In this document: positions 1 through 64,000 of the stretch, piece by piece
How positions within the stretch are numbered: the stretch's first letter is position 1
Layout of the letters: each line of letters starts with the position of its first letter
DNA from: Aphrocallistes beatrix
Taxonomy: Eukaryota > Porifera > Hexactinellida > Sceptrulophora > Aphrocallistidae
Direction: 5' to 3'
Assembly (NCBI GenBank): GCA_963281255.1
Contig: OY725493.1
Location: 2,417,550-2,481,549 of the forward strand
DNA length: 64,000 bases
The notes under the pieces: generated by a model
The model's database searches: none
Told to the model about the DNA's origin: nothing
The model's input: the letters and a program-made list of their open reading frames with translations, nothing else
Made by a program: the position numbers and the translations under genes

Positions 1-176
1 CTAAGTTGACTAATTCATTAAAAAATGGCAAAGAATTATGAATTATTCGAAAAATTCATTCATATAATTCATGATATTTTATTGTAAAAAACTTTCAATT
101 TTGAATAATTCTTCTCAGGCTTGATGAATTATGAATTATTCGAATTATTCATTAATTCATGAATTAGTCAACTTAG
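1..176. mobile_element. Short MITE with terminal inverted repeats
   Basis: The first 23 bases, starting ctaagttgactaattcat, return as their reverse complement at 153-176, closing a 176-bp AT-rich unit. The inside is also partly palindromic around repeats of gaattat. No coding capacity is visible. Because the element begins at base 1, its left target duplication lies outside the window. Confidence 0.7.
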
Positions 177-444
177 CGTCAAACAAAGAGAAAAAACTTT
201 TTTATTACACATAACAACTATTTCGTATAGTATCGTGCAAGTACAAGTATTTGAACTTATAAGTTACATTGCTCATGATACGCATATCATTTAAATACAA
301 TAAATGAACTCTCATTTTCATGTCCCACTAGTGTTAACATTGCAACTTCAATCATGTTTTCCCCTGTATGAACTAGACTGTGTGAACTATTCTTCCTTTC
401 AAAACCTTCTTGACAGTTTTTATCTTGCTAATTGATCTTTTTAG

Positions 445-725
445 AGTCAGCACTTCAAGTCCAAGAACTCTTGTTCCCTAGTGATAAGCAGGAATTCACC
501 GAAGTGTTGGAAACATCTCTGACTGAACTCCGTACTGAGCTGAAAACTACCAACTACAACCAAAGACCAGATGAACAGAAACAGCAGATTGAGCATCTCA
601 GTCAGAGAGTCGTGAACCTAACAGAAGAGTTGGTGGAATGTAAGCAGGACATTAAAGAACTGTTAGGAGGATTTAAGCAAATGAGAGAACAAATTGAACC
701 AGCTGATAAACCACTCAGCAACTAA
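445..725 (+). CDS. 3' terminal exon of an unrecognised coiled-coil protein
   Basis: An open frame follows a good acceptor (pyrimidine-rich tract ending ttttttag at 444) and ends in TAA at 723-725. It reads about 93 residues, Glu/Gln/Leu-rich, with heptad-like spacing in the second half (RVVNLTEELVECK and what follows), so a coiled coil is likely. There is no ATG near the start, which fits a terminal exon entered in phase 1. Upstream exons would lie beyond the left edge. I do not recognise the family and give no function. Confidence 0.5.
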
Positions 726-1128
726 CATGTTTTTACTATGTATTACCTGCAGGATAATATATTTTCAGTATCCTGTGTACATTACTTAGTTGTTGTATCA
801 TAATTTATTCACCTGTTGAGGTCAAAATACTGCTCCTGGGTCAATTTTTATTTTGTTTAGATTGTATACTACAGGGTGTTGCATAAATATTGATTAGTTA
901 TATCTTAAACAATCATGAATTCTTTATTTCTTTTCTCTTTTAGTACAACACAATACTCTACTTCATTCATTTTAGGTTTTATTCCGCGTCTCACAATAGT
1001 AAATCGCTTTGAATCATAAATAATAAATATTTTGCAATACAAACCACAAGATAGCTAATGACAGTACAAACAAATCATATAGAAATAAGTGAGTGCTAGA
1101 TTTGAGAGAAGAGCATCTCTTGCACAGG
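726..1128. other. Intergenic stretch, nothing recognised
   Basis: AT-rich sequence between the terminal exon and the end of the Argonaute gene, which is on the opposite strand. It should hold the two converging 3' UTRs. No element or coding signal was seen. Confidence 0.5.
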
Positions 1129-3927
1129 CTAAGCCCAGAACATCTTACCAGGCTCAATGCAAGCCTGTACCTCTCTACGCAGACGGTCCCAGTCTATCAT
1201 TGCGGGGTCCTCCCCCCTGACCACCCTAGGATCGAAGTACTTACTGTATCGGTAAGCGATGAGGTCTGCATGGTAGACGGGGGGTGGGATGGACACGGAT
1301 TTGGTGCACCTAGCATAACAATAGCACAGTTGGTAGGTTAGCATGTAGAGTATGTCGGGAGGGAATCTGTTCTCATCGTGCAATACGTGATAATGCGCTG
1401 CCTTAGCCGTCCCTTTAAGCGCTACATGGCTGCAAAGGTAGAAGTCATACTCGAATGGGTGAGTAATCGTATTGTCAAGGTAAGTACCCGGGTTTACGTT
1501 TTCAATTCGCTCCTTCCCATTGACAAACATCTTCATGTGATGACGCTTTTGCACACACACAAGAGTGATAAGGGGGTTGTAATCTAGTGCGATTCTGTGA
1601 CAAGCGCGCTTCAATGCCCTCAACTCTAAATCGATCACAGCCTGGAACTGACCTTCAGACACACCATCTCTGAAACATAGTATCTTCTGACGCCTGTTGC
1701 CGCTTTCAGGTTTGAGTTTACGTAGAAGCTCAAGACACATATCTTCGAATTCTAGAATAACTTCTTGTCGTTGCCTAGGATCGACAGGATTCTTCTGGAA
1801 ACGGCAAGTACTGGCATAACGTGAAAAGGTCGGATCTAGAGCGACACACGCCGCTGCTATCGATGGGAAATCCTGAATTCCTGGTTTGGGGTGGTTGACA
1901 TCAGCGCCTATCACTATCGTGTCTGACAGCAGAGATTTCGTCTTCTCAAATTCAGCGAAGTGATTGATTCCGCCCTGCTTCGCGTTTATTTTCAGACACA
2001 AACCTCCTATCGTGCAGGGTTTCGGATCCCGCGCATTCTTCTCATCAATACACTGTGTGATAATGGACAATTTCGTGTCGCCTACAAGTTTAATCCGGTT
2101 GTACACGATATCACTGTTCCACTTATCTCCTCTGAAAACACCTCGGATGTTACGGTCTATTATGCAGAGGATCATCTGGAGGTCTTTTCCGAAACGCTTA
2201 ACTGTGTAGTTCAATAGTTTATCAATCTCATCAAGTCCTTCGGAAAGATTGGAAGAAAAATAGTTTATATCAGATTCGTTTATAGGTCTTTCTATAAGTA
2301 ATCCCTTATCACGTCCTTGTTTCTGAATTTCTTTTATTAGAGGATTATAATTGAACTTATCTGCTCTTTCAGAGAAATGAACTACAGCCCAAGTTTCGAT
2401 ATCAGTTGATTGGACGAAATGCTTTCCTCCGATCTGCCACTTTCCCATTGCGTTTTTCAGCTTATCACTTCCTGCGTAGATCACAACTGGGGAGGGTAAA
2501 ACCTTAGCAGTGGCCTCCACCATATTAAGGTCCGTTTTTATTCCATAATGGTCTCGCTCATGATTTTCAGACTGTGCCTGTTTCGCAAAATAAATAACGT
2601 CACTATAACGTTGATGAGGAAGTGTAGAAGTAGCTTCAATCATTTCACGTTTTTGTTTAATGTCCAATTCTTGTTTGGTGGTCTGTCCTTCCTTTATCCA
2701 GCAAACTTCCATCGGTAGAGCAACCACCCTATCTCCCCTGCCCACATTCAAACAAGGCAAATCAGGGAATTTTAACGCCTTATGGTATTCGTTCTTAAAA
2801 TACTCCTCTACTGTTACCTTCTTTCCTTTAAACAAGAATGACTCCACATCTGCTGGTGCTAGAAATACATTTCTACTTTCTTTAATTTTGAATTTCCTCT
2901 TATACTTGAGGTGATCCGGGTATACTTCTAGCATGGAGAGATGGTTAGCAGCATCCTGACGTATGTTGGGATCCTTCAGTTCAATATAATAACTTCGTTT
3001 CAGAGCATCGCAGAGGAAGTCAAGTACCTTAATTGGCCGGATAAAGGGACGGTATGACAAGTCTATGTTTAGGAATGCTTGCTTCTGTCCGGGACGGAGT
3101 GACTGTGAAAACCCTTCCCAAAGCTCCAAACCCCCTCCCAGATTGAAAGGGCGCTTACAACTATAAAACGCGCGACCTACGAGAGTAAATATAGAAGCAG
3201 CGAATTGTCGGAAAATAGCATCGACTGCATTAGTAGCTGCTTGATGCGGATTTAAGAAATTAACTCGCTCATCCTTAGAAGAGAATTGTCCTTCTCGGTG
3301 TGTGAGCTCATTAATCAGGGACAGATCTACAGGAGTAGCATACTTCAGAACTACCAGGTGCTTCCTCTCTCTATTCCCATCGTCCGAGTCTACCCACGCC
3401 ACTTCATATCTCCCTTCCACCTTGCATCTGCAGTAAAGAATCGAGCGACCATTGTAAGCTGGGTACTGGTGTTCAAGCTGCACCTGTGACAGACTACGCA
3501 TCACCATCTTACACACGTATTTCTCCGTGATGTTACGATCTCCAGCCTCGCCACCTGGTAGCAGGTCGTAGATCTTGACGTCGTACTGGTGAATCTTGAT
3601 GTCAGGAATTTCAATCTTTAAGAAATTGACTAAAACACGCACATCTGAACCAATAGTTCCGTGACAAGGCCTGTTGGGCGGAATGTCGTTAGGGGCTGGT
3701 ATCGATGCACAGGCGCCTGTTTGAGGCGACGAGATTTGGATTTTAGATAATTCTTTTGAAATATTGGGTTCTGAGAGGGGAGGACAGGCCCCCTTCTCAT
3801 CTCCATATCCACTCCTCCTACCCTGGCTAGCCCCTCTCTGCTGGTTATTTGCTCCCCTCCCTCTTGCACCACCGCTTCGTCCTCGACGTTGCCCTCTACC
3901 ACTGCTGGTTCGATCCATGATAGCCAA
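1129..3927 (-). CDS. Argonaute (AGO clade), single exon
   Basis: This 932-residue protein is a full-length Argonaute acting in small-RNA-guided silencing. An Arg/Gly-rich N-terminus (about residues 8-40) is followed by the N domain, a PAZ domain (near KVTVEEYFKNEYHKALKFP), a MID domain with 5'-phosphate pocket features (RIKLVGDT, TQC, LCLKINAK) and a PIWI domain. It belongs to the AGO rather than the PIWI clade: it has the RPCHGTIG start of the core and an AGO-like C-terminus ending MFWA. Catalytic positions visible are Asp in IGADVNHP, Glu in RQEVILEF and Asp in CFRDGVSEG. The fourth position, usually His in YYAHL, reads YHADL, so Asp replaces His. The reading frame has no intron, which is unusual for animal AGO genes. 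FCHO follows on the same strand. Start is the first ATG; a second Met lies at residue 4. Confidence 0.95.
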   Translation of the reverse strand: MAIMDRTSSGRGQRRGRSGGARGRGANNQQRGASQGRRSGYGDEKGACPPLSEPNISKELSKIQISSPQTGACASIPAPNDIPPNRPCHGTIGSDVRVLVNFLKIEIPDIKIHQYDVKIYDLLPGGEAGDRNITEKYVCKMVMRSLSQVQLEHQYPAYNGRSILYCRCKVEGRYEVAWVDSDDGNRERKHLVVLKYATPVDLSLINELTHREGQFSSKDERVNFLNPHQAATNAVDAIFRQFAASIFTLVGRAFYSCKRPFNLGGGLELWEGFSQSLRPGQKQAFLNIDLSYRPFIRPIKVLDFLCDALKRSYYIELKDPNIRQDAANHLSMLEVYPDHLKYKRKFKIKESRNVFLAPADVESFLFKGKKVTVEEYFKNEYHKALKFPDLPCLNVGRGDRVVALPMEVCWIKEGQTTKQELDIKQKREMIEATSTLPHQRYSDVIYFAKQAQSENHERDHYGIKTDLNMVEATAKVLPSPVVIYAGSDKLKNAMGKWQIGGKHFVQSTDIETWAVVHFSERADKFNYNPLIKEIQKQGRDKGLLIERPINESDINYFSSNLSEGLDEIDKLLNYTVKRFGKDLQMILCIIDRNIRGVFRGDKWNSDIVYNRIKLVGDTKLSIITQCIDEKNARDPKPCTIGGLCLKINAKQGGINHFAEFEKTKSLLSDTIVIGADVNHPKPGIQDFPSIAAACVALDPTFSRYASTCRFQKNPVDPRQRQEVILEFEDMCLELLRKLKPESGNRRQKILCFRDGVSEGQFQAVIDLELRALKRACHRIALDYNPLITLVCVQKRHHMKMFVNGKERIENVNPGTYLDNTITHPFEYDFYLCSHVALKGTAKAAHYHVLHDENRFPPDILYMLTYQLCYCYARCTKSVSIPPPVYHADLIAYRYSKYFDPRVVRGEDPAMIDWDRLRREVQACIEPGKMFWA

Positions 3928-5150
3928 CCAACTTTATAGTGTAGAAACTGTAGATATTAAGCTAATTTAAATCAATTAGAATACGTATGCATTAGGGCCT
4001 GTGCCTCACCTGTGGCAGAGCACTAGCGCCGTCTCTGGTATGTATTAATCAAATCCATGTAAAATTAGTATTACACATGTTAGAAAAACTAAGTTATATC
4101 TCGAGATATCAATCATATTAAACAAACGTATGTACTCGATCTGCCATTTTTAATGAGGTGATGAAAAGATGAGTAGGTATGGTGGAACCTCTCTAATCGG
4201 GGGACTCAGGCTCCCAGAATTTGGCTACAGGTTCTACTAAAAGAATCTAGCTTCTCTTAGCTAAGTTAGCTCGCACCTTACACTCAAGCGCAAAATAGAA
4301 ATACTGAATGACTTGAATATTGAAACGACTGAGCCGAAGCCTGTGTCAAGTACGAAATTCTAAGGATACATAACAGCCTCAAATAGACTAAATTTGATTA
4401 TTTCTTCAATCTCCAAAATAAACCTAAGATAGGATTCTTATCGCTCTAAGTTATACTTTATTTCTCGGTTATTAACCAAAATTGACAATTCAGTCAGGTT
4501 ACCCAATCCATTCATGCAACCAATTATCCGATACCAGATTAGCTTTATAATCAATAATGCAGGGTTTTTTTAAGGTTGAGACCTTGGTGTAACTCAGCTT
4601 ATTCACGGTGTAATCACCGAAAAATATTAACCAAATATTGCCCACGCTGCAGCGGCCGACCCAAATCGTGGTGTAATTTTTACACCACGATCGCCCTTAA
4701 ACAAAACCCTGCAATAATGGATGTTCATTTAAAAACAGTTTAAAAGATAATGACCATACCCTCCTCCGATTTTCAAAATATATTAAATCATAGCCTCATT
4801 ACATATAAGGCCTCACAGAAGGTTTTGAGGTTGGGAATTTCGTCAAAATTTGTTATTATTGAGCCAAGTGGGCATTTTAATGCAAAACTACAAATGTCTA
4901 CCTCATTCCCGTACGAAAGTGGGCTTTTTTCTTTTCAATTTTTCAATTAATTGCATGCTGTCTTCAGTTTCGTAGCTTCGTACATCGAATTGATTAAGTT
5001 AGAAACGAATATAAAATAGAAATAAGAAGCAATAATACGTACACCATTGTAATGCCACACATATAACGTGTCACGCTGATAATTAGGATTAAACTCAGAA
5101 TTCATTAAACCAGTACTTACATACCTAGTAATGAAGGGGATTATCTAAAA
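3928..5150. other. Intergenic region between Argonaute and FCHO
   Basis: It holds the Argonaute upstream region and the FCHO 3' flank. Near 4183 a fragment resembling the ends of pogo-type MITEs (ggaacctctctaatcgg) is visible. A complete hAT-like MITE lies at 4560-4711. The rest shows nothing recognised. Confidence 0.5.
4560..4711. mobile_element. hAT-like MITE, 152 bp
   Basis: The element starts cagggtttttttaagg and ends with the near reverse complement ccttaaacaaaaccctg. It is bounded by an exact 8-bp direct repeat, caataatg, at 4552-4559 and 4712-4719. CAGGG ends and an 8-bp duplication are typical of hAT elements. It is non-coding. Confidence 0.8.
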
Positions 5151-8045
5151 TTAATTCTCACTTTTATACACACCACTGATAAGACTTCTCTTCGTCCTGG
5201 CCAAGTTGAAACCCACTCCCTTCAGTTTGAATTCTGTCCCTGATAGGGTCCCGCCTGCCTTGAATGACACCTCGATCACCTGAGACAGCTTGGTGTCAGG
5301 GAAATGTGAGAAGATGGCCTTCAGTTTTCCAGAGGAATTCTTCTGAGAAGAGACGGTGTCTACCTTCCATATCACTGAGTTGTTCGGCTTAGCCCAGTGT
5401 CCGACCGGTTCCAGCTCGCAATCACTGACTGCAACGTCGTACTTCACCGTGATGACTACATTCTCCAGGGGGTGAGGGGACAGGATGGGGAACCCGTCCG
5501 GGTTGTATCTGTAATGCACATCCAACTGGGTCTGGTCCACCATGGAGTCCGGGTCCCAGTGGACGTCGAGGAGCAGGGGAGCCGCGGAGACAGGGATCTT
5601 GACGTTGTAGGTGAGAGCTTGTAGGGTCGAGTAGCTCTGTCCTGGAGACGACGCTCTCTGCTGGAGCAGGTACTCCTTCAGCGCGTCCATCTTGAAGCAG
5701 AACTCCTCCTCAGTCTGATTCTGAGAGAGAAGAGAGGGGTCGAGACACTTATAACCTCCGTTCGCATCGAGCGAGAACCGCAATTCCTGCTGCATGTTCT
5801 CGATCTTGCTGTTCATGAAAGCGAGAGTGAGCAAGCCCTCCAGCCGGACGAACCGCTCCGTGAGCTGGCTGTGCCGGTAGAACACGTGGATCTTCTCCTG
5901 TAGGTTGACGGCCAGTGGGACCACCTCGCTGCCAGGGGAGCTGCACTTGATGACGTCATTGGTGAAGGACATGGACGAGTCCGGACGAGACATTTCGGGA
6001 GATTCCGCCTGTGGGGAGTCAGGGATGGAGCGAGTGGGGGAGAATTCTACCTCCGGGATTATCTGGAACTTCCGGTTGTTGCCATCACCCTGACTTGTTT
6101 TGGGTCTGAGTAACTTGCTTGGGGGCGAGAGGGCGATGGGAGGGGGCAGAATGGTAGGAGGAGGGAGGGGGACGAAAGCTGGAGATGAATTGGTGAAGGA
6201 TAGGGAAAGTTTCTGGTTAGTGGGAGTGAAGGATTTAGCATCAGTGCTTGGAGAGTTTGTGTAGTTAGACGTGAAAGTAAAATCATCCTCCTTGCTGAGA
6301 GGTACCTTAGAAGGACGGAGAGAAGCGAAATCATTTGAGAAGTTGGAATTCAGTGCCGGTCCCCCGGAGAGGGAAGGGAACGCTTCCTGCTGCAACGGGG
6401 GATCCACTGGCGTGGGAGTCCTCGTCAGGTCTGGATCCGAGTCTCTGTCTCCATCTCTGTCAGTGTTGGGAGGTATGGATACGGACATGCGCTGATGCGA
6501 GTCGGTGAACGACCTGGGGCCGGACATCAGGTCCTCCAGCTCTGTTCTCTGCCGCCGCGGGCCCTTGAGCGGCGCGATGAGGTCCTCAATGCTGGAGTTC
6601 TGGCGCCGGGCAGAGAGCTCGTTAGCTGAGGTGGACTTCCGGGAGGTGAGGTTGGTGATGGGTCCAGCCAGCTGCAGCTGAGGCACCACTCTGTACAGAT
6701 CCTCTGTGTTGTCCTCCCTGTCGAGTAGCGTGTTCTTGGGGTTGATCTTAATCTTGCGGATCTGAGCGTCCGCACTGGGCGAGTCTGAATCTGAGTCGTC
6801 CGTGCTGGGGGTGTTGAGCCGCGGGTGCGGGTACTCGTCCTCTATTCGTACCAGACACCCGTCCTCGTCCATGACGAAGCCAGTCGGGATGTCGTCAGAA
6901 GGCGAGGGAGTGTGGGAGACGGACTGCTCCGGCTGGAAGTTAGGGTTCTGCGTAGAAGGCTCGTTTGAGGATTTTGCCGCTTTTGACTTTCTATGTCCGA
7001 AAGCCCTCGACTTCTTCTTTCCTGGTTTCTCAGCAGAGAGAGACTTCTTCGAGGGCTTCGGGGTCCCTGACTTAGGCCGGTCGGATCCGACCGACTGGGC
7101 TGAGATAGTCCTGTTCAGGCCTGTGGGCGCCAGCTCGTTCTCCAGCTCGGCTACATTCGGCGGATCGTCGTAGGAAGGGGAGAGTGGCCTGTGACCTTTC
7201 GGACCATAGCGACGAGCAAAATCTGCCAGAATAGAATCCTTCTCGTCTGAGATAGCCTTCACCTGCTCGCACGTGCCTTCGCTAATGCTGGAAGCGCGCC
7301 TGAAGAATTTGGAAATGTGTGCGAGGACTTCTTGTACCCTCTCGCTGAGCTTAGCGATGCGGCCCTTCTCAAAAGATTCGAACTCGAAGAAGATGGTGAA
7401 CAGCTTGTTGACTGTCTGCTGCACGGAGCTCTGGTGCTTGGTGACGGAGGTCTTGTACTCCTCCTGAGAGCGCACCAGCTCCTCCCCAGTCTCGGGGCTC
7501 TCCGTGGTCCCTACCGAGGCCACGTCCAGGAGGTTGCTCTTCTGCACACTCTGCGACACGATGTAGAACTGGCTCTTGGAGGTGCTGTAGTGCTGGAATG
7601 ACTTGTTGTACTGCTGCTTGAGAGAGTTGGCCTGATCCCACATCTTGGTGAGGGAGCTGGCTGCCTTCTTCTCCTCTACACTGTAGGAGAGCAGTGACTT
7701 GTGAGCGTTGATCAGATCCTGGAAGTGATGAGAGTGCATCATGTTGACCGAAGTGTAGAAAGCGGAGAGGTTCTTCCAAATGGGAGATATCGTGTTCTTC
7801 TCATCGCTCACGCCCCTAACTTTCTCCGTGAGCTTCTTCATCCGCCGGTTATAGTCTTTCTCCAGGTCTATGTGCTCTTGCAGTATCTCCATCAGCAGTT
7901 TGGTGTTCTGCACACTCACCTTAGAAGCTTCGTACAGGACATTCACTCCCTCAGTGATGTTCCTGTCCGAACTCCAGAAGTAATCGGTGAAAGTTTTTTG
8001 ATCGGAGTTGTGAGATGGAGACTGGAGGCTGGAAGAAAGACTCAT
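5151..8045 (-). CDS. FCHO-type muniscin (F-BAR plus mu-homology domain)
   Basis: The 964-residue protein begins with an F-BAR domain (about residues 15-270) that in this family bends plasma membrane at nascent clathrin-coated pits. A long Ser/Pro-rich linker follows (about 280-690), with low-complexity Pro runs and basic stretches. A C-terminal mu-homology domain (about 705-960) recruits cargo and adaptors such as Eps15/AP-2. The end (RSLISGVYKSEN) resembles the conserved end of FCHO1/2. SGIP1 shares the muHD but lacks an F-BAR, so FCHO is the better call. The entire coding region is one uninterrupted frame, whereas animal FCHO genes normally have many introns. The start is the ATG at 8045, directly before the F-BAR. 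Confidence 0.92.
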   Translation of the reverse strand: MSLSSSLQSPSHNSDQKTFTDYFWSSDRNITEGVNVLYEASKVSVQNTKLLMEILQEHIDLEKDYNRRMKKLTEKVRGVSDEKNTISPIWKNLSAFYTSVNMMHSHHFQDLINAHKSLLSYSVEEKKAASSLTKMWDQANSLKQQYNKSFQHYSTSKSQFYIVSQSVQKSNLLDVASVGTTESPETGEELVRSQEEYKTSVTKHQSSVQQTVNKLFTIFFEFESFEKGRIAKLSERVQEVLAHISKFFRRASSISEGTCEQVKAISDEKDSILADFARRYGPKGHRPLSPSYDDPPNVAELENELAPTGLNRTISAQSVGSDRPKSGTPKPSKKSLSAEKPGKKKSRAFGHRKSKAAKSSNEPSTQNPNFQPEQSVSHTPSPSDDIPTGFVMDEDGCLVRIEDEYPHPRLNTPSTDDSDSDSPSADAQIRKIKINPKNTLLDREDNTEDLYRVVPQLQLAGPITNLTSRKSTSANELSARRQNSSIEDLIAPLKGPRRQRTELEDLMSGPRSFTDSHQRMSVSIPPNTDRDGDRDSDPDLTRTPTPVDPPLQQEAFPSLSGGPALNSNFSNDFASLRPSKVPLSKEDDFTFTSNYTNSPSTDAKSFTPTNQKLSLSFTNSSPAFVPLPPPTILPPPIALSPPSKLLRPKTSQGDGNNRKFQIIPEVEFSPTRSIPDSPQAESPEMSRPDSSMSFTNDVIKCSSPGSEVVPLAVNLQEKIHVFYRHSQLTERFVRLEGLLTLAFMNSKIENMQQELRFSLDANGGYKCLDPSLLSQNQTEEEFCFKMDALKEYLLQQRASSPGQSYSTLQALTYNVKIPVSAAPLLLDVHWDPDSMVDQTQLDVHYRYNPDGFPILSPHPLENVVITVKYDVAVSDCELEPVGHWAKPNNSVIWKVDTVSSQKNSSGKLKAIFSHFPDTKLSQVIEVSFKAGGTLSGTEFKLKGVGFNLARTKRSLISGVYKSEN

Positions 8046-10700
8046 CTTTAGCTAATTATATCGATTCGAATGTTCATATTATTTTAAAGTGGATATCTCA
8101 AACCTGTTAACAAGCACTTATCATTACCATTCCAAACACTCTATTGACATATCTTGAACAAAGTGTTAATTTTTACAATTTTTTCTAAATTTAAGAACAA
8201 ATTAATCGTTTTCAGTTGGATTCTTTTGAATATACATAAAAATTCCGTCAAAAGCAATAACACAAAAATATTACAACCGAAGACCTGGTCTGGCCATACA
8301 ATAAGGTTATCTGCATTTATTTGGTATTGGCTGAATAAGGCATTGTGCATACATAAAAGCATTTATATGTTTAATTAACATGCAATAATTATGTAACCAT
8401 AGGAATTTTGGGATTGAATAAAATATTTAATTCAGAATCATAAAATAATAAACTATTTGTACCAATTACGAAATTATGTATCATGGAAATGATATTGTAA
8501 TGATCTTGGAAATCTAGCAAACAAATCGAATCTCAACGCAAAGTAATTAATTACACAACATTCAGGATTGCAAATTTCGAGATGATGGTGGGTGAATCAG
8601 GAATTTGTAAGATATCACATCGCAATCGAATTTGTATGTCTGTACACTGTAGTGCGCAGGTGGGGCTGGTTAAATTAATATATGTATAATTATTATTCAT
8701 GAAAATACTAGCTATACACACTTTATTTAATATTGAATCAGGCATAAAGCCTTGTTTGATAAGAAAAGTGTTTCAGCTCAAAAAGCATATTCCGATTCCA
8801 TTAATGGAGGGTTTTGTACAGTTAAATATCTTGTCAGTTTTACATGAAACTCCAAAGCCTCATCATACTATATAAACCCCTAATATAACGCGCGGGATTC
8901 GTAAACTCATTTCCTTTCAGGTCATTTAGGCGGTAAGCCATAAACCGGGGTGTTCACTATAATAGAAAAACCGCACATCATATTTTGGATATTATTAAAC
9001 TTAAATATTAATAAGAATGATGACGCATCATACATTTTAATACGAATACATCAGCAATGTGATGTTAGATTGATTTAAGGCATATATTATACAAGAGCAC
9101 TGTCCAAAACCAAAACCCCAAAGGAAAAATTGAATTCGAACTATTGTTTGTTTAATTGTACAACTTTAGAAATACCATAAATCACAGAGAATTGAGAATA
9201 TACGGGTTCTAATAGGTGAATAAATAATATTATAAAATGTTTTAAACATCAAAAGATAAAGATATTTATTATTATTAATAGTTTGTAAAGAAATTTCGTG
9301 AAATGGTACAATCAAGTTGTCTCAGGAGTAAAGCAAAAAACATACTAGACTAGTGAGCCTTAAATTATTGTTGGACCCGGAGCTGTTGCCACATCTGTCT
9401 GGCAGGAGAATTCATAAGCCGCATTCCGTAATAAACCTGAGAATGAATTCCAAGTTGATTTCTGTGTTGGGAGACGTGACACAAAAAAGAGCAGTTGATC
9501 ACATTCCTGAGAGAATACATGAAAATACAGCACAATGAAATGAGTATCACATTCGAAGGTGTGAATAGTAAAATAAGGCGAGAGTCCATGGAGGATACTT
9601 CCACACCATTGACCATTGTAGAGGAGGTTCCTATAATAGAAGAGAGTCAGAAGAGACTGAAATGAGGAGCATCATGGTCTCGCGCACTCTAATGGAAAGT
9701 GTGAAGGAAGTGGACTTCAACAATATCCTAGCCCCACCCACGATTCCAATCCTCAGTTGTAGTTGATGATAAGTAGCCGGGCAGTGGGTAGACCTTCCTC
9801 TGTAAGAGCGCTGCATTCTGATACGGGATTAGCCACCAGAATGGGGCGGCGTGACTAAGTAATTATCCAGGAATGGCTAGTCATCAGCATGTCCGCATTC
9901 TTAAAGTGGTCTGAGTCCCCTTCCAAACAGATGGTGGAAACTGACGGAGAGTCGCTGCCAGTCATCATACAGGGTGGATGAGTTCATTAAGAAGGTCCCG
10001 TTTCAACCCACTCTCTTATGCCTGATCTTGCGTAGGGGAATTCTCCAGAACTAGCTTCCTAATCACGAGCAGACAAATGCATGGCCCCAGCAATCCCACG
10101 AATACGGCGAAATTAATCAACTGGCACTTGTCCCTTTGAATGCGAGTCTGAACAGCTCCAGTTAAGACCTCTGCACTGAGTGGGCGGTGCATATAATCAG
10201 GCGTTAGTTGTCGCGGGTCTAACTGCGTACATCAATAATGTGTCAGAGATGGCCTCGACAGGCATTTGAGATGCGATCCCTCTCGGTCTGAATAACGTCT
10301 ATTTTGAGAGTGAGCACTGAGGTGAAAGTGGCAAAAAGAGAGAAGGGACGGAAGTTCACACATCTGACAATTCAAGAATATATGTCGACTTTGTTTTCTG
10401 TGCGAACAGCTGGTCTCAATATGCCATGGTTTGATTCCTCGTTAACTCCTCTGCCAACGTCTCCGTGTTTAAGATTATTCGTTTCTCCAGTGCCATCTTA
10501 AAGGAGAACACAGGCACCATTATTCCTGTTTTTTTAATTGATACCCACTCCGATGCCAATACATGACATGCCTCATCCATCAATCCACTATACGTACTCA
10601 CACACTCGTTGAAATCTCTGATTGGTATAAATTCTATCCACCTCCATTCTGCTGGCTACCATTAATGCGAGACGAGCTCTGACACCATCCCTGCTAGTAC
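8046..10700. other. Long gene-poor stretch
   Basis: Only short overlapping frames on both strands occur here, none with a recognisable motif. Around 8900-8960 a sequence (atttcctttcaggtcatttagg) resembles one at 29150-29250, so a dispersed repeat is likely. At 9540-10470 base composition is less AT-rich than its surroundings, but I found no coding signal I trust. Confidence 0.4.
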
Positions 10701-10701
10701 A

Positions 10702-10774
10702 GGGCATGACCAATTTCCGGGACGGAACGGAATTGGGTATTTTATCCGCCCCGTCCCGGAAATTAGGCATGCCC
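10702..10774. mobile_element. 73-bp minimal copy of the gggcatgcc family
   Basis: It starts gggcatgaccaatttccggg and ends cccggaaattaggcatgccc, so the ends are inverted repeats. The same termini and the same (a)cgggacggg core build the large arrays of the 49369-50444 element. Flanks read tagtaca and tagtact, an imperfect target duplication. Confidence 0.65.
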
Positions 10775-10920
10775 TAGTACTGCGATAAGTACCTCCCAGA
10801 TCCTCTCTACTTCTATTTCTGTAGTAGCGTAGTGTCTCCTGAGAGTGTTACTCTTTCGTACAGTCACTGAGATATGTCAACAAAATCCAACTGATCATAT
10901 TGATATCCGGTTAAGAAGTC

Positions 10921-11412
10921 CTGTTGCGTAGATCCGTGAGATTCTTATACTACATTACATAACCATGGATGGTTTTGTAGCGTGAGAATTCCGAGATTAT
11001 CCGTAGAATCGTGAGATTTTGTTTCACTTGCTCAAATGACCTCGTAGTCCAATCTATTTCATCGTAATTTGATAACTAATACCATCGCCATAAAATGGTG
11101 GCCCACGACACAATTTTTGTGGCACGCGACATAATTTACTATGGTAAAACTCCAAACGGACCATAAATGCAAAATAAAATTAATCCATGGTTCATGTGGG
11201 TTTAGCATAGTAAATGTGCCGCGAAGCACTAAATTGTGTCGTGTGCCATAATTTGATGGAGATGGCTATCAAGTTACGATGAGACCGATTGAACTACGAG
11301 ATCATTTGATAAATGAAACAAAATCTCACATTCTACAGATAATTTCAGAATACTACACTACAAAAACATCCATGGTTATGTAGTATAAGAACCTAACGAA
11401 TCTACACAACAG
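10921..11412. repeat. Foldback element, arms about 200 bp
   Basis: The left arm (ctgttgcgtagatccgtgag onward) returns inverted up to caacag at 11412. Matching landmarks in both arms are the cataaccatggatg block, the gagattttgtttca block and the acacgacacaatt block. I judge identity at roughly 80 percent by eye, with a spacer near 11130-11210. Confidence 0.75.
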
Positions 11413-11664
11413 TCCTAAGAAAACATCAGCTCTTCCCTGCCATATATCTGCTACTTAGTTCTGGCTTATGATTTTCTCTTCCTTGCTACTACCACTACAC
11501 CTATGCCAAAATGAGTTCATGCCTAGCTACATGTTAAACCTAAACCTAACAGTACACAGCTGTTCCGAACCAATTCAATTCATTGAGGAGTTAGGCTTAC
11601 ACGAATCTGAGTACAATTAGATTCAACCACACTCTACAATCTCATCTGTATCTAATTTCAACGG

Positions 11665-12051
11665 TTGCCTTTCCTATACTTAGCTGGAGTCAACGACCAG
11701 AGTAGTTTCCTCACTATTACATTCCTGTTTCAACTTTTCATAGCATCAGCTGTTGGTAAGAAGCTATGTCAACTCTGCGCTCTCTTGTTTGTTTCGAACT
11801 CGAATCTGTTCCTTTACGAGTTAAAAGGTGAAGAGCTGTGGGTGGTGTGTCACAGCCTCACTCACCACCCTGCTATCAGGAAGTTGTGCATATATGAAAG
11901 TGACATTACTCCAGTATCTTGTCCCATTCTGTCGTGTCTCATTCAGACGAGAATACTGAACATTTTAAAAGATGAGTTATTCAGACCAGATTTCCACTTA
12001 CAGAGCCAGGTGCAAATAGCTGAGGTACAAGATAGAGCTACGGTACACTAA
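11665..12051 (+). CDS. Possible LRR-like exon or gene remnant
   Basis: An open frame of about 128 codons. Its middle (LKGEELWVVCHSLTHHPAI then RKLCIYESDITP) has the spacing of a leucine-rich repeat of the ribonuclease-inhibitor type. It has no complete repeat series and no convincing start, and it sits in a repeat-rich stretch. It could be a decayed exon or chance. Low confidence. Confidence 0.2.
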   Translation: MPFLYLAGVNDQSSFLTITFLFQLFIASAVGKKLCQLCALLFVSNSNLFLYELKGEELWVVCHSLTHHPAIRKLCIYESDITPVSCPILSCLIQTRILNILKDELFRPDFHLQSQVQIAEVQDRATVH

Positions 12052-12140
12052 ACGAAGGTAATCATAGGAAGAAATAAAATAAGTACTGTACTCTAGAAGG
12101 TCGAATGAACGGGGAGATTGGGTAGAAATTAATCAATGTA

Positions 12141-12796
12141 CAGTAGAACTCGTTTAGTATGTACGTACTCGGATAATACGTTCTTCGGTTTAGTACCAGG
12201 GGTGTAGTGCTCAAATTTCTTTTGGGGGAGCGCTTATAAAAGAATATATTAAGCAAAAATTGGTAAAACGAAGTTACTTTTCTAACACCGAAACATGTTG
12301 TAGTAATCCACATTACGAGTAACATAAACTAAAAATACTTCCAAATAATGTTGTCCTTCTTCGGTGCAGATGTTTTATCTTTCAAACTTCGACACACCGA
12401 GGCAGAATTATGATACTACTTATGTCCCGTTATTTTGCATGCAGAGGTTGGCATGTATGCTTTCAGTACATTATAAAACAGTCGACTCCGCAATCCATTC
12501 TTGCCAAACGATTCTATAGGTAATAACAATCGTCAAGTTAAAGTGAGGGAGCGCCGATCCCCCTTAAATTTGTAGTGAGGAAGCGCTGCTCCCCCTTGAA
12601 TTTGTAGTGGGGGAGCGCTGCTCCCCCCCGCTCCCCCTACACTACACCCCTGTTTAGTACGTACTCATTTCTCTGAACCAAAATCCATCTATAATATAGA
12701 TTTCTATGTAGTACAAACTCGGCTAGCACGTACTTACGGATAGTACGTAACTAATAATTCCTTCCCGAAGGCGTACGTCTTATCCGAGTTCTACTG
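12141..12796. mobile_element. pogo/Tigger-like MITE interrupted by a hAT MITE
   Basis: The left end cagtagaactcg and the right end cgagttctactg are inverted repeats flanked by TA on both sides (12139-12140 and 12797-12798). Further inverted matches (gtacgtactcgga, gtacgtaactaa) lie inside. The interior is split by the 456-bp element at 12197-12652; without it the MITE would be about 190 bp. Confidence 0.75.
12197..12652. mobile_element. hAT-like MITE nested in the pogo-like MITE
   Basis: The ends caggggtgtagtg and cactacacccctg are perfect inverted repeats. The exact 8-bp duplication tttagtac flanks it at 12189-12196 and 12653-12660. Near its right side a short unit containing gggggagcgctgctccccc is repeated two to three times. 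It is non-coding. Confidence 0.85.
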
Positions 12797-12804
12797 TATT
12801 ATGT

Positions 12805-13060
12805 CAGGTCCGGCGGAAGCGGTCGGGCCGGTCGGGCCCGGGCCCGACCAAAAATTGAGCTCGAATATTTATGTTGATAACGATTTTTCTGTATCTAGCG
12901 CATGCTGTTTACATTGGAGCTCGGCGAACACGTGTGTATACGTGTGTATAATATTTCCTTTAAATATTTCCTATCTGAATCAGGAAATACTGTTAAAAAG
13001 CAAAAGAAATAATTTTAGCTTTGGGCCCTACCAAATGATAAGTGCTTCCGCCGGGCCTGT
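12805..13060. mobile_element. GC-rich-ended MITE, probably hAT-like
   Basis: The left end caggtccggcggaagc and the right end gcttccgccgggcctg are inverted repeats about 225 bp apart. A short acgtgtgtat repeat lies inside. I could not define a clean 8-bp duplication, so its superfamily is uncertain. Confidence 0.6.
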
Positions 13061-13902
13061 ATGCACATAGTACTAGATATCAGATTATTGAGAATTAGAA
13101 TATAATATTCCATAGAATTCAGAAAATAGTTAATACGAAAAAATCTAGTAATAACTGAGTTATGCTGATATCCTGTTGCATCAACAGACTATGATAGAAC
13201 CTCTATAAGTGGGGTCTCTATAAATGGAGAACCTCTTTATGTACATAGGGCAATTTTGGGGCATCTTTATTCGTTTCAATATAAATGACTTCTATTTTAG
13301 TGGGGAATGGGGAGTTAAAATTTTAGAAATTATTTCCCATTCAAATTAACCTATTCGTGGGAAATGTTCAGATAATCTGTGTTGACAACATTTTGATCTA
13401 AATTGTCAGAAAATGAACGAAATAGATGTATTATTGACATAACTTAACTAAATGACTTGAAATTACTATTTTTGGATTTATTCGAACCATTTTTCTGATG
13501 TCTTGTGATTACGGTACAAAATCGTAAGTGGGAATTGAGGGAGTAGGTATATTTTCGCTGTCCAGGCTCTCCAACTAATGGGTTTTAATCTTTTTTTTAA
13601 CGTGGACTCCCTCTCATTGAAACCCTAATGCTAAATGTTAGAATATGTGAAACTCTGATGTCTTCTGTGGATCTCAAAACCAATGTCCTATCCAAATACC
13701 AAATACTGATATTCAGTTGGTAAATGAATATCAAATAATATTCGGTTTAATTAAATATATCAGTATTCGGTTCCAACCTTGCTAAGAAACAAACTCACAT
13801 TATACAATACCATAATTATGCTAGAAATACAGCTATCAGTCATCCCATAAGAAACTTTTACTTAAATATTACATATACAATATTATCTCTTATTTCCTCG
13901 GA
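13061..13902. other. Intergenic, with a MITE remnant
   Basis: Near 13195-13330 the sequence gaacctctataagtggggtc and what follows is related in style to an inverted copy near 55010-55230, suggesting a decayed DNA-transposon end. The rest is AT-rich upstream sequence of the TRAF-like gene. Confidence 0.4.
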
Positions 13903-15195
13903 ATGGCAAATAAACTACCAGATGTCCCTGTACCAGACAACATAGACGCTCTTCTCTATGTGAAGGGGTCTGGAGGAGGTGAGGCTAAGTGCTGTGGGTA
14001 TAGGAGGGAGTATCTAGCTCAAAACTTGACTCAACTCGAAGAAGAAATTTCCATTTGTAAAGTTTGTGGAGGAATAATGAGGAAAGCAAGTCTTGTGAAA
14101 GAAGAAATAACTTGTCAGTCGTGTAGTGATACTCCGAACAAGTTGAATACTGTCCGAGTAGCTGAGAATTGTGTGAATAATTTAGAGATAAAATGTCCTC
14201 TCCTCAGAGACTGCAAATGGAAGGGAAAATTAGTTGAAGCTGAAAACCATTTGAAAAAATGTAAAATGTTCCTTGTTGTGTGTAGTGATTGTAAACAAGT
14301 AGTTGCAAGAGGTGCCATGAAATCACACAAGCAGAATATCTGTCCAGCGCGAGAAGTTGCGTGTGGATTTTGTGATGGAGACGGGAAAAGGAAAGACTAT
14401 TCACAACATTTGAAATATTGTCTTGAATACCCAATAAATTGTCTTAATGACTGTGGGAAGAATTTTCCAAGAAAATTATTATCCCAACATAACACGGAAT
14501 GTCCATTATTTCAGATAGAGTGTCCCTATACTAAATACGGATGCAAAGCTAAACAAATGAAGCGAAGAGACCTCCTATCTCATAAGAAAGAGTTTATAAT
14601 AGAACATGTGGACATGGTTGAATCAAGGAATCACGAACTTGAAGTTAAGAACCAGAAATTAGAAGTTGAAATAGGTAAGTTGAAATTTGAGCTTATTACA
14701 GTGAAGCGACTTGATGGGCTAAAGTGGAAGTTATGTAATGCAAATGAACTGACTAATGGACAAATTGTTACAAGCCCAGATTTTTACGTAAACAAATATC
14801 ATTTAAAATGTTTTTGCAAGTTTGAATCAAGTTCGTATGGGAGTTGCCATTTTGATTTTTCAATTCAGAGAGTTAGAGGCGAGTATGATGCTCATCTTGG
14901 AGTAGCATATGTCACAGAATACCGCATTATACTTTCAACAAACCATGGAACACAACCATTTGATGGAAACATGAATTATCAACTGAAGATTGGGACAGTT
15001 AGTAAGGTATTTTATAGTCTGCACAAGCGAGAATATTCTGAATACCTAAATCCAGATATGTCTATGACCATCAAACTCTACTTCGATGTTAACTCGAGCA
15101 AGTCTTCATCACAGGATTCTAGTACATCTGGATTTGATCATAACTTATTCTATCCTGAATATGTAAATCCTGATCCATTTGAATTCAAGGATTAG
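13903..15195 (+). CDS. TRAF-like protein with TRAF zinc fingers and a MATH-like domain
   Basis: The 430-residue protein carries an N-terminal Cys cluster (CKVCGGIM and CQSC, about residues 50-75) that looks like an incomplete RING. Two or three TRAF-type zinc fingers follow (about 90-215, repeated Cys/His with HLKKC, HLKYC and HNTECP), then a short coiled coil (about 225-265) and a C-terminal MATH/TRAF-like beta domain (about 270-405). In known TRAFs these parts bind receptors and scaffold ubiquitin signalling. The first cluster seems too short to be a full RING, so E3 activity is doubtful. Single exon; the start is the ATG at 13903. Confidence 0.85.
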   Translation: MANKLPDVPVPDNIDALLYVKGSGGGEAKCCGYRREYLAQNLTQLEEEISICKVCGGIMRKASLVKEEITCQSCSDTPNKLNTVRVAENCVNNLEIKCPLLRDCKWKGKLVEAENHLKKCKMFLVVCSDCKQVVARGAMKSHKQNICPAREVACGFCDGDGKRKDYSQHLKYCLEYPINCLNDCGKNFPRKLLSQHNTECPLFQIECPYTKYGCKAKQMKRRDLLSHKKEFIIEHVDMVESRNHELEVKNQKLEVEIGKLKFELITVKRLDGLKWKLCNANELTNGQIVTSPDFYVNKYHLKCFCKFESSSYGSCHFDFSIQRVRGEYDAHLGVAYVTEYRIILSTNHGTQPFDGNMNYQLKIGTVSKVFYSLHKREYSEYLNPDMSMTIKLYFDVNSSKSSSQDSSTSGFDHNLFYPEYVNPDPFEFKD

Positions 15196-15416
15196 TCATT
15201 TATTTCATAAAATTATCAATTTGAATTTCTTAACAGTCGTCTACTTTTTAATTTATTTCCTATTATATTACCAATACTAGGTATGTAATTTCGTATTTTT
15301 TACTTTTAATTTCGTTCTTGATAGAGGCAAAGAGCAAAACTGATTCGTTTTATGAATCAGCTAAGGATGATTCCTCCTGTCCTATTATGGTATGAGGACA
15401 AATTAGTAACGGGTAC

Positions 15417-15515
15417 AGTGAAACCTGTCTATAACAGCTACCCTAGGGACTAGCCAAAAGTGACCGTTATGTACAGATGTCCGTTATATAGAGGTCAATT
15501 GTAAATAGGAAAGTC
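15417..15515. mobile_element. Fragment of the cctgtataacgg MITE family
   Basis: Starts cagtgaaacctgtctataac and contains accgttatgtacag and ccgttatatagagg. These are diverged versions of the ends of the elements at 15905-16255 and 26839-27974. The other end was not found. Confidence 0.5.
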
Positions 15516-15904
15516 GAGGACGGGACTAGATTTTTGATTTTTTCGAGTTATGGTATTTTAAAGTTAAAGGCCCGCCGTTTTTCTTGATGTCTAAATTTTA
15601 AGTTACCCAACTCGGAGTTGAGGAGAAAGCTGAGACAATTCTGCGTCGATTCCAGCCAAGAGAATTAAGATAGCATGAAAACTCGCATAGTTGTGATCTA
15701 AAAAAAGGAATGGAGGTTGGAAATTTTGAAAAAAAAAAAAAATTTTGTTGATAACAATGGGCACATAAAGTGAACGAATCTATAAACTTTACTTTAAAAA
15801 AACAACAAAAAACAACAACATCCGTGAACAGAAATTCAGTTTGTCCAAATTCTGGATTATACAATAATCGAATTATGCAGGTTTACTATAATTCCTTTTA
15901 AAAT

Positions 15905-16255
15905 AGTCGAACCTGCTATAACGGTCACCTGTCTATAGCGGTAACCAATGAACAGTCCCGTCCGAAATTCCATAATATTGAACCTGTTTATAGCGGTCAC
16001 CTGCTCATCGCGGCCAGCGGCCACCCGTTTGTAGTCTCTTACTGACCCTAAACTGTCTATAACGGCCATCACCTTTTTTCACCTTTGTATGTGTTTATTA
16101 CAGGACCTGTTACGAACGATAAACAAGTTTCATGTAATTACTTGATATTTATTGCTACGTTGATACCTTTTGAGGATTAAGACAATCACCTGTATATAAC
16201 GGTCACCTGTGTATAACGGCCAATTTTGTCCAGTACCTTGCGGTAGGTTCCACTG
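15905..16255. mobile_element. MITE with cctgtataacgg termini
   Basis: The left end reads gtcgaacctgctataacgg and the right end, inverted, reads cagtggaacct; the right side is followed by TA. Internal runs of ggtcacctgt and taacgg repeat near both ends. The interior matches, in reverse orientation, the element at 26839-27974, which shows this is a dispersed family. Confidence 0.7.
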
Positions 16256-17214
16256 TAATGGAATTAATCGTCATGTAAAAGGGTAATAATTTCATATATT
16301 TAAAAAGCAAGTAGCGCATGCAGCGCATTGCTAGTGGGAACGTATGTAAGATTGTTGTTTGGCATAAATGTGATGAATGAATGCAATTTAATAACAGAAT
16401 AGGCTTTTAATTTGCAGACTATTATTTACCAGCCTTTTCACCCGTCTTGTCAAAATCAACTAGGAAATATAAGTCTCTTTAATTCAACTTTATATCTAGG
16501 ATTGTTCCGTCTTCACATTCATTTCTTTCACCTTCATTAGTAAAAATGCCTAAGTTCAAATACAGCGCATGCGCTACTTACTTTTAAATAGCTCAATAAT
16601 TTGGGTCGTATAAATTAATAACCCTTTCGATAGGCAATAGGGATGGATATTTACCTAGCTCCATTAGGATCTAGATAATCAATATAGAGACTAGTTCCTA
16701 TAGATACCACATTTATCAGAATTAATAATTTAGAGTTGGATTTTGCCGAAGTAATCGTAGAAGACAATTAGGGTACATCACTAGGGACATTTTAGGTGGG
16801 AACGTGCCCCATAGGTCCCAAGTGTTCCGCATTTGAAGGTCGAAACCTGCTGACCCGCATTCGAGCTGAAATTTGTATTTCCTCGCAATATTGAATTTGA
16901 TAGCCATAAGCTAATAAATTTCGGTTCAAACTATTTCCCGAGGTATTTTTCTACAATTTTAGATTTGAAAAATTACCCGCGTGCCGAATTGTCCGCGTAC
17001 CGAACTGTTCGTATCCCGTGATATTGGATGGAGCATGGAGACCTCGACCGGCCGGTCAGAGTTCGACCAGTACCCGGCACAAGCTGTACCGGAACTTTTC
17101 ATCGATGCTACAATATTATAATATTCGATTAAGATCCAATAGTATACTCTCATAATTCTCCTAGTTTATCAAATATTTATATCTTCTGCAGAGGTTGTTA
17201 GTGTAGAAATCAAA
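16256..17214. other. Upstream region of the SVOP-like gene, nothing recognised
   Basis: AT-rich with only short frames. A short core agcgcatgc occurs at 16313 and 16562. No gene or complete element was seen. Confidence 0.4.
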
Positions 17215-18765
17215 ATGGATGTAAACGGCGAGGCGGATAAAGAAATATCAGAAGACAGTGAGAATGTAGAGGAAAGACTCCTGTCGCAACATCCTCCGGA
17301 ATGTATCGGATTCACGGTAGATGATGCGATTAATAGTATCGGGATGGGATGGTTTCAAATAAACGTTTTCATCTTCTCTAGTTTGGTATTGGGAACTCAA
17401 GCACAAGTAATATTACAATATGTATTTTTGGCTTCATCATGGCAGTGCGAGTTCAAAATCACAAATACGGAGCTAGCCACAATTTCTACCATGTATCCAA
17501 TTGGCAATCTAATCGGTTCAATTCCAATCGGAATCCTAAGTGACAAATACGGTAGGAAAAGGGTACTCCGTATTACAAATATATTCTTATTATTTTTCTC
17601 AACATTGTCTGCTTTTGCTCCCAAGTATTATTGGATGGTCCTACTACGCCTGATTATTGGTGTGTTTGGAATATCTGGAAACCAAGCGACAACATATTGT
17701 GTTGAATTCATGCCAATTCGTTTCAGAGCTGCCGCTGTTGTCCTCTTAAATCTCTTTTGGACTTTGGGTACAGGAATTCTTGTTCTGCTCTGCTACTTCA
17801 TCATACCGGAATTGGGATGGAGATATCTTGTAATTCTAGCAAGTCTCTCAAACGCCATTATACCCATCTATTCTTGGTTTGTTCCCACTTCTCCTCGGTT
17901 TCTACTCCAGCAAGGAAAATGTGATGAAGCTAGAAAGGTTTTGGAGTTTGGAGCAAAATTAAATTGCCGTTGTCTTCCAGAGGGACCATTGGTGTACAAC
18001 GAGAAAATTCTAAATCCATCCATTCAATCAGAAACTGATGCTCTGATTACTGCGACTAACACCAGATCTCAGCAGTCTAGCGAAAAAATTGTTAAGCAAG
18101 GGATACGAGACATTTTCAGTAGAAAGTATGGAGCTACTACTTTAATGCTGTCTCTACTCTGGTTCACAAGTTCATTTTTGTATTATAGCACCATACTGAT
18201 AACCTCCGACCTGTTCACTTATGACACCCATTGTCAGATTGCCACAAACACAACCAGTGGGACAAGCAGTCCACCCAGGGGTCACTTTGAGTATTGTGAA
18301 CCAATCACTGTCAATGGATACTTAGAATATTTAATTACAACCTTGGCCGAGGTACCAGGAATTTTGATCACAGCCTTTATTCCAGGATTTATTGGAAGAA
18401 AACTCACTTTTGCTCTGGAATTTATCTTGAGCGGTATAATGTTCTTTCTCTTGTTTTTATGCACTGCCCATTCGTTTATAGTGAAAACTGCATTTCTTTT
18501 TACAATACGAGCTTCAATTATGGGAGCATTCGGCCTCTGTTTCCTGTACACAGGAGAGGTCTACCCAACTAGCATCAGAGCTACGGTTATCTCAGTCTTG
18601 AGTACTGCCGCAAGACTTGGATCGATATCCTCGAGCTATTCGACACAAGTACTCTTCAGGGCCGATTATATAGTTGCAATCAGCATATTTGGCGCTTTTG
18701 GCATAATCACGGGCGTTGTCAGTTTGTTTCTGCCTTTTGAAACAAAGGGAAAGAAAATTGATTGA
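17215..18765 (+). CDS. SVOP/SLC22-like major facilitator transporter
   Basis: A 516-residue protein with about 12 hydrophobic segments, the usual MFS length. Diagnostic parts are the N-terminal FTVDDAINSIGMGWFQ segment typical of SVOP-like proteins, the loop 2-3 motif GILSDKYGRKR, the loop 6-7 VPTSPRFLL (PESPRFLL in the family) and GEVYPTSIRATV after TM10. An extended loop near residues 325-365 holds Cys and Asn-X-Ser/Thr sites. The family moves organic ions or is vesicular; the substrate cannot be read here. Single exon, with the start at the first ATG after a short 5' leader. Confidence 0.88.
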   Translation: MDVNGEADKEISEDSENVEERLLSQHPPECIGFTVDDAINSIGMGWFQINVFIFSSLVLGTQAQVILQYVFLASSWQCEFKITNTELATISTMYPIGNLIGSIPIGILSDKYGRKRVLRITNIFLLFFSTLSAFAPKYYWMVLLRLIIGVFGISGNQATTYCVEFMPIRFRAAAVVLLNLFWTLGTGILVLLCYFIIPELGWRYLVILASLSNAIIPIYSWFVPTSPRFLLQQGKCDEARKVLEFGAKLNCRCLPEGPLVYNEKILNPSIQSETDALITATNTRSQQSSEKIVKQGIRDIFSRKYGATTLMLSLLWFTSSFLYYSTILITSDLFTYDTHCQIATNTTSGTSSPPRGHFEYCEPITVNGYLEYLITTLAEVPGILITAFIPGFIGRKLTFALEFILSGIMFFLLFLCTAHSFIVKTAFLFTIRASIMGAFGLCFLYTGEVYPTSIRATVISVLSTAARLGSISSSYSTQVLFRADYIVAISIFGAFGIITGVVSLFLPFETKGKKID

Positions 18766-19294
18766 TGAATTGATAGCCAATTTAGAATAGTTAATTTATG
18801 TTAAAGATTTGTATTTATTCGTCTTTTAGCTTTTTAAACATACATTTTCTAAATAATATTTTATAAATCTGTACATATATTATTTATTGTATTATAGTTA
18901 ATTGTAACATCGACTTGATTATAATTTGGTGAACATTGAGGGCCTTGACTTTTGAAAGTACGTACGAGTGAACCAAGTCGGATAACTTTTAAATTTCTGG
19001 TTTGATTATATAACATTATTAATACGAATACTCCAGTTACAATAAGACTGAGAAATATGTTAAAGTTTTCGCACATTCTAAGAAACACGTGTCTAAAAAC
19101 TTGGAGCGGTTTTCTTATTTTGTATGCAGCAAGTTAACAAGAAATACTATTATACACGTATTTGTATATAACTCTGGGCGAACAAATCAATAATATATAC
19201 CATTATACACATACAAAAATATAAGTTAGTTAGCATTTAGAATGTTGGCAATAAGAAGACTTAGCAGCCGAATTTGTTAGGCTAGACGCAAATT
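18766..19294. other. Intergenic between converging genes
   Basis: It contains the 3' flanks of the transporter (plus strand) and of the coiled-coil gene (minus strand). AT-rich; nothing else seen. Confidence 0.4.
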
Positions 19295-20885
19295 TCAAGA
19301 CTGAGAGAAACGACTGAGTCTCTTCTCGATCATATTGCCATAGTCAGCACTTGCTCGCTCCCTCTCTCTGCTCGCCTGTCGGTTTGCTAAGTTCCTGGCT
19401 TGCATCTTTTTCGCTTCGTTTTCGTTCTCTTCCCGAACTCGCTCCTCTTTCTTGTACTCATCACTCCGCCTCCTCCAGGCTATTTCATCTAACTTCTGCT
19501 GTTTGAGAGCTTCGTTTCGCTCTCTCTCCCTCCTCTCCTGCAAATCATGTGGGTTAACCGGATTCGAGTAAGTAGTTGTTGTATATCTAACAAATGAATA
19601 TATAATTTGGTGTAGGAATATTCGAAATTAATTAATAGTTAATAAGCTAATCTTGTTGTGACTTCCCTGGTCAGCAGAGCTCCAGCTAGGATAGATAGGG
19701 GACCAAGCATTCGATGTAGATATAATTTTGATGGGTTCCACTAGTTACTATAATGAGTTCTTAGGGAGTATGGCATTTATTGTACAAAGGCTCTGAAAAA
19801 TAGATATTTATTATTGCTGATTTTAATATGATTAAGTCAGTGTGGATTTTCATTTTGACATTGATATCAAAATAAAGAATGAATATATCAAATGATATCC
19901 CCGTTTGCCTCCATCTTTCTCATGCGGTTACCAGACTTCCCACAAAGCGCTGTAATGCTAAGTGACTATAGTCGAGCACAGAAACCATACACTTTGCTAT
20001 AAATGAGTTGGTTGATACAAACTCATTTTTATATGGAGATTCCCTTATGGCATCTCCCTATAAAGACCAGGATAGTTTTACACTCCTACTCACAGTCCTC
20101 TCACTCAGTTCAGAACAGACATATCCAGTTTTTTTTTAAGGATTTGCTCAGAGGGCCCTGCAAAAGATTAGAGGAATACTACATTTGATGATATTCAGTA
20201 CATTACGAATGTTAAGAAATTAGAGGTCCCTGAAGAGAAATTAGAGGTCCTTTTGGGCCCTCTAATTTAGCTTAAAAAATCACTGGACATATCTAGTCAT
20301 AGCAAATAGAATTGCTATGAATGTTTTCGACCACCTTCCGTAGAATATTCAAGATACGGAATATGTTACATGTATAATCAACTTTAGAACGACAAATATT
20401 AACTAACTGTTGATATTGAGTGAAGTGACTCAATCTCTGTTCTATAACCACTTGATCATGTGCAAGATTTCGATCATTCTCCCGACGAGTTTGTTTATTA
20501 GCGAGTTCTCTTGCTTGGTCCTTTTTCTCTTGCATCTCCCTATCTTTCCGTTCTCGTTCTCCCTGCTGATAATCAAGTCTTCTCTGCTTCTTTTGATAAT
20601 CGGAGAGTGCTTGTTGCTTTTTGCCCTCTCTCTCCTGAATTTCTCGTTTTTTATCGAGCTCACATGAGTTGAGATATTGCCCTCCTACGGGCTTCGAAGG
20701 TCCTTGTGTCATAGCCCTTAAAAAATCTCAATTATTTGATATCCATACCATTAAAACTCAAATATTGTATATTTCGACTAAAATTTTATTTACAGTGCTG
20801 GGGTGAAAATATTTAATCACCAAGAAATATTCCAAATACATAAAAAGAACATTTCTTTAAAAATTATACACTCAAAGTGTAAGAG

Positions 20886-20924
<39 letters not shown>

Positions 20925-22635
20925 TGTATACTTGTATGATTATCCACTACAAGCGCGCTTCGCTTGCTTGCGCTGCGCGGCTGGCGGACACTTTGCGTCC
21001 GCCGGAGGCTCCTTTCGGTACCCAAAGTACCCATATCCGTTGTTAAAATTTAGATGCGTCACCATATGGTTCCGCAATAGGCTATATTTATGACAAAATT
21101 GGTGATTTTTAGAGGTTGTTCAAGGGCACTTATAGGTGTTTTTATTATAGATTTTTTCGCATAGAACTGAGATGTGAATGGGCTGATACGAAAAATTTGG
21201 AATTTGTTCATGGAATGTTGCTACATTCCAGTGTTGCTATGGAAACGTGTTTTGGTCAGTTGGGGTTATATCTTGAAAACCGCGATAGCTAGACATTCAA
21301 ATGTAATTCCATTTGATAGCGAATACACTACTTCCTATTAAGCAATAATATAATTTCGACGTCTAAATTCAATGTTTTACGAGATATTCGACAAATTACC
21401 AAATGTGACCAATATGATAAATTGTCTAATAACTCGTAAAACATTGAATTTCGACGTCGAAATTATATTATCGCTTAATAGGAAATAGTCTATTCGCTAT
21501 CAAATGGAATTACATTTGAATGTCTAGCTATCGCGGTTTTCAAGATATAACCCCAACTGACCAAAACACGTTTCCATAGCAACACTGGAATGTAGCAACA
21601 TTCCATGAAAAAATTCCAAATTTTTCGTATCAGCCCATTTACATCTCAGTTCTATGCGAAAAAATCTATAATAAAAACACCTATAAGTGCCCTTGAACGA
21701 CCTCTAAAAATCACCAATTTTGTCATAAATATAGCCTATTGCGCAACCATATGGTGACGCATCTAAATTTTAACAACGGATATGAGTACTTTGACACCAT
21801 ATTTATATATGCTGGTAATACATTCCTAATTTCTATTGTGCTTTGTTAATGATTTAAGGCAGCTCGTGTATTAGTTAAACCATATTCTACCGCATCCCTA
21901 GTCCCAAATCCGCAAGTTACTGTGATGCCTTATACTATACAGTAGGCTATGATTAAACCATCCAGAAGAGGCCACAGGGTTCTAAACCAGGTAACCCTAT
22001 CTACTGCACTGGTTTTGATAGTCTATTTCTGTGCTTGTTTTTAGATCCATATTAAAGAGGTTCGCTCACAAGTAGTACGTATATGTGGAGCCAAACATTG
22101 AAAACACAATTTGAGGAATTTTTACATATATAACATTTTTTTAAAGACGGGATGAGAGTACTATATTAATTATAGAGAGATCAATACTGAATATTTTATC
22201 CTATCATAGCCATTAGTTTTAAAGAGGGGTGCGGAACACTGCAGTAAACATTCTAATTAACTTATAACTCCATCTCATATTACGTACCTAATTTTGTTTG
22301 TTCTGAAATCTTGATATTCCTCAAACCTCCGATCACCTTCTTCTGCTGCTCTCATTAATATCTCCCTCTTCTCGGGGTTAGGCGCCTTCACAGTGAACCC
22401 TGCTGGGTGGTGGGTCACAAGAGGAGGCTCTTGTCGCTGAGGAGGAGGAGCCCGTTCATTCTCTTCCGAATCTCCATACATAACAGCTAGTGCAATATTT
22501 GGAGATTATAAGAATTAGCAATTCGCAAATTTGAAAGTGAACAGCTGTGTGTGTACTAACTGGATTATACATATCATTGCATAGATCTCGTACGACAGCT
22601 GCCGGACCAGACATCGTACGAACCAGGAAACTCAT
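19295..22635 (-). CDS. Four-exon coiled-coil protein, possibly EPSTI1-like
   Basis: Exons read on the minus strand: 22635-22557, 22486-22288, 20716-20408 and 19586-19295. The last two are clearly paralogous: both carry a basic/acidic coiled coil with an LANxQ motif and end in (I/V)E(K/Q)RLSxF(S/T)Q. All junction phases agree (1, 2, 2), and the exon 2 donor (phase 2) fits either later exon, giving Arg in both cases. The exon 1 donor (gtacac) is weak, and the gene may instead start at the Met at 22481. If exon 3 is not spliced onward, it reads to a stop at 20293. The order (Pro-Asn/Lys-Arg-Glu-Ile segment, then two coiled-coil repeats) resembles EPSTI1, but this rests on pattern only. Confidence 0.55.
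20891..20922. repeat. (TA)n microsatellite
   Basis: About 15 TA units in an intron of the coiled-coil gene, directly before a GC-rich repeat terminus at 20947. Confidence 0.9.
20945..21016. repeat. GC-rich hairpin terminus of a dispersed repeat family
   Basis: The segment tacaagcgcgcttcgcttgc is followed by a short ggcggacac/gcgtccgcc stem. It is the same terminus seen at 28469, 36189, 53640-53715 and 54820-54891, but here it borders the long inverted repeat rather than the usual family body. Confidence 0.7.
21017..21798. repeat. Long near-perfect inverted repeat in an intron
   Basis: Two arms of about 385 bp meet near 21408. By eye only some 15 mismatches separate them, roughly 96 percent identity. 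The arms share every landmark, from atatccgttgttaaaattt outside to acgagatatt / aataactcgt near the centre. No coding frame is present. It lies in intron 2 of the minus-strand coiled-coil gene, so the pre-mRNA would fold into a long duplex. Confidence 0.9.
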
Positions 22636-23865
22636 AAATCCGCCACTAAGAGACTTCGATAACAACGGAGAAGTTAATGCAATATACTCCTAGTAGTACA
22701 TCTCGTCTGAATAGGTGAATATTATCATTATGTCATCGCTGGACACAATAGAGAAGTATTTATACTTATACGAGTATAAATACCTTTCTATACTTATACG
22801 AGTATGCACAGCCTACGTAACAATAGCCTATTTTGTAAACAAACCATTATGTTTGAAATCAATTGGACTACGATAAAAAATGTATGATATTATTCTAGGA
22901 CAAGTATCGTTGTTAGTTTATATTGTTTACAATGTTTCATACATTTTCTTCCTAATTCCCAATTATTTATCTACACGTACATTTTTCTTAGCAGTATGCC
23001 AAATAGGTGTAGTGTAGCCAACCCAATTACGACGGCATTGATTACGTTCTAGTGTTTGAAATGTTGAATCATTGATCCAAGGAAATGCAAGATGAATGAC
23101 GAAGGTTTCTCTATAGAGATAATGCATGGATATTGCCGAGAGTCTTCATCTGTGCGAGACATTTCTGTGACATATCGCCGTTTGGCCGTCAGCCGAGATC
23201 ACCAATCAATATGATCATTAGCACTGGCAATACTCCAACAAAAGTTACAGGGTCAGACAGTCAGTATCTCGAAGCAACGGTAAAGAAGTGACAATAATTT
23301 AATGAAATTGCACGAGAAAACCAAGAGTGCACCCAATCGGGGCTAAGAGAAGTATGATCAAGGCAAGAAAACATCCAACATAACCACGGGAGATTGGGTC
23401 ATAATTAATATGAAGGACTATTCGTATACATGTTAGTTAGTAGTAAGAGAGAACTATCACAATTTTCACCTCATTTGTATTAATATTCATTACACACCAT
23501 TAAATTTCAGCAAAATATAGATATGCTATACAGTTTGTATTTTGCACTTAAGACTTGAAGTACCCATGGTTAAATACCGTGAAAAGGCTATAGTTACGTA
23601 GGCTGTGACGAGTATGTAATCTAAAATAAAAACAGCTGATGAAAAGTGGAAAAAGCTGGACGCCCGTATTTATAAAATTTGTAGACTTTTGGTCAAACCT
23701 CAGGGACTAGAGTTACTGTGATATTCCACAAGCCTGTAAATAGCTGAGAAAGAGGAAACAAATGCAAGCTGTCAAATATGACCAATTATGCTTCCACAGG
23801 GTGGAATTGTTTGATGTTAAATCCAGTAGTTAGCAGCATTGGATAGACGTATATTCGAATTATAA
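22636..23865. other. Intergenic, nothing recognised
   Basis: It contains a small local repeat (acttatacgagtat, 22761-22805) and AT-rich sequence with short frames only. It must include the upstream region of the coiled-coil gene and the 3' flank of RMND1. Confidence 0.4.
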
Positions 23866-24807
23866 TTAATAATTGATATAATGTAAAACCTCGAAAATAA
23901 CTTCAATAAGAATAAGGATGATGATCCCCCACTCTAACCTAAACGAGTGCCTCTCATTCAGGTGAGTCCTCAGCAGGTCCACTATCTCTGAGCAGTGGTT
24001 CATCATCTCTGTGATCGCTCTCCCTCTCTTCTTCACGTCGAGATAGACCAACATTTTATTGTAGAGATCTTCTAACTTAGGATTGTCCCAGTAGTAGTCA
24101 GGGGGGTTGAGCAGGTCTGAGGTGAGGTTGACTTGGTATCTGATGGAAAGCAGCGCACCTGTTTTCTTCAGGATTTGTCCTCTTGAAATTGTAATTTTTT
24201 GCCCATTCTTCAAAGCATTGGGTATCCAGGAAATGGAAGATATGAAATTGTCGAATAATTGCTCCCAGATAGCAAGTCGTACTGATAGAGCGATCGCATG
24301 CGAGAATGCATACTGTTCTAGAATCATTTCATGTCTCTCCTTACTGCACAATACGATGTTGTCCCTATAGATCCCAGTCCTGCCCTCGTTAGTGTATTTG
24401 TACGTAATCTGTTCCTTTTCTATCTCCACTGTTTTCTCACCGACAGCTTCAGTCTGTAGCTTGGAAATAGCGAGTCTGAGCTGTTGTTTCTCTTTCCTAG
24501 AAACATTCCAAGTTACAATGATACCGTTTTTAAAAAGGTAAGCTAAACTGTCTACATCATCTTGACCACGCTTGCTGGGCACTCTCAACAAGATCGCTTC
24601 CTTTATATCTTTAGGCAAAGAAACCAGAGTATATTTGGTCGTATTATCAGCAGATATTTTCTTCTTTATGCTAGTAATGTTGGAATAGCTATCAATCTTG
24701 AAGCCGGTGCAGATGTATGTATTGTCACTCGCAGAATCACATGCAAAGCTGGAAGAAAGGCGTCTAAAGAGAGTGTTAGATCTACTAAATCTAATTCTTA
24801 GAATCAT
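23866..24807 (-). CDS. RMND1: RMND1/DUF155 family mitochondrial protein
   Basis: The 313-residue protein has a basic, Ser/Arg-rich N-terminus suited to mitochondrial import. A DUF155 domain follows, recognisable from GRTGIYRDNIVLC, LEQYAFSHAIALSVRLAIWE and the C-terminal block with DYYWDNPKLEDLY, the two-helix segment and HSFRLEWGIIILILIEV, whose end is a single membrane segment. In animals RMND1 is an inner-membrane protein needed for mitochondrial translation, anchoring ribosomes near mRNA granules; yeast relatives are Rmd1/Rmd8. Length is a little shorter than the human protein. Single exon, start at the first ATG. Confidence 0.88.
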   Translation of the reverse strand: MILRIRFSRSNTLFRRLSSSFACDSASDNTYICTGFKIDSYSNITSIKKKISADNTTKYTLVSLPKDIKEAILLRVPSKRGQDDVDSLAYLFKNGIIVTWNVSRKEKQQLRLAISKLQTEAVGEKTVEIEKEQITYKYTNEGRTGIYRDNIVLCSKERHEMILEQYAFSHAIALSVRLAIWEQLFDNFISSISWIPNALKNGQKITISRGQILKKTGALLSIRYQVNLTSDLLNPPDYYWDNPKLEDLYNKMLVYLDVKKRGRAITEMMNHCSEIVDLLRTHLNERHSFRLEWGIIILILIEVIFEVLHYINY

Positions 24808-25930
24808 CCTGGAGGTAAAGCATGCATTACAACAGCGGTTTTCTGGACCCCTGATATCTTCTGTGGACCACTAATGGGTCCATCGATCCCAGGTTGGGAA
24901 CTAATGCATTACAATAAAGTCAAAACGAGACAGGGCGAGCTCTCAACTTAAAATGTAAAAAGTTTTTACATAAAACTCCGGGCCAGGGGGCGGTAGCCCA
25001 GGCAACCTGGGACAACTAGCGTTTTATGTCCCGGTGTAAAAGCCCAGTTTATATCTCGGGTAGAAAAGTTGGCAGTCACGACGTGTTCACTAGCTCACAT
25101 TAAAATTTAAAAATGAATTGTGTGTAATTATATAAATAAAAAGTTTTCTGAAGCTAAAATTCGCAAATGTCGGTCGTTTTCGTGACATTGAAAGCTAAAA
25201 TCAGATTAAATTAATTAACAAAATAATTTTAAGATGGATCCCAGGACAAATCTTAGAAGGTCATGCGTATCACATATCATCAATAAATATGTGCTACGAG
25301 TACGGAAGGAATTTTGGCAATAGACACAATACAAATACAAAAGAGGAATAAGGAAACGATAAAAAATTTCAAACCACTTCAAATTCATACTAATGAAACA
25401 TTTTCTTTTTAATGGGTTTTGTTGACGGAAAAAAACAACAACAAAATATTCAAAGCTTACATTTTTAATTCAAATTAACAGAAGGACAAATACACAACAA
25501 AAGTTAACTCTATCTTCTTTTTGTTCCAGTCTTAGGTAGTGGGAAGTAGATCAGCAATGCTAGGAGTAAACCTTGTGTGGACTTTTCCGAAATGATATTT
25601 GAGCTTTTTTAAACGCATTCCAGTGAAAAATACCACAGAATAAATAAAGGAGGTAAGATCTGGGCTGTTCTGATTCCTGTGATAATCTCATCGCCTAGAT
25701 TTAATTAAAGCATCAATTTGTGGTTCTGTAGTTATCAAAGGCAAGTTAGGACCCATTTATTTGGTGGAACAGACAGGGATAATAAACATTTGTAGCGAAT
25801 AAGAAAAAGTATGGCTCAAACAGATCAATGAAAAGTATTGGTATTAATTCAATTTCCATCAAACTGAAGTGGTAGCGGCTTTTGACTGATCTCCTGACAA
25901 TCTGATCGATTATAAATAGAGAGTAGGCTA
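24808..25930. other. Intergenic, nothing recognised
   Basis: AT-rich sequence with short frames only, upstream of RMND1. No element ends were identified. Confidence 0.4.
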
Positions 25931-25974
25931 TGGGCAGCCTCATTTCAGGCAAGTGTTTATTTCAACTTTATAGT

Positions 25975-26225
25975 GAAAGTAGGAGGGAAACAGAATAGTG
26001 ATAAAGGAATGTTCAGCCATCCTTATGGAGTAGCAGGGGACTACTAAACTATCTATGTGTCAGATCAGAACAACAACAGTGTTTGATAGTAATGGAGAGT
26101 ATTTGTACAAGTTTGGAGTAAGATGAATAGTTCACGTTCTATTGCTATTTCAGAAAATAGAGTGTGTGTAAGTCAGTTTACTCTAATTGTGTGTTAGTTC
26201 ATGATTTTAATTGAACCCTCATCAA
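25975..26225 (+). pseudogene. Decayed NHL-repeat fragment
   Basis: On the plus strand the translated sequence reads KVGGKQNSDKGMFSHPYGVA, then IYVSDQNNNSV, then in another frame FDSNGEYLYKFG, and later SRSIAISENRVCVS. This is the beat of NHL repeats (gap-G-F-x-x-P-x-G-V-A, then Y-V-x-D-x-x-N). Stops and frameshifts break it. It is probably a scrap of a TRIM/NHL-type gene or retrocopy. Confidence 0.6.
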
Positions 26226-26838
26226 ACAGTTGTAAGTGGAGGTAGTGAAGAATCTCAATTCAAATATCCAGCGCTACTGCGAAATCTAACAGTCGGATTT
26301 TTTCCAAATCTCGCATATAGGATCTCTTTATGGTCTAGGTGTGCACCATCAATATTTTTGGCAAAATATCATCACTTCCGGTTTCCATAAGTGATATTCA
26401 TATTTTAACACCTGCACTGCAAAGATTTGTTTAAAGATATAAGTAAGATCTCAACGTCTAATGTAGGGTATTTTACTATGTGAAGTAACAATGTGAATAT
26501 TTTATGAGATATTTATTAACATATTGATATAACATATTTTGAAACCTTCTGAAATAATTCTTATTTTAAGCTAAAAGCGAGTTCTCAACGGCTAATACAG
26601 GGTATTTTAATGTGTAGATGAGTTTTCATAAATTGAGTAGTCCCGATGTATTACGGTATTCATATCTCACGTACAAAGGAACCCAAGTCACTTACTGGAG
26701 CTGCACTATCGGCATGTCGACCGACATCTTTTAATTATTTCTAACTCAATGAACATAAATAAATCACAATGACTACTTTAACTTGAAATCTGATTTGTTG
26801 ACATGGAAAACAATGCTTTCAACGCAATTAAGGATATA

Positions 26839-27974
26839 CAGTGGAACCTGTATATAACGGCCACCCAAGGGACTGGACAAAATTGGCCGTTATACACAGG
26901 TGACCGTTATATACAGGTGATTGTCTTAATCCTCAAAAGGTATCAACGTAGCAATAAATATCATTACTGAAGTAATTACATGAAACTTGTTTATCGTTCG
27001 TAACAGCTCCTGTAATAAACACATAAAAAGGTGAAAAAGGTGATGGCCATTATAGACAGTTTTACTTAGGTCATTTCGTAAGTACTGAGCCGTGATCTGT
27101 ATTCAGAAGTTAGTGAAAATATACTATATTCGATTTGTCCATTGTATAGCTGAGGGGATCAGCTTTCGATTTGCATATAGGATTGTTGTGATAGAACAAT
27201 TATGGTGATTGGTACCTTCGATTTATATACATGGTTTAGGTGACTGTTGAAAAATTGGAATCTCCCCATTGAAAATTGCTTAAAAATGAATTTGGTGATA
27301 TTTTTTGAATTCGTGGAATAAGATCATTACAAGGTCAAATAATTAAGAACATATGTGTGATGAAGTAAACGGGAGGTGTTCAGTACAATAACCTGTGATA
27401 AAAGTAATTATGCAACTTTACGTGGGTTTTTTCCCAATTTTCTCCCCCTAAAAATGGGACAAGAGTGGTAGTATACCATTTCATAAACAATTTATTCCCC
27501 AGCCTAAAACCATAATGCTACAAATAAATAAATATTTATGGGGGGTTTTTATATGTAGAATTTAATGGAAGGATCAGTTTTAATCTAAATTTGCTCAGAA
27601 ATGAAAGACAGCCTTAGGGAACCCAAAAATCACGTTCGAAGGCAGTATCCTAAACTGATGTACTTAAATCGGATGTAGGAACCACAAAAAGTGTCCTATC
27701 ACAGTATTTCTGTCATGCAAATCGAAAGCTGATCCCCTGAGCTATACAATGGACAAATCGAAAATAGGATATTTTCACTAACTTCTGAATACAGATAACG
27801 GCTCAGTACTTATGAAATGACCTAAGTAGGGGTCAGTAAGGGACTACAAACGGGTGGCCGCTGGCCGCGTTGAGCAGGTGACCGCTATACACAGGTTCAA
27901 TATTATGGAATTTCGGACGGGATTGTTCATTGGTGACCGCTATAGACAGGTGACCGTTATAGCAGGTTCGACTG
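26839..27974. mobile_element. MITE of the cctgtataacgg family, interrupted
   Basis: The left end cagtggaacctgtatataacgg follows TA; the right end, inverted, reads cagtcgaacctgctataacgg. The body matches the element at 15905-16255 in reverse. It is split by a second element at 27065-27826; without that it would be about 370 bp. The right flank lacks a clean TA. Confidence 0.8.
27065..27826. mobile_element. Tc1/mariner-type MITE nested in the previous element
   Basis: The ends cttaggtcatttcgtaagta and its inverse (ending aaatgacctaag) are near-perfect over about 60 bp, including cagaagttagtgaaaatat. TA flanks both sides (27063-27064 and 27827-27828). Comparison with the intact relative at 16040-16070 shows the same host sequence with a single TA, proving the insertion. 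No transposase frame is visible. Confidence 0.88.
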
Positions 27975-27982
27975 TGTATATA

Positions 27983-28457
27983 CAGTACCCGGACAAAAGT
28001 TTTCGACCACCACAGAAACCTCCATACAAATAGTATTAAAGTGGATCTGTTCATAAAGGAATACGTGCTCAAACTGTTAGAAATACTCTATTTTTGATTT
28101 CTAATTCCAATCTACACATTCTAATTACTCATAATTGAGATCCTCAACTCAATTACTAACTTCAAAATTATAAATATCTACCTTTTATACTTGATGCTAC
28201 TTGTCCCGAGCCACAGCCATTATATATGGTGGCGATTAGTGACACAAAGTGGCAGAGGTTGATAATTTTCTACAAGAGAATTAGTTTTGTATCGAAAGTT
28301 TCAAAAATTAGTAATTCGGATGTGTAGTTTTCGAATCTGAAATCAAAAATAGAATATTTTTTACTGTTTGAGTGCATAGTCCATTATGAATAGATCCACT
28401 TTAATCCTATTTGTATGGAGGTTTTCGTGGTGGTCGAATACTTTTGTCCGGGTAGTG
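27983..28457. mobile_element. 475-bp Tc1/mariner-type MITE
   Basis: The ends cagtacccggacaaaagt and acttttgtccgggtagtg are inverted repeats that extend inward over tcgaccaccac and tccatacaaatag. TA flanks both sides. A second copy of the same family and length lies at 53895-54370. Confidence 0.88.
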
Positions 28458-28468
28458 TATATATATTA

Positions 28469-28545
28469 CAAGTGCGCTTCGGTCACTTGTGCTGGGCGGC
28501 TTGCGGACACTGCGTGTCCGCAGAGTTGCTCTGTGGCGCCTAGGG
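28469..28545. repeat. Diverged GC-rich hairpin terminus
   Basis: Reads acaagtgcgcttcggtcact followed by gcggacactgcgtgtccgc, the same stem-loop terminus as at 36189 and 54820-54891. No matching family body follows it here. Confidence 0.6.
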
Positions 28546-29938
28546 ATATTAAAGAATGGTTGATTGTTTTCTAATTCTCTACTAATTCAATTGGTCATTG
28601 ATGATTAATAATAACGTAATAATTTGAAGGTGACTCATCATTATTGTTGATGTTGATAACATCAGGTGGAAATGCCATTAGAAACTTGTAAATGTAAAAT
28701 TTTTCACAAAATTCTCTATTTCTGAAATTTGTTTACTTTATGTATCTATTTAAAACAAAAATAAACAAATAAATGATCATATAGATTCGAAAATACGATA
28801 TTCAAACTCTACATCCTCAAAACCGTTGAAAGCTAGTTTCTAGCATATTTTTGAGGTTTGTTTGCTTTATGTATCTATTGTACACAAAGGTAAACAAATG
28901 ATTTATCATATAGATTCGAAAATATGATATTCGAAATCTACACCCCTAAAAACCACATGTCAATCGTTGGAAGCTAGTCTCAGCATATTTTTCAAAATTA
29001 TTTAAATGGTTTAAAATATGTATATAAAGGTGTGAGAATATACACAAAACCTTTTTGATTGCTATACAGTATACACTATAATAAAATTGAAACATCTATG
29101 TAAGTTATTGCATTGAAGTATTAAGTAAGCCGATTCGGACTAGGGATTTTGCTAACTCATTTCCGGTTAAGTCATTTTGGGCGGGTAAACCCTAAAAGTG
29201 TGGGGTCTATTCTATAAATAAAATTTCCCCCTAGGCAAAACCGGGGTATTATTAATAACAATGACAGTCAATTGTAGTATCTTACAATGATTTCTATTGT
29301 GTGTGAAGCCATAGATTGTATAGAAAAGGTGGCAAAAATTGTTTTCTATTTTTTTGCAGGTGTGAAAATTTCGCTTAGATCTTAGAACATAATCGTAGAC
29401 TCATCATTTCACACTTACATGCCAATTTTCATATCTCTACGACTTGCCATTCGGACAAACAAAAAAACCCTAAAAATACTAGCGTTTTAATATAAAAGAT
29501 GCAATTAAATTAATCAAACGAGATCTCAATGATTACTATATAGTATTTCATCATGTAGAATTGTAGATTTCAAATTTTACATTTAGAAAGCTCTATAAGG
29601 GACATTTTCAGATGTATTAGAATATTCACATTTCGTGGCCTATGAGCCACATTATCAGTCTGTCGACTGACATCTTTTTTATCCGAGCAAAATTCTGAAA
29701 ATTTTGTACAGTGAAATTGCCTGCATAGTTTCTTATCTAAATATATTCTCCAATTTTGTAATTTTCTCTGATCATACTGCTTCGATTCCGATTATAATAT
29801 GGTGTATATGAATCTCTACATGTATAATAGTAGATTCAAAACTTATTAAGTTTCCAATCAACGTTTCATAGTTATCTTCATCGTATAGGACTTGTTGTTC
29901 CTATTTATTGCAAGAAATGACTAACTTGTGCGCTTGCT
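28546..29938. other. Intergenic with dispersed repeat fragments
   Basis: Two tandemly related segments (gtttactttatgtatctatt at 28731 and gtttgctttatgtatctatt at 28859) lie here. A terminus-like block, tttcacacttacatgcc to ttttaatataaaagat (29405-29503), recurs at 52983-53090. Around 29640-29690 a sequence with tgtcgactgacatctttt resembles one at 26700-26735. No gene was recognised. Confidence 0.5.
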
Positions 29939-31486
29939 ATGCTTGAATACATGATATCAACTGTCAGAATAATGTGTACCCGTATTCGACCCTTGAAAAT
30001 CATTAAACTATTTGTGATATTAATCATATTCTATGTAATTATAAAAGTACTAACAGCAGCGGGGTTGTATCGCGGACAGCGAACACAAAAAGAATTTAAC
30101 TATATTCTGAATAAAGGATTAAATATGTTTGGTGGATCTCAATATATCAGAAATCTTCCCTACCCTTATAGAGAATATTTGGATTCAAGGAATGAAACAA
30201 TACAGGAAGTAAAATTAGACAGGAAAATAAACATTGAAAACTATCTTCATCAAAATATCGAAGAAACAAATGGAGTAATATATATTCTGGAGAGCCCATT
30301 TCTCTCTGATCCTATTGAAAGTTTTCGCCCTTTTATACGTCTACAGAAACTCGCGTCTCGTTACAACTACCTCACAGTGCTGCCTCAGGTAGAGGATGGC
30401 TATTACTTCACTCTGGACTGTACCTTTAGGAGCGGTAGAGTGTCTAAACCATTGCCGATTAGCTCATATTTCAACCTTGACAAATTACAGCATATTTTGA
30501 TGTCTTACAATTTGAAATCTTTTATTCCAAAAGAATATGCCAAAAATGTCGTGTTTCCAGATTTGGTAGTTGTGTTTTTCATTTATGACCACGATATCAT
30601 AGAATTTCCAAAGTCACCAAAAAACACTAAGGCAAAGCAAGAAGAATTTCACAAAGAGTACAATTATATCCATCGCCATACCATCTTCAAGCAAAACAAT
30701 GATAATTCCTACTCAAAAAGTTGCAATAATCATTTAGAAGAAATGGCAAGTTGTATTAGAGATGAACTACATCATTTAACGGATGGTGTCTATACAATTT
30801 CACACGTTTGGTGCTTAGATGCTAAAAGACCCATTTCGCCAGATTCATTTTTTGACGAGTTGCAGTTAAGTCAAAACGGAAGTACAGTCGTATTTATAAA
30901 TTGGAATGGCTATCAACATGCTGCACAATCTCAGTTAGAAGATAAACTCACTTTTAATCAACCCGTCCATGACCACATTCTTATTATTCCATTCTCAGAT
31001 TTGGTAACCAAGGCAACTGAACAGTATCTTAGTAATTTATGGTTCCCATACTATTCCTATTTAACAGCTGTGATTGATCTGAACGCCCTGATGGACTTAA
31101 AAATAGCTTTGTCAACTCATGAATTCAACATATGCTTGGACAAATTGCAAAACAATTTAAAATACTTGCATTACTATCGACTCATTGTGACAAATGCATT
31201 TCACCCATCATCTCTTGAATTGGATAATTACACAGCCAAAACATTGTATGAGCTAATTTGGTCAAAATTTAGCAATGGTTACACACCCATGGTGGATTCA
31301 CACACAAACCTGATTCATCCGATTACAGATATGGGTTTGTCCTACTTGATCGATGTTAATTTGATCCGATTTGGTGGAGCAGCTGTAGTATTCAGTCCCA
31401 TTTCAAGATCTCGTTCCATTTATTCGTATTATTATGATAACCATGTGCATGATTTTTCAGCCACTTTTCAAGAATTTGATTGTTAG
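29939..31486 (+). CDS. Type II membrane protein, fucosyltransferase-like
   Basis: A 515-residue protein with a short basic N-terminus, one membrane segment (about residues 22-42, KLFVILIIFYVIIKVL) and a large C-terminal part, the layout of Golgi glycosyltransferases. The lumenal start (YILESP, then LQKLASRYNYLTVLPQV and SSYFNLDKLQ) follows the pattern of POFUT-type GT-B fucosyltransferases, where an acceptor pocket helix precedes a VLP strand. A final segment with GLSYLIDVNLIRFGGAAVVF and SRSRS could match the nucleotide-sugar side. The HxR motif expected in these enzymes is not obvious, so the assignment is tentative. Single exon. Confidence 0.5.
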   Translation: MLEYMISTVRIMCTRIRPLKIIKLFVILIIFYVIIKVLTAAGLYRGQRTQKEFNYILNKGLNMFGGSQYIRNLPYPYREYLDSRNETIQEVKLDRKINIENYLHQNIEETNGVIYILESPFLSDPIESFRPFIRLQKLASRYNYLTVLPQVEDGYYFTLDCTFRSGRVSKPLPISSYFNLDKLQHILMSYNLKSFIPKEYAKNVVFPDLVVVFFIYDHDIIEFPKSPKNTKAKQEEFHKEYNYIHRHTIFKQNNDNSYSKSCNNHLEEMASCIRDELHHLTDGVYTISHVWCLDAKRPISPDSFFDELQLSQNGSTVVFINWNGYQHAAQSQLEDKLTFNQPVHDHILIIPFSDLVTKATEQYLSNLWFPYYSYLTAVIDLNALMDLKIALSTHEFNICLDKLQNNLKYLHYYRLIVTNAFHPSSLELDNYTAKTLYELIWSKFSNGYTPMVDSHTNLIHPITDMGLSYLIDVNLIRFGGAAVVFSPISRSRSIYSYYYDNHVHDFSATFQEFDC

Positions 31487-32408
31487 AATAATATTGTGTA
31501 TAATAATACTAATTAAATCCAAAATAAGAGAACGTTACCTTAGTTTCCTTTTTAATTAAATTTAAAAAGATAAATACATATAAGATTTTAAAGTTTGTCA
31601 TTTCCTTCATAATGTACATAAATCAGAAATTAGATCGTATGTAATTAACATTGGCTGATTATACGTATTAGTTAAATAAACGTGTGCAGTTGTAAAAATA
31701 TCTTATATTAAGGGCTGTGTACTACCACTCTACTATAATATTTGAAATATCCTATGATTTCAATCCTTCTGCGCAAAGTAGGAATTACTACTCAATGGTG
31801 CTCCAAGTAGGGCTATCCTACCTGCAAATTCAAAATATTGAAATACGCTATATTAGCAGTTGAGATAGCGATTTTAGTTAATTAAAATACTATTTTGTCT
31901 AAAAGTTTTAAAATATGTACAAATGCATTGCTAACAATCATGGCGAAATTATGAGAAAATCTTAAATTGCACCTAAATGTTGCAAATATTCGTCCCAAAA
32001 ATTGCCGGCAGTCATACTATCCTACACGGCATATGAATGTTCCGTTTTAAATAAAAGCGTTTGAACGGAACATTATTTACTCAAATCAAGAAAGACATAG
32101 ATACTACGTACCTGTAGAATAACAGATACGGAGACATTAGCCCATAATATTATTGTGGTCTTCCAAATTCGTGTTACATCAGTAATCAGACTAATTAAGT
32201 AATCCGGACGGTTTTTTAGATGGATGGTAAGGCGCTGTCCGGATTAGCGAGGGTGTACTGTATCGATATTTCAGTAAGTAAAGCTATTAGTTACGATTGA
32301 CTATAAATGGAATGTCAATACAGAATTAAGAAGGTTGGGTATTGGACCAATTTACATCAATAACAAAATATATAAATAGTATAAACAGGGAAATAATCCA
32401 ATCTGAAT
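31487..32408. other. Intergenic between converging genes
   Basis: AT-rich 3' flanks of the glycosyltransferase-like gene and the TGF-beta receptor gene. No gene or element recognised. Confidence 0.4.
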
Positions 32409-33974
32409 CTAAAGGTCATTAGTATAGTGTGACAATATATTAGTGAGGGTGTTCTTGACCCTGAGGGAGGTGAGGCGGGCAACAGGGTCCTGGTACCAGC
32501 ACTCCTGCATTAGTTGAAGGATACTGGGCAAGTTAAACAGACGTTCGTTAGGATGAGGACGCTTTTTCTGCACAAATACAATCTCTCGCATATCTTCAAA
32601 GGTTGGATCAGATGGGACTTCGGCATGATATGGAATCTGATACACATCCACACCTTCATCTCGGTGCTTCAATTTCTGTGTCAGTTCCCAAATTACTAGT
32701 CCGAAGCAGTATATATCTACACGACGATAAGAATCAAAAGAGCTGGTGTCAATGGTTTCCCCCAATATTTCAGGAGCCATGTATCGGTTAGTTCCCTGTT
32801 TAATATTATGCGCTGCTTCCTCCAAATCTCGCTGATTCTGGTCCCTGACAGCCATGCCGAAGTCCGCAATACAGATTGTGTGGTTATTTTTAACTAACAG
32901 ATTCTTGCTTTTCAGATCTCTGTGAGCCATAGCGGGTTTGTTATGCGTCCCACTGATATCCCAGTGCAAATGCACCAGTCCGTTGACAGCTGAAAGAGCC
33001 AACTCTCTGAAGGTGGAAATATTCAACTCAACATTCATCTCATTGAGGTAGTCATAGAGGGAACCGTTAGGGTGGTAGTGGGTGACAAGCCAGAGTTCAG
33101 TTACGCCATCCTTTGAAATCATGTCAGATCCGAGACAAGTCAAGATGTTATCATGCCGTAAGAGGACAGTGTTGTAAATGTCAGTTTCGCGAAACCAAGA
33201 TTTCTCATCGAGAGTAAAGAAGATCTTTACAGCTACAAAGTCACCTCGCCAAATCCCGCGATGTACCCTTCCGAACCTTCCCTGCCCAACAAGTTCCAAG
33301 AGTTGGATCTCCTTAGCAACTGTGCGAGGCTGTAGGAATGGGAGACCTGACCCTGAACCCGAAGAGAGCGTCGAGTCCCACTCTACTATATTGTTGATGT
33401 CGTGGAGATAGAAGCAATCGTTCTGTCTGAGGCGAGTTGCACCTGCGGGCTTAAATAGATTGATCGAACTACGTCCCGAGCAAAAATAGACAGTAATTAG
33501 TAGAATCAGCAAGAGGAAGACCAAAAGCACGGATATAGGAACGCCAATGGAGATACCCAGTATCAGATTACTGCTGAGAGTTGTGTAGACAGGCGTATGC
33601 GTAGGGGTTGGAGCTTCGGTGTGATTTAACCGAGGATCAAGAAATTCATTACAACCATCCGTGCAGCAGCAGTCTGTTTGGTGCTTGAGGGACTTTATAT
33701 ATTCTTGAGATTGACTACATTGGAAATTAGGAGATTGGGTATCTGGATCTGAATCATGATGTGAAATGCAACCGTCCTCAAGATAACTAACGCTGTTTAT
33801 AATTTTTAATGTTTTATAGCAGATAAGCCCAATACAGGTATTGTCTGGGTTGCAAGTGACTTTCGAAATTGTGTAGTTGCAAACACAGGTGATGTTTTGC
33901 TTGTTAGTGAGGCAGTTGAATGAGAGTATTGGATTGATACATGTTAGAAATATGGCTGTGAAAAAGAGTATCAT
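32409..33974 (-). CDS. TGF-beta family type I receptor (ALK type), single exon
   Basis: The 521-residue protein has a signal peptide (about 1-18), a Cys-rich three-finger ectodomain ending in the expected CC-x-x-D-x-CN box (CCCTDGCN), a membrane segment (about 135-163) and a GS box (SSGSGSGLPFLQPRTV, near residue 200), which defines type I receptors and keeps the Leu-Pro that binds FKBP12. A Ser/Thr kinase domain (about 215-515) with VAVKIFF, HRDLKSKN, DFG and GTNRYMAPEIL follows. The L45 loop (GSDMISKDGVTELWL) is closest to BMP-type ALK1/2/3/6, suggesting Smad1/5-type signalling. DFG replaces the DLG usual in type I receptors. No introns are seen, unlike most animal homologues. Confidence 0.95.
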   Translation of the reverse strand: MILFFTAIFLTCINPILSFNCLTNKQNITCVCNYTISKVTCNPDNTCIGLICYKTLKIINSVSYLEDGCISHHDSDPDTQSPNFQCSQSQEYIKSLKHQTDCCCTDGCNEFLDPRLNHTEAPTPTHTPVYTTLSSNLILGISIGVPISVLLVFLLLILLITVYFCSGRSSINLFKPAGATRLRQNDCFYLHDINNIVEWDSTLSSGSGSGLPFLQPRTVAKEIQLLELVGQGRFGRVHRGIWRGDFVAVKIFFTLDEKSWFRETDIYNTVLLRHDNILTCLGSDMISKDGVTELWLVTHYHPNGSLYDYLNEMNVELNISTFRELALSAVNGLVHLHWDISGTHNKPAMAHRDLKSKNLLVKNNHTICIADFGMAVRDQNQRDLEEAAHNIKQGTNRYMAPEILGETIDTSSFDSYRRVDIYCFGLVIWELTQKLKHRDEGVDVYQIPYHAEVPSDPTFEDMREIVFVQKKRPHPNERLFNLPSILQLMQECWYQDPVARLTSLRVKNTLTNILSHYTNDL

Positions 33975-34264
33975 CTAATCAGTTTAAATTCGTATTATAA
34001 ATTGTAATTAGCCACAATAGGTCTACGTAATTTAGAATTGCTACTCGGACCAATTTGGAATCAAGTTCAAATCAGAAAGGCCACCCATCAGCCGTAGTAA
34101 ATTATAAAAAGGGATGCAATGTATCTCTAATACCTGATATCGATAATGCATATATTAGCATCAACATTAAATTTCATTATAATATATGATATCACTTGAA
34201 TCTACACTACTTTACCTACAGTGTACCTATAGAGAACACTTGTTACACGCTACAACAACCAACT

Positions 34265-37200
34265 CTACTTTAGTTTGTGTATCATCTCTTCTTTGTTAAC
34301 AAGATGCACAGACTTTGACACAAACCCCATCAAATTCTCAATATTATGAGACCAATCAGAGAGGTATTGATGCGTCTCTAAAGGTTTTCGAAAACTAACA
34401 ACTCCCTTCGATCTATCAATACGCGCGTAGATAGTCTTGTTCACGACCAGGTGTGAAGTGATCTCCTCGGCGGACTCCAGAGGCAGAGAGAGCAGGTGGG
34501 TCATCCTATCGAATGAGATGCGAGTGTAGTGTTTGGACATCACTCGTATGTTGTGCTCTGTAATACGGCGGTGAAGCACTCTCCACATCTCTTCTCCTGC
34601 TTCCGAGTAGTTGAACACCTATTCATTCTTGTCATATCATCCTGTGTGTATGTAAATGTTTCCATAAATGAACATTCATATAGGGCAGTTGGAAGTTCCA
34701 GTCTTTTCGCTATCGACGGCCATGTCATAGCAAGTGTATTAATAGCACAAAACAGTGTACCCAGCAATCTCACTAATACGTATAACGATTACAAATATGG
34801 ATTTGGTAAAGTAACTAATAACATTTATTTGAGCATTTTGAAGTTCAATTAGTATCGAACCTACATTTCAAATGATGTTTAGTATTATACAGTTAATATT
34901 ATCAAGACGCGTATTCTCCTTAATTAATCTTAAAAGTTCATCTTAATAAGAAGTTACCTTTACGTGCGGACAAGCATCAGTGCCATCTCTGAGCAGGGCC
35001 TGGTACTGGTTCACAAAGTCTGCCCAGTAGATGAGTTCTAGCTTAGTGAATAGCGTCAGAATGTCTCTGTACTCCGGGAGCTGCTCAAGCTGTTTGTCTT
35101 TCAATATTCTATGGCATACAGAGGCAGGGAATAGGATGGTCAGAAAATGCGTAGCATCGGTGTCTACCTACCTGTGCATTAGGTCTGATTGGTCGTTGAA
35201 GTAGGGAGAGAGAAGTACGTAAATACAAGACAATTTGAGAATCTCTTTCCACCAGCCTTCATCTCCCTTAACGCACTCTGTGTCGTAGATCTGTCTGTAG
35301 TGCTGGCAAGTCTTCAAGTACTCCGTGTCGTGCTCTGACAATTCAATCATGAGTTTATAAAACCGGATCTTTAACTGCTGGACGGCTGGTTCTTCGCCAG
35401 TGAAGAATCGTGTGTTGATCTTTTTGGATATTATTTGAGTTCTAATATAATCTTGTTTCGCCAGAGACAAGCGCATTTGCTGAAGAATGAATTCAGTCTT
35501 TTCTTGTCTCTCCATTGAGCCATATGTCTCCACCTGTTACAATACAGACAAGGATGATTTAAACCATTAAAAGCCTTCTTCCTAATTAAAATGTACTCCA
35601 ATCTCCTCTATGATAAAAATACTGTCCACTTTTAGGGATATTATTACAAGAAGTAAATGAAAATCCAAAATAATTATAGAAATATTAATAGTCTATGTAC
35701 GTATATATAGATGGAAGCAAGATTACAGAGAACCCATTACTTAATACTACTAAGTAGTTACTAGAATAATAAGGATTCAGACTGTTATAATCACACTCTT
35801 TCAATTCCTATCTTTCATAAATTCTACCAAGGGCAGACTTGGGTCTCTTTTTAGCCAGGGACTATCGTTGCTATGGCCAGAAGCCATAAGGGCAATTTGC
35901 ACTATTAAGAAGAGACAAAATGAAACTGATCTAATGAATTAAGCATATCTAAGAGTTTTGTGAAAATAATAAACAGTTGTAAGTTCCTCTGCCTGTGTTC
36001 AACAAAGTAGGACGGTGCTCTATAACATTAAATACTACTCTTAGTATAAAGTTCATAAGGCTTTCCTGCCTTCTTTTTTCAAAAAGCTCACAGAGAGTCA
36101 AAATTTATTGAGTCAGGGCCCTGGGGACTTTGTCCCCCTGTCCCCCTCGACGCTCCTGTCTGAACAGGAACAAAGGTTAATTAAACATACAAGCGCGCTT
36201 CGCTTGCTTGCGCTGCGGGGCTGGCGGACACTTCGTGTCCGCCGGAGGCGCCCTTTGGGCGCCTGTGGTTACCATTGATTAATCATAAGGGAGATAACAT
36301 CTCTAAATACGTCTGTCATAATGCTATAATCAATGTCGCACGAAAAATCACCAAATTTGTCAATTTTTAAAATTTTTGATGCGTAATGATGACGCTATAA
36401 CAGAGTGATGAGTCATCATTTTATATTATAGTTGAGTCATATGTAAGATATATTAATATACATAATCTATTAAAATTTCAGCCTTCTATCTCCTATAATG
36501 GCTGAGTTATACTCGAATAACTGTATTGCTTAACTTTTAAAAATGTGACAATGACGTCATAATTCCATGATGAGTCAACATTTTCGTCTGAGCTCAGAAC
36601 TTACTGGAGCCATTGCCAAAAAACTCTCACATGCCAAAAATCAGCTTTCTGCGCCCGGCAGTTTCTTCAATCAATTCGTTACAGATATATATACACGTAC
36701 ACACACATTAATCGAGTTTTAATAGTAAGGATGTGATATATTTAGTTATTTACTCATTGTAGGACGCGGTACGCCCATGTCTTTGCGGTTCTCAGGAATG
36801 GTACGGTTTGTAGGCTAAGCTCTGGGCAGCGGTATATTTAAAACGGTTTATTTCAGTGAATTGGCCATTCAACTACACCCACCACACTACCACAACTAAC
36901 AATCGAGGACACAAGCAAAGCAATGCGCCTAGTTTCTTAGCAGAAGACCAATTACGTTCAAAAATATTGAGTTCGGTTTTTGGTCGCTTCGGATTTTGTT
37001 TTATTTGTTCACTCAATACCGCTGTTATTAATATATTAATCGGTTTATTTGTCTCATTGTAAAGTATGAAGCACTATTTCCTCACAAATATATATCGAGT
37101 GTCGAAACTTTAAAAATCGGGTTCGTGATTTCGTTTTTCCCACGATTAACTAAAAAAAATGGTCATAAAAAACGATTTACTATTATTGACTATCCCGAGT

Positions 37201-40014
37201 TCTCAAAATTTCTTCTGGAATCCCCTCGCCATTGCTCACTCCATTTTTGTCAATCGTTTTTATCTTGCTTCCTAGTTCCTGTTTCTGTTACATGTGCCGC
37301 TGACTAGAAGGTTAGGCTGATTGTGGCCCAGGTAGCGATCGAAATTTTTATTCAATTATAATTGGTTAACAGAACATACATACATTAGTCAATAGGTTGA
37401 CTAATGTACGTATTCAGTTGCCAACCAAATATCGAATACTGATATTCAGTAACCAAACGAATATCAACCATTTATTAAATAGTATCGGTGTCGGTCCAAT
37501 CCAATATAAACTATTTTATTGAAATGCGACCTTGACCCTGTATTGTAATTAGGAAGTGATGAAATGGAAACAGAAATATCAAAAGATTTCTTATATACCC
37601 ATTACAATCAATAAATCAAAAGAGAAAGCCAACGGTTTTGACTTCCAATCCAATATAAGTTTCAGAAACGAAATTACGGCAATATAGCAAGCTCAATAAT
37701 GAAGCAAGAGGACCAAGAAGCAGTTGTAAGTGATTTGACCCCAGAACTAATCGGACACCACAACAGATTAGAAGAGAACGTTGTGGTGAGTAGTTTCAGT
37801 CATGTTTTTTATATCATTTAGACTGAATGCACAAATGTCTAAAGAGTTAAGTATTGAATTGAATAATATCGATATGTACCATGTATGTACCATGGCAATT
37901 ACAAAAAGGTTTCTACTCTAGTCAGCTCCGACTGAAGATAAGAAGTCAAGGAGGTCTAGAGGGAGTCGAGAGAAGTCAGAGATTGGAGCCGTTTCTTGGC
38001 ATCGAAAACAACCATACAGTGCCCCCACTGCTCGGACGCATGAGCTCGCTAAGTTCAAGCCTGTCCCTGCTGGATTCTTAGAGGACAAACGGTCTGTCTA
38101 TTGGAACACTATACCGGAAAAGGTGAGTTATAAATCTAATTCAATCCGACATACAACGCCCTGAATTTGATCCGATTTATAATAATGTTATGTCTCACTG
38201 AAATATAGATGCACATTCCCACCCCATTTGTGAGGGACATTTTGCCTAGCTCAATTTTTCCCAATTGACATTCCTACAATGTAAATTATACGTACATTGT
38301 GAACCTCCGAGATCCGGCATATGCCTACTCGCAAAGGTGTCGCTGTCGACACACCATTGGGAGTAGGCACTTATTGGAGGTTTACCTGTACGTGGATAAC
38401 ATTACCTATTGTCAGGATTACACTAAAACGACTCGGTGCTCACTCACTAACCGAATGGAAGAGCTAACAAAACCGAAAAGTCTTCATAACGAGTACTCTG
38501 GGGATCGACCCTCTCCTATCTGGGATGTGTCTACAGCGTCCCGTACCCACACGCCCACTCTACGGACATTCGATCTGGCGAGAGCGAAGACGATGCACAT
38601 GGAGTACAGACCCTGTAGGAGTGTGGAGACAGCTATCTGCCCTGCAGCAAAGAGAGCGGTCGCTTCAGCGAGAATCGAGCGACTCTCCAACCCGAAGAAA
38701 GATAAGCGGAGCGGAGGTGAGGAGCGGTGTGAGGAGTGGGGCCAGCCTGCATGGAACATCAGCCGGAGTGCTAAAAACGCCACCGCTACAGAACATCTTG
38801 AAAATTTAGCAGTTGCTAAAGTGAGTTCCATTGGAATGTAATTCAAATAACTTGTAGTTCAATAAATAATGTATAGCTATACTCTGCAGGGATCTCATCC
38901 AGACTACAACCCTCCTCAAGAAGTGCAATGGAAAGTTACAGTAGCAGCAAAACGAGCCATAGCCTCAGAGAGGATACAGAAACTCTCCTCTCCAAAACTC
39001 CCGAATCCAGCCAATGAGGACTTCAACCCGAACGCATGGAGAGTATCCGACGGAGCTAAACGTATGCAGCCCAGCGCTCACGTCAGCAGCTTAGCTCTTC
39101 CGCTCTCTCGGAAGACACGACAGAAATTCGTGAAAGCTGCATAACGTCCTTTGATTTCCTACGATATTATATTAGAATTCTCATTATACCCACTAACTCA
39201 ATCATATATCACTTGAATCGATTACTCAACAATGAATAGAAATTAATGACTATGTACCGTCCGTATATACTCCTTAGTAGACAAATGGTCGCCAGTTGCT
39301 ACCAGTGGTTGCATTATCAGTCGATAGTTTGATATTCGGGATGTATTAGACATTTCAACAAACCAGCATCTCATCTGGATATGATCCCTGTCTATCTAAG
39401 CTACTAAGCTATGTTATCATTACATGAATTAAAGAAGTGCATGTTGATGCAAACCTGTAATTCCTGCAGGACAGCAGAAGCAGAGGTGATGTCCCCCTTG
39501 TCCTCGTGAATGTTACACAGCTTGAGAGTGAGTCTAGCTCTCTCATTCTCCACGTAGATCTTACCCTCAGTCACATTCCTGAGGGTGTTAATCAGTTCTA
39601 GCTTCGTTGCCATGTCCGGCGTATCCTCCACGAATGTGACTGCCTCCTGAATCATTTTGCTAATCGCAAGTTTGAGAAGGTTCCTTTTCTTGGCCATATT
39701 GATCTAAAGTAGCACATTATAAGGATTAAAAAATTGCTCAACTAAATTCCGGTTCATCAGTTATCTCGATTCCTCACCAGCTGCTGATTGAGCAGTGCCC
39801 ACTGTTGACTGTCGTAGCAGAGCTGTACAATCGCCACTAGCACTTTCCCACAGCTGCTGGTGTCAGCAGACAGTCGGGTCTGTTTTTCCAGGGTGAGCAG
39901 CTTGTCCAGAGCTTTCTGCAGTTGCCCCTGCTTAGCCAGTTCCTTGCACTTAGGTAGCTGTTCCTCCACACTGACGGAGTAGTCTACCTCCATCGCAGCA
40001 TCAAGTGCTGTCAT
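34265..40014 (-). CDS. PSMD12: 26S proteasome regulatory subunit PSMD12 (Rpn5), five exons
   Basis: Exons: 40014-39778, 39703-39455, 35533-35172, 35110-34958 and 34618-34265. The product, about 450 residues, is a PCI-domain subunit of the proteasome lid. Landmarks are MEVDYS and LLTLEKQTR (exon 1), VTEGKIYVENERARLTL (exon 2), VETYGSMERQEKTEFILQQM and DYIRTQIISKKINTRFF (exon 3) and the PCI end RISFDRMTHLLSLPLESAEE to KEEMIHKLK (exon 5). Exon 1/2, 2/3 and 4/5 junctions are in phase with GT-AG splice sites. The exon 3/4 junction is off by one base, apparently at an A5 run (35099-35103). The 3.9-kb intron 2 contains a plus-strand THEG-like gene and a repeat copy. Confidence 0.93.
35540..36188. 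other. Intron 2 of PSMD12, first part, nothing recognised
   Basis: AT-rich intronic sequence next to the acceptor of exon 3, with no frame or element end I recognise. A repeat copy begins at 36189. Confidence 0.4.
36189..36732 (-). repeat. Dispersed ~500-bp repeat with hairpin end, reverse copy
   Basis: Full-length copy in an intron of PSMD12. Read on the minus strand it begins with ccttactattaaaactcgat, a short TA/TG run and gtaacgaattgattgaagaa, and ends in a gcggacac...gtgtccgc stem followed by the caagcgaagcgcgcttgta hairpin. It contains several tgacgtca-like palindromes (cAMP-element-like). It is non-coding. Confidence 0.85.
36733..37698. other. Intronic/upstream stretch without recognised gene
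   Basis: Within PSMD12 intron 2 and upstream of the THEG-like gene. A ctaatgtacgt motif is repeated around 37380-37410; otherwise nothing was recognised. Confidence 0.4.
37699..39144 (+). CDS. THEG/SPMAP2-like sperm protein, four exons, nested in PSMD12
   Basis: Exons: 37699-37785, 37922-38122, 38416-38820 and 38890-39144, all joined in phase 0 at GT-AG sites (three donors read gtgagt), giving about 315 residues. The protein is made of short degenerate repeats of the THEG type: (L/A)xxPKxxHxxY then W-x-V-S-x-A-(A/S)-x-(R/K), for example TKPKSLHNEY, WDVSTASR, IERLSNPK, WNISRSAKN, IQKLSSPK and WRVSDGAKR. Known THEG-repeat proteins bind sperm or ciliary microtubules. Start is the ATG at 37699, just inside an AT-rich 5' region. 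It lies on the opposite strand within intron 2 of PSMD12. Confidence 0.85.
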
Positions 40015-40382
40015 CCGTGCAGAATATACTAATTCTACATCGTAACCAATAATATACAGCATTATGCATCTCCTCCTTTAATACACATCTCCAATACAAT
40101 AGGGAGACAGAAAGCCTGCAAATAATCTTGCCCACTAACTTGACTATGTAGCATACAGAGTAAACCATAGACACAAAGTCTCTAGTACTAACTATGGGGT
40201 ATCTCACTATGTAAAATTCGTCTACACTTAGAAAACTGTAAAATGAATATTTTATCAGATAATTGAAAATAAATAAGTTCATTATTCATTTGAAAATCGT
40301 AACAAAGCTCTCGCAAATTAAAGCATATAATTTGATCAAATAAGTGAAGAGTGCATGAATCAACACAAACCATTCATCATAG

Positions 40383-40934
40383 TTAAACGTGTTTCTGAAA
40401 CCCATTTCTCACACTCCTACAGAACTTTCCGAGGTCTTTCGACTGGTTCAGTTCGTCGAGCAGGGATTGCAGCTCCGGGATAGTGGGCTGGCAATCCTTC
40501 ACTTCCCATATGTCCCCTTCACTAGCGTCCAGAGTTATGTAGCAGTCCGTACTCACGCCTTCCTTCAGCCGAGAGAAGTGAAATCGCAATTCCTGCTTAT
40601 CTGTGATTCTAATCCAGGCCCCACTCACCTGTTCCCATAGCTCCACCCTCTGCTTCAGCTCCTCCAGCCGGGACTGCTGCTCCCCAGGAACAGCGTCTAT
40701 CTGTCTCTGGCACTCAGCCCGCATCTGTCTCACCTCCTCAACGCGGGTTGACAGCTGTTTCGCGGTTTCAAGCTGTCGCTCTAACAGGGTAGTCCTCCTC
40801 TCCGCAGAGCTGATCGCGCTCATTGTCTCCTCTCTCTGAGACAGCAAGGATTTGTGGCGGGATTCCGCAGCGCTCTCCATCCTCGTGAGAGAGGAGTTGA
40901 AGCGCTCTACCATATCGTCTATAGCCGACATCAA
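40383..40934 (-). CDS. SPC25: Kinetochore protein Spc25
   Basis: A 183-residue protein with a long N-terminal coiled coil (about residues 5-105) and a C-terminal globular domain (about 105-175). The C-terminal pattern (WIRITDKQELRFHFSRL, a short strand, then DIWEVKDCQPTIPELQSLLD and LGKFCRSVRNGF) matches Spc25, the Ndc80-complex subunit that pairs with Spc24 to bind the inner kinetochore. Length is slightly shorter than the human protein. Single exon. The start is at the tandem Met near 40934. It lies 370 bp upstream of PSMD12 on the same strand. Confidence 0.85.
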   Translation of the reverse strand: MMSAIDDMVERFNSSLTRMESAAESRHKSLLSQREETMSAISSAERRTTLLERQLETAKQLSTRVEEVRQMRAECQRQIDAVPGEQQSRLEELKQRVELWEQVSGAWIRITDKQELRFHFSRLKEGVSTDCYITLDASEGDIWEVKDCQPTIPELQSLLDELNQSKDLGKFCRSVRNGFQKHV

Positions 40935-41755
40935 AGTTAGGGAAAATAGCTCTATCTAATGTATGGTAATAAAATAAAATATAACGTAGAAAACGTTCAG
41001 ATATCAAAGATTTGTTCTTCGATTTCTGACAATGACCGCCAAGAGGATTGTTGGGCCTCAGGGCGAATGGTCCTCCGGGGGACCTCCAAATTCGTATGCA
41101 ATCAGAAGCGTAGTCAGTCTTTGTTTTGTTGTGGTCTCCATTTAATATTATATTTTGCAATATAAAAGCTCCATTATACAGGCACCACCTTGGCTATGCC
41201 ACTATACGCAATTAGAATTTATGAAAGAATTCTTTCATTTATTCTTTCTGTGCATTGCTTATCTCAGATACCGATTAAAAATTTCTACTAATTATTACGT
41301 AGTGGCACGAAATGGCAGTTTGGTGAAAATAGCTATTTCGGTACGAGGTATTATTGCATATAGGTAATCCACCCTAAAGAATTGGTTGGCTTGATCAAAA
41401 ATAATGTCAGGATCTCTAGTTATGACGTACTCGGAATGTCTCCATATTTGACATTATGAAAGGCGTATAATTGTTCAATCATTTTCTAAGATATGTGAAT
41501 TTAATAGTACTATGTCCTGAATCCTGATTACTGATATCTTGTATTTTACTATTGGATTCTCTTTTTTTGACCCTCCTATTTAGAAAAAGGATTGGGTCAC
41601 TTTTGACAAATGAGCTGAGAAAAACATCTCTAATATTCTCTTCAAATGAGAATTTACGAGAATCGTTCTCTGAATCTTCGTATCAACTTACTATCAGTGC
41701 CGCAAAATGGTTAAAATGTGGAAATAGCCATTTTATTCAAATATATCATGACTTA
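40935..41755. other. Upstream of SPC25, nothing recognised
   Basis: AT-rich flank of the transposon insertion at 41756. A frame that starts in this flank runs into the transposon end and is not a gene. Confidence 0.45.
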
Positions 41756-41764
41756 AACTTTATA

Positions 41765-42848
41765 ATGGGTGTGAAGTTAGCAGCACGTTCAGCAGCGAAA
41801 AGTGAGCAAGATATAATTAGTCCCAGTTTCACAGTGCCTTGTAGGATCTTGATCAAATTTGAAACAGAACATTATAAGCGAGGTAGCTTTGTGTTATTTT
41901 AATATCTAACGGCTACTGATTAAAACCACTTGACAATGACGATGCAAATTTGATGAAATTTCTATAGGATTTCAGTATAGCGCAAAGTGAGCAGGGTATA
42001 ACTAGTTCTAGTTTCGCAGTACCTTGTAGGATCTTGGCCAAATTTGAGACAGGACATTATGAGCGAGGTAGCTTTGTGTCATTTTAATATCTAACACCTC
42101 CCGATTAAAACCACTTGGCAATGACGATGCAAATTTGATGAAATTTCTATAGGATTTCAGTATAGCTCAAAGTGAGCAGGGTATAACTAGTTCTAGTTTC
42201 GCAGTACCTTGTAGGATCTTGGCCAAATTTGAGACAGGACATTATGAGCGAGGTAGCTTTGTGTCATTTTAATATCTAACACCTCCCGATTAAAACCACT
42301 TGACAATGACGATGCAAATTTGATGAAATTTCTATAGGATTTCAGTATAGCTCAAAGTGAGCAGGGTATAACTAGTTCTAGTTTCGCAGTGCCTTGTAGG
42401 ATCTTGGTCAAATTTGAGACAGGACATTATGAGCGAGGTAGCTTTGTGTCATTTTAATATCTAACGGCTACTGATTAAAACCACTTGACAATGACGATGC
42501 AAATTTGATGAAATTTCTATAAGATTTCAGTATAGCTCAAAGTGAGCAGGGTATAACTAGTTCTAGTTTCACAGTACCTTGTGGGATCTTGATCAAATTT
42601 GAAATAGAACATTATGAGCGAGGTAGCTTTGTGTCATTTTAATATCTAACACCTCCTGATTAAAACCACTTGACAATGACGATGCAAATTTGATGAAATT
42701 TCTATAGGATTTCAGTATAGCTCAAAGTGAGCAGGGTATAACTAGTTCTAGTTTCGCAGTACCTTGTAGGATCTTGGCCAAATTTGAGACAAGACATTAT
42801 GAGTGAGGTAGCTTTGTGTCATTTTAATATCTAACACCTCTCTATTGA
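41765..42848 (+). repeat. Left terminal array of 185-bp units
   Basis: Tandem units containing gcaggtataactagttctag-like and gaggtagctttgtgtcatt segments repeat with a 185-bp period (the ggatttcag landmark occurs at 41967, 42152 and 42337). About 5.8 units, mostly over 90 percent alike; the outermost is more diverged. Confidence 0.93.
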
Positions 42849-43464
42849 AAAATATTGCGACAACAGTCACCTGATATTTCAAAGCCAAATGTGACCATGA
42901 CCAACCGTTGGGTCATGACGTCATTAGAATTGAATACATACGAGTATAATATAAGTGTTAATTCATGATATTAAATTCTACAAATTACTAATAGTGCTTC
43001 CGATCTTCTGGAATTTCAATGTGCAGAGGAAACCTGGAATCCATACAGTTTAATGCGATGATTTCGAGTCTTGGTCAAACCTGTTTATGATTATTGTCCA
43101 ACAAATTTATGAATTCACCACAGAGCTGAGATTAACATCCAGTGAAACCAAAACTTAGTTTTCCGCGGATGATGATGAATATGTACTAATATAATATAAC
43201 TAATTAATTGATATCACTTATGATTAGCCAATGCGAAAATAAATGTAATATGGTTTCAAATGAAAATAGCATATTTCCAAAATATAGTCATATTTAAATG
43301 ATAAAACTATCTAAAATCAATAAAATTTGATACTTATACAATTCACTGTCAACAAATCGATTTGGTTCATTTGATGTCTGCAGATTACTCGAATGGTCAG
43401 TTTTTATTCTTAGGATTTCCATCATAGCTAAATAGATTTTAAAATTCTTTTTTTTTAATTTTAG

Positions 43465-46400
43465 AAGATGATGATAACAAATTTATCATTTGTCAGAATC
43501 TACCGTCGAAGATACTAAATGCTTTATCGAAATTTGAATTGTGTGAATTCACTGTACTGGAAAATCTTAGCCTGACTAGAAATTGGCGTAATCCGTTTGG
43601 TTTCTGGGGAAAGCTCGCAAAGATGGTATATGGTCGAAATCGTCTAGAACTACGAGCAAAGCTTATGAATATATGGCGCAACAACAGATACAACATTCAA
43701 TCACAGGTTCAAACAAATTTTATCACTACATCCTTACCTATAAGTATTAAATTTTCTGATCTACCGTGTGAAATTTCTTCAGATTTTGTAAGTATATCGT
43801 GTCCAAGTTCGCCATTAGCAGAAAATAATTTTCGTGATGATGCAATCTTATCAAATAGGAATGATGCAACCCATGAGATTGAACAAGGCGAAATTCATTT
43901 AACAATGCATGAATGGTTAATAATCTCAAAGTTTTTGGAAATTAAGAACAAATTAGAACCAGAATGGACAAACATATTGAATGAAAAGATGTCAATGAAA
44001 TATCCATTTTGTGTACTAAAGTTCTTATATCATAGGATTAATAAGAATAGTACAAATAGCAATAAATGCTCTTTTCTTGTAGCTGCCGCAATTTGCAAAT
44101 TTAGCGATTGTTTTAAGTTCAAGTTTATAATGGAAGAACCTGAAACGAATGCAAATAATGTTTTCGTAATTACATATTTTGTCACTGGATCAATTTCAAA
44201 AGATCATTTCGCGAATCATGTATCACAAAGCCGTCATTTAGCAGGCGAGAGAAGGGAAACTATATCTGAACAACTCGAGAATAGAAGTGTTTCAAATTTC
44301 CATTATTCTCTGTTCACTAAACCTGACATTTTTACTGCTGCGAAACATGGTAACTTTAATTCTTTGCATTCAACTGATGTACTCAGAAAAGTAAAATCCC
44401 AACACATGTCAAAATCCAGGTTTAACAATGACATGTGGCAAGACATAGTCAGTACCCAACTATCTTTTAAAAGCACTATCATAGGTGACAAAATGAATGG
44501 TTATATTCAAACAATATCCCATACTCCATTCGTAATTCACTTGTATAGCGAAGAACAAATCTCTTTATTGAAATACTTGGAGAAGAAAAGTTTGACATTT
44601 CATCTTGATGCAACTGGCTCGGTCGTTAGAAAGTTAGAGAAGTCTCAAGATAGAATACTCTACTATGCGCTATCTGTTCAACATCCTGAATCCCGTGTAA
44701 GCCCAATTCCACTTGCAGAAATGATATCAAGCAAACAAACAAATGTGGAAATATCACATTTTCTTAAGCAGTGGCTATATGATGTCAAGAAAGTTACAAA
44801 CAGTGAAGTTACACCAAGTCAAGTAGAAGTTGATTATAGCTGGGCAATGTTGCACAGCGTTTGCAATAGTTTCAATAAACAAACTCTAGAAGATTATCTG
44901 GCTACATCTTGGCAAGTTATTCATACTCCAAAATCGACCAAACCCCCGAAAACGATCATTCACATATGTTCAGCACACATCATGAACCGCTTAAGCTACA
45001 AACTCAGCCGTAAATTTAGAATCGATCAACTACGAAAAAGAAAAGTCATGTTTATAATGGCACGATTTGTTAGCTGTACAGCGTTAGACGAACTGAAGCA
45101 ACTTTTTGTTGCATTATGTATCACAAGTCTAGCTAAAAAGTATTACCCAGAAATTGAGGATTTTTTTCATAAGCTTGACAATGCCATTAGCCTAAGTAAT
45201 GACGAATATAATATTGATCTGGAATATTTGGAAGACCTTGATGAAGAACTAGACAATAATTTGGGAGATAGCAATACCTATAAAACAAGATCACCATTTG
45301 GTATCTATTTTCAGAGCGAACTAAACAAATGCACACAATTTATTACTGAATTAGAGAAGAAAAAACGGACCGACCATTGCAAGGAAAACATACACTTTCT
45401 ACCGAGTCTACCCACATTCTTAGTAACACATTACATGCCCATATGTTCCCTCTGGTCAGGAATCATATTAGGTCCGAATTTATTTCCAAATAGTGCAAGA
45501 ATTACATTTACAAATGCGGTCGCTGAGAACTGGATGAGAATTGTCAAAATTACAATATTACAAAACGAATCCAAACTAAGGCCGGGAGATTTTATTCGTA
45601 AAATACGCGAAGGCATTGTCGGTAGAATCAGAGCATTTCGGTTTGCATTCGAACCATTAAGTGATAAAATTATAAAAAGAAGAAAAATAAAATTCAGAAG
45701 CGATGATCAAATAGAAGAAATTTGGGCGAAAAAAAAAAAGAAGCGAAGTTATTTTGAACCTGGAAAGGTTTCAACTTCTCAACCACTATCCAATCGAATC
45801 CCTGTCATCCCTCCTTGTTCTGAATGCCTATCTACAAGTGATCGCAATCCTTCAGCTGAACTTAAACCAATCGGAAAAAGTGGAGCAATGCATTATGATG
45901 ATAGCCTTGATGACGAACCTATCTCCGTTGAAGGGATTACATTCTTTTATCACGGAAATTTCAAGCCAGTAACACAAAGCTGGCAGAAAGAAAAATGCAA
46001 ATTTCTGCAAATGACGTATACAAAGGGTGTTTTGTATAAGAACGAAGCTATTGAAAAATCCCTGGAAATTCGACAGCTAATACCTTCTAGAGAGAAAAGA
46101 ATCTCACCAGATGGCAATTGCCTATTTAGATCACTCTCTTACGTAATTGCAGGGACAGATAGCTACCACCAACAAATAAGAGGGCTCTTAATACAAAAAA
46201 TGAAAGGAGAATATAGAGAAACATGCTCCAAGTATTGTAAAGCTCGAAATGATTTGCTACCCGAAGCGCGTTGCAACACAATAGAAGAATATCTCAAAAT
46301 AAGCTTGATGGACCGATTAGGATCTTGGGGTACTGACTTAGAAATATTCTTAGCAGCACAGATCCTAGGTACTGACATTTTTGTCTACAAAGATGAAAGC

Positions 46401-46568
46401 AAATGTTGGATGAAATTTTCAGGGTATGGGTTCAATGATAAACATTCTTCTCATAACCTGACAGAGACTAGGATTTACCTGAGATTGTTTAGAGATCATT
46501 TTCAACCGGTAATACAGGTGAAAGAAGTTGGAAGCATACAAATTGGATCACAAACCAAACTAATTTGA
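43465..46568 (+). CDS. Transposase with C-terminal OTU domain
   Basis: An uninterrupted frame of over 1,000 codons begins after a splice acceptor (poly-T tract then attttag at 43464), so at least one short upstream exon is likely; no good initiator ATG is visible. Candidate DDE residues are Asp in FHLDATG (near 44608), Asp in VEVDYSWAMLHS (near 44828), a CSAH motif (near 44968) and Glu in AVAENWMRIVK (near 45520). The C-terminal part is an OTU cysteine protease: catalytic SPDGNCLFRS (Cys near 46120) and a final His in RDHFQ (near 46496). OTU proteins cleave ubiquitin chains; here the role would be in transposition or evading host control, which is inference. TGA at the end; no internal breaks. 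Confidence 0.85.
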
Positions 46569-46754
46569 TCATTTAGGATGAAAATGTTAGTTAACGATAT
46601 TTACATGTACAAGGATTAGCCTTGACATACATTAGGATAGCGAATTGTGAAATTAGAAGCTATAGAATCATCTAAATGTGTTATATTGTTAGTCAGTAAT
46701 CAATTCAATAATTTCACATTGCAAACTAACTATAGTGAGTTAAATAGAAATGTC

Positions 46755-48425
46755 CAATTTTTGCATCGTCATTGTCATGTGGTTTTAATCGGGAGGTGTT
46801 AGATATTAAAATGACACAAAGCTACCTCGCTCATAATGTCCTGTCTCAAATTTGACCAAGATCCCACAAGGCACTGCGAAACTAGAACTAGTTATACCCT
46901 GCTCACTTTTGAGCTATACTGAAATCCTATAGAAATATCATCAAATTTGCACCGTCATTGTCATGTGGTTTTAATCAGGAGGTGTTAGGTATTAAAATGA
47001 CACAAAGCTACCTCGCTCATAATGTCCTGTCTCAAATTTGACCAAGATCCCACAAGGCACTGCGAAACTAGAACTAGTTATACCCTGCTCACTTTTGAGC
47101 TATACTGAAATCCTATAGAAATATCATCAAATTTGCACCGTCATTGTCATGTGGTTTTAATCAGGAAGTGTTAGGTATTAAAATGACACAAAGCTACCTC
47201 GCTCATAATGTCCTGTCTCAAATTTGACCAAGATCCCACAAGGCACTGCGAAACTAGAACTAGTTATACCCTGCTCACTTTGAGCTATACTGAAATCCTA
47301 TAGAAATTTCATCAAATTTGCATCGTCATTGCCAAGTGGTTTTAATCGGGAGGTGTTAGATATTAAAATGACACAAAGCTACCTCGCTCATAATGTCCTG
47401 TCTCAAATTTGGCCAAGATCCCACAAGGCACTGCGAAACTAGAACTAGTTATACCCTGCTCACTTTGAGCTATACTGAAATCCTATAGAAATTTCATCAA
47501 ATTTGCATCGTCATTGTCAAGTGGTTTTAATCAGTAGCCGTTAGATATTAAAATGACACAAAGCTACCTCGCTCATAATGTCCTGTCTCAAATTTGGCCA
47601 AGATCCTACAAGGTACTGCGAAACTAGAACTAGTTATACCCTGCTCACTTTGCGCTATACTGAAATCCTATAGAAATTTCATCAAATTTGCATCGTCATT
47701 GTCAAGTGGTTTTAATCAGTAGCCGTTAGATATTAAAATGACACAAAGCTACCTCGCTCATAATGTCCTGTCTCAAATTTGGCCAAGATCCCACAAGGCA
47801 CTGCGAAACTAGAACTAGTTATACCCTGCTCACTTTGAGCTATACTGAAATCCTATAGAAATTTCATCAAATTTGCATCGTCATTGTCAAGTGGTTTTAA
47901 TCAGTAGCCGTTAGATATTAAAATGACACAAAGCTACCTCGCTCATAATGTCCTGTCTCAAATTTGGCCAAGATCCCACAAGGCACTGCGAAACTAGAAC
48001 TAGTTATACCCTGCTCACTTTGAGCTATACTGAAATCCTATAGAAATTTCATCAAATTTGCATCGTCATTGTCAAGTGGTTTTAATCAGTAGTCGTTAGA
48101 TATTAAAATGACACAAAGCTACCTCGCTCATAATGTCCTGTCTCAAATTTGACCAAGATCCCACAAGGCACTGCGAAACTAGAACTAGTTATACCCTGCT
48201 CACTTTGAGCTATACTGAAATCCTATAGAAATTTCATCAAATTTGCATCGTCATTGTCAAGTGGTTTTAATCAGTAGCCGTTAGATATTAAAATGACACA
48301 AAGCTACCTCGCTTATAATGTTCTGTTTCAAATTTGATCAAGATCCTACTAGGCACTGTGAAACTGGGACTAATTATACCCTGCTCACTTTTCGCTGCTG
48401 AACGTGCTGCTAACTTCACACCCAT
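46755..48425 (-). repeat. Right terminal array of 185-bp units, inverted
   Basis: About nine units in the opposite orientation to the left array, with the gctatactgaaatcctatag landmark recurring every 185 bp or so. The two innermost units share private variants (cattgtcatgtgg, atatcatc), and the outer ones share others, which suggests local unit duplication. Confidence 0.93.
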
Positions 48426-48663
48426 AACTTTATATAGGTTATCTTAGGCGAAATATCACGTGGTGTGTATATAATTTTGCTATCATGAAATTTAAAGGTC
48501 AATTTTGGGAAATTTATGGGTTTGTAAAAATATTTTTTTAGCTTTGATTATATAGATTTCAACAAATGGCAAATTGTTAAGATGCAAGCTATAGCTATAC
48601 AATTATTATCAAATAATAGAGTGAATATATTGAGAGTATAGGAATATATTGGAGCATAGAAGG

Positions 48664-49245
48664 CAGGGGCGGCGCCAGCCTCAAAACCGTGGTGGGGCGA
48701 AGCGTGGGCGGGCCGATTTCCGATGGGCGAATCAATTTCCCTTTGTTTATCAAAATCGCTGAGACACTTGAAATTCCCGTAATTATTCAACATTTTTCAT
48801 ATAAATTTTAGTCATACGCTCATACCCACATAAATTTTATAAGTTATCCTTACAAGTTACTTAGAATGCAAATTACAATGGTGTGTGCATAGAAAACAGT
48901 AAGCGCCGTGTACGGATAAAGATACCTCGTGGCATATGCGACATGCGGATCTGATTGCATGTTCATCAGGCATGTTCGTCTGCATGAACATGCAAGACAT
49001 GAAATATTGCGCAGTATTTTCAAGGAGATGAACATACAGTCAGTTTCGCAATTACATCCCGACATTTCTGTCATGTGAGTAGCTGTAGCAATTAATCAGG
49101 GACATAACAGCATCGTACCGGTGTATACATACATAATATCAGAATTTTTGACTAAAAATAAAAAATTAAATAAAAAATAAATAAATCTCGCCCCACCTCC
49201 GGTGGGGCGGTCGCCCTACCGCGCCACACCCTGTCGCCGCCACTG
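48664..49245. mobile_element. hAT-like MITE, 582 bp
   Basis: The ends caggggcggcgcc and ggcgacagggt...ccgccactg are GC-rich imperfect inverted repeats. The exact 8-bp duplication atagaagg flanks the unit at 48656-48663 and 49246-49253. Non-coding. Confidence 0.82.
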
Positions 49246-49844
49246 ATAGAAGGAGATTGTATTATTATTTATCCTCCTCTTCTACCTAAATTATTTTTTG
49301 AGCAATTAATATTATACTATTACTAATCATTTTCTTCAACTAGAAGCCTTTTAAATAGTTGTTTTTGCGGGCATGCCTAATTTACGGGACGGGACGAGTC
49401 AAGATGCCTAATTTACGGGACGGGACAGCAAAGGTGCCTAATTTACGGGACGGGACAGAAAAGGTGCCTAATTTACGGGACGGGACGGGTTAAGATGCCT
49501 AATTTACGGGACGGGACGGGTTAAGATGCCTAATTTACGGGACGGGACGGGTCAAGATGCCTAATTTACGGGACGGGACGGGTCAAGATGCCTAATTTAC
49601 GGGACGGGACGAGTTAAGATGCCTAATTTACGGGACGGGATAGAATCATTCCGGAAAACTTTTGTCAGTACTTAATTTGCGAGACGGGACAAAAATACCT
49701 TACTATACAGTCGAGTCGATTCAGTGTATTGTGACACTTAGTCATCTTATTATTCACTAGACTACGTATATTCTATTAACTATGTATGTTATTCATTATA
49801 TCAATATTTATTCTACAATTCACAATATAGTTATGTACGTACTA

Positions 49845-49930
49845 CAGTGAAGATTGGATATAACGACAAATCGCAAATAACGACATTTTTCTCTTGCCCG
49901 ATAGTACGTCGTTATATCCAATCTTCACTG
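49845..49930. mobile_element. 86-bp hairpin MITE
   Basis: The ends cagtgaagattggatataac and its exact inverse are flanked by TA. Only about 40 bp separate the arms. Confidence 0.85.
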
Positions 49931-50065
49931 TATATAATTATTCGGGTACAATGAATCCGCTTAATCAGAACACATTGGGTCGTGATACTTTGTCCCGATT
50001 AAGCAGAATTCCCAATTAACCAATAGTATTTAATACTAAATTCTATGTATGAAAACTATTCTACT

Positions 50066-50159
50066 CAGGGGCGTTCCCAAGGGGGGGGGCATCCGGGTCA
50101 TTTTCCCGAGTTTGTTTCTCCGCTTGCCCCGGTTTAGAAAATTCTTGTGACCGCCCCTG
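50066..50159. mobile_element. 94-bp hAT-like MITE
   Basis: The ends caggggcg and cgcccctg are inverted repeats with flanks attctact and attctatt (7 of 8 identical), as expected of an older hAT insertion. Confidence 0.65.
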
Positions 50160-50509
50160 ATTCTATTCCTGGATATTTAAGCAGTTTTCGCGATTAATCG
50201 ATGTCACAATACCTTGAATCGACTCGACTGTATAATTAGGTATTTTTCTGTCCCGTCCGGCAAATTATGTACTGACAAAGTTTCCGGAATGATCCTGTCC
50301 CGTCCCGTAAATTAGGTACCTAGATTTTCCGGGATGGTTCCGTCCCGTCCCGTAAATTAGGCATCTTAACTCGTCCCGTCCCGTAAATTAGGTACCTAGA
50401 TTTTCCGAAATGGTCCTGTCCCGTCCCGTAAATTAGGCATGCCCGTTTTTGCGCAGATTGTGTAGAAATTTGTGGTTTTACACTTGAGATTCTAGATTTG
50501 TATCGAAAT

Positions 50510-52290
50510 TTTGTGCAGAATGGTCTACTTTGGCCTATCAAACGCACGAAAATATCGCTGAAATTGTCTTCAAAAGAAGTTTTTCTTCCTAGAAGTGTAC
50601 GAAATCTGGAGACATATTTGTGACAGGATTCCAGACCTTCTGAAAAATCCTTTAATCCTTTCCCACCGTTGTATAGATCAATCAAGTCTGAAGAATGAGC
50701 CAAAATTTTATGTACAGTTGGGGATATGTGTGCAAATGGTAAATTTTCAAGAATTGTCTCTCATAAGTTTCTTTGCAGAGATAATCGAGTTCTTCCGTAT
50801 TGATTTTTTGGCCACTGTTATAAATACGTAGAATTGCTCCCAAATTATTATACAAGGTTTCAATCACGTCATGGTGTTCACTGGGCAGAATTGTCAAAAT
50901 CCAATAAAGGAAATCTTTCTTAGAATCGTCATCCCTCAACATATACCTTCCCACCACATTCCCAGTAGTTGAAGTTCCACCTTGAGAAGTTGGTTTGCCA
51001 ATAGCGATGGAAAGTTTTTCTTCGATTAAGGAACGAATACATTTATTTGCCTCGATTACGTCATGATAACTAGGCTGCCATTTATTAGTTTTGCCTGTTT
51101 GTAAATGACACAAAAGTGCCTTAAACCAAGCAAAAGCACGCAGATATGCATGCAAAGGAGATGCAGATATAATATTTTCATTAGAAGTTGGTTTGTTAGT
51201 GATTCCAAGTCTTTCAAATGAAGGCAAAGCTAGAAATTCTTGTGAATTCACTGACTCGAACAGGCTCTTAGCATCTTCAATGTTTCTGTTTATTGGATAT
51301 CCCTCGCGGACAAAGTCAATATCGTGGCATTGTTGGAAATCAGCAGTGCAAAGCTGACACCAAGCACCAACAGCACCTGATAACAATTTATACATTTTGG
51401 TATCAAATTGGGATCGAGTAAATTTACAAAACAGTTTGCCATAAGAGGTTTCAATCCCATTCTCTTTTAAACCTTCGGTTTCATGATTAATCAAAGCGTC
51501 CATAGCAAACGACATTCTGATATGTTTCTGGCATAGACAACAATCCAATTGGCCTCAGGCTAAAAGCAGAATTCGATTTTTACTTTTCCATATGCATTTA
51601 TTACTTGCATCCGTTATTGCAAGGCACCTAAACCCAAGAAAAAGAATAATTTCTATCCAAGTTATGTGGTAGTTCCTGTTGGAATTTTGAATGTGATCCT
51701 GATCTATCAAGGCCATCGCATAAATGTATTTCTCCAGGAAAGTCGAATCGTTGTAAATTTGGAATATCGTCGAGCAACTCCTGAACAGTTTGAGTAACGA
51801 TTGTTCTATAAGATATGCCAACTCCAACGGTTTGAGTGAAAGGAACTGGGACTGAGAAAATATCTTTAGTTAAGCTTACTTGTTGTCTGTATGCAGATAG
51901 TTTTTTAGTACCAGACATTTTGACATCCTCTGAAGCAAACATTCGTCTGAGTTCGATCTCTCACCGATTTCAAGAGAATCAACGAGGTAAGAACATTTTT
52001 CAGTACCAGTTTCAATTATATCTTGACATAATTTTGAGCTTTCAAAATCATAACATTTTCGAGAAACATTGTTAAGCATAGGCTGCAATTATTTTCGGAG
52101 TCTCCTTCTCGTATTCCGCAATTGAATATGATCCAATAAAGATTGCAAACGATATTCCAATCCTTTGTGGGTCAATTCTCTTAGCGATTTTCTTAGATCT
52201 TTATTAAAATCCTCTTCAAAAAATTGCTTCTTCCAATTATCAGTTAGAACAGATTGTGTTGGACATGTTGGTTGATCCTATCTAGATCAA
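50510..52290 (-). pseudogene. Decayed RAG1-like transposase
   Basis: Reading the minus strand across frames gives a RAG1-core-like protein. It shows LCDGLDRSGSH (first catalytic Asp region), CLAITDASNK (second Asp region), a zinc-ribbon-like WCQLCTADFQQC, SASPLHAYLRAFAWF, GTSTTGNVVGRYML, ILPSEHHDVIETLYNNLGAI, PTVHKILAHSSDLI and finally FSEGLESCHKYVSRFR. The order and spacing follow RAG1/RAG1-like proteins, and the SEG-ES-K-RFR ending is nearer RAG1 than Transib. Frameshifts near 51690 and 50715, one further upstream, and an in-frame TGA near 51557 show decay. The third catalytic acidic residue (Glu) seems absent. No RAG2-like frame is seen nearby. Confidence 0.78.
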
Positions 52291-52377
52291 TCGTATAAAT
52301 GAATGATCTAGCCAAATCTGATGTATATATCTCGTAGGCTTCTCGAATCGTCATTATTACACTGTTATTATTACGAG

Positions 52378-52575
52378 CATGTAACGAATTGATTGAATAA
52401 ATTGCCAGGCACAGAAAGCTGATTTTTGGTATGTGGGAATCTTTTCTGACCTCAGACGAAAATGTCGACTCATCATGGAATTATGACTTCATAGTCACCT
52501 TTTTTTGTAATTAGAAATTTCAGTTTTTCGACTATAACTCAGCCATTTTGGGTGATAGAAGGCTGAAAATGGGAG
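52378..52575 (+). repeat. Truncated copy of the ~500-bp repeat family
   Basis: Starts gtaacgaattgattgaataa and continues through the ctgattttt and gtcgactcatcatggaattatgac blocks, then stops matching near 52575. Confidence 0.75.
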
Positions 52576-52854
52576 GAACAAAGTCTGGAGAATAAGGAAG
52601 ATGTGGCAGGATTTCAAAGCCACATCTGGCAGCAATGGTGACCGAAACCTGCGCCGTGTGAGCAGGAGTCATCAAAACTAAGTTCTGTGGTTTTGACAAC
52701 TCTTTTTTTTCTCAACAGAAATGTAACTTTTCCTTTGAGTATCTTCACAAAATCTTGCACATGTGCACAAAAATGAATATATTTTCTGATGAAGGGAAAA
52801 TTTTGCCAAAAAATATTTTTTTGAATGTGAGGTTAGAACATTTTGAACGTAGTA

Positions 52855-53092
52855 TCTGTAACGAATTGATTGAAGAAACTGCCAGACACAGAAAGCTGAT
52901 TTTTGGCGAGTCTTTTGGCTATGAACTCACTAAATTCTGACCTCAGACGAAAATGTCGACTCATAATGGAATTATGCCCATCATTTCACACCTACATGCC
53001 AATTTTCATATCTCTACGACTTGCCAATTCTTCATTCAATTCGGACAAACAAAAAAACAAAACTAAAATCCTAGCATTTTAATATATAAGAT
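52855..53092 (+). repeat. Repeat fragment fused to a second repeat terminus
   Basis: The stretch 52857-52977 matches the 5' part of the ~500-bp family (gtaacgaattgattgaagaa). At 52978 it switches to the tttcacacctacatgcc to ttttaatatataagat block also found at 29405-29503, so a recombination or insertion junction lies at about 52978. Confidence 0.65.
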
Positions 53093-53160
53093 ATTTGTTT
53101 AAGGATGTTATTGTTATGATTGCTTTTACTGAGGTTTCTCAATCTTTTTTAAAGATTTAA

Positions 53161-53715
53161 GATTATCCTTACTATTAAAACTCGATTAATGTGTATATAT
53201 ATATATATAGTATAGTATATCTGTAACGAATTGATTGAGGAAACTGCCAGGCGCAGAAAGCTGATTTTTGGTATGTGGGAGTCTTTTGGCTATGGCTCCA
53301 CTAAGCTCTGAGCTCAGAGCAAAATGTCGACTCATCATGGAATTATGACGTCATTGTCACATTTTTAAAAGTTAAGCAATACAGTTATTCGAGCATCACT
53401 CAGCCATTATAAGAGATAGAAGGCTGAAATTTTAATAGAATCTGTACACTAACATACCTCACATGTGATGCAACTATCATCAAAAAATGATGACTCATCA
53501 CTTTGTTATGACGTCATCATTACTCATCGAAATTTTAAAAATTGATAAATTTGGTGATTTTTCGTGCGATATCGATTATACAGTAGGACAGACGTATTTA
53601 GAGATGTTATCTCCCTTATAATTAACCAATGTGGCCCCAGGCAACCGAAGGGAGCCTCCGGCGGACACAATGTGTCCGCCAGCCGCGCAGCGCAAGCAAG
53701 CGAAGCGCGCTTGTA
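53161..53715 (+). repeat. Full-length copy of the ~500-bp repeat family
   Basis: Starts with atccttactattaaaactcg, has a short TA run, then the gtaacgaattg body, and ends in the gcggacac stem and the caagcgaagcgcgcttgta hairpin. Confidence 0.85.
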
Positions 53716-53849
53716 ATTATAAACGTTGATTTAAAGCATAGAGACGAGTAAGATTATATTTGGGTGTAAGTGTTTGGATTAGCGAGGTTGTACTGTACTA
53801 TACGTAGTTTTAAAATTATTAGATTGGGCCGGGAACCTTTCGAATACCT

Positions 53850-54891
53850 ATCCTTACTATTAAAACTCGATTAATGTATATTTATATATATATACACTAG
53901 CCGGACAAAAGTATTCGACCACCACGAAAACCGCCATACAAATAGTATTAAAGTGGGTTTATCGACATTGAAATATGTACTCAAACTGTAAGAAATACTC
54001 TACTTTTGATCTCAAATTCATAATCTACACATTCTAATTACTCATAATTGAGGGCATCAACTCAATTGCTAACTACCAAGTTTTAAAAAATCTACCTCCG
54101 ATACCTGATGCTACTTGTCCCTAGTCAGGGCCATTAAATATGATGGCGATTAGTGACACAAAGTGGCACACGTTGATAATTTTCTACATTGGAAGTAGTA
54201 TTTGTGTTGAAAGCTTCAAAAATGGGTAATTTGGATGTGTAGTTTACGAATTAGAAATCAAAAATATAATATTTCACAGTTTGAGTACATATTCCATTAT
54301 AAATAGACCCACTTTAATACTATTTGTATGGAGGTTTTCGTGGTGGTCGAATACTTTTGTCCGGGTACTGTATATATATATATATATATGTAACGAATTG
54401 ATTGAAGAATCTGTCAGGCCCAGAAAGCTGATTTTTGGCATGCGGGAGTCTTTTGACTATGGCTCCAGTAAGTTCTGAGCTGAGACCAAAATGTCGGCTC
54501 ATCATGGAATTATGACGTCATTGTCACATTTTTAAAAGTTAAGCAATACAGTTATTCGAGCTTAACTCAGCCATTATAGGAGATAGAAGGCTGAAATTTT
54601 ATTAGAATATGTATATTAATATACAAGTGTACTTCACATATGACCCAACTATTATCAAAAAATGATGACTCATCACTCTGTTATGACGTCATCATTACGC
54701 ATCAAAATTTTAAAAATTGACAAATTTGGTGATTTTTCGTGCGATATCGATTATGACAGTAGGACAGACGTATTTAGAGCTGTTATCTCCCTTATAATTA
54801 ATCAATGTGACCCCAGGCTCCCAAAGGGCGCCTCAGGCGGACACTTTGTGTCCGCCAGCCGCGCAGCGCAAGCAAGCGAAGTGCGCTTGTA
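53850..54891 (+). repeat. Copy of the ~500-bp family split by a MITE
   Basis: The left 45 bp (atccttactattaaaactcg and a TA run) are separated from the body (54389-54891) by the MITE at 53895-54370, which landed in the TA microsatellite. Confidence 0.85.
53895..54370. mobile_element. 476-bp Tc1/mariner-type MITE, second copy
   Basis: The ends cactagccggacaaaagt and acttttgtccgggtactg are inverted repeats flanked by TA. It is the same family as 27983-28457, with the same length and internal sequence. Confidence 0.88.
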
Positions 54892-55576
54892 TTTAGTAAA
54901 AATGCATCTAAATAACATCTTAATTATTTTAACCAAGACTGTTTGAAAGTTTGTTTTCAGTTCAAGTCAGGTCAGTTCATGACTTGAGCTTTTTACAAAT
55001 TACAAACTGTCCCGAAAGCAGCCTCTTCCCCTTTCCCACTTTACCCCCAAATAGAGAGGTTAATTTGTATGTTAAAACGATTTAGTGAAATTATAAGCAC
55101 CCTATTTCCCACTTCCCCGCATATAGATGTACATTTGTATGGAAATGAGCAAAGATACCCAAAAACTGCCCCTCTTATAGCTATTCCCCATTTATAGAGA
55201 CCTCACATATAGAAGTTTTATTGTATTACTAAATATAGAGATCACTAATTTATTTACAAACCAATAGTAATTCAGAAAAAATACGAAATACTTTTAATTT
55301 TAGTCATAAAATATCCATATAGAATAAAATCAAACATTGAAGGACCAAAAAGAATCGGGTTGTTGATTTCGCAGAATCATGCAGGCGGACGATAGTTTAC
55401 AGTACATAGTCCATCGCATGTGCATCTCACTATAAAAGCTGCATTAAAAACTATGAATGAAAAACGTACCGACAAGTATAACAATATATTTGTCAGCATA
55501 CTTCTATAATTTGTAAAATATTACATGCGGCTTTAAAGTAAGATTATAAATCAGGATTTACAAAGGTGGAGTTGCA
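54892..55576. other. Intergenic, with a MITE remnant
   Basis: Around 55010-55225 the sequence carries gccccctcttatagctatt-like and tatagagacctcacatat segments, an inverted counterpart of the sequence near 13195-13330. Otherwise AT-rich. Confidence 0.4.
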
Positions 55577-56500
55577 TCAAGAAAGGAGATGGTACCATCT
55601 GAGGTGAGGTGAGGTGCTGGTCTTCTCCAGGAGCTCGGGGTCTGACAAGATGCAGTCTAGAGAGACTCTGTCTGTAGGGGAAGGAACTAGCATGGTTGAG
55701 AGGAATCGCTTTACAGTGGTATACTCTGCGGGTACTGAGAGGTCTATTATGTTCTGTATTTCAGAAGCTGCTTCTAATGCCAGGGATCCCAGGCTCTTGT
55801 CAAGTTTGGACAAAGAGTGTCCCTCACTACAAGACATCTCCAGTAGGACGCACCCTAGGGACCAAATATCTACTTCGTACCCGTAACCATCGAATGGCTT
55901 CTGATTCAGTTTCTGCTGGTACAGGATGTACAACTCCGGAGCCATATAAGGTGGAGTGCCACAAAACGTTTGAGAGAAAGATGACTCCATAAATTTCGCA
56001 ATTCCAAAGTCTCCAAGTTTTATCTGGCGTGTGTTATCCAAGAATATGTTATCGGGCTTCAGGTCTCGATGAATGATGTGACACTCGTGGCATTTCGTGA
56101 CAGCTAGACATATCTCGCGCAGTTTGTGCAGCACACGTTTCTCTGTTAAGAGTCTAAATCTGCGATTGAGATCTATCCACTCTGAGAGCGTACCTCCCTG
56201 ACACAGTTCCATCAGCACGAAAACCCTGTCTCCTGATACACTATATTCGTAAGCCTTCACGACGTGCTCGCTCTTAGAGCTGATCTCTTGCATATACTTA
56301 AACTCAGATAAGATATCGGAGAAGGCATGCGAGTTCTTGAAGGGGAGAATCTTTATGCAGTATCGACTCAGAGTTGAGATCTCTTCTACTTCCCACGCCT
56401 GACTGAAGCTCCCGCTCCCAAGCTTAGATTTGAACGAGTACCTAAAGGAGAAGCACCGGTTTTCGTAAGATGAAATAAGGAATAATGAATTACTCTCCAT
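55577..56500 (-). CDS. NEK-like serine/threonine protein kinase
   Basis: The kinase domain occupies almost the whole protein (about 307 residues from the preferred Met at 56500; an upstream in-frame Met at 56587 would add 29). Visible are a Gly loop (KLGSGSFSQAW), the VAIK-equivalent CIKILPF, catalytic HRDLKPDN, DFG and GTPPYMAPE. NEK-like traits are GTPPYMAPEL with a downstream VDIWSLGCVLLEM, and the NEK-style linker ICLAVTKCHECHIIHRD. It has no C-terminal regulatory region, so it is shorter than most NEKs. Single exon. Confidence 0.8.
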   Translation of the reverse strand: MESNSLFLISSYENRCFSFRYSFKSKLGSGSFSQAWEVEEISTLSRYCIKILPFKNSHAFSDILSEFKYMQEISSKSEHVVKAYEYSVSGDRVFVLMELCQGGTLSEWIDLNRRFRLLTEKRVLHKLREICLAVTKCHECHIIHRDLKPDNIFLDNTRQIKLGDFGIAKFMESSFSQTFCGTPPYMAPELYILYQQKLNQKPFDGYGYEVDIWSLGCVLLEMSCSEGHSLSKLDKSLGSLALEAASEIQNIIDLSVPAEYTTVKRFLSTMLVPSPTDRVSLDCILSDPELLEKTSTSPHLRWYHLLS

Positions 56501-56826
56501 GTTGATAGTAATGAGTGTATATTGTCTAGTTGGCTGATAACTGAAATAAAATGGATGTACCATATATACTCGAATAATCACCCCCAAAAATTACAACACC
56601 ATGAGACGGCAAATTGAGGATATTGTGAATGGAATTGTCTATTGAGCAAGTGTAAGGAACGAACCTGTATGCATCATGGTCAGAACCTGGTCAGAACCAC
56701 TAACTTTGATATTAGCAGAAATCATGACAAGGCTGACACAGTAGGTAAAATTGGAGCTAGTTTCCTGGTATCACGAAAAGAAAAGTATAATTTCAACACA
56801 ACGTGCCTATCGAAGAAAAAATGGAA
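56501..56826. other. Upstream of the kinase, nothing recognised
   Basis: Only short frames; the region runs into a transposase remnant at about 56830. Confidence 0.4.
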
Positions 56827-57060
56827 CAAAGACGGCTGCACATCCCAAAAAACATCCGAAATATTGTCAAGAACTTTGAGGAGAATGGTTCAGTAGGTAA
56901 AAAATAGGTTCGGACCTAAAGTCCGGAAAGATGATTGTCAAGAGAGACCAAATACCTAAAATTACTGTCGGAAGAATAATTAGGGATGAACTGAAGTTAT
57001 TCCCATATAAAACCCACATATTATTAACACAGACACGGAGTATTGACAATAGCTTTGTAA
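56827..57060 (+). pseudogene. IS630/Tc1/mariner-type transposase remnant
   Basis: On the plus strand RLHIPKNIRNIVKNFEENGSV is followed, after a frame break, by IPKITVGRIIRDELKLFPYK. This is the helix-turn-helix pair of Tc1/mariner transposases, where a LxLFPYKI segment is characteristic. The catalytic part is missing. Confidence 0.6.
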
Positions 57061-57637
57061 AGTACCTATCGTTTATTTCAGCTGGGATATCAGGTGCTAC
57101 ATCCAACATTGAGTCTGTATCAGCAGATGGAACCAATTGATCTGGAGGAAGAGAGTAAGCAGGGTTAGGAGCGGGATGTCTAATCATGATTCCAGATATA
57201 AAGGTAAGGATTCCCATAAAAATCTAATAAACAAAAATAGACGTCAACTAGCCTGTAAGTCTAGAATATACCCCTGGCCCAGTTTTTTCTGGACATACTG
57301 ATAAAGCATCAAGTTAAGTTGAGTAATACGCATAGACGTAACTCCAGGGATGGCAGGGGTAGCGTGCCACCCCAGACCTAAATGTTATGTTGACTTGGGG
57401 TGGCATGCTACATTAGTTGATATATGTTTAGAAATCTCGCCACCCCAGCTAACCATGAAAAAATCAAAATAGTTACGCCTATGGTAATACGTATTCCTTA
57501 TGCAGGGTTAGGCATCAGTTCTGCACCAAGCTTCATTAGGCACAAAATTTCTTATACTCAAACAATCTTAGTTATTATGGTCTTTAGAGATTGTAATTCG
57601 AATATTCTCAATGATTTTAAAATATTTTTGATTCTGA

Positions 57638-57928
57638 GAAGACCTAACTGTATTTTGTGGAGAAAATATGTGTCCTGGCACGCAGCGAAAATCGAGAATC
57701 AGGGCCACTGCATCTGTAAAAAATGTCTTCTTTTTCACATTCTCAAAAAATCTGATCTAAACATCCTATATTTATACAATAGTGTTCGAGGAAAATGTGA
57801 GAGCTAATTTGTCCTAGAATTTGAAGACTCTAGAAAGATAATTTGAAAAGCAGCGGACCCTGATCCTCATTTTTCGCTGCGTGTCAGGACACATTTTTTC
57901 TCCACAAAACACAGTTTCAGGTCTTAGA
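57638..57928. repeat. Foldback element, arms about 75 bp
   Basis: The left arm aactgtattttgtggagaaa continues through gtgtcctggcacgcagcgaa and atcagggcc; the right arm inverts the same landmarks and ends near tcaggtctt. The spacer is about 140 bp, centred on 57785. Confidence 0.7.
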
Positions 57929-58126
57929 CTCGAAAAATTTGGAGAAGTTCCCACATAAAATTAGTCTAAAAAGGAAAATGAAATTATGAATAAGTGCCTC
58001 CTTTGTGTCCGCCAGAGGCTCCCTTCGGTCGCCTGGGGTCACATTGGTTAATTATAAGAGAGATAACATCTCTAAATATGTCTGCTTTATGTTAAAATCG
58101 ATATCGCACGAAAAATCACCAAATTT

Positions 58127-59249
58127 CATATATTAAAAAGTACACAACACATGTGCCTACGGTACACAACACATGTGCCTACGGTACATGACACATGTGC
58201 CTACGGTACACAACACATGTGCCTACGGTACATGACACATGTGTCTATGGTACACAACACATGTGCCTACGGTACACGACACATGTGTCTATGGCATAGG
58301 CGTAACATTACACTTAGCCCGGGGGTCAAAAAAATCAATCAAACAATAATTAATACTGGTTTCAGAGCACAAACATCGATCATTCTGTCACAGTCGTCAT
58401 TGACTCACACATCGAAGATATTCATTATGGAAAATTCCTCAAATCACCATCAAGGGAGGGGAACCTCTGGTGAGAGCTGGTGTGCTAGAATATTTGTACT
58501 CTATGGACTCTGAATCCGTCTTTCAAACGAGTGGGGAAGGGGTAGTTCGAACAGATGCGAGCTTCGACCAAAACTCCGATCTCACTGAATTCCAAAAGGA
58601 AGAACTGACCACACTCCAAACGATGTTCATAGACGTATTTGCAGTCAATCCCAAAAGTCCCACTACTGCCAAGGGGCGAGACATCAGGAACGCACAGCCT
58701 GTTAAGCAGAAAATTCACCACCGTGCTTTTAGTGACAAGGAGGGATGGAAATAAAGATTCTGTGTTGATTTCAAGGAATTAAATAAGGTAACACGTGCGA
58801 ACTCTTACACTGCGAACTCTAGGGGATTGCCCCCCCCCCGGATTTTAGCCTATGGTCTATGGTACACAACACATGCGTCTATCTTTCTAAATATACATAC
58901 TTTTAAGGGTTTGTAAAAGTGCCTAAACATTCTAAGTTTTTATACTATCGAAATCCATCCTTGAATGAATCCTTCACATCGTCTAGTGAACAATAAAACC
59001 AAATACACCCTTGAATGATTCATTCCCATCGTTTAATGAACATTAAAAACCGAAGCCTTTTTGTGATTTTTATCATTAAATTGCTTTCCGCCTTTGAACC
59101 ATATAATCCTTTACATGTGTTGTGTACCGTAGACACATGTGTCATGTACCGTAGGCACATGTGTCATGTACCGTAGGCACATGTGTTGTGTACTGTAGGC
59201 ACATGTGTCATGTACCGTAGGCACATGTGTCATGTACTTTTTAATACCT
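58127..59249. mobile_element. 1.12-kb element with inverted minisatellite ends and gypsy scrap
   Basis: The ends tattaaaaagtac (from 58131) and gtactttttaata (to 59246) are inverted repeats. The 8-bp duplication ccaaattt flanks it (58119-58126 and 59250-59257). Inside each end is a tandem array of a 22-bp unit (cacatgtgcctacggtacac and variants), seven units left and about six right, in opposite orientation. The middle carries part of a Ty3/gypsy polyprotein (RT start with FCVDFKELNKVTRAN). No transposase. Confidence 0.87.
58385..58830 (+). pseudogene. Ty3/gypsy pol fragment inside the minisatellite element
   Basis: A frame of about 94 codons (DLTEFQKEELTTLQTMFIDV) is followed, after a stop, by RFCVDFKELNKVTRANSYT, the region just before and at the start of a reverse transcriptase. 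Both ends are cut. It belongs to a different lineage from the pol fragment at 61016-63190 by sequence. It may have been captured by the host element. Confidence 0.7.
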
Positions 59250-59581
59250 CCAAATTTGTCAATTTTTGAAATTTTGAAGCGTAATGATGACGTCATGACA
59301 GAGTGATGCCATCATTTTTTGATGATAGTTGCGCATATGTGAGGTATATTAATATATACATTCTATTAAAATTTCAGCCTTCTATCACCTAAAATGGCTG
59401 AGTTATGGTCGAAAAACTGAAATTTCTAATTATAAAAAAGGCGACAATGACGTCATAATTCCACGATGAGTCGACATTTTCGTCTGAGCTCAGAACTTAG
59501 TGGAGCCATAGCCAAAAGACTCCCACATGCCAAAATCAGCTTTCTGTGTCTGGCAGTTTCTTCAATCAATTCGTTACAGAT

Positions 59582-59650
59582 ATATAAATACATATATACG
59601 TATATACTTATATATATATATATACATGTATATATATACACACATAGTAT
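59582..59650. repeat. Imperfect (TA)n microsatellite
   Basis: TA/TATG-rich run in the repeat copy, between its gtaacgaattg body and its ccttactattaaaactcg end; it corresponds to the TA run found in every copy. Confidence 0.8.
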
Positions 59651-59740
59651 ATACACATTAATCGAGTTTTAATAGTAAGGATAAACAATCAGGAATATTG
59701 TTAAGAAATTAAAGTACGATGATGTTTGAATACCTAGGAT

Positions 59741-60822
59741 TAGGGTTGTAAAGAGTGGGAAACTTTCGGGGAATATTCCCGGGAATTTATAAGACCTGGA
59801 AATTTTCGGGAATTTTGGGAATTTTCGTTTTTTTTTAATAATGAGAAATATTCAAAGATTTTACTGTGCCGACTATAATATTGTATAGTGGCCCAGTTCT
59901 AAAATGCATTATTTTGTTTGTTTGTTTGTATTTGTCAATAGACCTGTCCTGGCTACACCATTAACATCAAATTTGGCAAGTCATAGCATTCTATACACTA
60001 TATATATAAAATTATCTCCAGACATTCATGATTTCATTGAAGGGAACTAGGTTATTAATTATTTCCTTAAGATGGGTAGTTACAGTAAATTTAAAGTTGT
60101 ATTAGAATTTTGATATAAAAGTAAACTAACTGATCTAACCAATCCCTAGTCCAAGTCCACCAACTAGCACCATTGCCTTAGTGTATAGAATGCTATGGGC
60201 AAGTAGATATGAAAAGTCCATCTAATTTGCATCTCAATATACAATTTTCCAACCAGCCACAATTTTTGTATTCAATATTTGAATGGTAATGTCATTCACG
60301 AGAATCACAAGATTTAGAACAATTATGGCCAATATACTTTTCATTTCAATGAGGTTAAATAAAACTCGGTTAAAATTTTTCAGATATTTATTGACTAGAG
60401 CTGTAGCCAATATATTATTATAAGCTATAAGCTTCTGTTTGTCTCATATCAGTTTTAACTTAATAACTAGTCAGAAACGTATTGTAAGACTATTTGATAG
60501 GTTTCCCGATTGTTATACGTATATAGAAGAATCGGATAACTTATAATAACAAATAGTATTCGATTTTGTACTACATTTTTATTGATCCATCTTCAGTTCG
60601 GCACTGGTTGTATAATTTACATTTTTTAAGTATTTAGAGGCAAATAAAGAAAGGTTTTAATTGAATTCAATTTATTTTCCTCAGAGAAATGCCTCGGGAA
60701 CAATCAGATTTATTTAAACACTATGCAGAAATTTCCAGGTCTTATAAATTCCCGGGAATATTCCCGGAAACTTTCCTGGAAAGTTTCCTCGTTTGAAAAT
60801 TCCCGGGAATTTTGCAACCCTA
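59741..60822. mobile_element. 1.08-kb non-autonomous hAT-like element
   Basis: The ends tagggttgtaaag and its inverse caaaattcccgggaatttt...caaccctа-type right end (gcaaccctaa reversed) are imperfect inverted repeats built around cccgggaat motifs; the block gggaatttataagacctgg is shared by both ends. The exact 8-bp duplication cctaggat flanks it (59733-59740 and 60823-60830). No coding frame longer than a few dozen codons. Confidence 0.85.
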
Positions 60823-61015
60823 CCTAGGATGCCCAAAATTTCTTCTTTTTCTTCAGACATCCCTTACCATCGCTCATTGCACTCTCTCTATGTGTCCAAC
60901 TTGTTATTGGAAATGAGTTTGCTAAAAGTTATCATATATACCACTATCTAATAACACCATCGAGCGGAGGATTTCTGATATATCAGATGATATACTGAAA
61001 CAGAATGTGAAACAA

Positions 61016-63190
61016 CTACGAGTTCATCCTTTTGTAAAATAGTAGGGTGTAGTAGAAAGTTGATACGTGTCTGGTCATATCTCTCCAGAAGTAACTCCTT
61101 CGTAGCAATCGAAGAGTCCGCGCCTGACCAAAGTGGGTTTCTGAGTGGATTCTCTCCAGTACCTCCTGCTGCAGCCCTTTCGGTACCACCAGCATGTCCT
61201 GATAGTACAACACCCCTTCACGGATCTTAAGTTCGTGAGTCACCCTTCTCAACTGGCCGTGTACAACCGAGCCTGACTCTAATAATTGTGCAACTGTATT
61301 CCGCACAACCACGTCCTTTCGCTGCGCCCTTTCAACCTGTCTATCCATTGCTCTTGATCCTCGATCTTGTAGACTTTCCTCTCGAAATCATCCTCGATAT
61401 TAACCTCTTCATCGACTTGTATCTGGGAAATGCGACTGAGGTAATCTGGAATTGCGTTCTGCGCCCCCGGCCGATAGCGGATTTCATACGGGATTTCTTC
61501 TAACTCTAACAGCCATCGCGCAAAGGTATGTCTTGGATCCAGTTGACTCCGCAACCACTTGAGGGGATTGTGGTCTGTAACGAGGATTACCTTTCGCGAC
61601 GCCTTCAAATATATTCCCACTTGCGTAACCTCTACCAGAGCCCAGGCTTCCAACTGGCCTGCTGAATAGTTTTTGTGTGCTGCCGACAATGCTGAGGAGA
61701 AATAGCACACTGGTTTCAGAATTCCGAACGTTCCGTCCACTTGAGATAAAACGGCTGCTATTCCCTGCGAGCTTGCATCGGCCTCGATGTAAAATTCTTT
61801 TTCCCACTGCGGGAATGCTAACGACACCGGCTCTTGGACCAGCTTAGTTCTCAACTCGTGGAACGCCCTCCTACATTCTTCAGACCAACTCCATACGCGC
61901 TCTTCCGAGTTAACTGGTACAACGGCTCTGCAACCTGCGCGAGCCTTTGAATGTAGCTTCTGCAATAATTTAGACTTCCGAGGAACCGTTGAAGCTCACT
62001 CACAGACTGTGGTTCTGGAAAATAGCTCAGTTTCTCGATTGTAGACTGTACAGGCCTCCTACCCTCTGCTGATACGTGATGCCCAAGAAAGACACCTGCC
62101 TTGTATCCAAAATGTCACTTGTCTCCTTAACCTGACGTTTGCCCTCCTCATTCTCTCGAAAGTGTCTTTCAGGTCTTTGAGGTGTTGGTCAAAATCTGTT
62201 GAAAACACAACAATCGTCCACGTAGGATTCTGCTCTATCTAATCCTTCCAGGGCGTTGTCCATCAGCCTTTGAAAAGTTGCCTACGAATTGCAGAGACAG
62301 AAGGGCATGACAACCATTTCGTACTGGCCTCTGGACGTACTGAACGCCGTCTTCTCTACTTCCTAAATCCTTACTGGTACGCAACAGTACGCGCTCGCTA
62401 TCTCAATGAAGGAAAAATAACGGCTTCCTCCCAACTTATCTAATATTGAATTCATATTAGGAAGGCTATAGGCATCTTTCTTTGCAACCCCATTTGATCT
62501 CCGGTAATCGATTGCGAAACTTCCATCTCTTTTTCTCACTAGCACCACGTTAGAGGCCCAAGGCGAATGGGAGGGTCGGCATACGCCATTCTTTAGCATT
62601 TCCTCCAGCTGCCTCTCGATTTCCACCTCCAATTTAGGCGGTACCCTTCTTGATCTTTCCTTGATCGGAGCTGCATCCCCTGTTTCAATGGCATGCTCGC
62701 ACATGTTTGTCCTAGAGGGTAGTTTTGGATCGGCCGCGAAGAGGTCTTCGTTCTCCTTTACCAGCTGGGATAAACGCTTAAGCTGTTCCAAATCCGTACA
62801 AACGTCAAATTCCCCTGATGATAGCTCACACATGGCGATCCTGCTGTCCTTAACTACAGTTTGTGCCCGAAACAACGCTGTTCCACTCGATATCTTCGAT
62901 TCAATCGGTACCCATGTGTCTCCCATTCGTATACGCTCATTCCTCCAGTTTCTTTCTCCTACCAGCAAGCCAGTCTGTATAACTCCCAACACATCCACCG
63001 AACTTTTCCAGAGCCCAAATACTTTGGAAACGCTTTTCAGGCCTGCAGTTAGCTCTCTAGTCGCCACTACGAGTGAAAAGGCAGCAGTACAGCTTTTACC
63101 AGCCTACCTTTCACGACGTGAAGTCGAGAGGACCCAGACGTTAGAGGCGATAAAGAAAGACACTCTGGATGGTGCCTTTAAACAATAAGA
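61016..63190 (-). pseudogene. Ty3/gypsy pol region, broken
   Basis: Minus-strand order is: region before RT and RT fingers (63067-62363), RT palm with an intact YVDD (about 62345-62195), an RT/RNase H junction, RNase H (61965-61279, with EADASSQG and VTDHNPL) and an integrase zinc-binding segment with the H-H-C-C-like start (61348-61016). Breaks: a frame change after the RT fingers, an in-frame stop in the palm just before the YVDD block, another near 62190, frame changes near 61970 and 61300. The integrase catalytic core and both LTRs were not found, so it is truncated at 61016. Asp of the first RT motif reads Glu (FSFIEIAS). Confidence 0.85.
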
Positions 63191-63529
63191 TATTTCGCAA
63201 AAGATTAGATCTATGAGGGTCACTCGATAAGTTTGACCCTGGAGTAGTTGCTTCCATTTGATTGTGTTGAAAATTCATAGGATTATTCATCTACCTATTA
63301 TTACTTGTATCTTTGGCTTTGAGTTAGATTGGACAAGTTTCTAAAATATTATGCCACATATAATGGAGTGTCCTTGTGGACTCACTTTTTGACACATTTG
63401 CAAGCCATTTCCTATGGAATTTTATTTATTCTTTTTATGGAAAAATGATAGTTGGGAACAAACTTTTGATAATTCACAACTATTAAATATCAATGATGCG
63501 ATATATTCACAATCCGGGAGGATTCTATG
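63191..63529. other. Intergenic between gypsy fragment and repeat copy
   Basis: AT-rich, no recognised feature. Confidence 0.4.
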
Positions 63530-64000
63530 ATTATCCTTCCTATTAAAACTTGATTATTGTTTGTTTATATATCTATATATATATATATATATCTGTAACG
63601 AATTGATTGAAGAAACTGCCGGGCGCAGAAGGCTGATTTTTGGCATGTGGGAGTCTTTTGGCTATGGCTCCAGTAAGTTCTGAGTTCAGAGCAAAATGTC
63701 GACTCATCATGGAATTATGACGTCATTGTCACATTTTTAAAAGTTAAGCAACACAGTTATTCGAGCATAACTCAGCCATTATAGGAGATAGAAGGCTGAA
63801 ATTTTAATAGAATCTGTATACTATCATACCTCACATATGATGCGACTTTCATCAAAAAATAATGACTCATCACTTTGTTATGTCGTCATCATTACGCATC
63901 AAAAATTTTAAAATTGGCAAATTTGGTGATTTTTCGAGTGAAATCGATTTTAAAACACTAAGATGGACATATTTAGAGATGTTATCTCCCTTATAATTAA
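63530..64000 (+). repeat. Copy of the ~500-bp family running off the window
   Basis: Starts tccttcctattaaaacttga, has a TA run and then ctgtaacgaattgattgaag, and matches the family up to the end (ttatctcccttataattaa). The hairpin terminus should lie just past base 64000. Confidence 0.85.

What the first reader, a model, noticed from the sequence alone, without database searches (positions are those of the whole stretch)
50510..52290. RAG1-like transposase fossil
Across several frames the minus strand encodes almost all of a RAG1-core-like protein: CDGLD and TDASN catalytic-Asp segments, a C-x-x-C zinc element, LPSEHHDVIETLYNNLG, PTVHKILAHSS and a SEG-x-ES-x-x-K-x-x-x-RFR end. The last block resembles RAG1/RAG1-like proteins more than Transib (usually SEEAQEARNK). 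RAG1-like elements outside bilaterians are few, so a copy in what may be a non-bilaterian animal would matter for the origin of V(D)J recombination. The third acidic residue seems lost and the frame is broken.
Basis: partly seen in the sequence, partly recalled or inferred. Interest (0 to 1): 0.88.

Follow-up and report, generated by a model that had tools for sequence, protein, structure and literature searches.

The report
Dead Transib transposon in glass sponge
This stretch is the broken remains of a Transib "jumping gene", a cousin of the enzyme that shuffles antibody genes, in what looks like a glass sponge; better-kept relatives in the same genome have ends built much like the antibody-gene cutting signals, which bears on how that system began.

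Summary
In detail: window 50497-52354 (-) is a frame-broken transposase fossil, one of about 94 related loci in a 100.5-Mb assembly. The mitochondrial contig has glass-sponge hallmarks (PMC2267718), so the non-bilaterian guess holds. The family is Transib rather than RAG1L: an intact relative matches HzTransib (E 1.6e-23) better than BbRAG1L (4e-10) or vertebrate RAG1 (4e-4), and complete elements carry one gene, no RAG2L. TDASN is not catalytic, and all three acidic residues survive. The family is the real find. Five subfamilies have complete elements with ends starting CACAGTG (one of ten ends CACAATG). Pooled over the five, the two ends share a second box offset by 9 bp, 10 and 19 bp after the heptamer (0 of 1000 shuffles): clear in three, partial in one, absent in one. 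Their N-terminal segment finds the RAG1 nonamer-binding domain as top hit of the whole PDB (E 1.3e-5). The 10/19 spacing equals that computed from the published pelagophyte RAGL ends. New member of a known kind (close to "Subgroup I" Transib), unusually informative about the origin of the 12/23 rule.

The parts
50497..52354 (-). Fossil transposase coding region of a Transib element, frame-broken, without its terminal inverted repeats
   Evidence: tblastn with L007, L011, L018 covers 52232-50497; start at 52354 by eye; no heptamer left nearby
52122..52199 (-). Segment aligned to the NBD-like region of intact copies (DLRKSLRELTHKGLEYRLQSLLDHIQ)
   Evidence: alignment; NBD homology shown for intact copies
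51706..51708 (-). First catalytic Asp (second D of CDGLD)
   Evidence: column shared with the D of LDG in intact copies and of CDG in mouse RAG1
51402..51404 (-). Second catalytic Asp (RSQFDTKM)
   Evidence: aligned to RSQLDGKM of L007
51348..51359 (-). C-x-x-C zinc element (CQLC)
51162..51308 (-). Zinc-domain insert (REGYPINRN...ISA), equivalent to the RAG2-binding alpha11-alpha12 region of RAG1L and missing from HzTransib
50695..50712 (-). H-x4-H zinc element (HKILAH)
   Evidence: same spacing as HKTLAH in mouse RAG1
50629..50631 (-). Third acidic residue (Glu of GLESCHK), still present
49339..50440 (.). Tandem and inverted repeats on the 3' side (31-bp units, inverted arms of up to 76 nt)
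52380..53429 (.). Three-copy interspersed repeat on the 5' side, directly against the fossil

Best explanation
It is a dead copy of a single-gene Transib DNA transposon in a glass sponge genome that holds several Transib subfamilies, one of them recently active. Shown by sequence: homology, the three acidic residues, the broken frame, intact paralogues, element ends, target-site duplications, one gene per element. Inferred from what is known of RAG1, HzTransib and ProtoRAG: the transposase of intact copies binds both ends as a dimer (heptamer by the core; a second box 10 or 19 bp further in by the NBD-like segment), nicks next to the CAC, forms hairpins on the flanking DNA, and inserts the excised element with a 5-bp stagger. 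The window copy no longer does any of this.
For: Homology of the fossil to intact copies and its place among them (96/93). Transib affinity. Ends and duplications: for the L018 group the ends were set by loss of homology, and the 5-bp duplication is exact in 3 of 4 copies; L007, L011, L155, L027 and L008 have exact duplications, but their ends were found by a search that asked for them. The genome holds 16 exact matches to the bipartite end and 0 to the reversed control. One ORF per element. Copies 99.3-99.8% identical, dN/dS 0.14-0.59 in 6 of 9 pairs, 3 saturated. Host: with PMC2267718 (passages).
Against: Only three reference proteins with solved structures (HzTransib, BbRAG1L, vertebrate RAG1) could be compared; no outgroup and none of the published Subgroup I Transib proteins were at hand, and in the tree the long reference branches meet. 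L007 passes Pfam's RAG1 cut-off. The zinc-domain insert and the C-terminal knuckle link these proteins to RAG1L. Host naming rests on mitochondrial traits.
Confidence: 0.9

Rival explanations
1. A RAG1L gene from a RAGL (RAG1L-RAG2L) transposon.
For: Zinc-domain insert and, in L018, L011 and the L027 subfamily, a Cx2Cx3GHx5C tail close to the Cx2Cx3GHx4C of RAG1L (motif from PMC7204232 passages); L007 over Pfam's RAG1 cut-off.
Against: Best match is HzTransib by a wide margin; 19-22% identity to RAG1/RAG1L, within the Transib range of Martin et al. (under 22%); no RAG2L in complete elements; no RAG2 family match at E up to 1 (no positive control).
Confidence: 0.06
2. The fossil was a domesticated host gene rather than a transposon copy.
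For: Several core motifs survive, and the three acidic residues are intact.
Against: Frame broken; many blocks of the same subfamily at 75-97% identity elsewhere; hemmed in by other repeats.
Confidence: 0.02
3. Contamination: the sequence is not from the animal that gave the mitochondrial contig.
Against: Matches lie on 17 of 28 contigs, deep inside contigs of 3-12 Mb; the window also holds an Argonaute, a muniscin (muHD/FCH) and a TGF-beta receptor-type kinase.
Confidence: 0.01

Closest known systems
Transib, Subgroup I (Tao et al. 2022, PMC9435367, main text read; Hydra, ctenophores, bacteria)
   Same: Single RAG1-like transposase, equivalent of the alpha11-alpha12 region, NBD, C-terminal zinc knuckle (CTT1) in some subfamilies, asymmetric ends, 5-bp duplications
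   Different: Host is a sponge; knuckle has 5 residues where the published RAG1L motif has 4; one lineage, the window copy's, lacks it. Their protein sequences and figures were not seen, so sequence kinship is untested.
Transib, Subgroup II (HzTransib, PDB 6pqn)
   Same: DDE core, best sequence match in the PDB
   Different: HzTransib has only 13 residues where the sponge proteins have about 48 (zinc-domain insert); its ends are said to be symmetric (PMC8289069 passages)
RAGL transposons (ProtoRAG of amphioxus; AanRAGL of a pelagophyte)
   Same: Heptamer-like ends starting CAC, 5-bp duplications, second box; AanRAGL's boxes (13 bp, spacers 4 and 13) compute to 10 and 19 bp after the heptamer, the same as here
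   Different: They carry a RAG2L gene; the sponge elements do not
Vertebrate RAG1 and its 12/23 recombination signals
   Same: NBD by sequence, DDE core, exact CACAGTG heptamer, one short and one long spacer
   Different: 10/19 instead of 12/23; the second box differs between subfamilies and is not the RSS nonamer; no RAG2; transposition, not joining of gene segments

Membership tests
Transib superfamily | RAG1-like DDE core nearer to Transib transposase than to RAG1/RAG1L | tested here: met
   (three reference proteins only)
Transib superfamily | 5-bp target-site duplication and ends starting CAC, close to the RSS heptamer | tested here: met
   met in intact relatives; the window copy itself has lost its ends
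[quoted passage not shown]
   no second ORF above 123 aa in L018, L007, L011 elements; Pfam shows no N-terminal zinc domain in them
Transib Subgroup I | Equivalent of the alpha11-alpha12 region in the zinc domain | tested here: met
   also in the window copy
Transib Subgroup I | CTT1 zinc knuckle | tested here: inconclusive
   Cx2Cx3GHx5C in L018, L011, L153, L155; degenerate in L003 and L154; absent in L007, L021 and the window copy
Transib Subgroup I | Asymmetric terminal inverted repeats | tested here: met
   pooled +9 offset, 0 of 1000 shuffles; clear in L018, L011, L008, partial in L007, absent in L027
Transib Subgroup I | Phylogenetic place in that clade | not testable with these tools
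   no published Subgroup I protein was available; prokaryote and viral collections gave none
RAGL transposon (RAG1L-RAG2L) | RAG2L gene inside the element | tested here: not met
   genome-wide RAG2 searches negative but without positive control
RAGL transposon (RAG1L-RAG2L) | Core nearer to RAG1/RAG1L than to Transib | tested here: not met
Vertebrate RAG1 | Nonamer-binding domain | tested here: met
   the first 16 of 22 PDB rows are RAG1, best E 1.3e-5; the GRP motif is not seen
Hexactinellid host | mtDNA with atp9, AGR read as Ser, UGA for Trp, +1 frameshifts at rare UGG codons in cox3 | tested here: met
   against PMC2267718 (passages)

The most novel reading that the evidence does not exclude
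Glass-sponge Transibs keep a working '10/19 rule': each element pairs one short-spaced and one long-spaced RSS-like end, with a CACAGTG-type heptamer and a second box read by a RAG1-type nonamer-binding domain, without any RAG2. The logic of the 12/23 rule would then predate both RAG2 and immunity, and would still be running in a non-bilaterian animal.
Probability: 0.5. Interest if true: 0.75.

Novelty: new member of a known kind. Interest (0 to 1): 0.5.

Why it matters
Where the heptamer-spacer-nonamer design and the 12/23 asymmetry came from is unsettled. PMC8355894 (passages) says that 12/23 asymmetry is recognised in jawed vertebrates only when RAG1 is complexed with RAG2, and that the only other transposition known with it is that of some Transibs. 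PMC4411706 (passages) says autonomous Transibs are absent from most animal genomes or present in few copies. A genome with several complete subfamilies, three near-identical intact copies and a 9-bp offset kept across diverged subfamilies would let one test directly whether spacing asymmetry needs RAG2.

Tried and rejected
Rejected: RAG1L membership (see rivals). Rejected: the loci at C3:2317262, C12:482329 and C3:1719645 that match BbRAG1L at 48-50% over about 57 residues; the two I read (L154, L155) are internal-deletion derivatives of the L027 subfamily, the third was not opened. Rejected: the weak RAG2-PHD hit (E 0.45), which lies in a protein with several PHD-like fingers on reading its frame (by eye).

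Led nowhere: relatives in prokaryote, viral, plasmid and phage collections. The search for related loci confirmed none of 39 and 129 pattern stretches; plasmids and phages gave no match; 97 pattern loci (74 + 23) held no profile hit at E up to 10, and a repeat with L018, L007 and L003 added as positive controls found those three and again none of the 97. So bacterial Transibs could not serve as outgroup. Ends were not found for L028, L021 and L003 although flanks were fetched, nor for the other loci scanned save L155. The second box is clear in L018 (10/10), L011 (9/10), L008 (7/10), partial in L007 (6/10), absent in L027 (4/10); taken alone, L007 and L155 are no better than shuffles (1543 and 369 of 2000 reach them). 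The RAG2 core of mouse did not find amphioxus RAG2L in the PDB, so RAG2 searches by sequence are weak. No RNA family or tRNA in the window. Structure prediction was not run: its rule admits window proteins and loci of other tools, not those of the genome search, and the window's broken piece alone would model poorly.

Full report
1. Observation. The minus strand of about 50497-52354 encodes a decayed transposase in several frames. Its pieces alone are nearly invisible to Pfam (only one of six pieces touches RAG1, E 0.061), and the longest piece finds nothing in the PDB at E up to 1. Against intact copies from the same genome the homology is overwhelming: tblastn E 2e-91 (L007), 2e-85 (L011), 4e-68 (L018). 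The alignment corrects two details of the finding. TDASN aligns to a non-catalytic stretch (ISDIHSN), and the second catalytic Asp is the D of RSQFDTKM. The third acidic residue is present (SE-GLESCHK against SEEGLEASNK). The C-x-x-C and H-x4-H zinc elements are present too.

2. The family. The genome (G000, 100.5 Mb, 28 contigs) holds 135 matching segments at E up to 1e-3, about 94 loci when those within 4 kb are merged (a lower bound). Some frames are intact, measured from stop to stop: L018, L020 and L022 734 aa each, L007 727 aa, L011 761 aa. In the tree (16 rows) the fossil pairs with L005 (100/100) inside a clade with L007, L009, L008 and L021 (96/93); the sponge set as a whole has 87/85, and the long reference branches meet, so the deep part is unsure. 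Other blocks of the fossil's own subfamily lie elsewhere at 75-97% DNA identity.

3. Transib rather than RAG1L. L018 finds HzTransib (1.6e-23), BbRAG1L (4.3e-10) and vertebrate RAG1 (4.4e-4); L007 likewise 2.8e-25, 1.3e-9 and 2.9e-6; the profile A2 gives 140, 52 and 49 bits. Identity is 26-27% to HzTransib, 21-22% to BbRAG1L, 19% to mouse RAG1, while BbRAG1L and mouse RAG1 share 35%. Against this reading: L007 passes Pfam's RAG1 cut-off (26.8 against 25 bits; L018 and L154 stay below, L011 and L153 show no RAG1 match), and the zinc-domain insert and, in some subfamilies, the C-terminal knuckle are shared with RAG1L and not seen in HzTransib. Tao et al. 2022 (PMC9435367; main text read; figures and supplements not seen) describe this combination for their Subgroup I Transibs.

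4. Element anatomy. Comparing four near-identical copies placed the ends by loss of homology: elements of 3412-3425 bp, both ends CACAGTG, 5-bp duplications exact in 3 of 4 (CAAAT, GAAAA, CCATT) and one base off in L020. The 5' end reads CACAGTGGTTTA-GAACC-AAAGAATAGG; the 3' end, inverted, CACAGTGGTTTA-AAAACACAGTTAGT-AAAGAATAGG. The genome holds 16 exact matches to this bipartite pattern (9 short, 7 long) and 0 to the reversed control. A finder that asked for heptamer-like ends with at least 4 of 5 duplicated bases gave, each with an exact 5-bp duplication, L007 (3005 bp, TAGCC) and L011 (3065 bp, TTAAG; a second, weaker candidate pair exists), L155 (1883 bp, ATAGG), L027 (3330 bp, CAAGA) and L008 (3744 bp, CGTCT), and nothing for L028, L021 and L003 or the other loci, most of them with short flanks. 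Since the finder asks for duplications, they are independent evidence only in the L018 group; for L155 the ends agree within one base with a BLAST boundary against L154.

5. Asymmetry. Pooled over L018, L011, L007, L008 and L027, the match between the two ends beyond the first 12 bp peaks at an offset of +9 (score 39, next best 26); 0 of 1000 shuffles reach it at any of 29 offsets. At the fixed 10/19 register the matches are 10, 9, 6, 7 and 4 of 10. So the geometry is clear in three, partial in one and absent in one. Single-family shuffles support L018 (15 of 2000 reach the score, 0 at the same offset) and L011 (31 of 2000, 1 at the same offset), not L007 or L155. In the families that show it, the short spacer is at the 5' end of the gene. 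The published AanRAGL boxes (13 bp, spacers 4 and 13) compute to the same 10 and 19 bp after the heptamer (my arithmetic). The sequence of the second box differs between subfamilies and is not the RSS nonamer.

6. A RAG1-type NBD. A profile of the N-terminal segment of five copies (87 positions), searched against 177,635 PDB sequences, returned 22 rows at E up to 10. The first 16 are all RAG1 (best 3gna, 1.3e-5, which I recall as the NBD-DNA structure); the first other row is a designed helical repeat (0.0033). BbRAG1L and HzTransib are not among the 22. The GRP motif of the RAG1 NBD is not seen. That this segment reads the second box is inference.

7. No RAG2 in the elements. The elements L018, L007 and L011 hold no second ORF above 123 aa. 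PF03089 gave nothing at E up to 1; PF13341 gave one weak hit, in a multi-PHD protein. Neither search had a positive control, so a divergent RAG2L elsewhere in the genome is not excluded.

8. Activity and selection. The L018-group elements are 99.3-99.8% identical to L018. Nei-Gojobori dN/dS is 0.14-0.59 in 6 of 9 pairs; the other 3 are saturated at synonymous sites. Recent transposition is likely; it was not observed.

9. Host. Contig C28 (17,996 bp) carries the only COX1 match and an ATP9 frame (recognised by eye). In the matched part of cox1, 11 AGA codons stand where I do not expect arginine (by eye), and Trp is TGA 11 times and TGG never; over the whole cox1 and cox2 frames TGG is also absent. 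The cox3 frame continues in +1 at a TGG followed by GGA, and again at a second TGG 15 codons on. PMC2267718 (passages) lists these traits for hexactinellids: atp9 kept, AGR as serine, UGG rare and used as a +1 shift signal before GGA. The species is not known to me.

10. Literature. Transib with 'glass sponge': 0 papers. Wider searches (20, 12 and 10 rows shown of 36, 105 and 603) and Transib with Amphimedon (5 papers, none opened) showed no title on Transib in sponges. The two glass-sponge genome papers have 0 occurrences of 'Transib' in the listing (PMC10280926, PMC10282587; not opened). Only open-licence PMC papers are covered, and Kapitonov and Jurka 2005 was not held.

11. Verdict. The window object is an ordinary transposon fossil. 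The family around it is a new, well-preserved case of RAG1L-like Transib with RSS-type asymmetric ends in a non-bilaterian animal.

Noticed in passing
L154 1168-1866 (+); L155 (minus strand, about 1300-2010 in locus coordinates); G000:C3:1719645: Internal-deletion derivatives of the L027 subfamily that join the transposase N-terminus to its C-terminus (in L154 as one 233-aa frame); L155 keeps both ends and an exact duplication. Could encode a repressor, as truncated P-element products do (recalled analogy).
   Followed up: partly
G000:C13:1098915 (+) and 1104537 (-): Two short-type (5') Transib ends facing each other 5.6 kb apart, with no long-type end between them in the exact pattern search.
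   Followed up: no
L007, L021 and the window copy, C-terminus; L007 and L008 ends: The clade without the C-terminal zinc knuckle has ends starting CACARTGGCACG instead of CACAGTGGTTTA/GTC, as if tail and end sequence changed together.
   Followed up: no
window 49339-50440: 31-bp tandem units (GCCTAATTTACGGGACGGGAC...) with inverted arms of up to 76 nt on the 3' side of the fossil, a fold-back-like repeat.
   Followed up: no
window 43443-46568 (+): 1041-aa open frame with an OTU-like cysteine protease domain near its C-terminus (Pfam E 3e-9) and no other Pfam match.
   Followed up: no
window 61279-63103 (-): Retroelement fragment: RNase H domain of a reverse transcriptase in 61279-61995; described only.
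   Followed up: no
L040 (contig C28) 8806-9590: cox3 with two +1 frameshifts, each at a TGG followed by GGA in the new frame, 15 codons apart; A. vastus is described with one in cox3 and one in nad6.
   Followed up: partly
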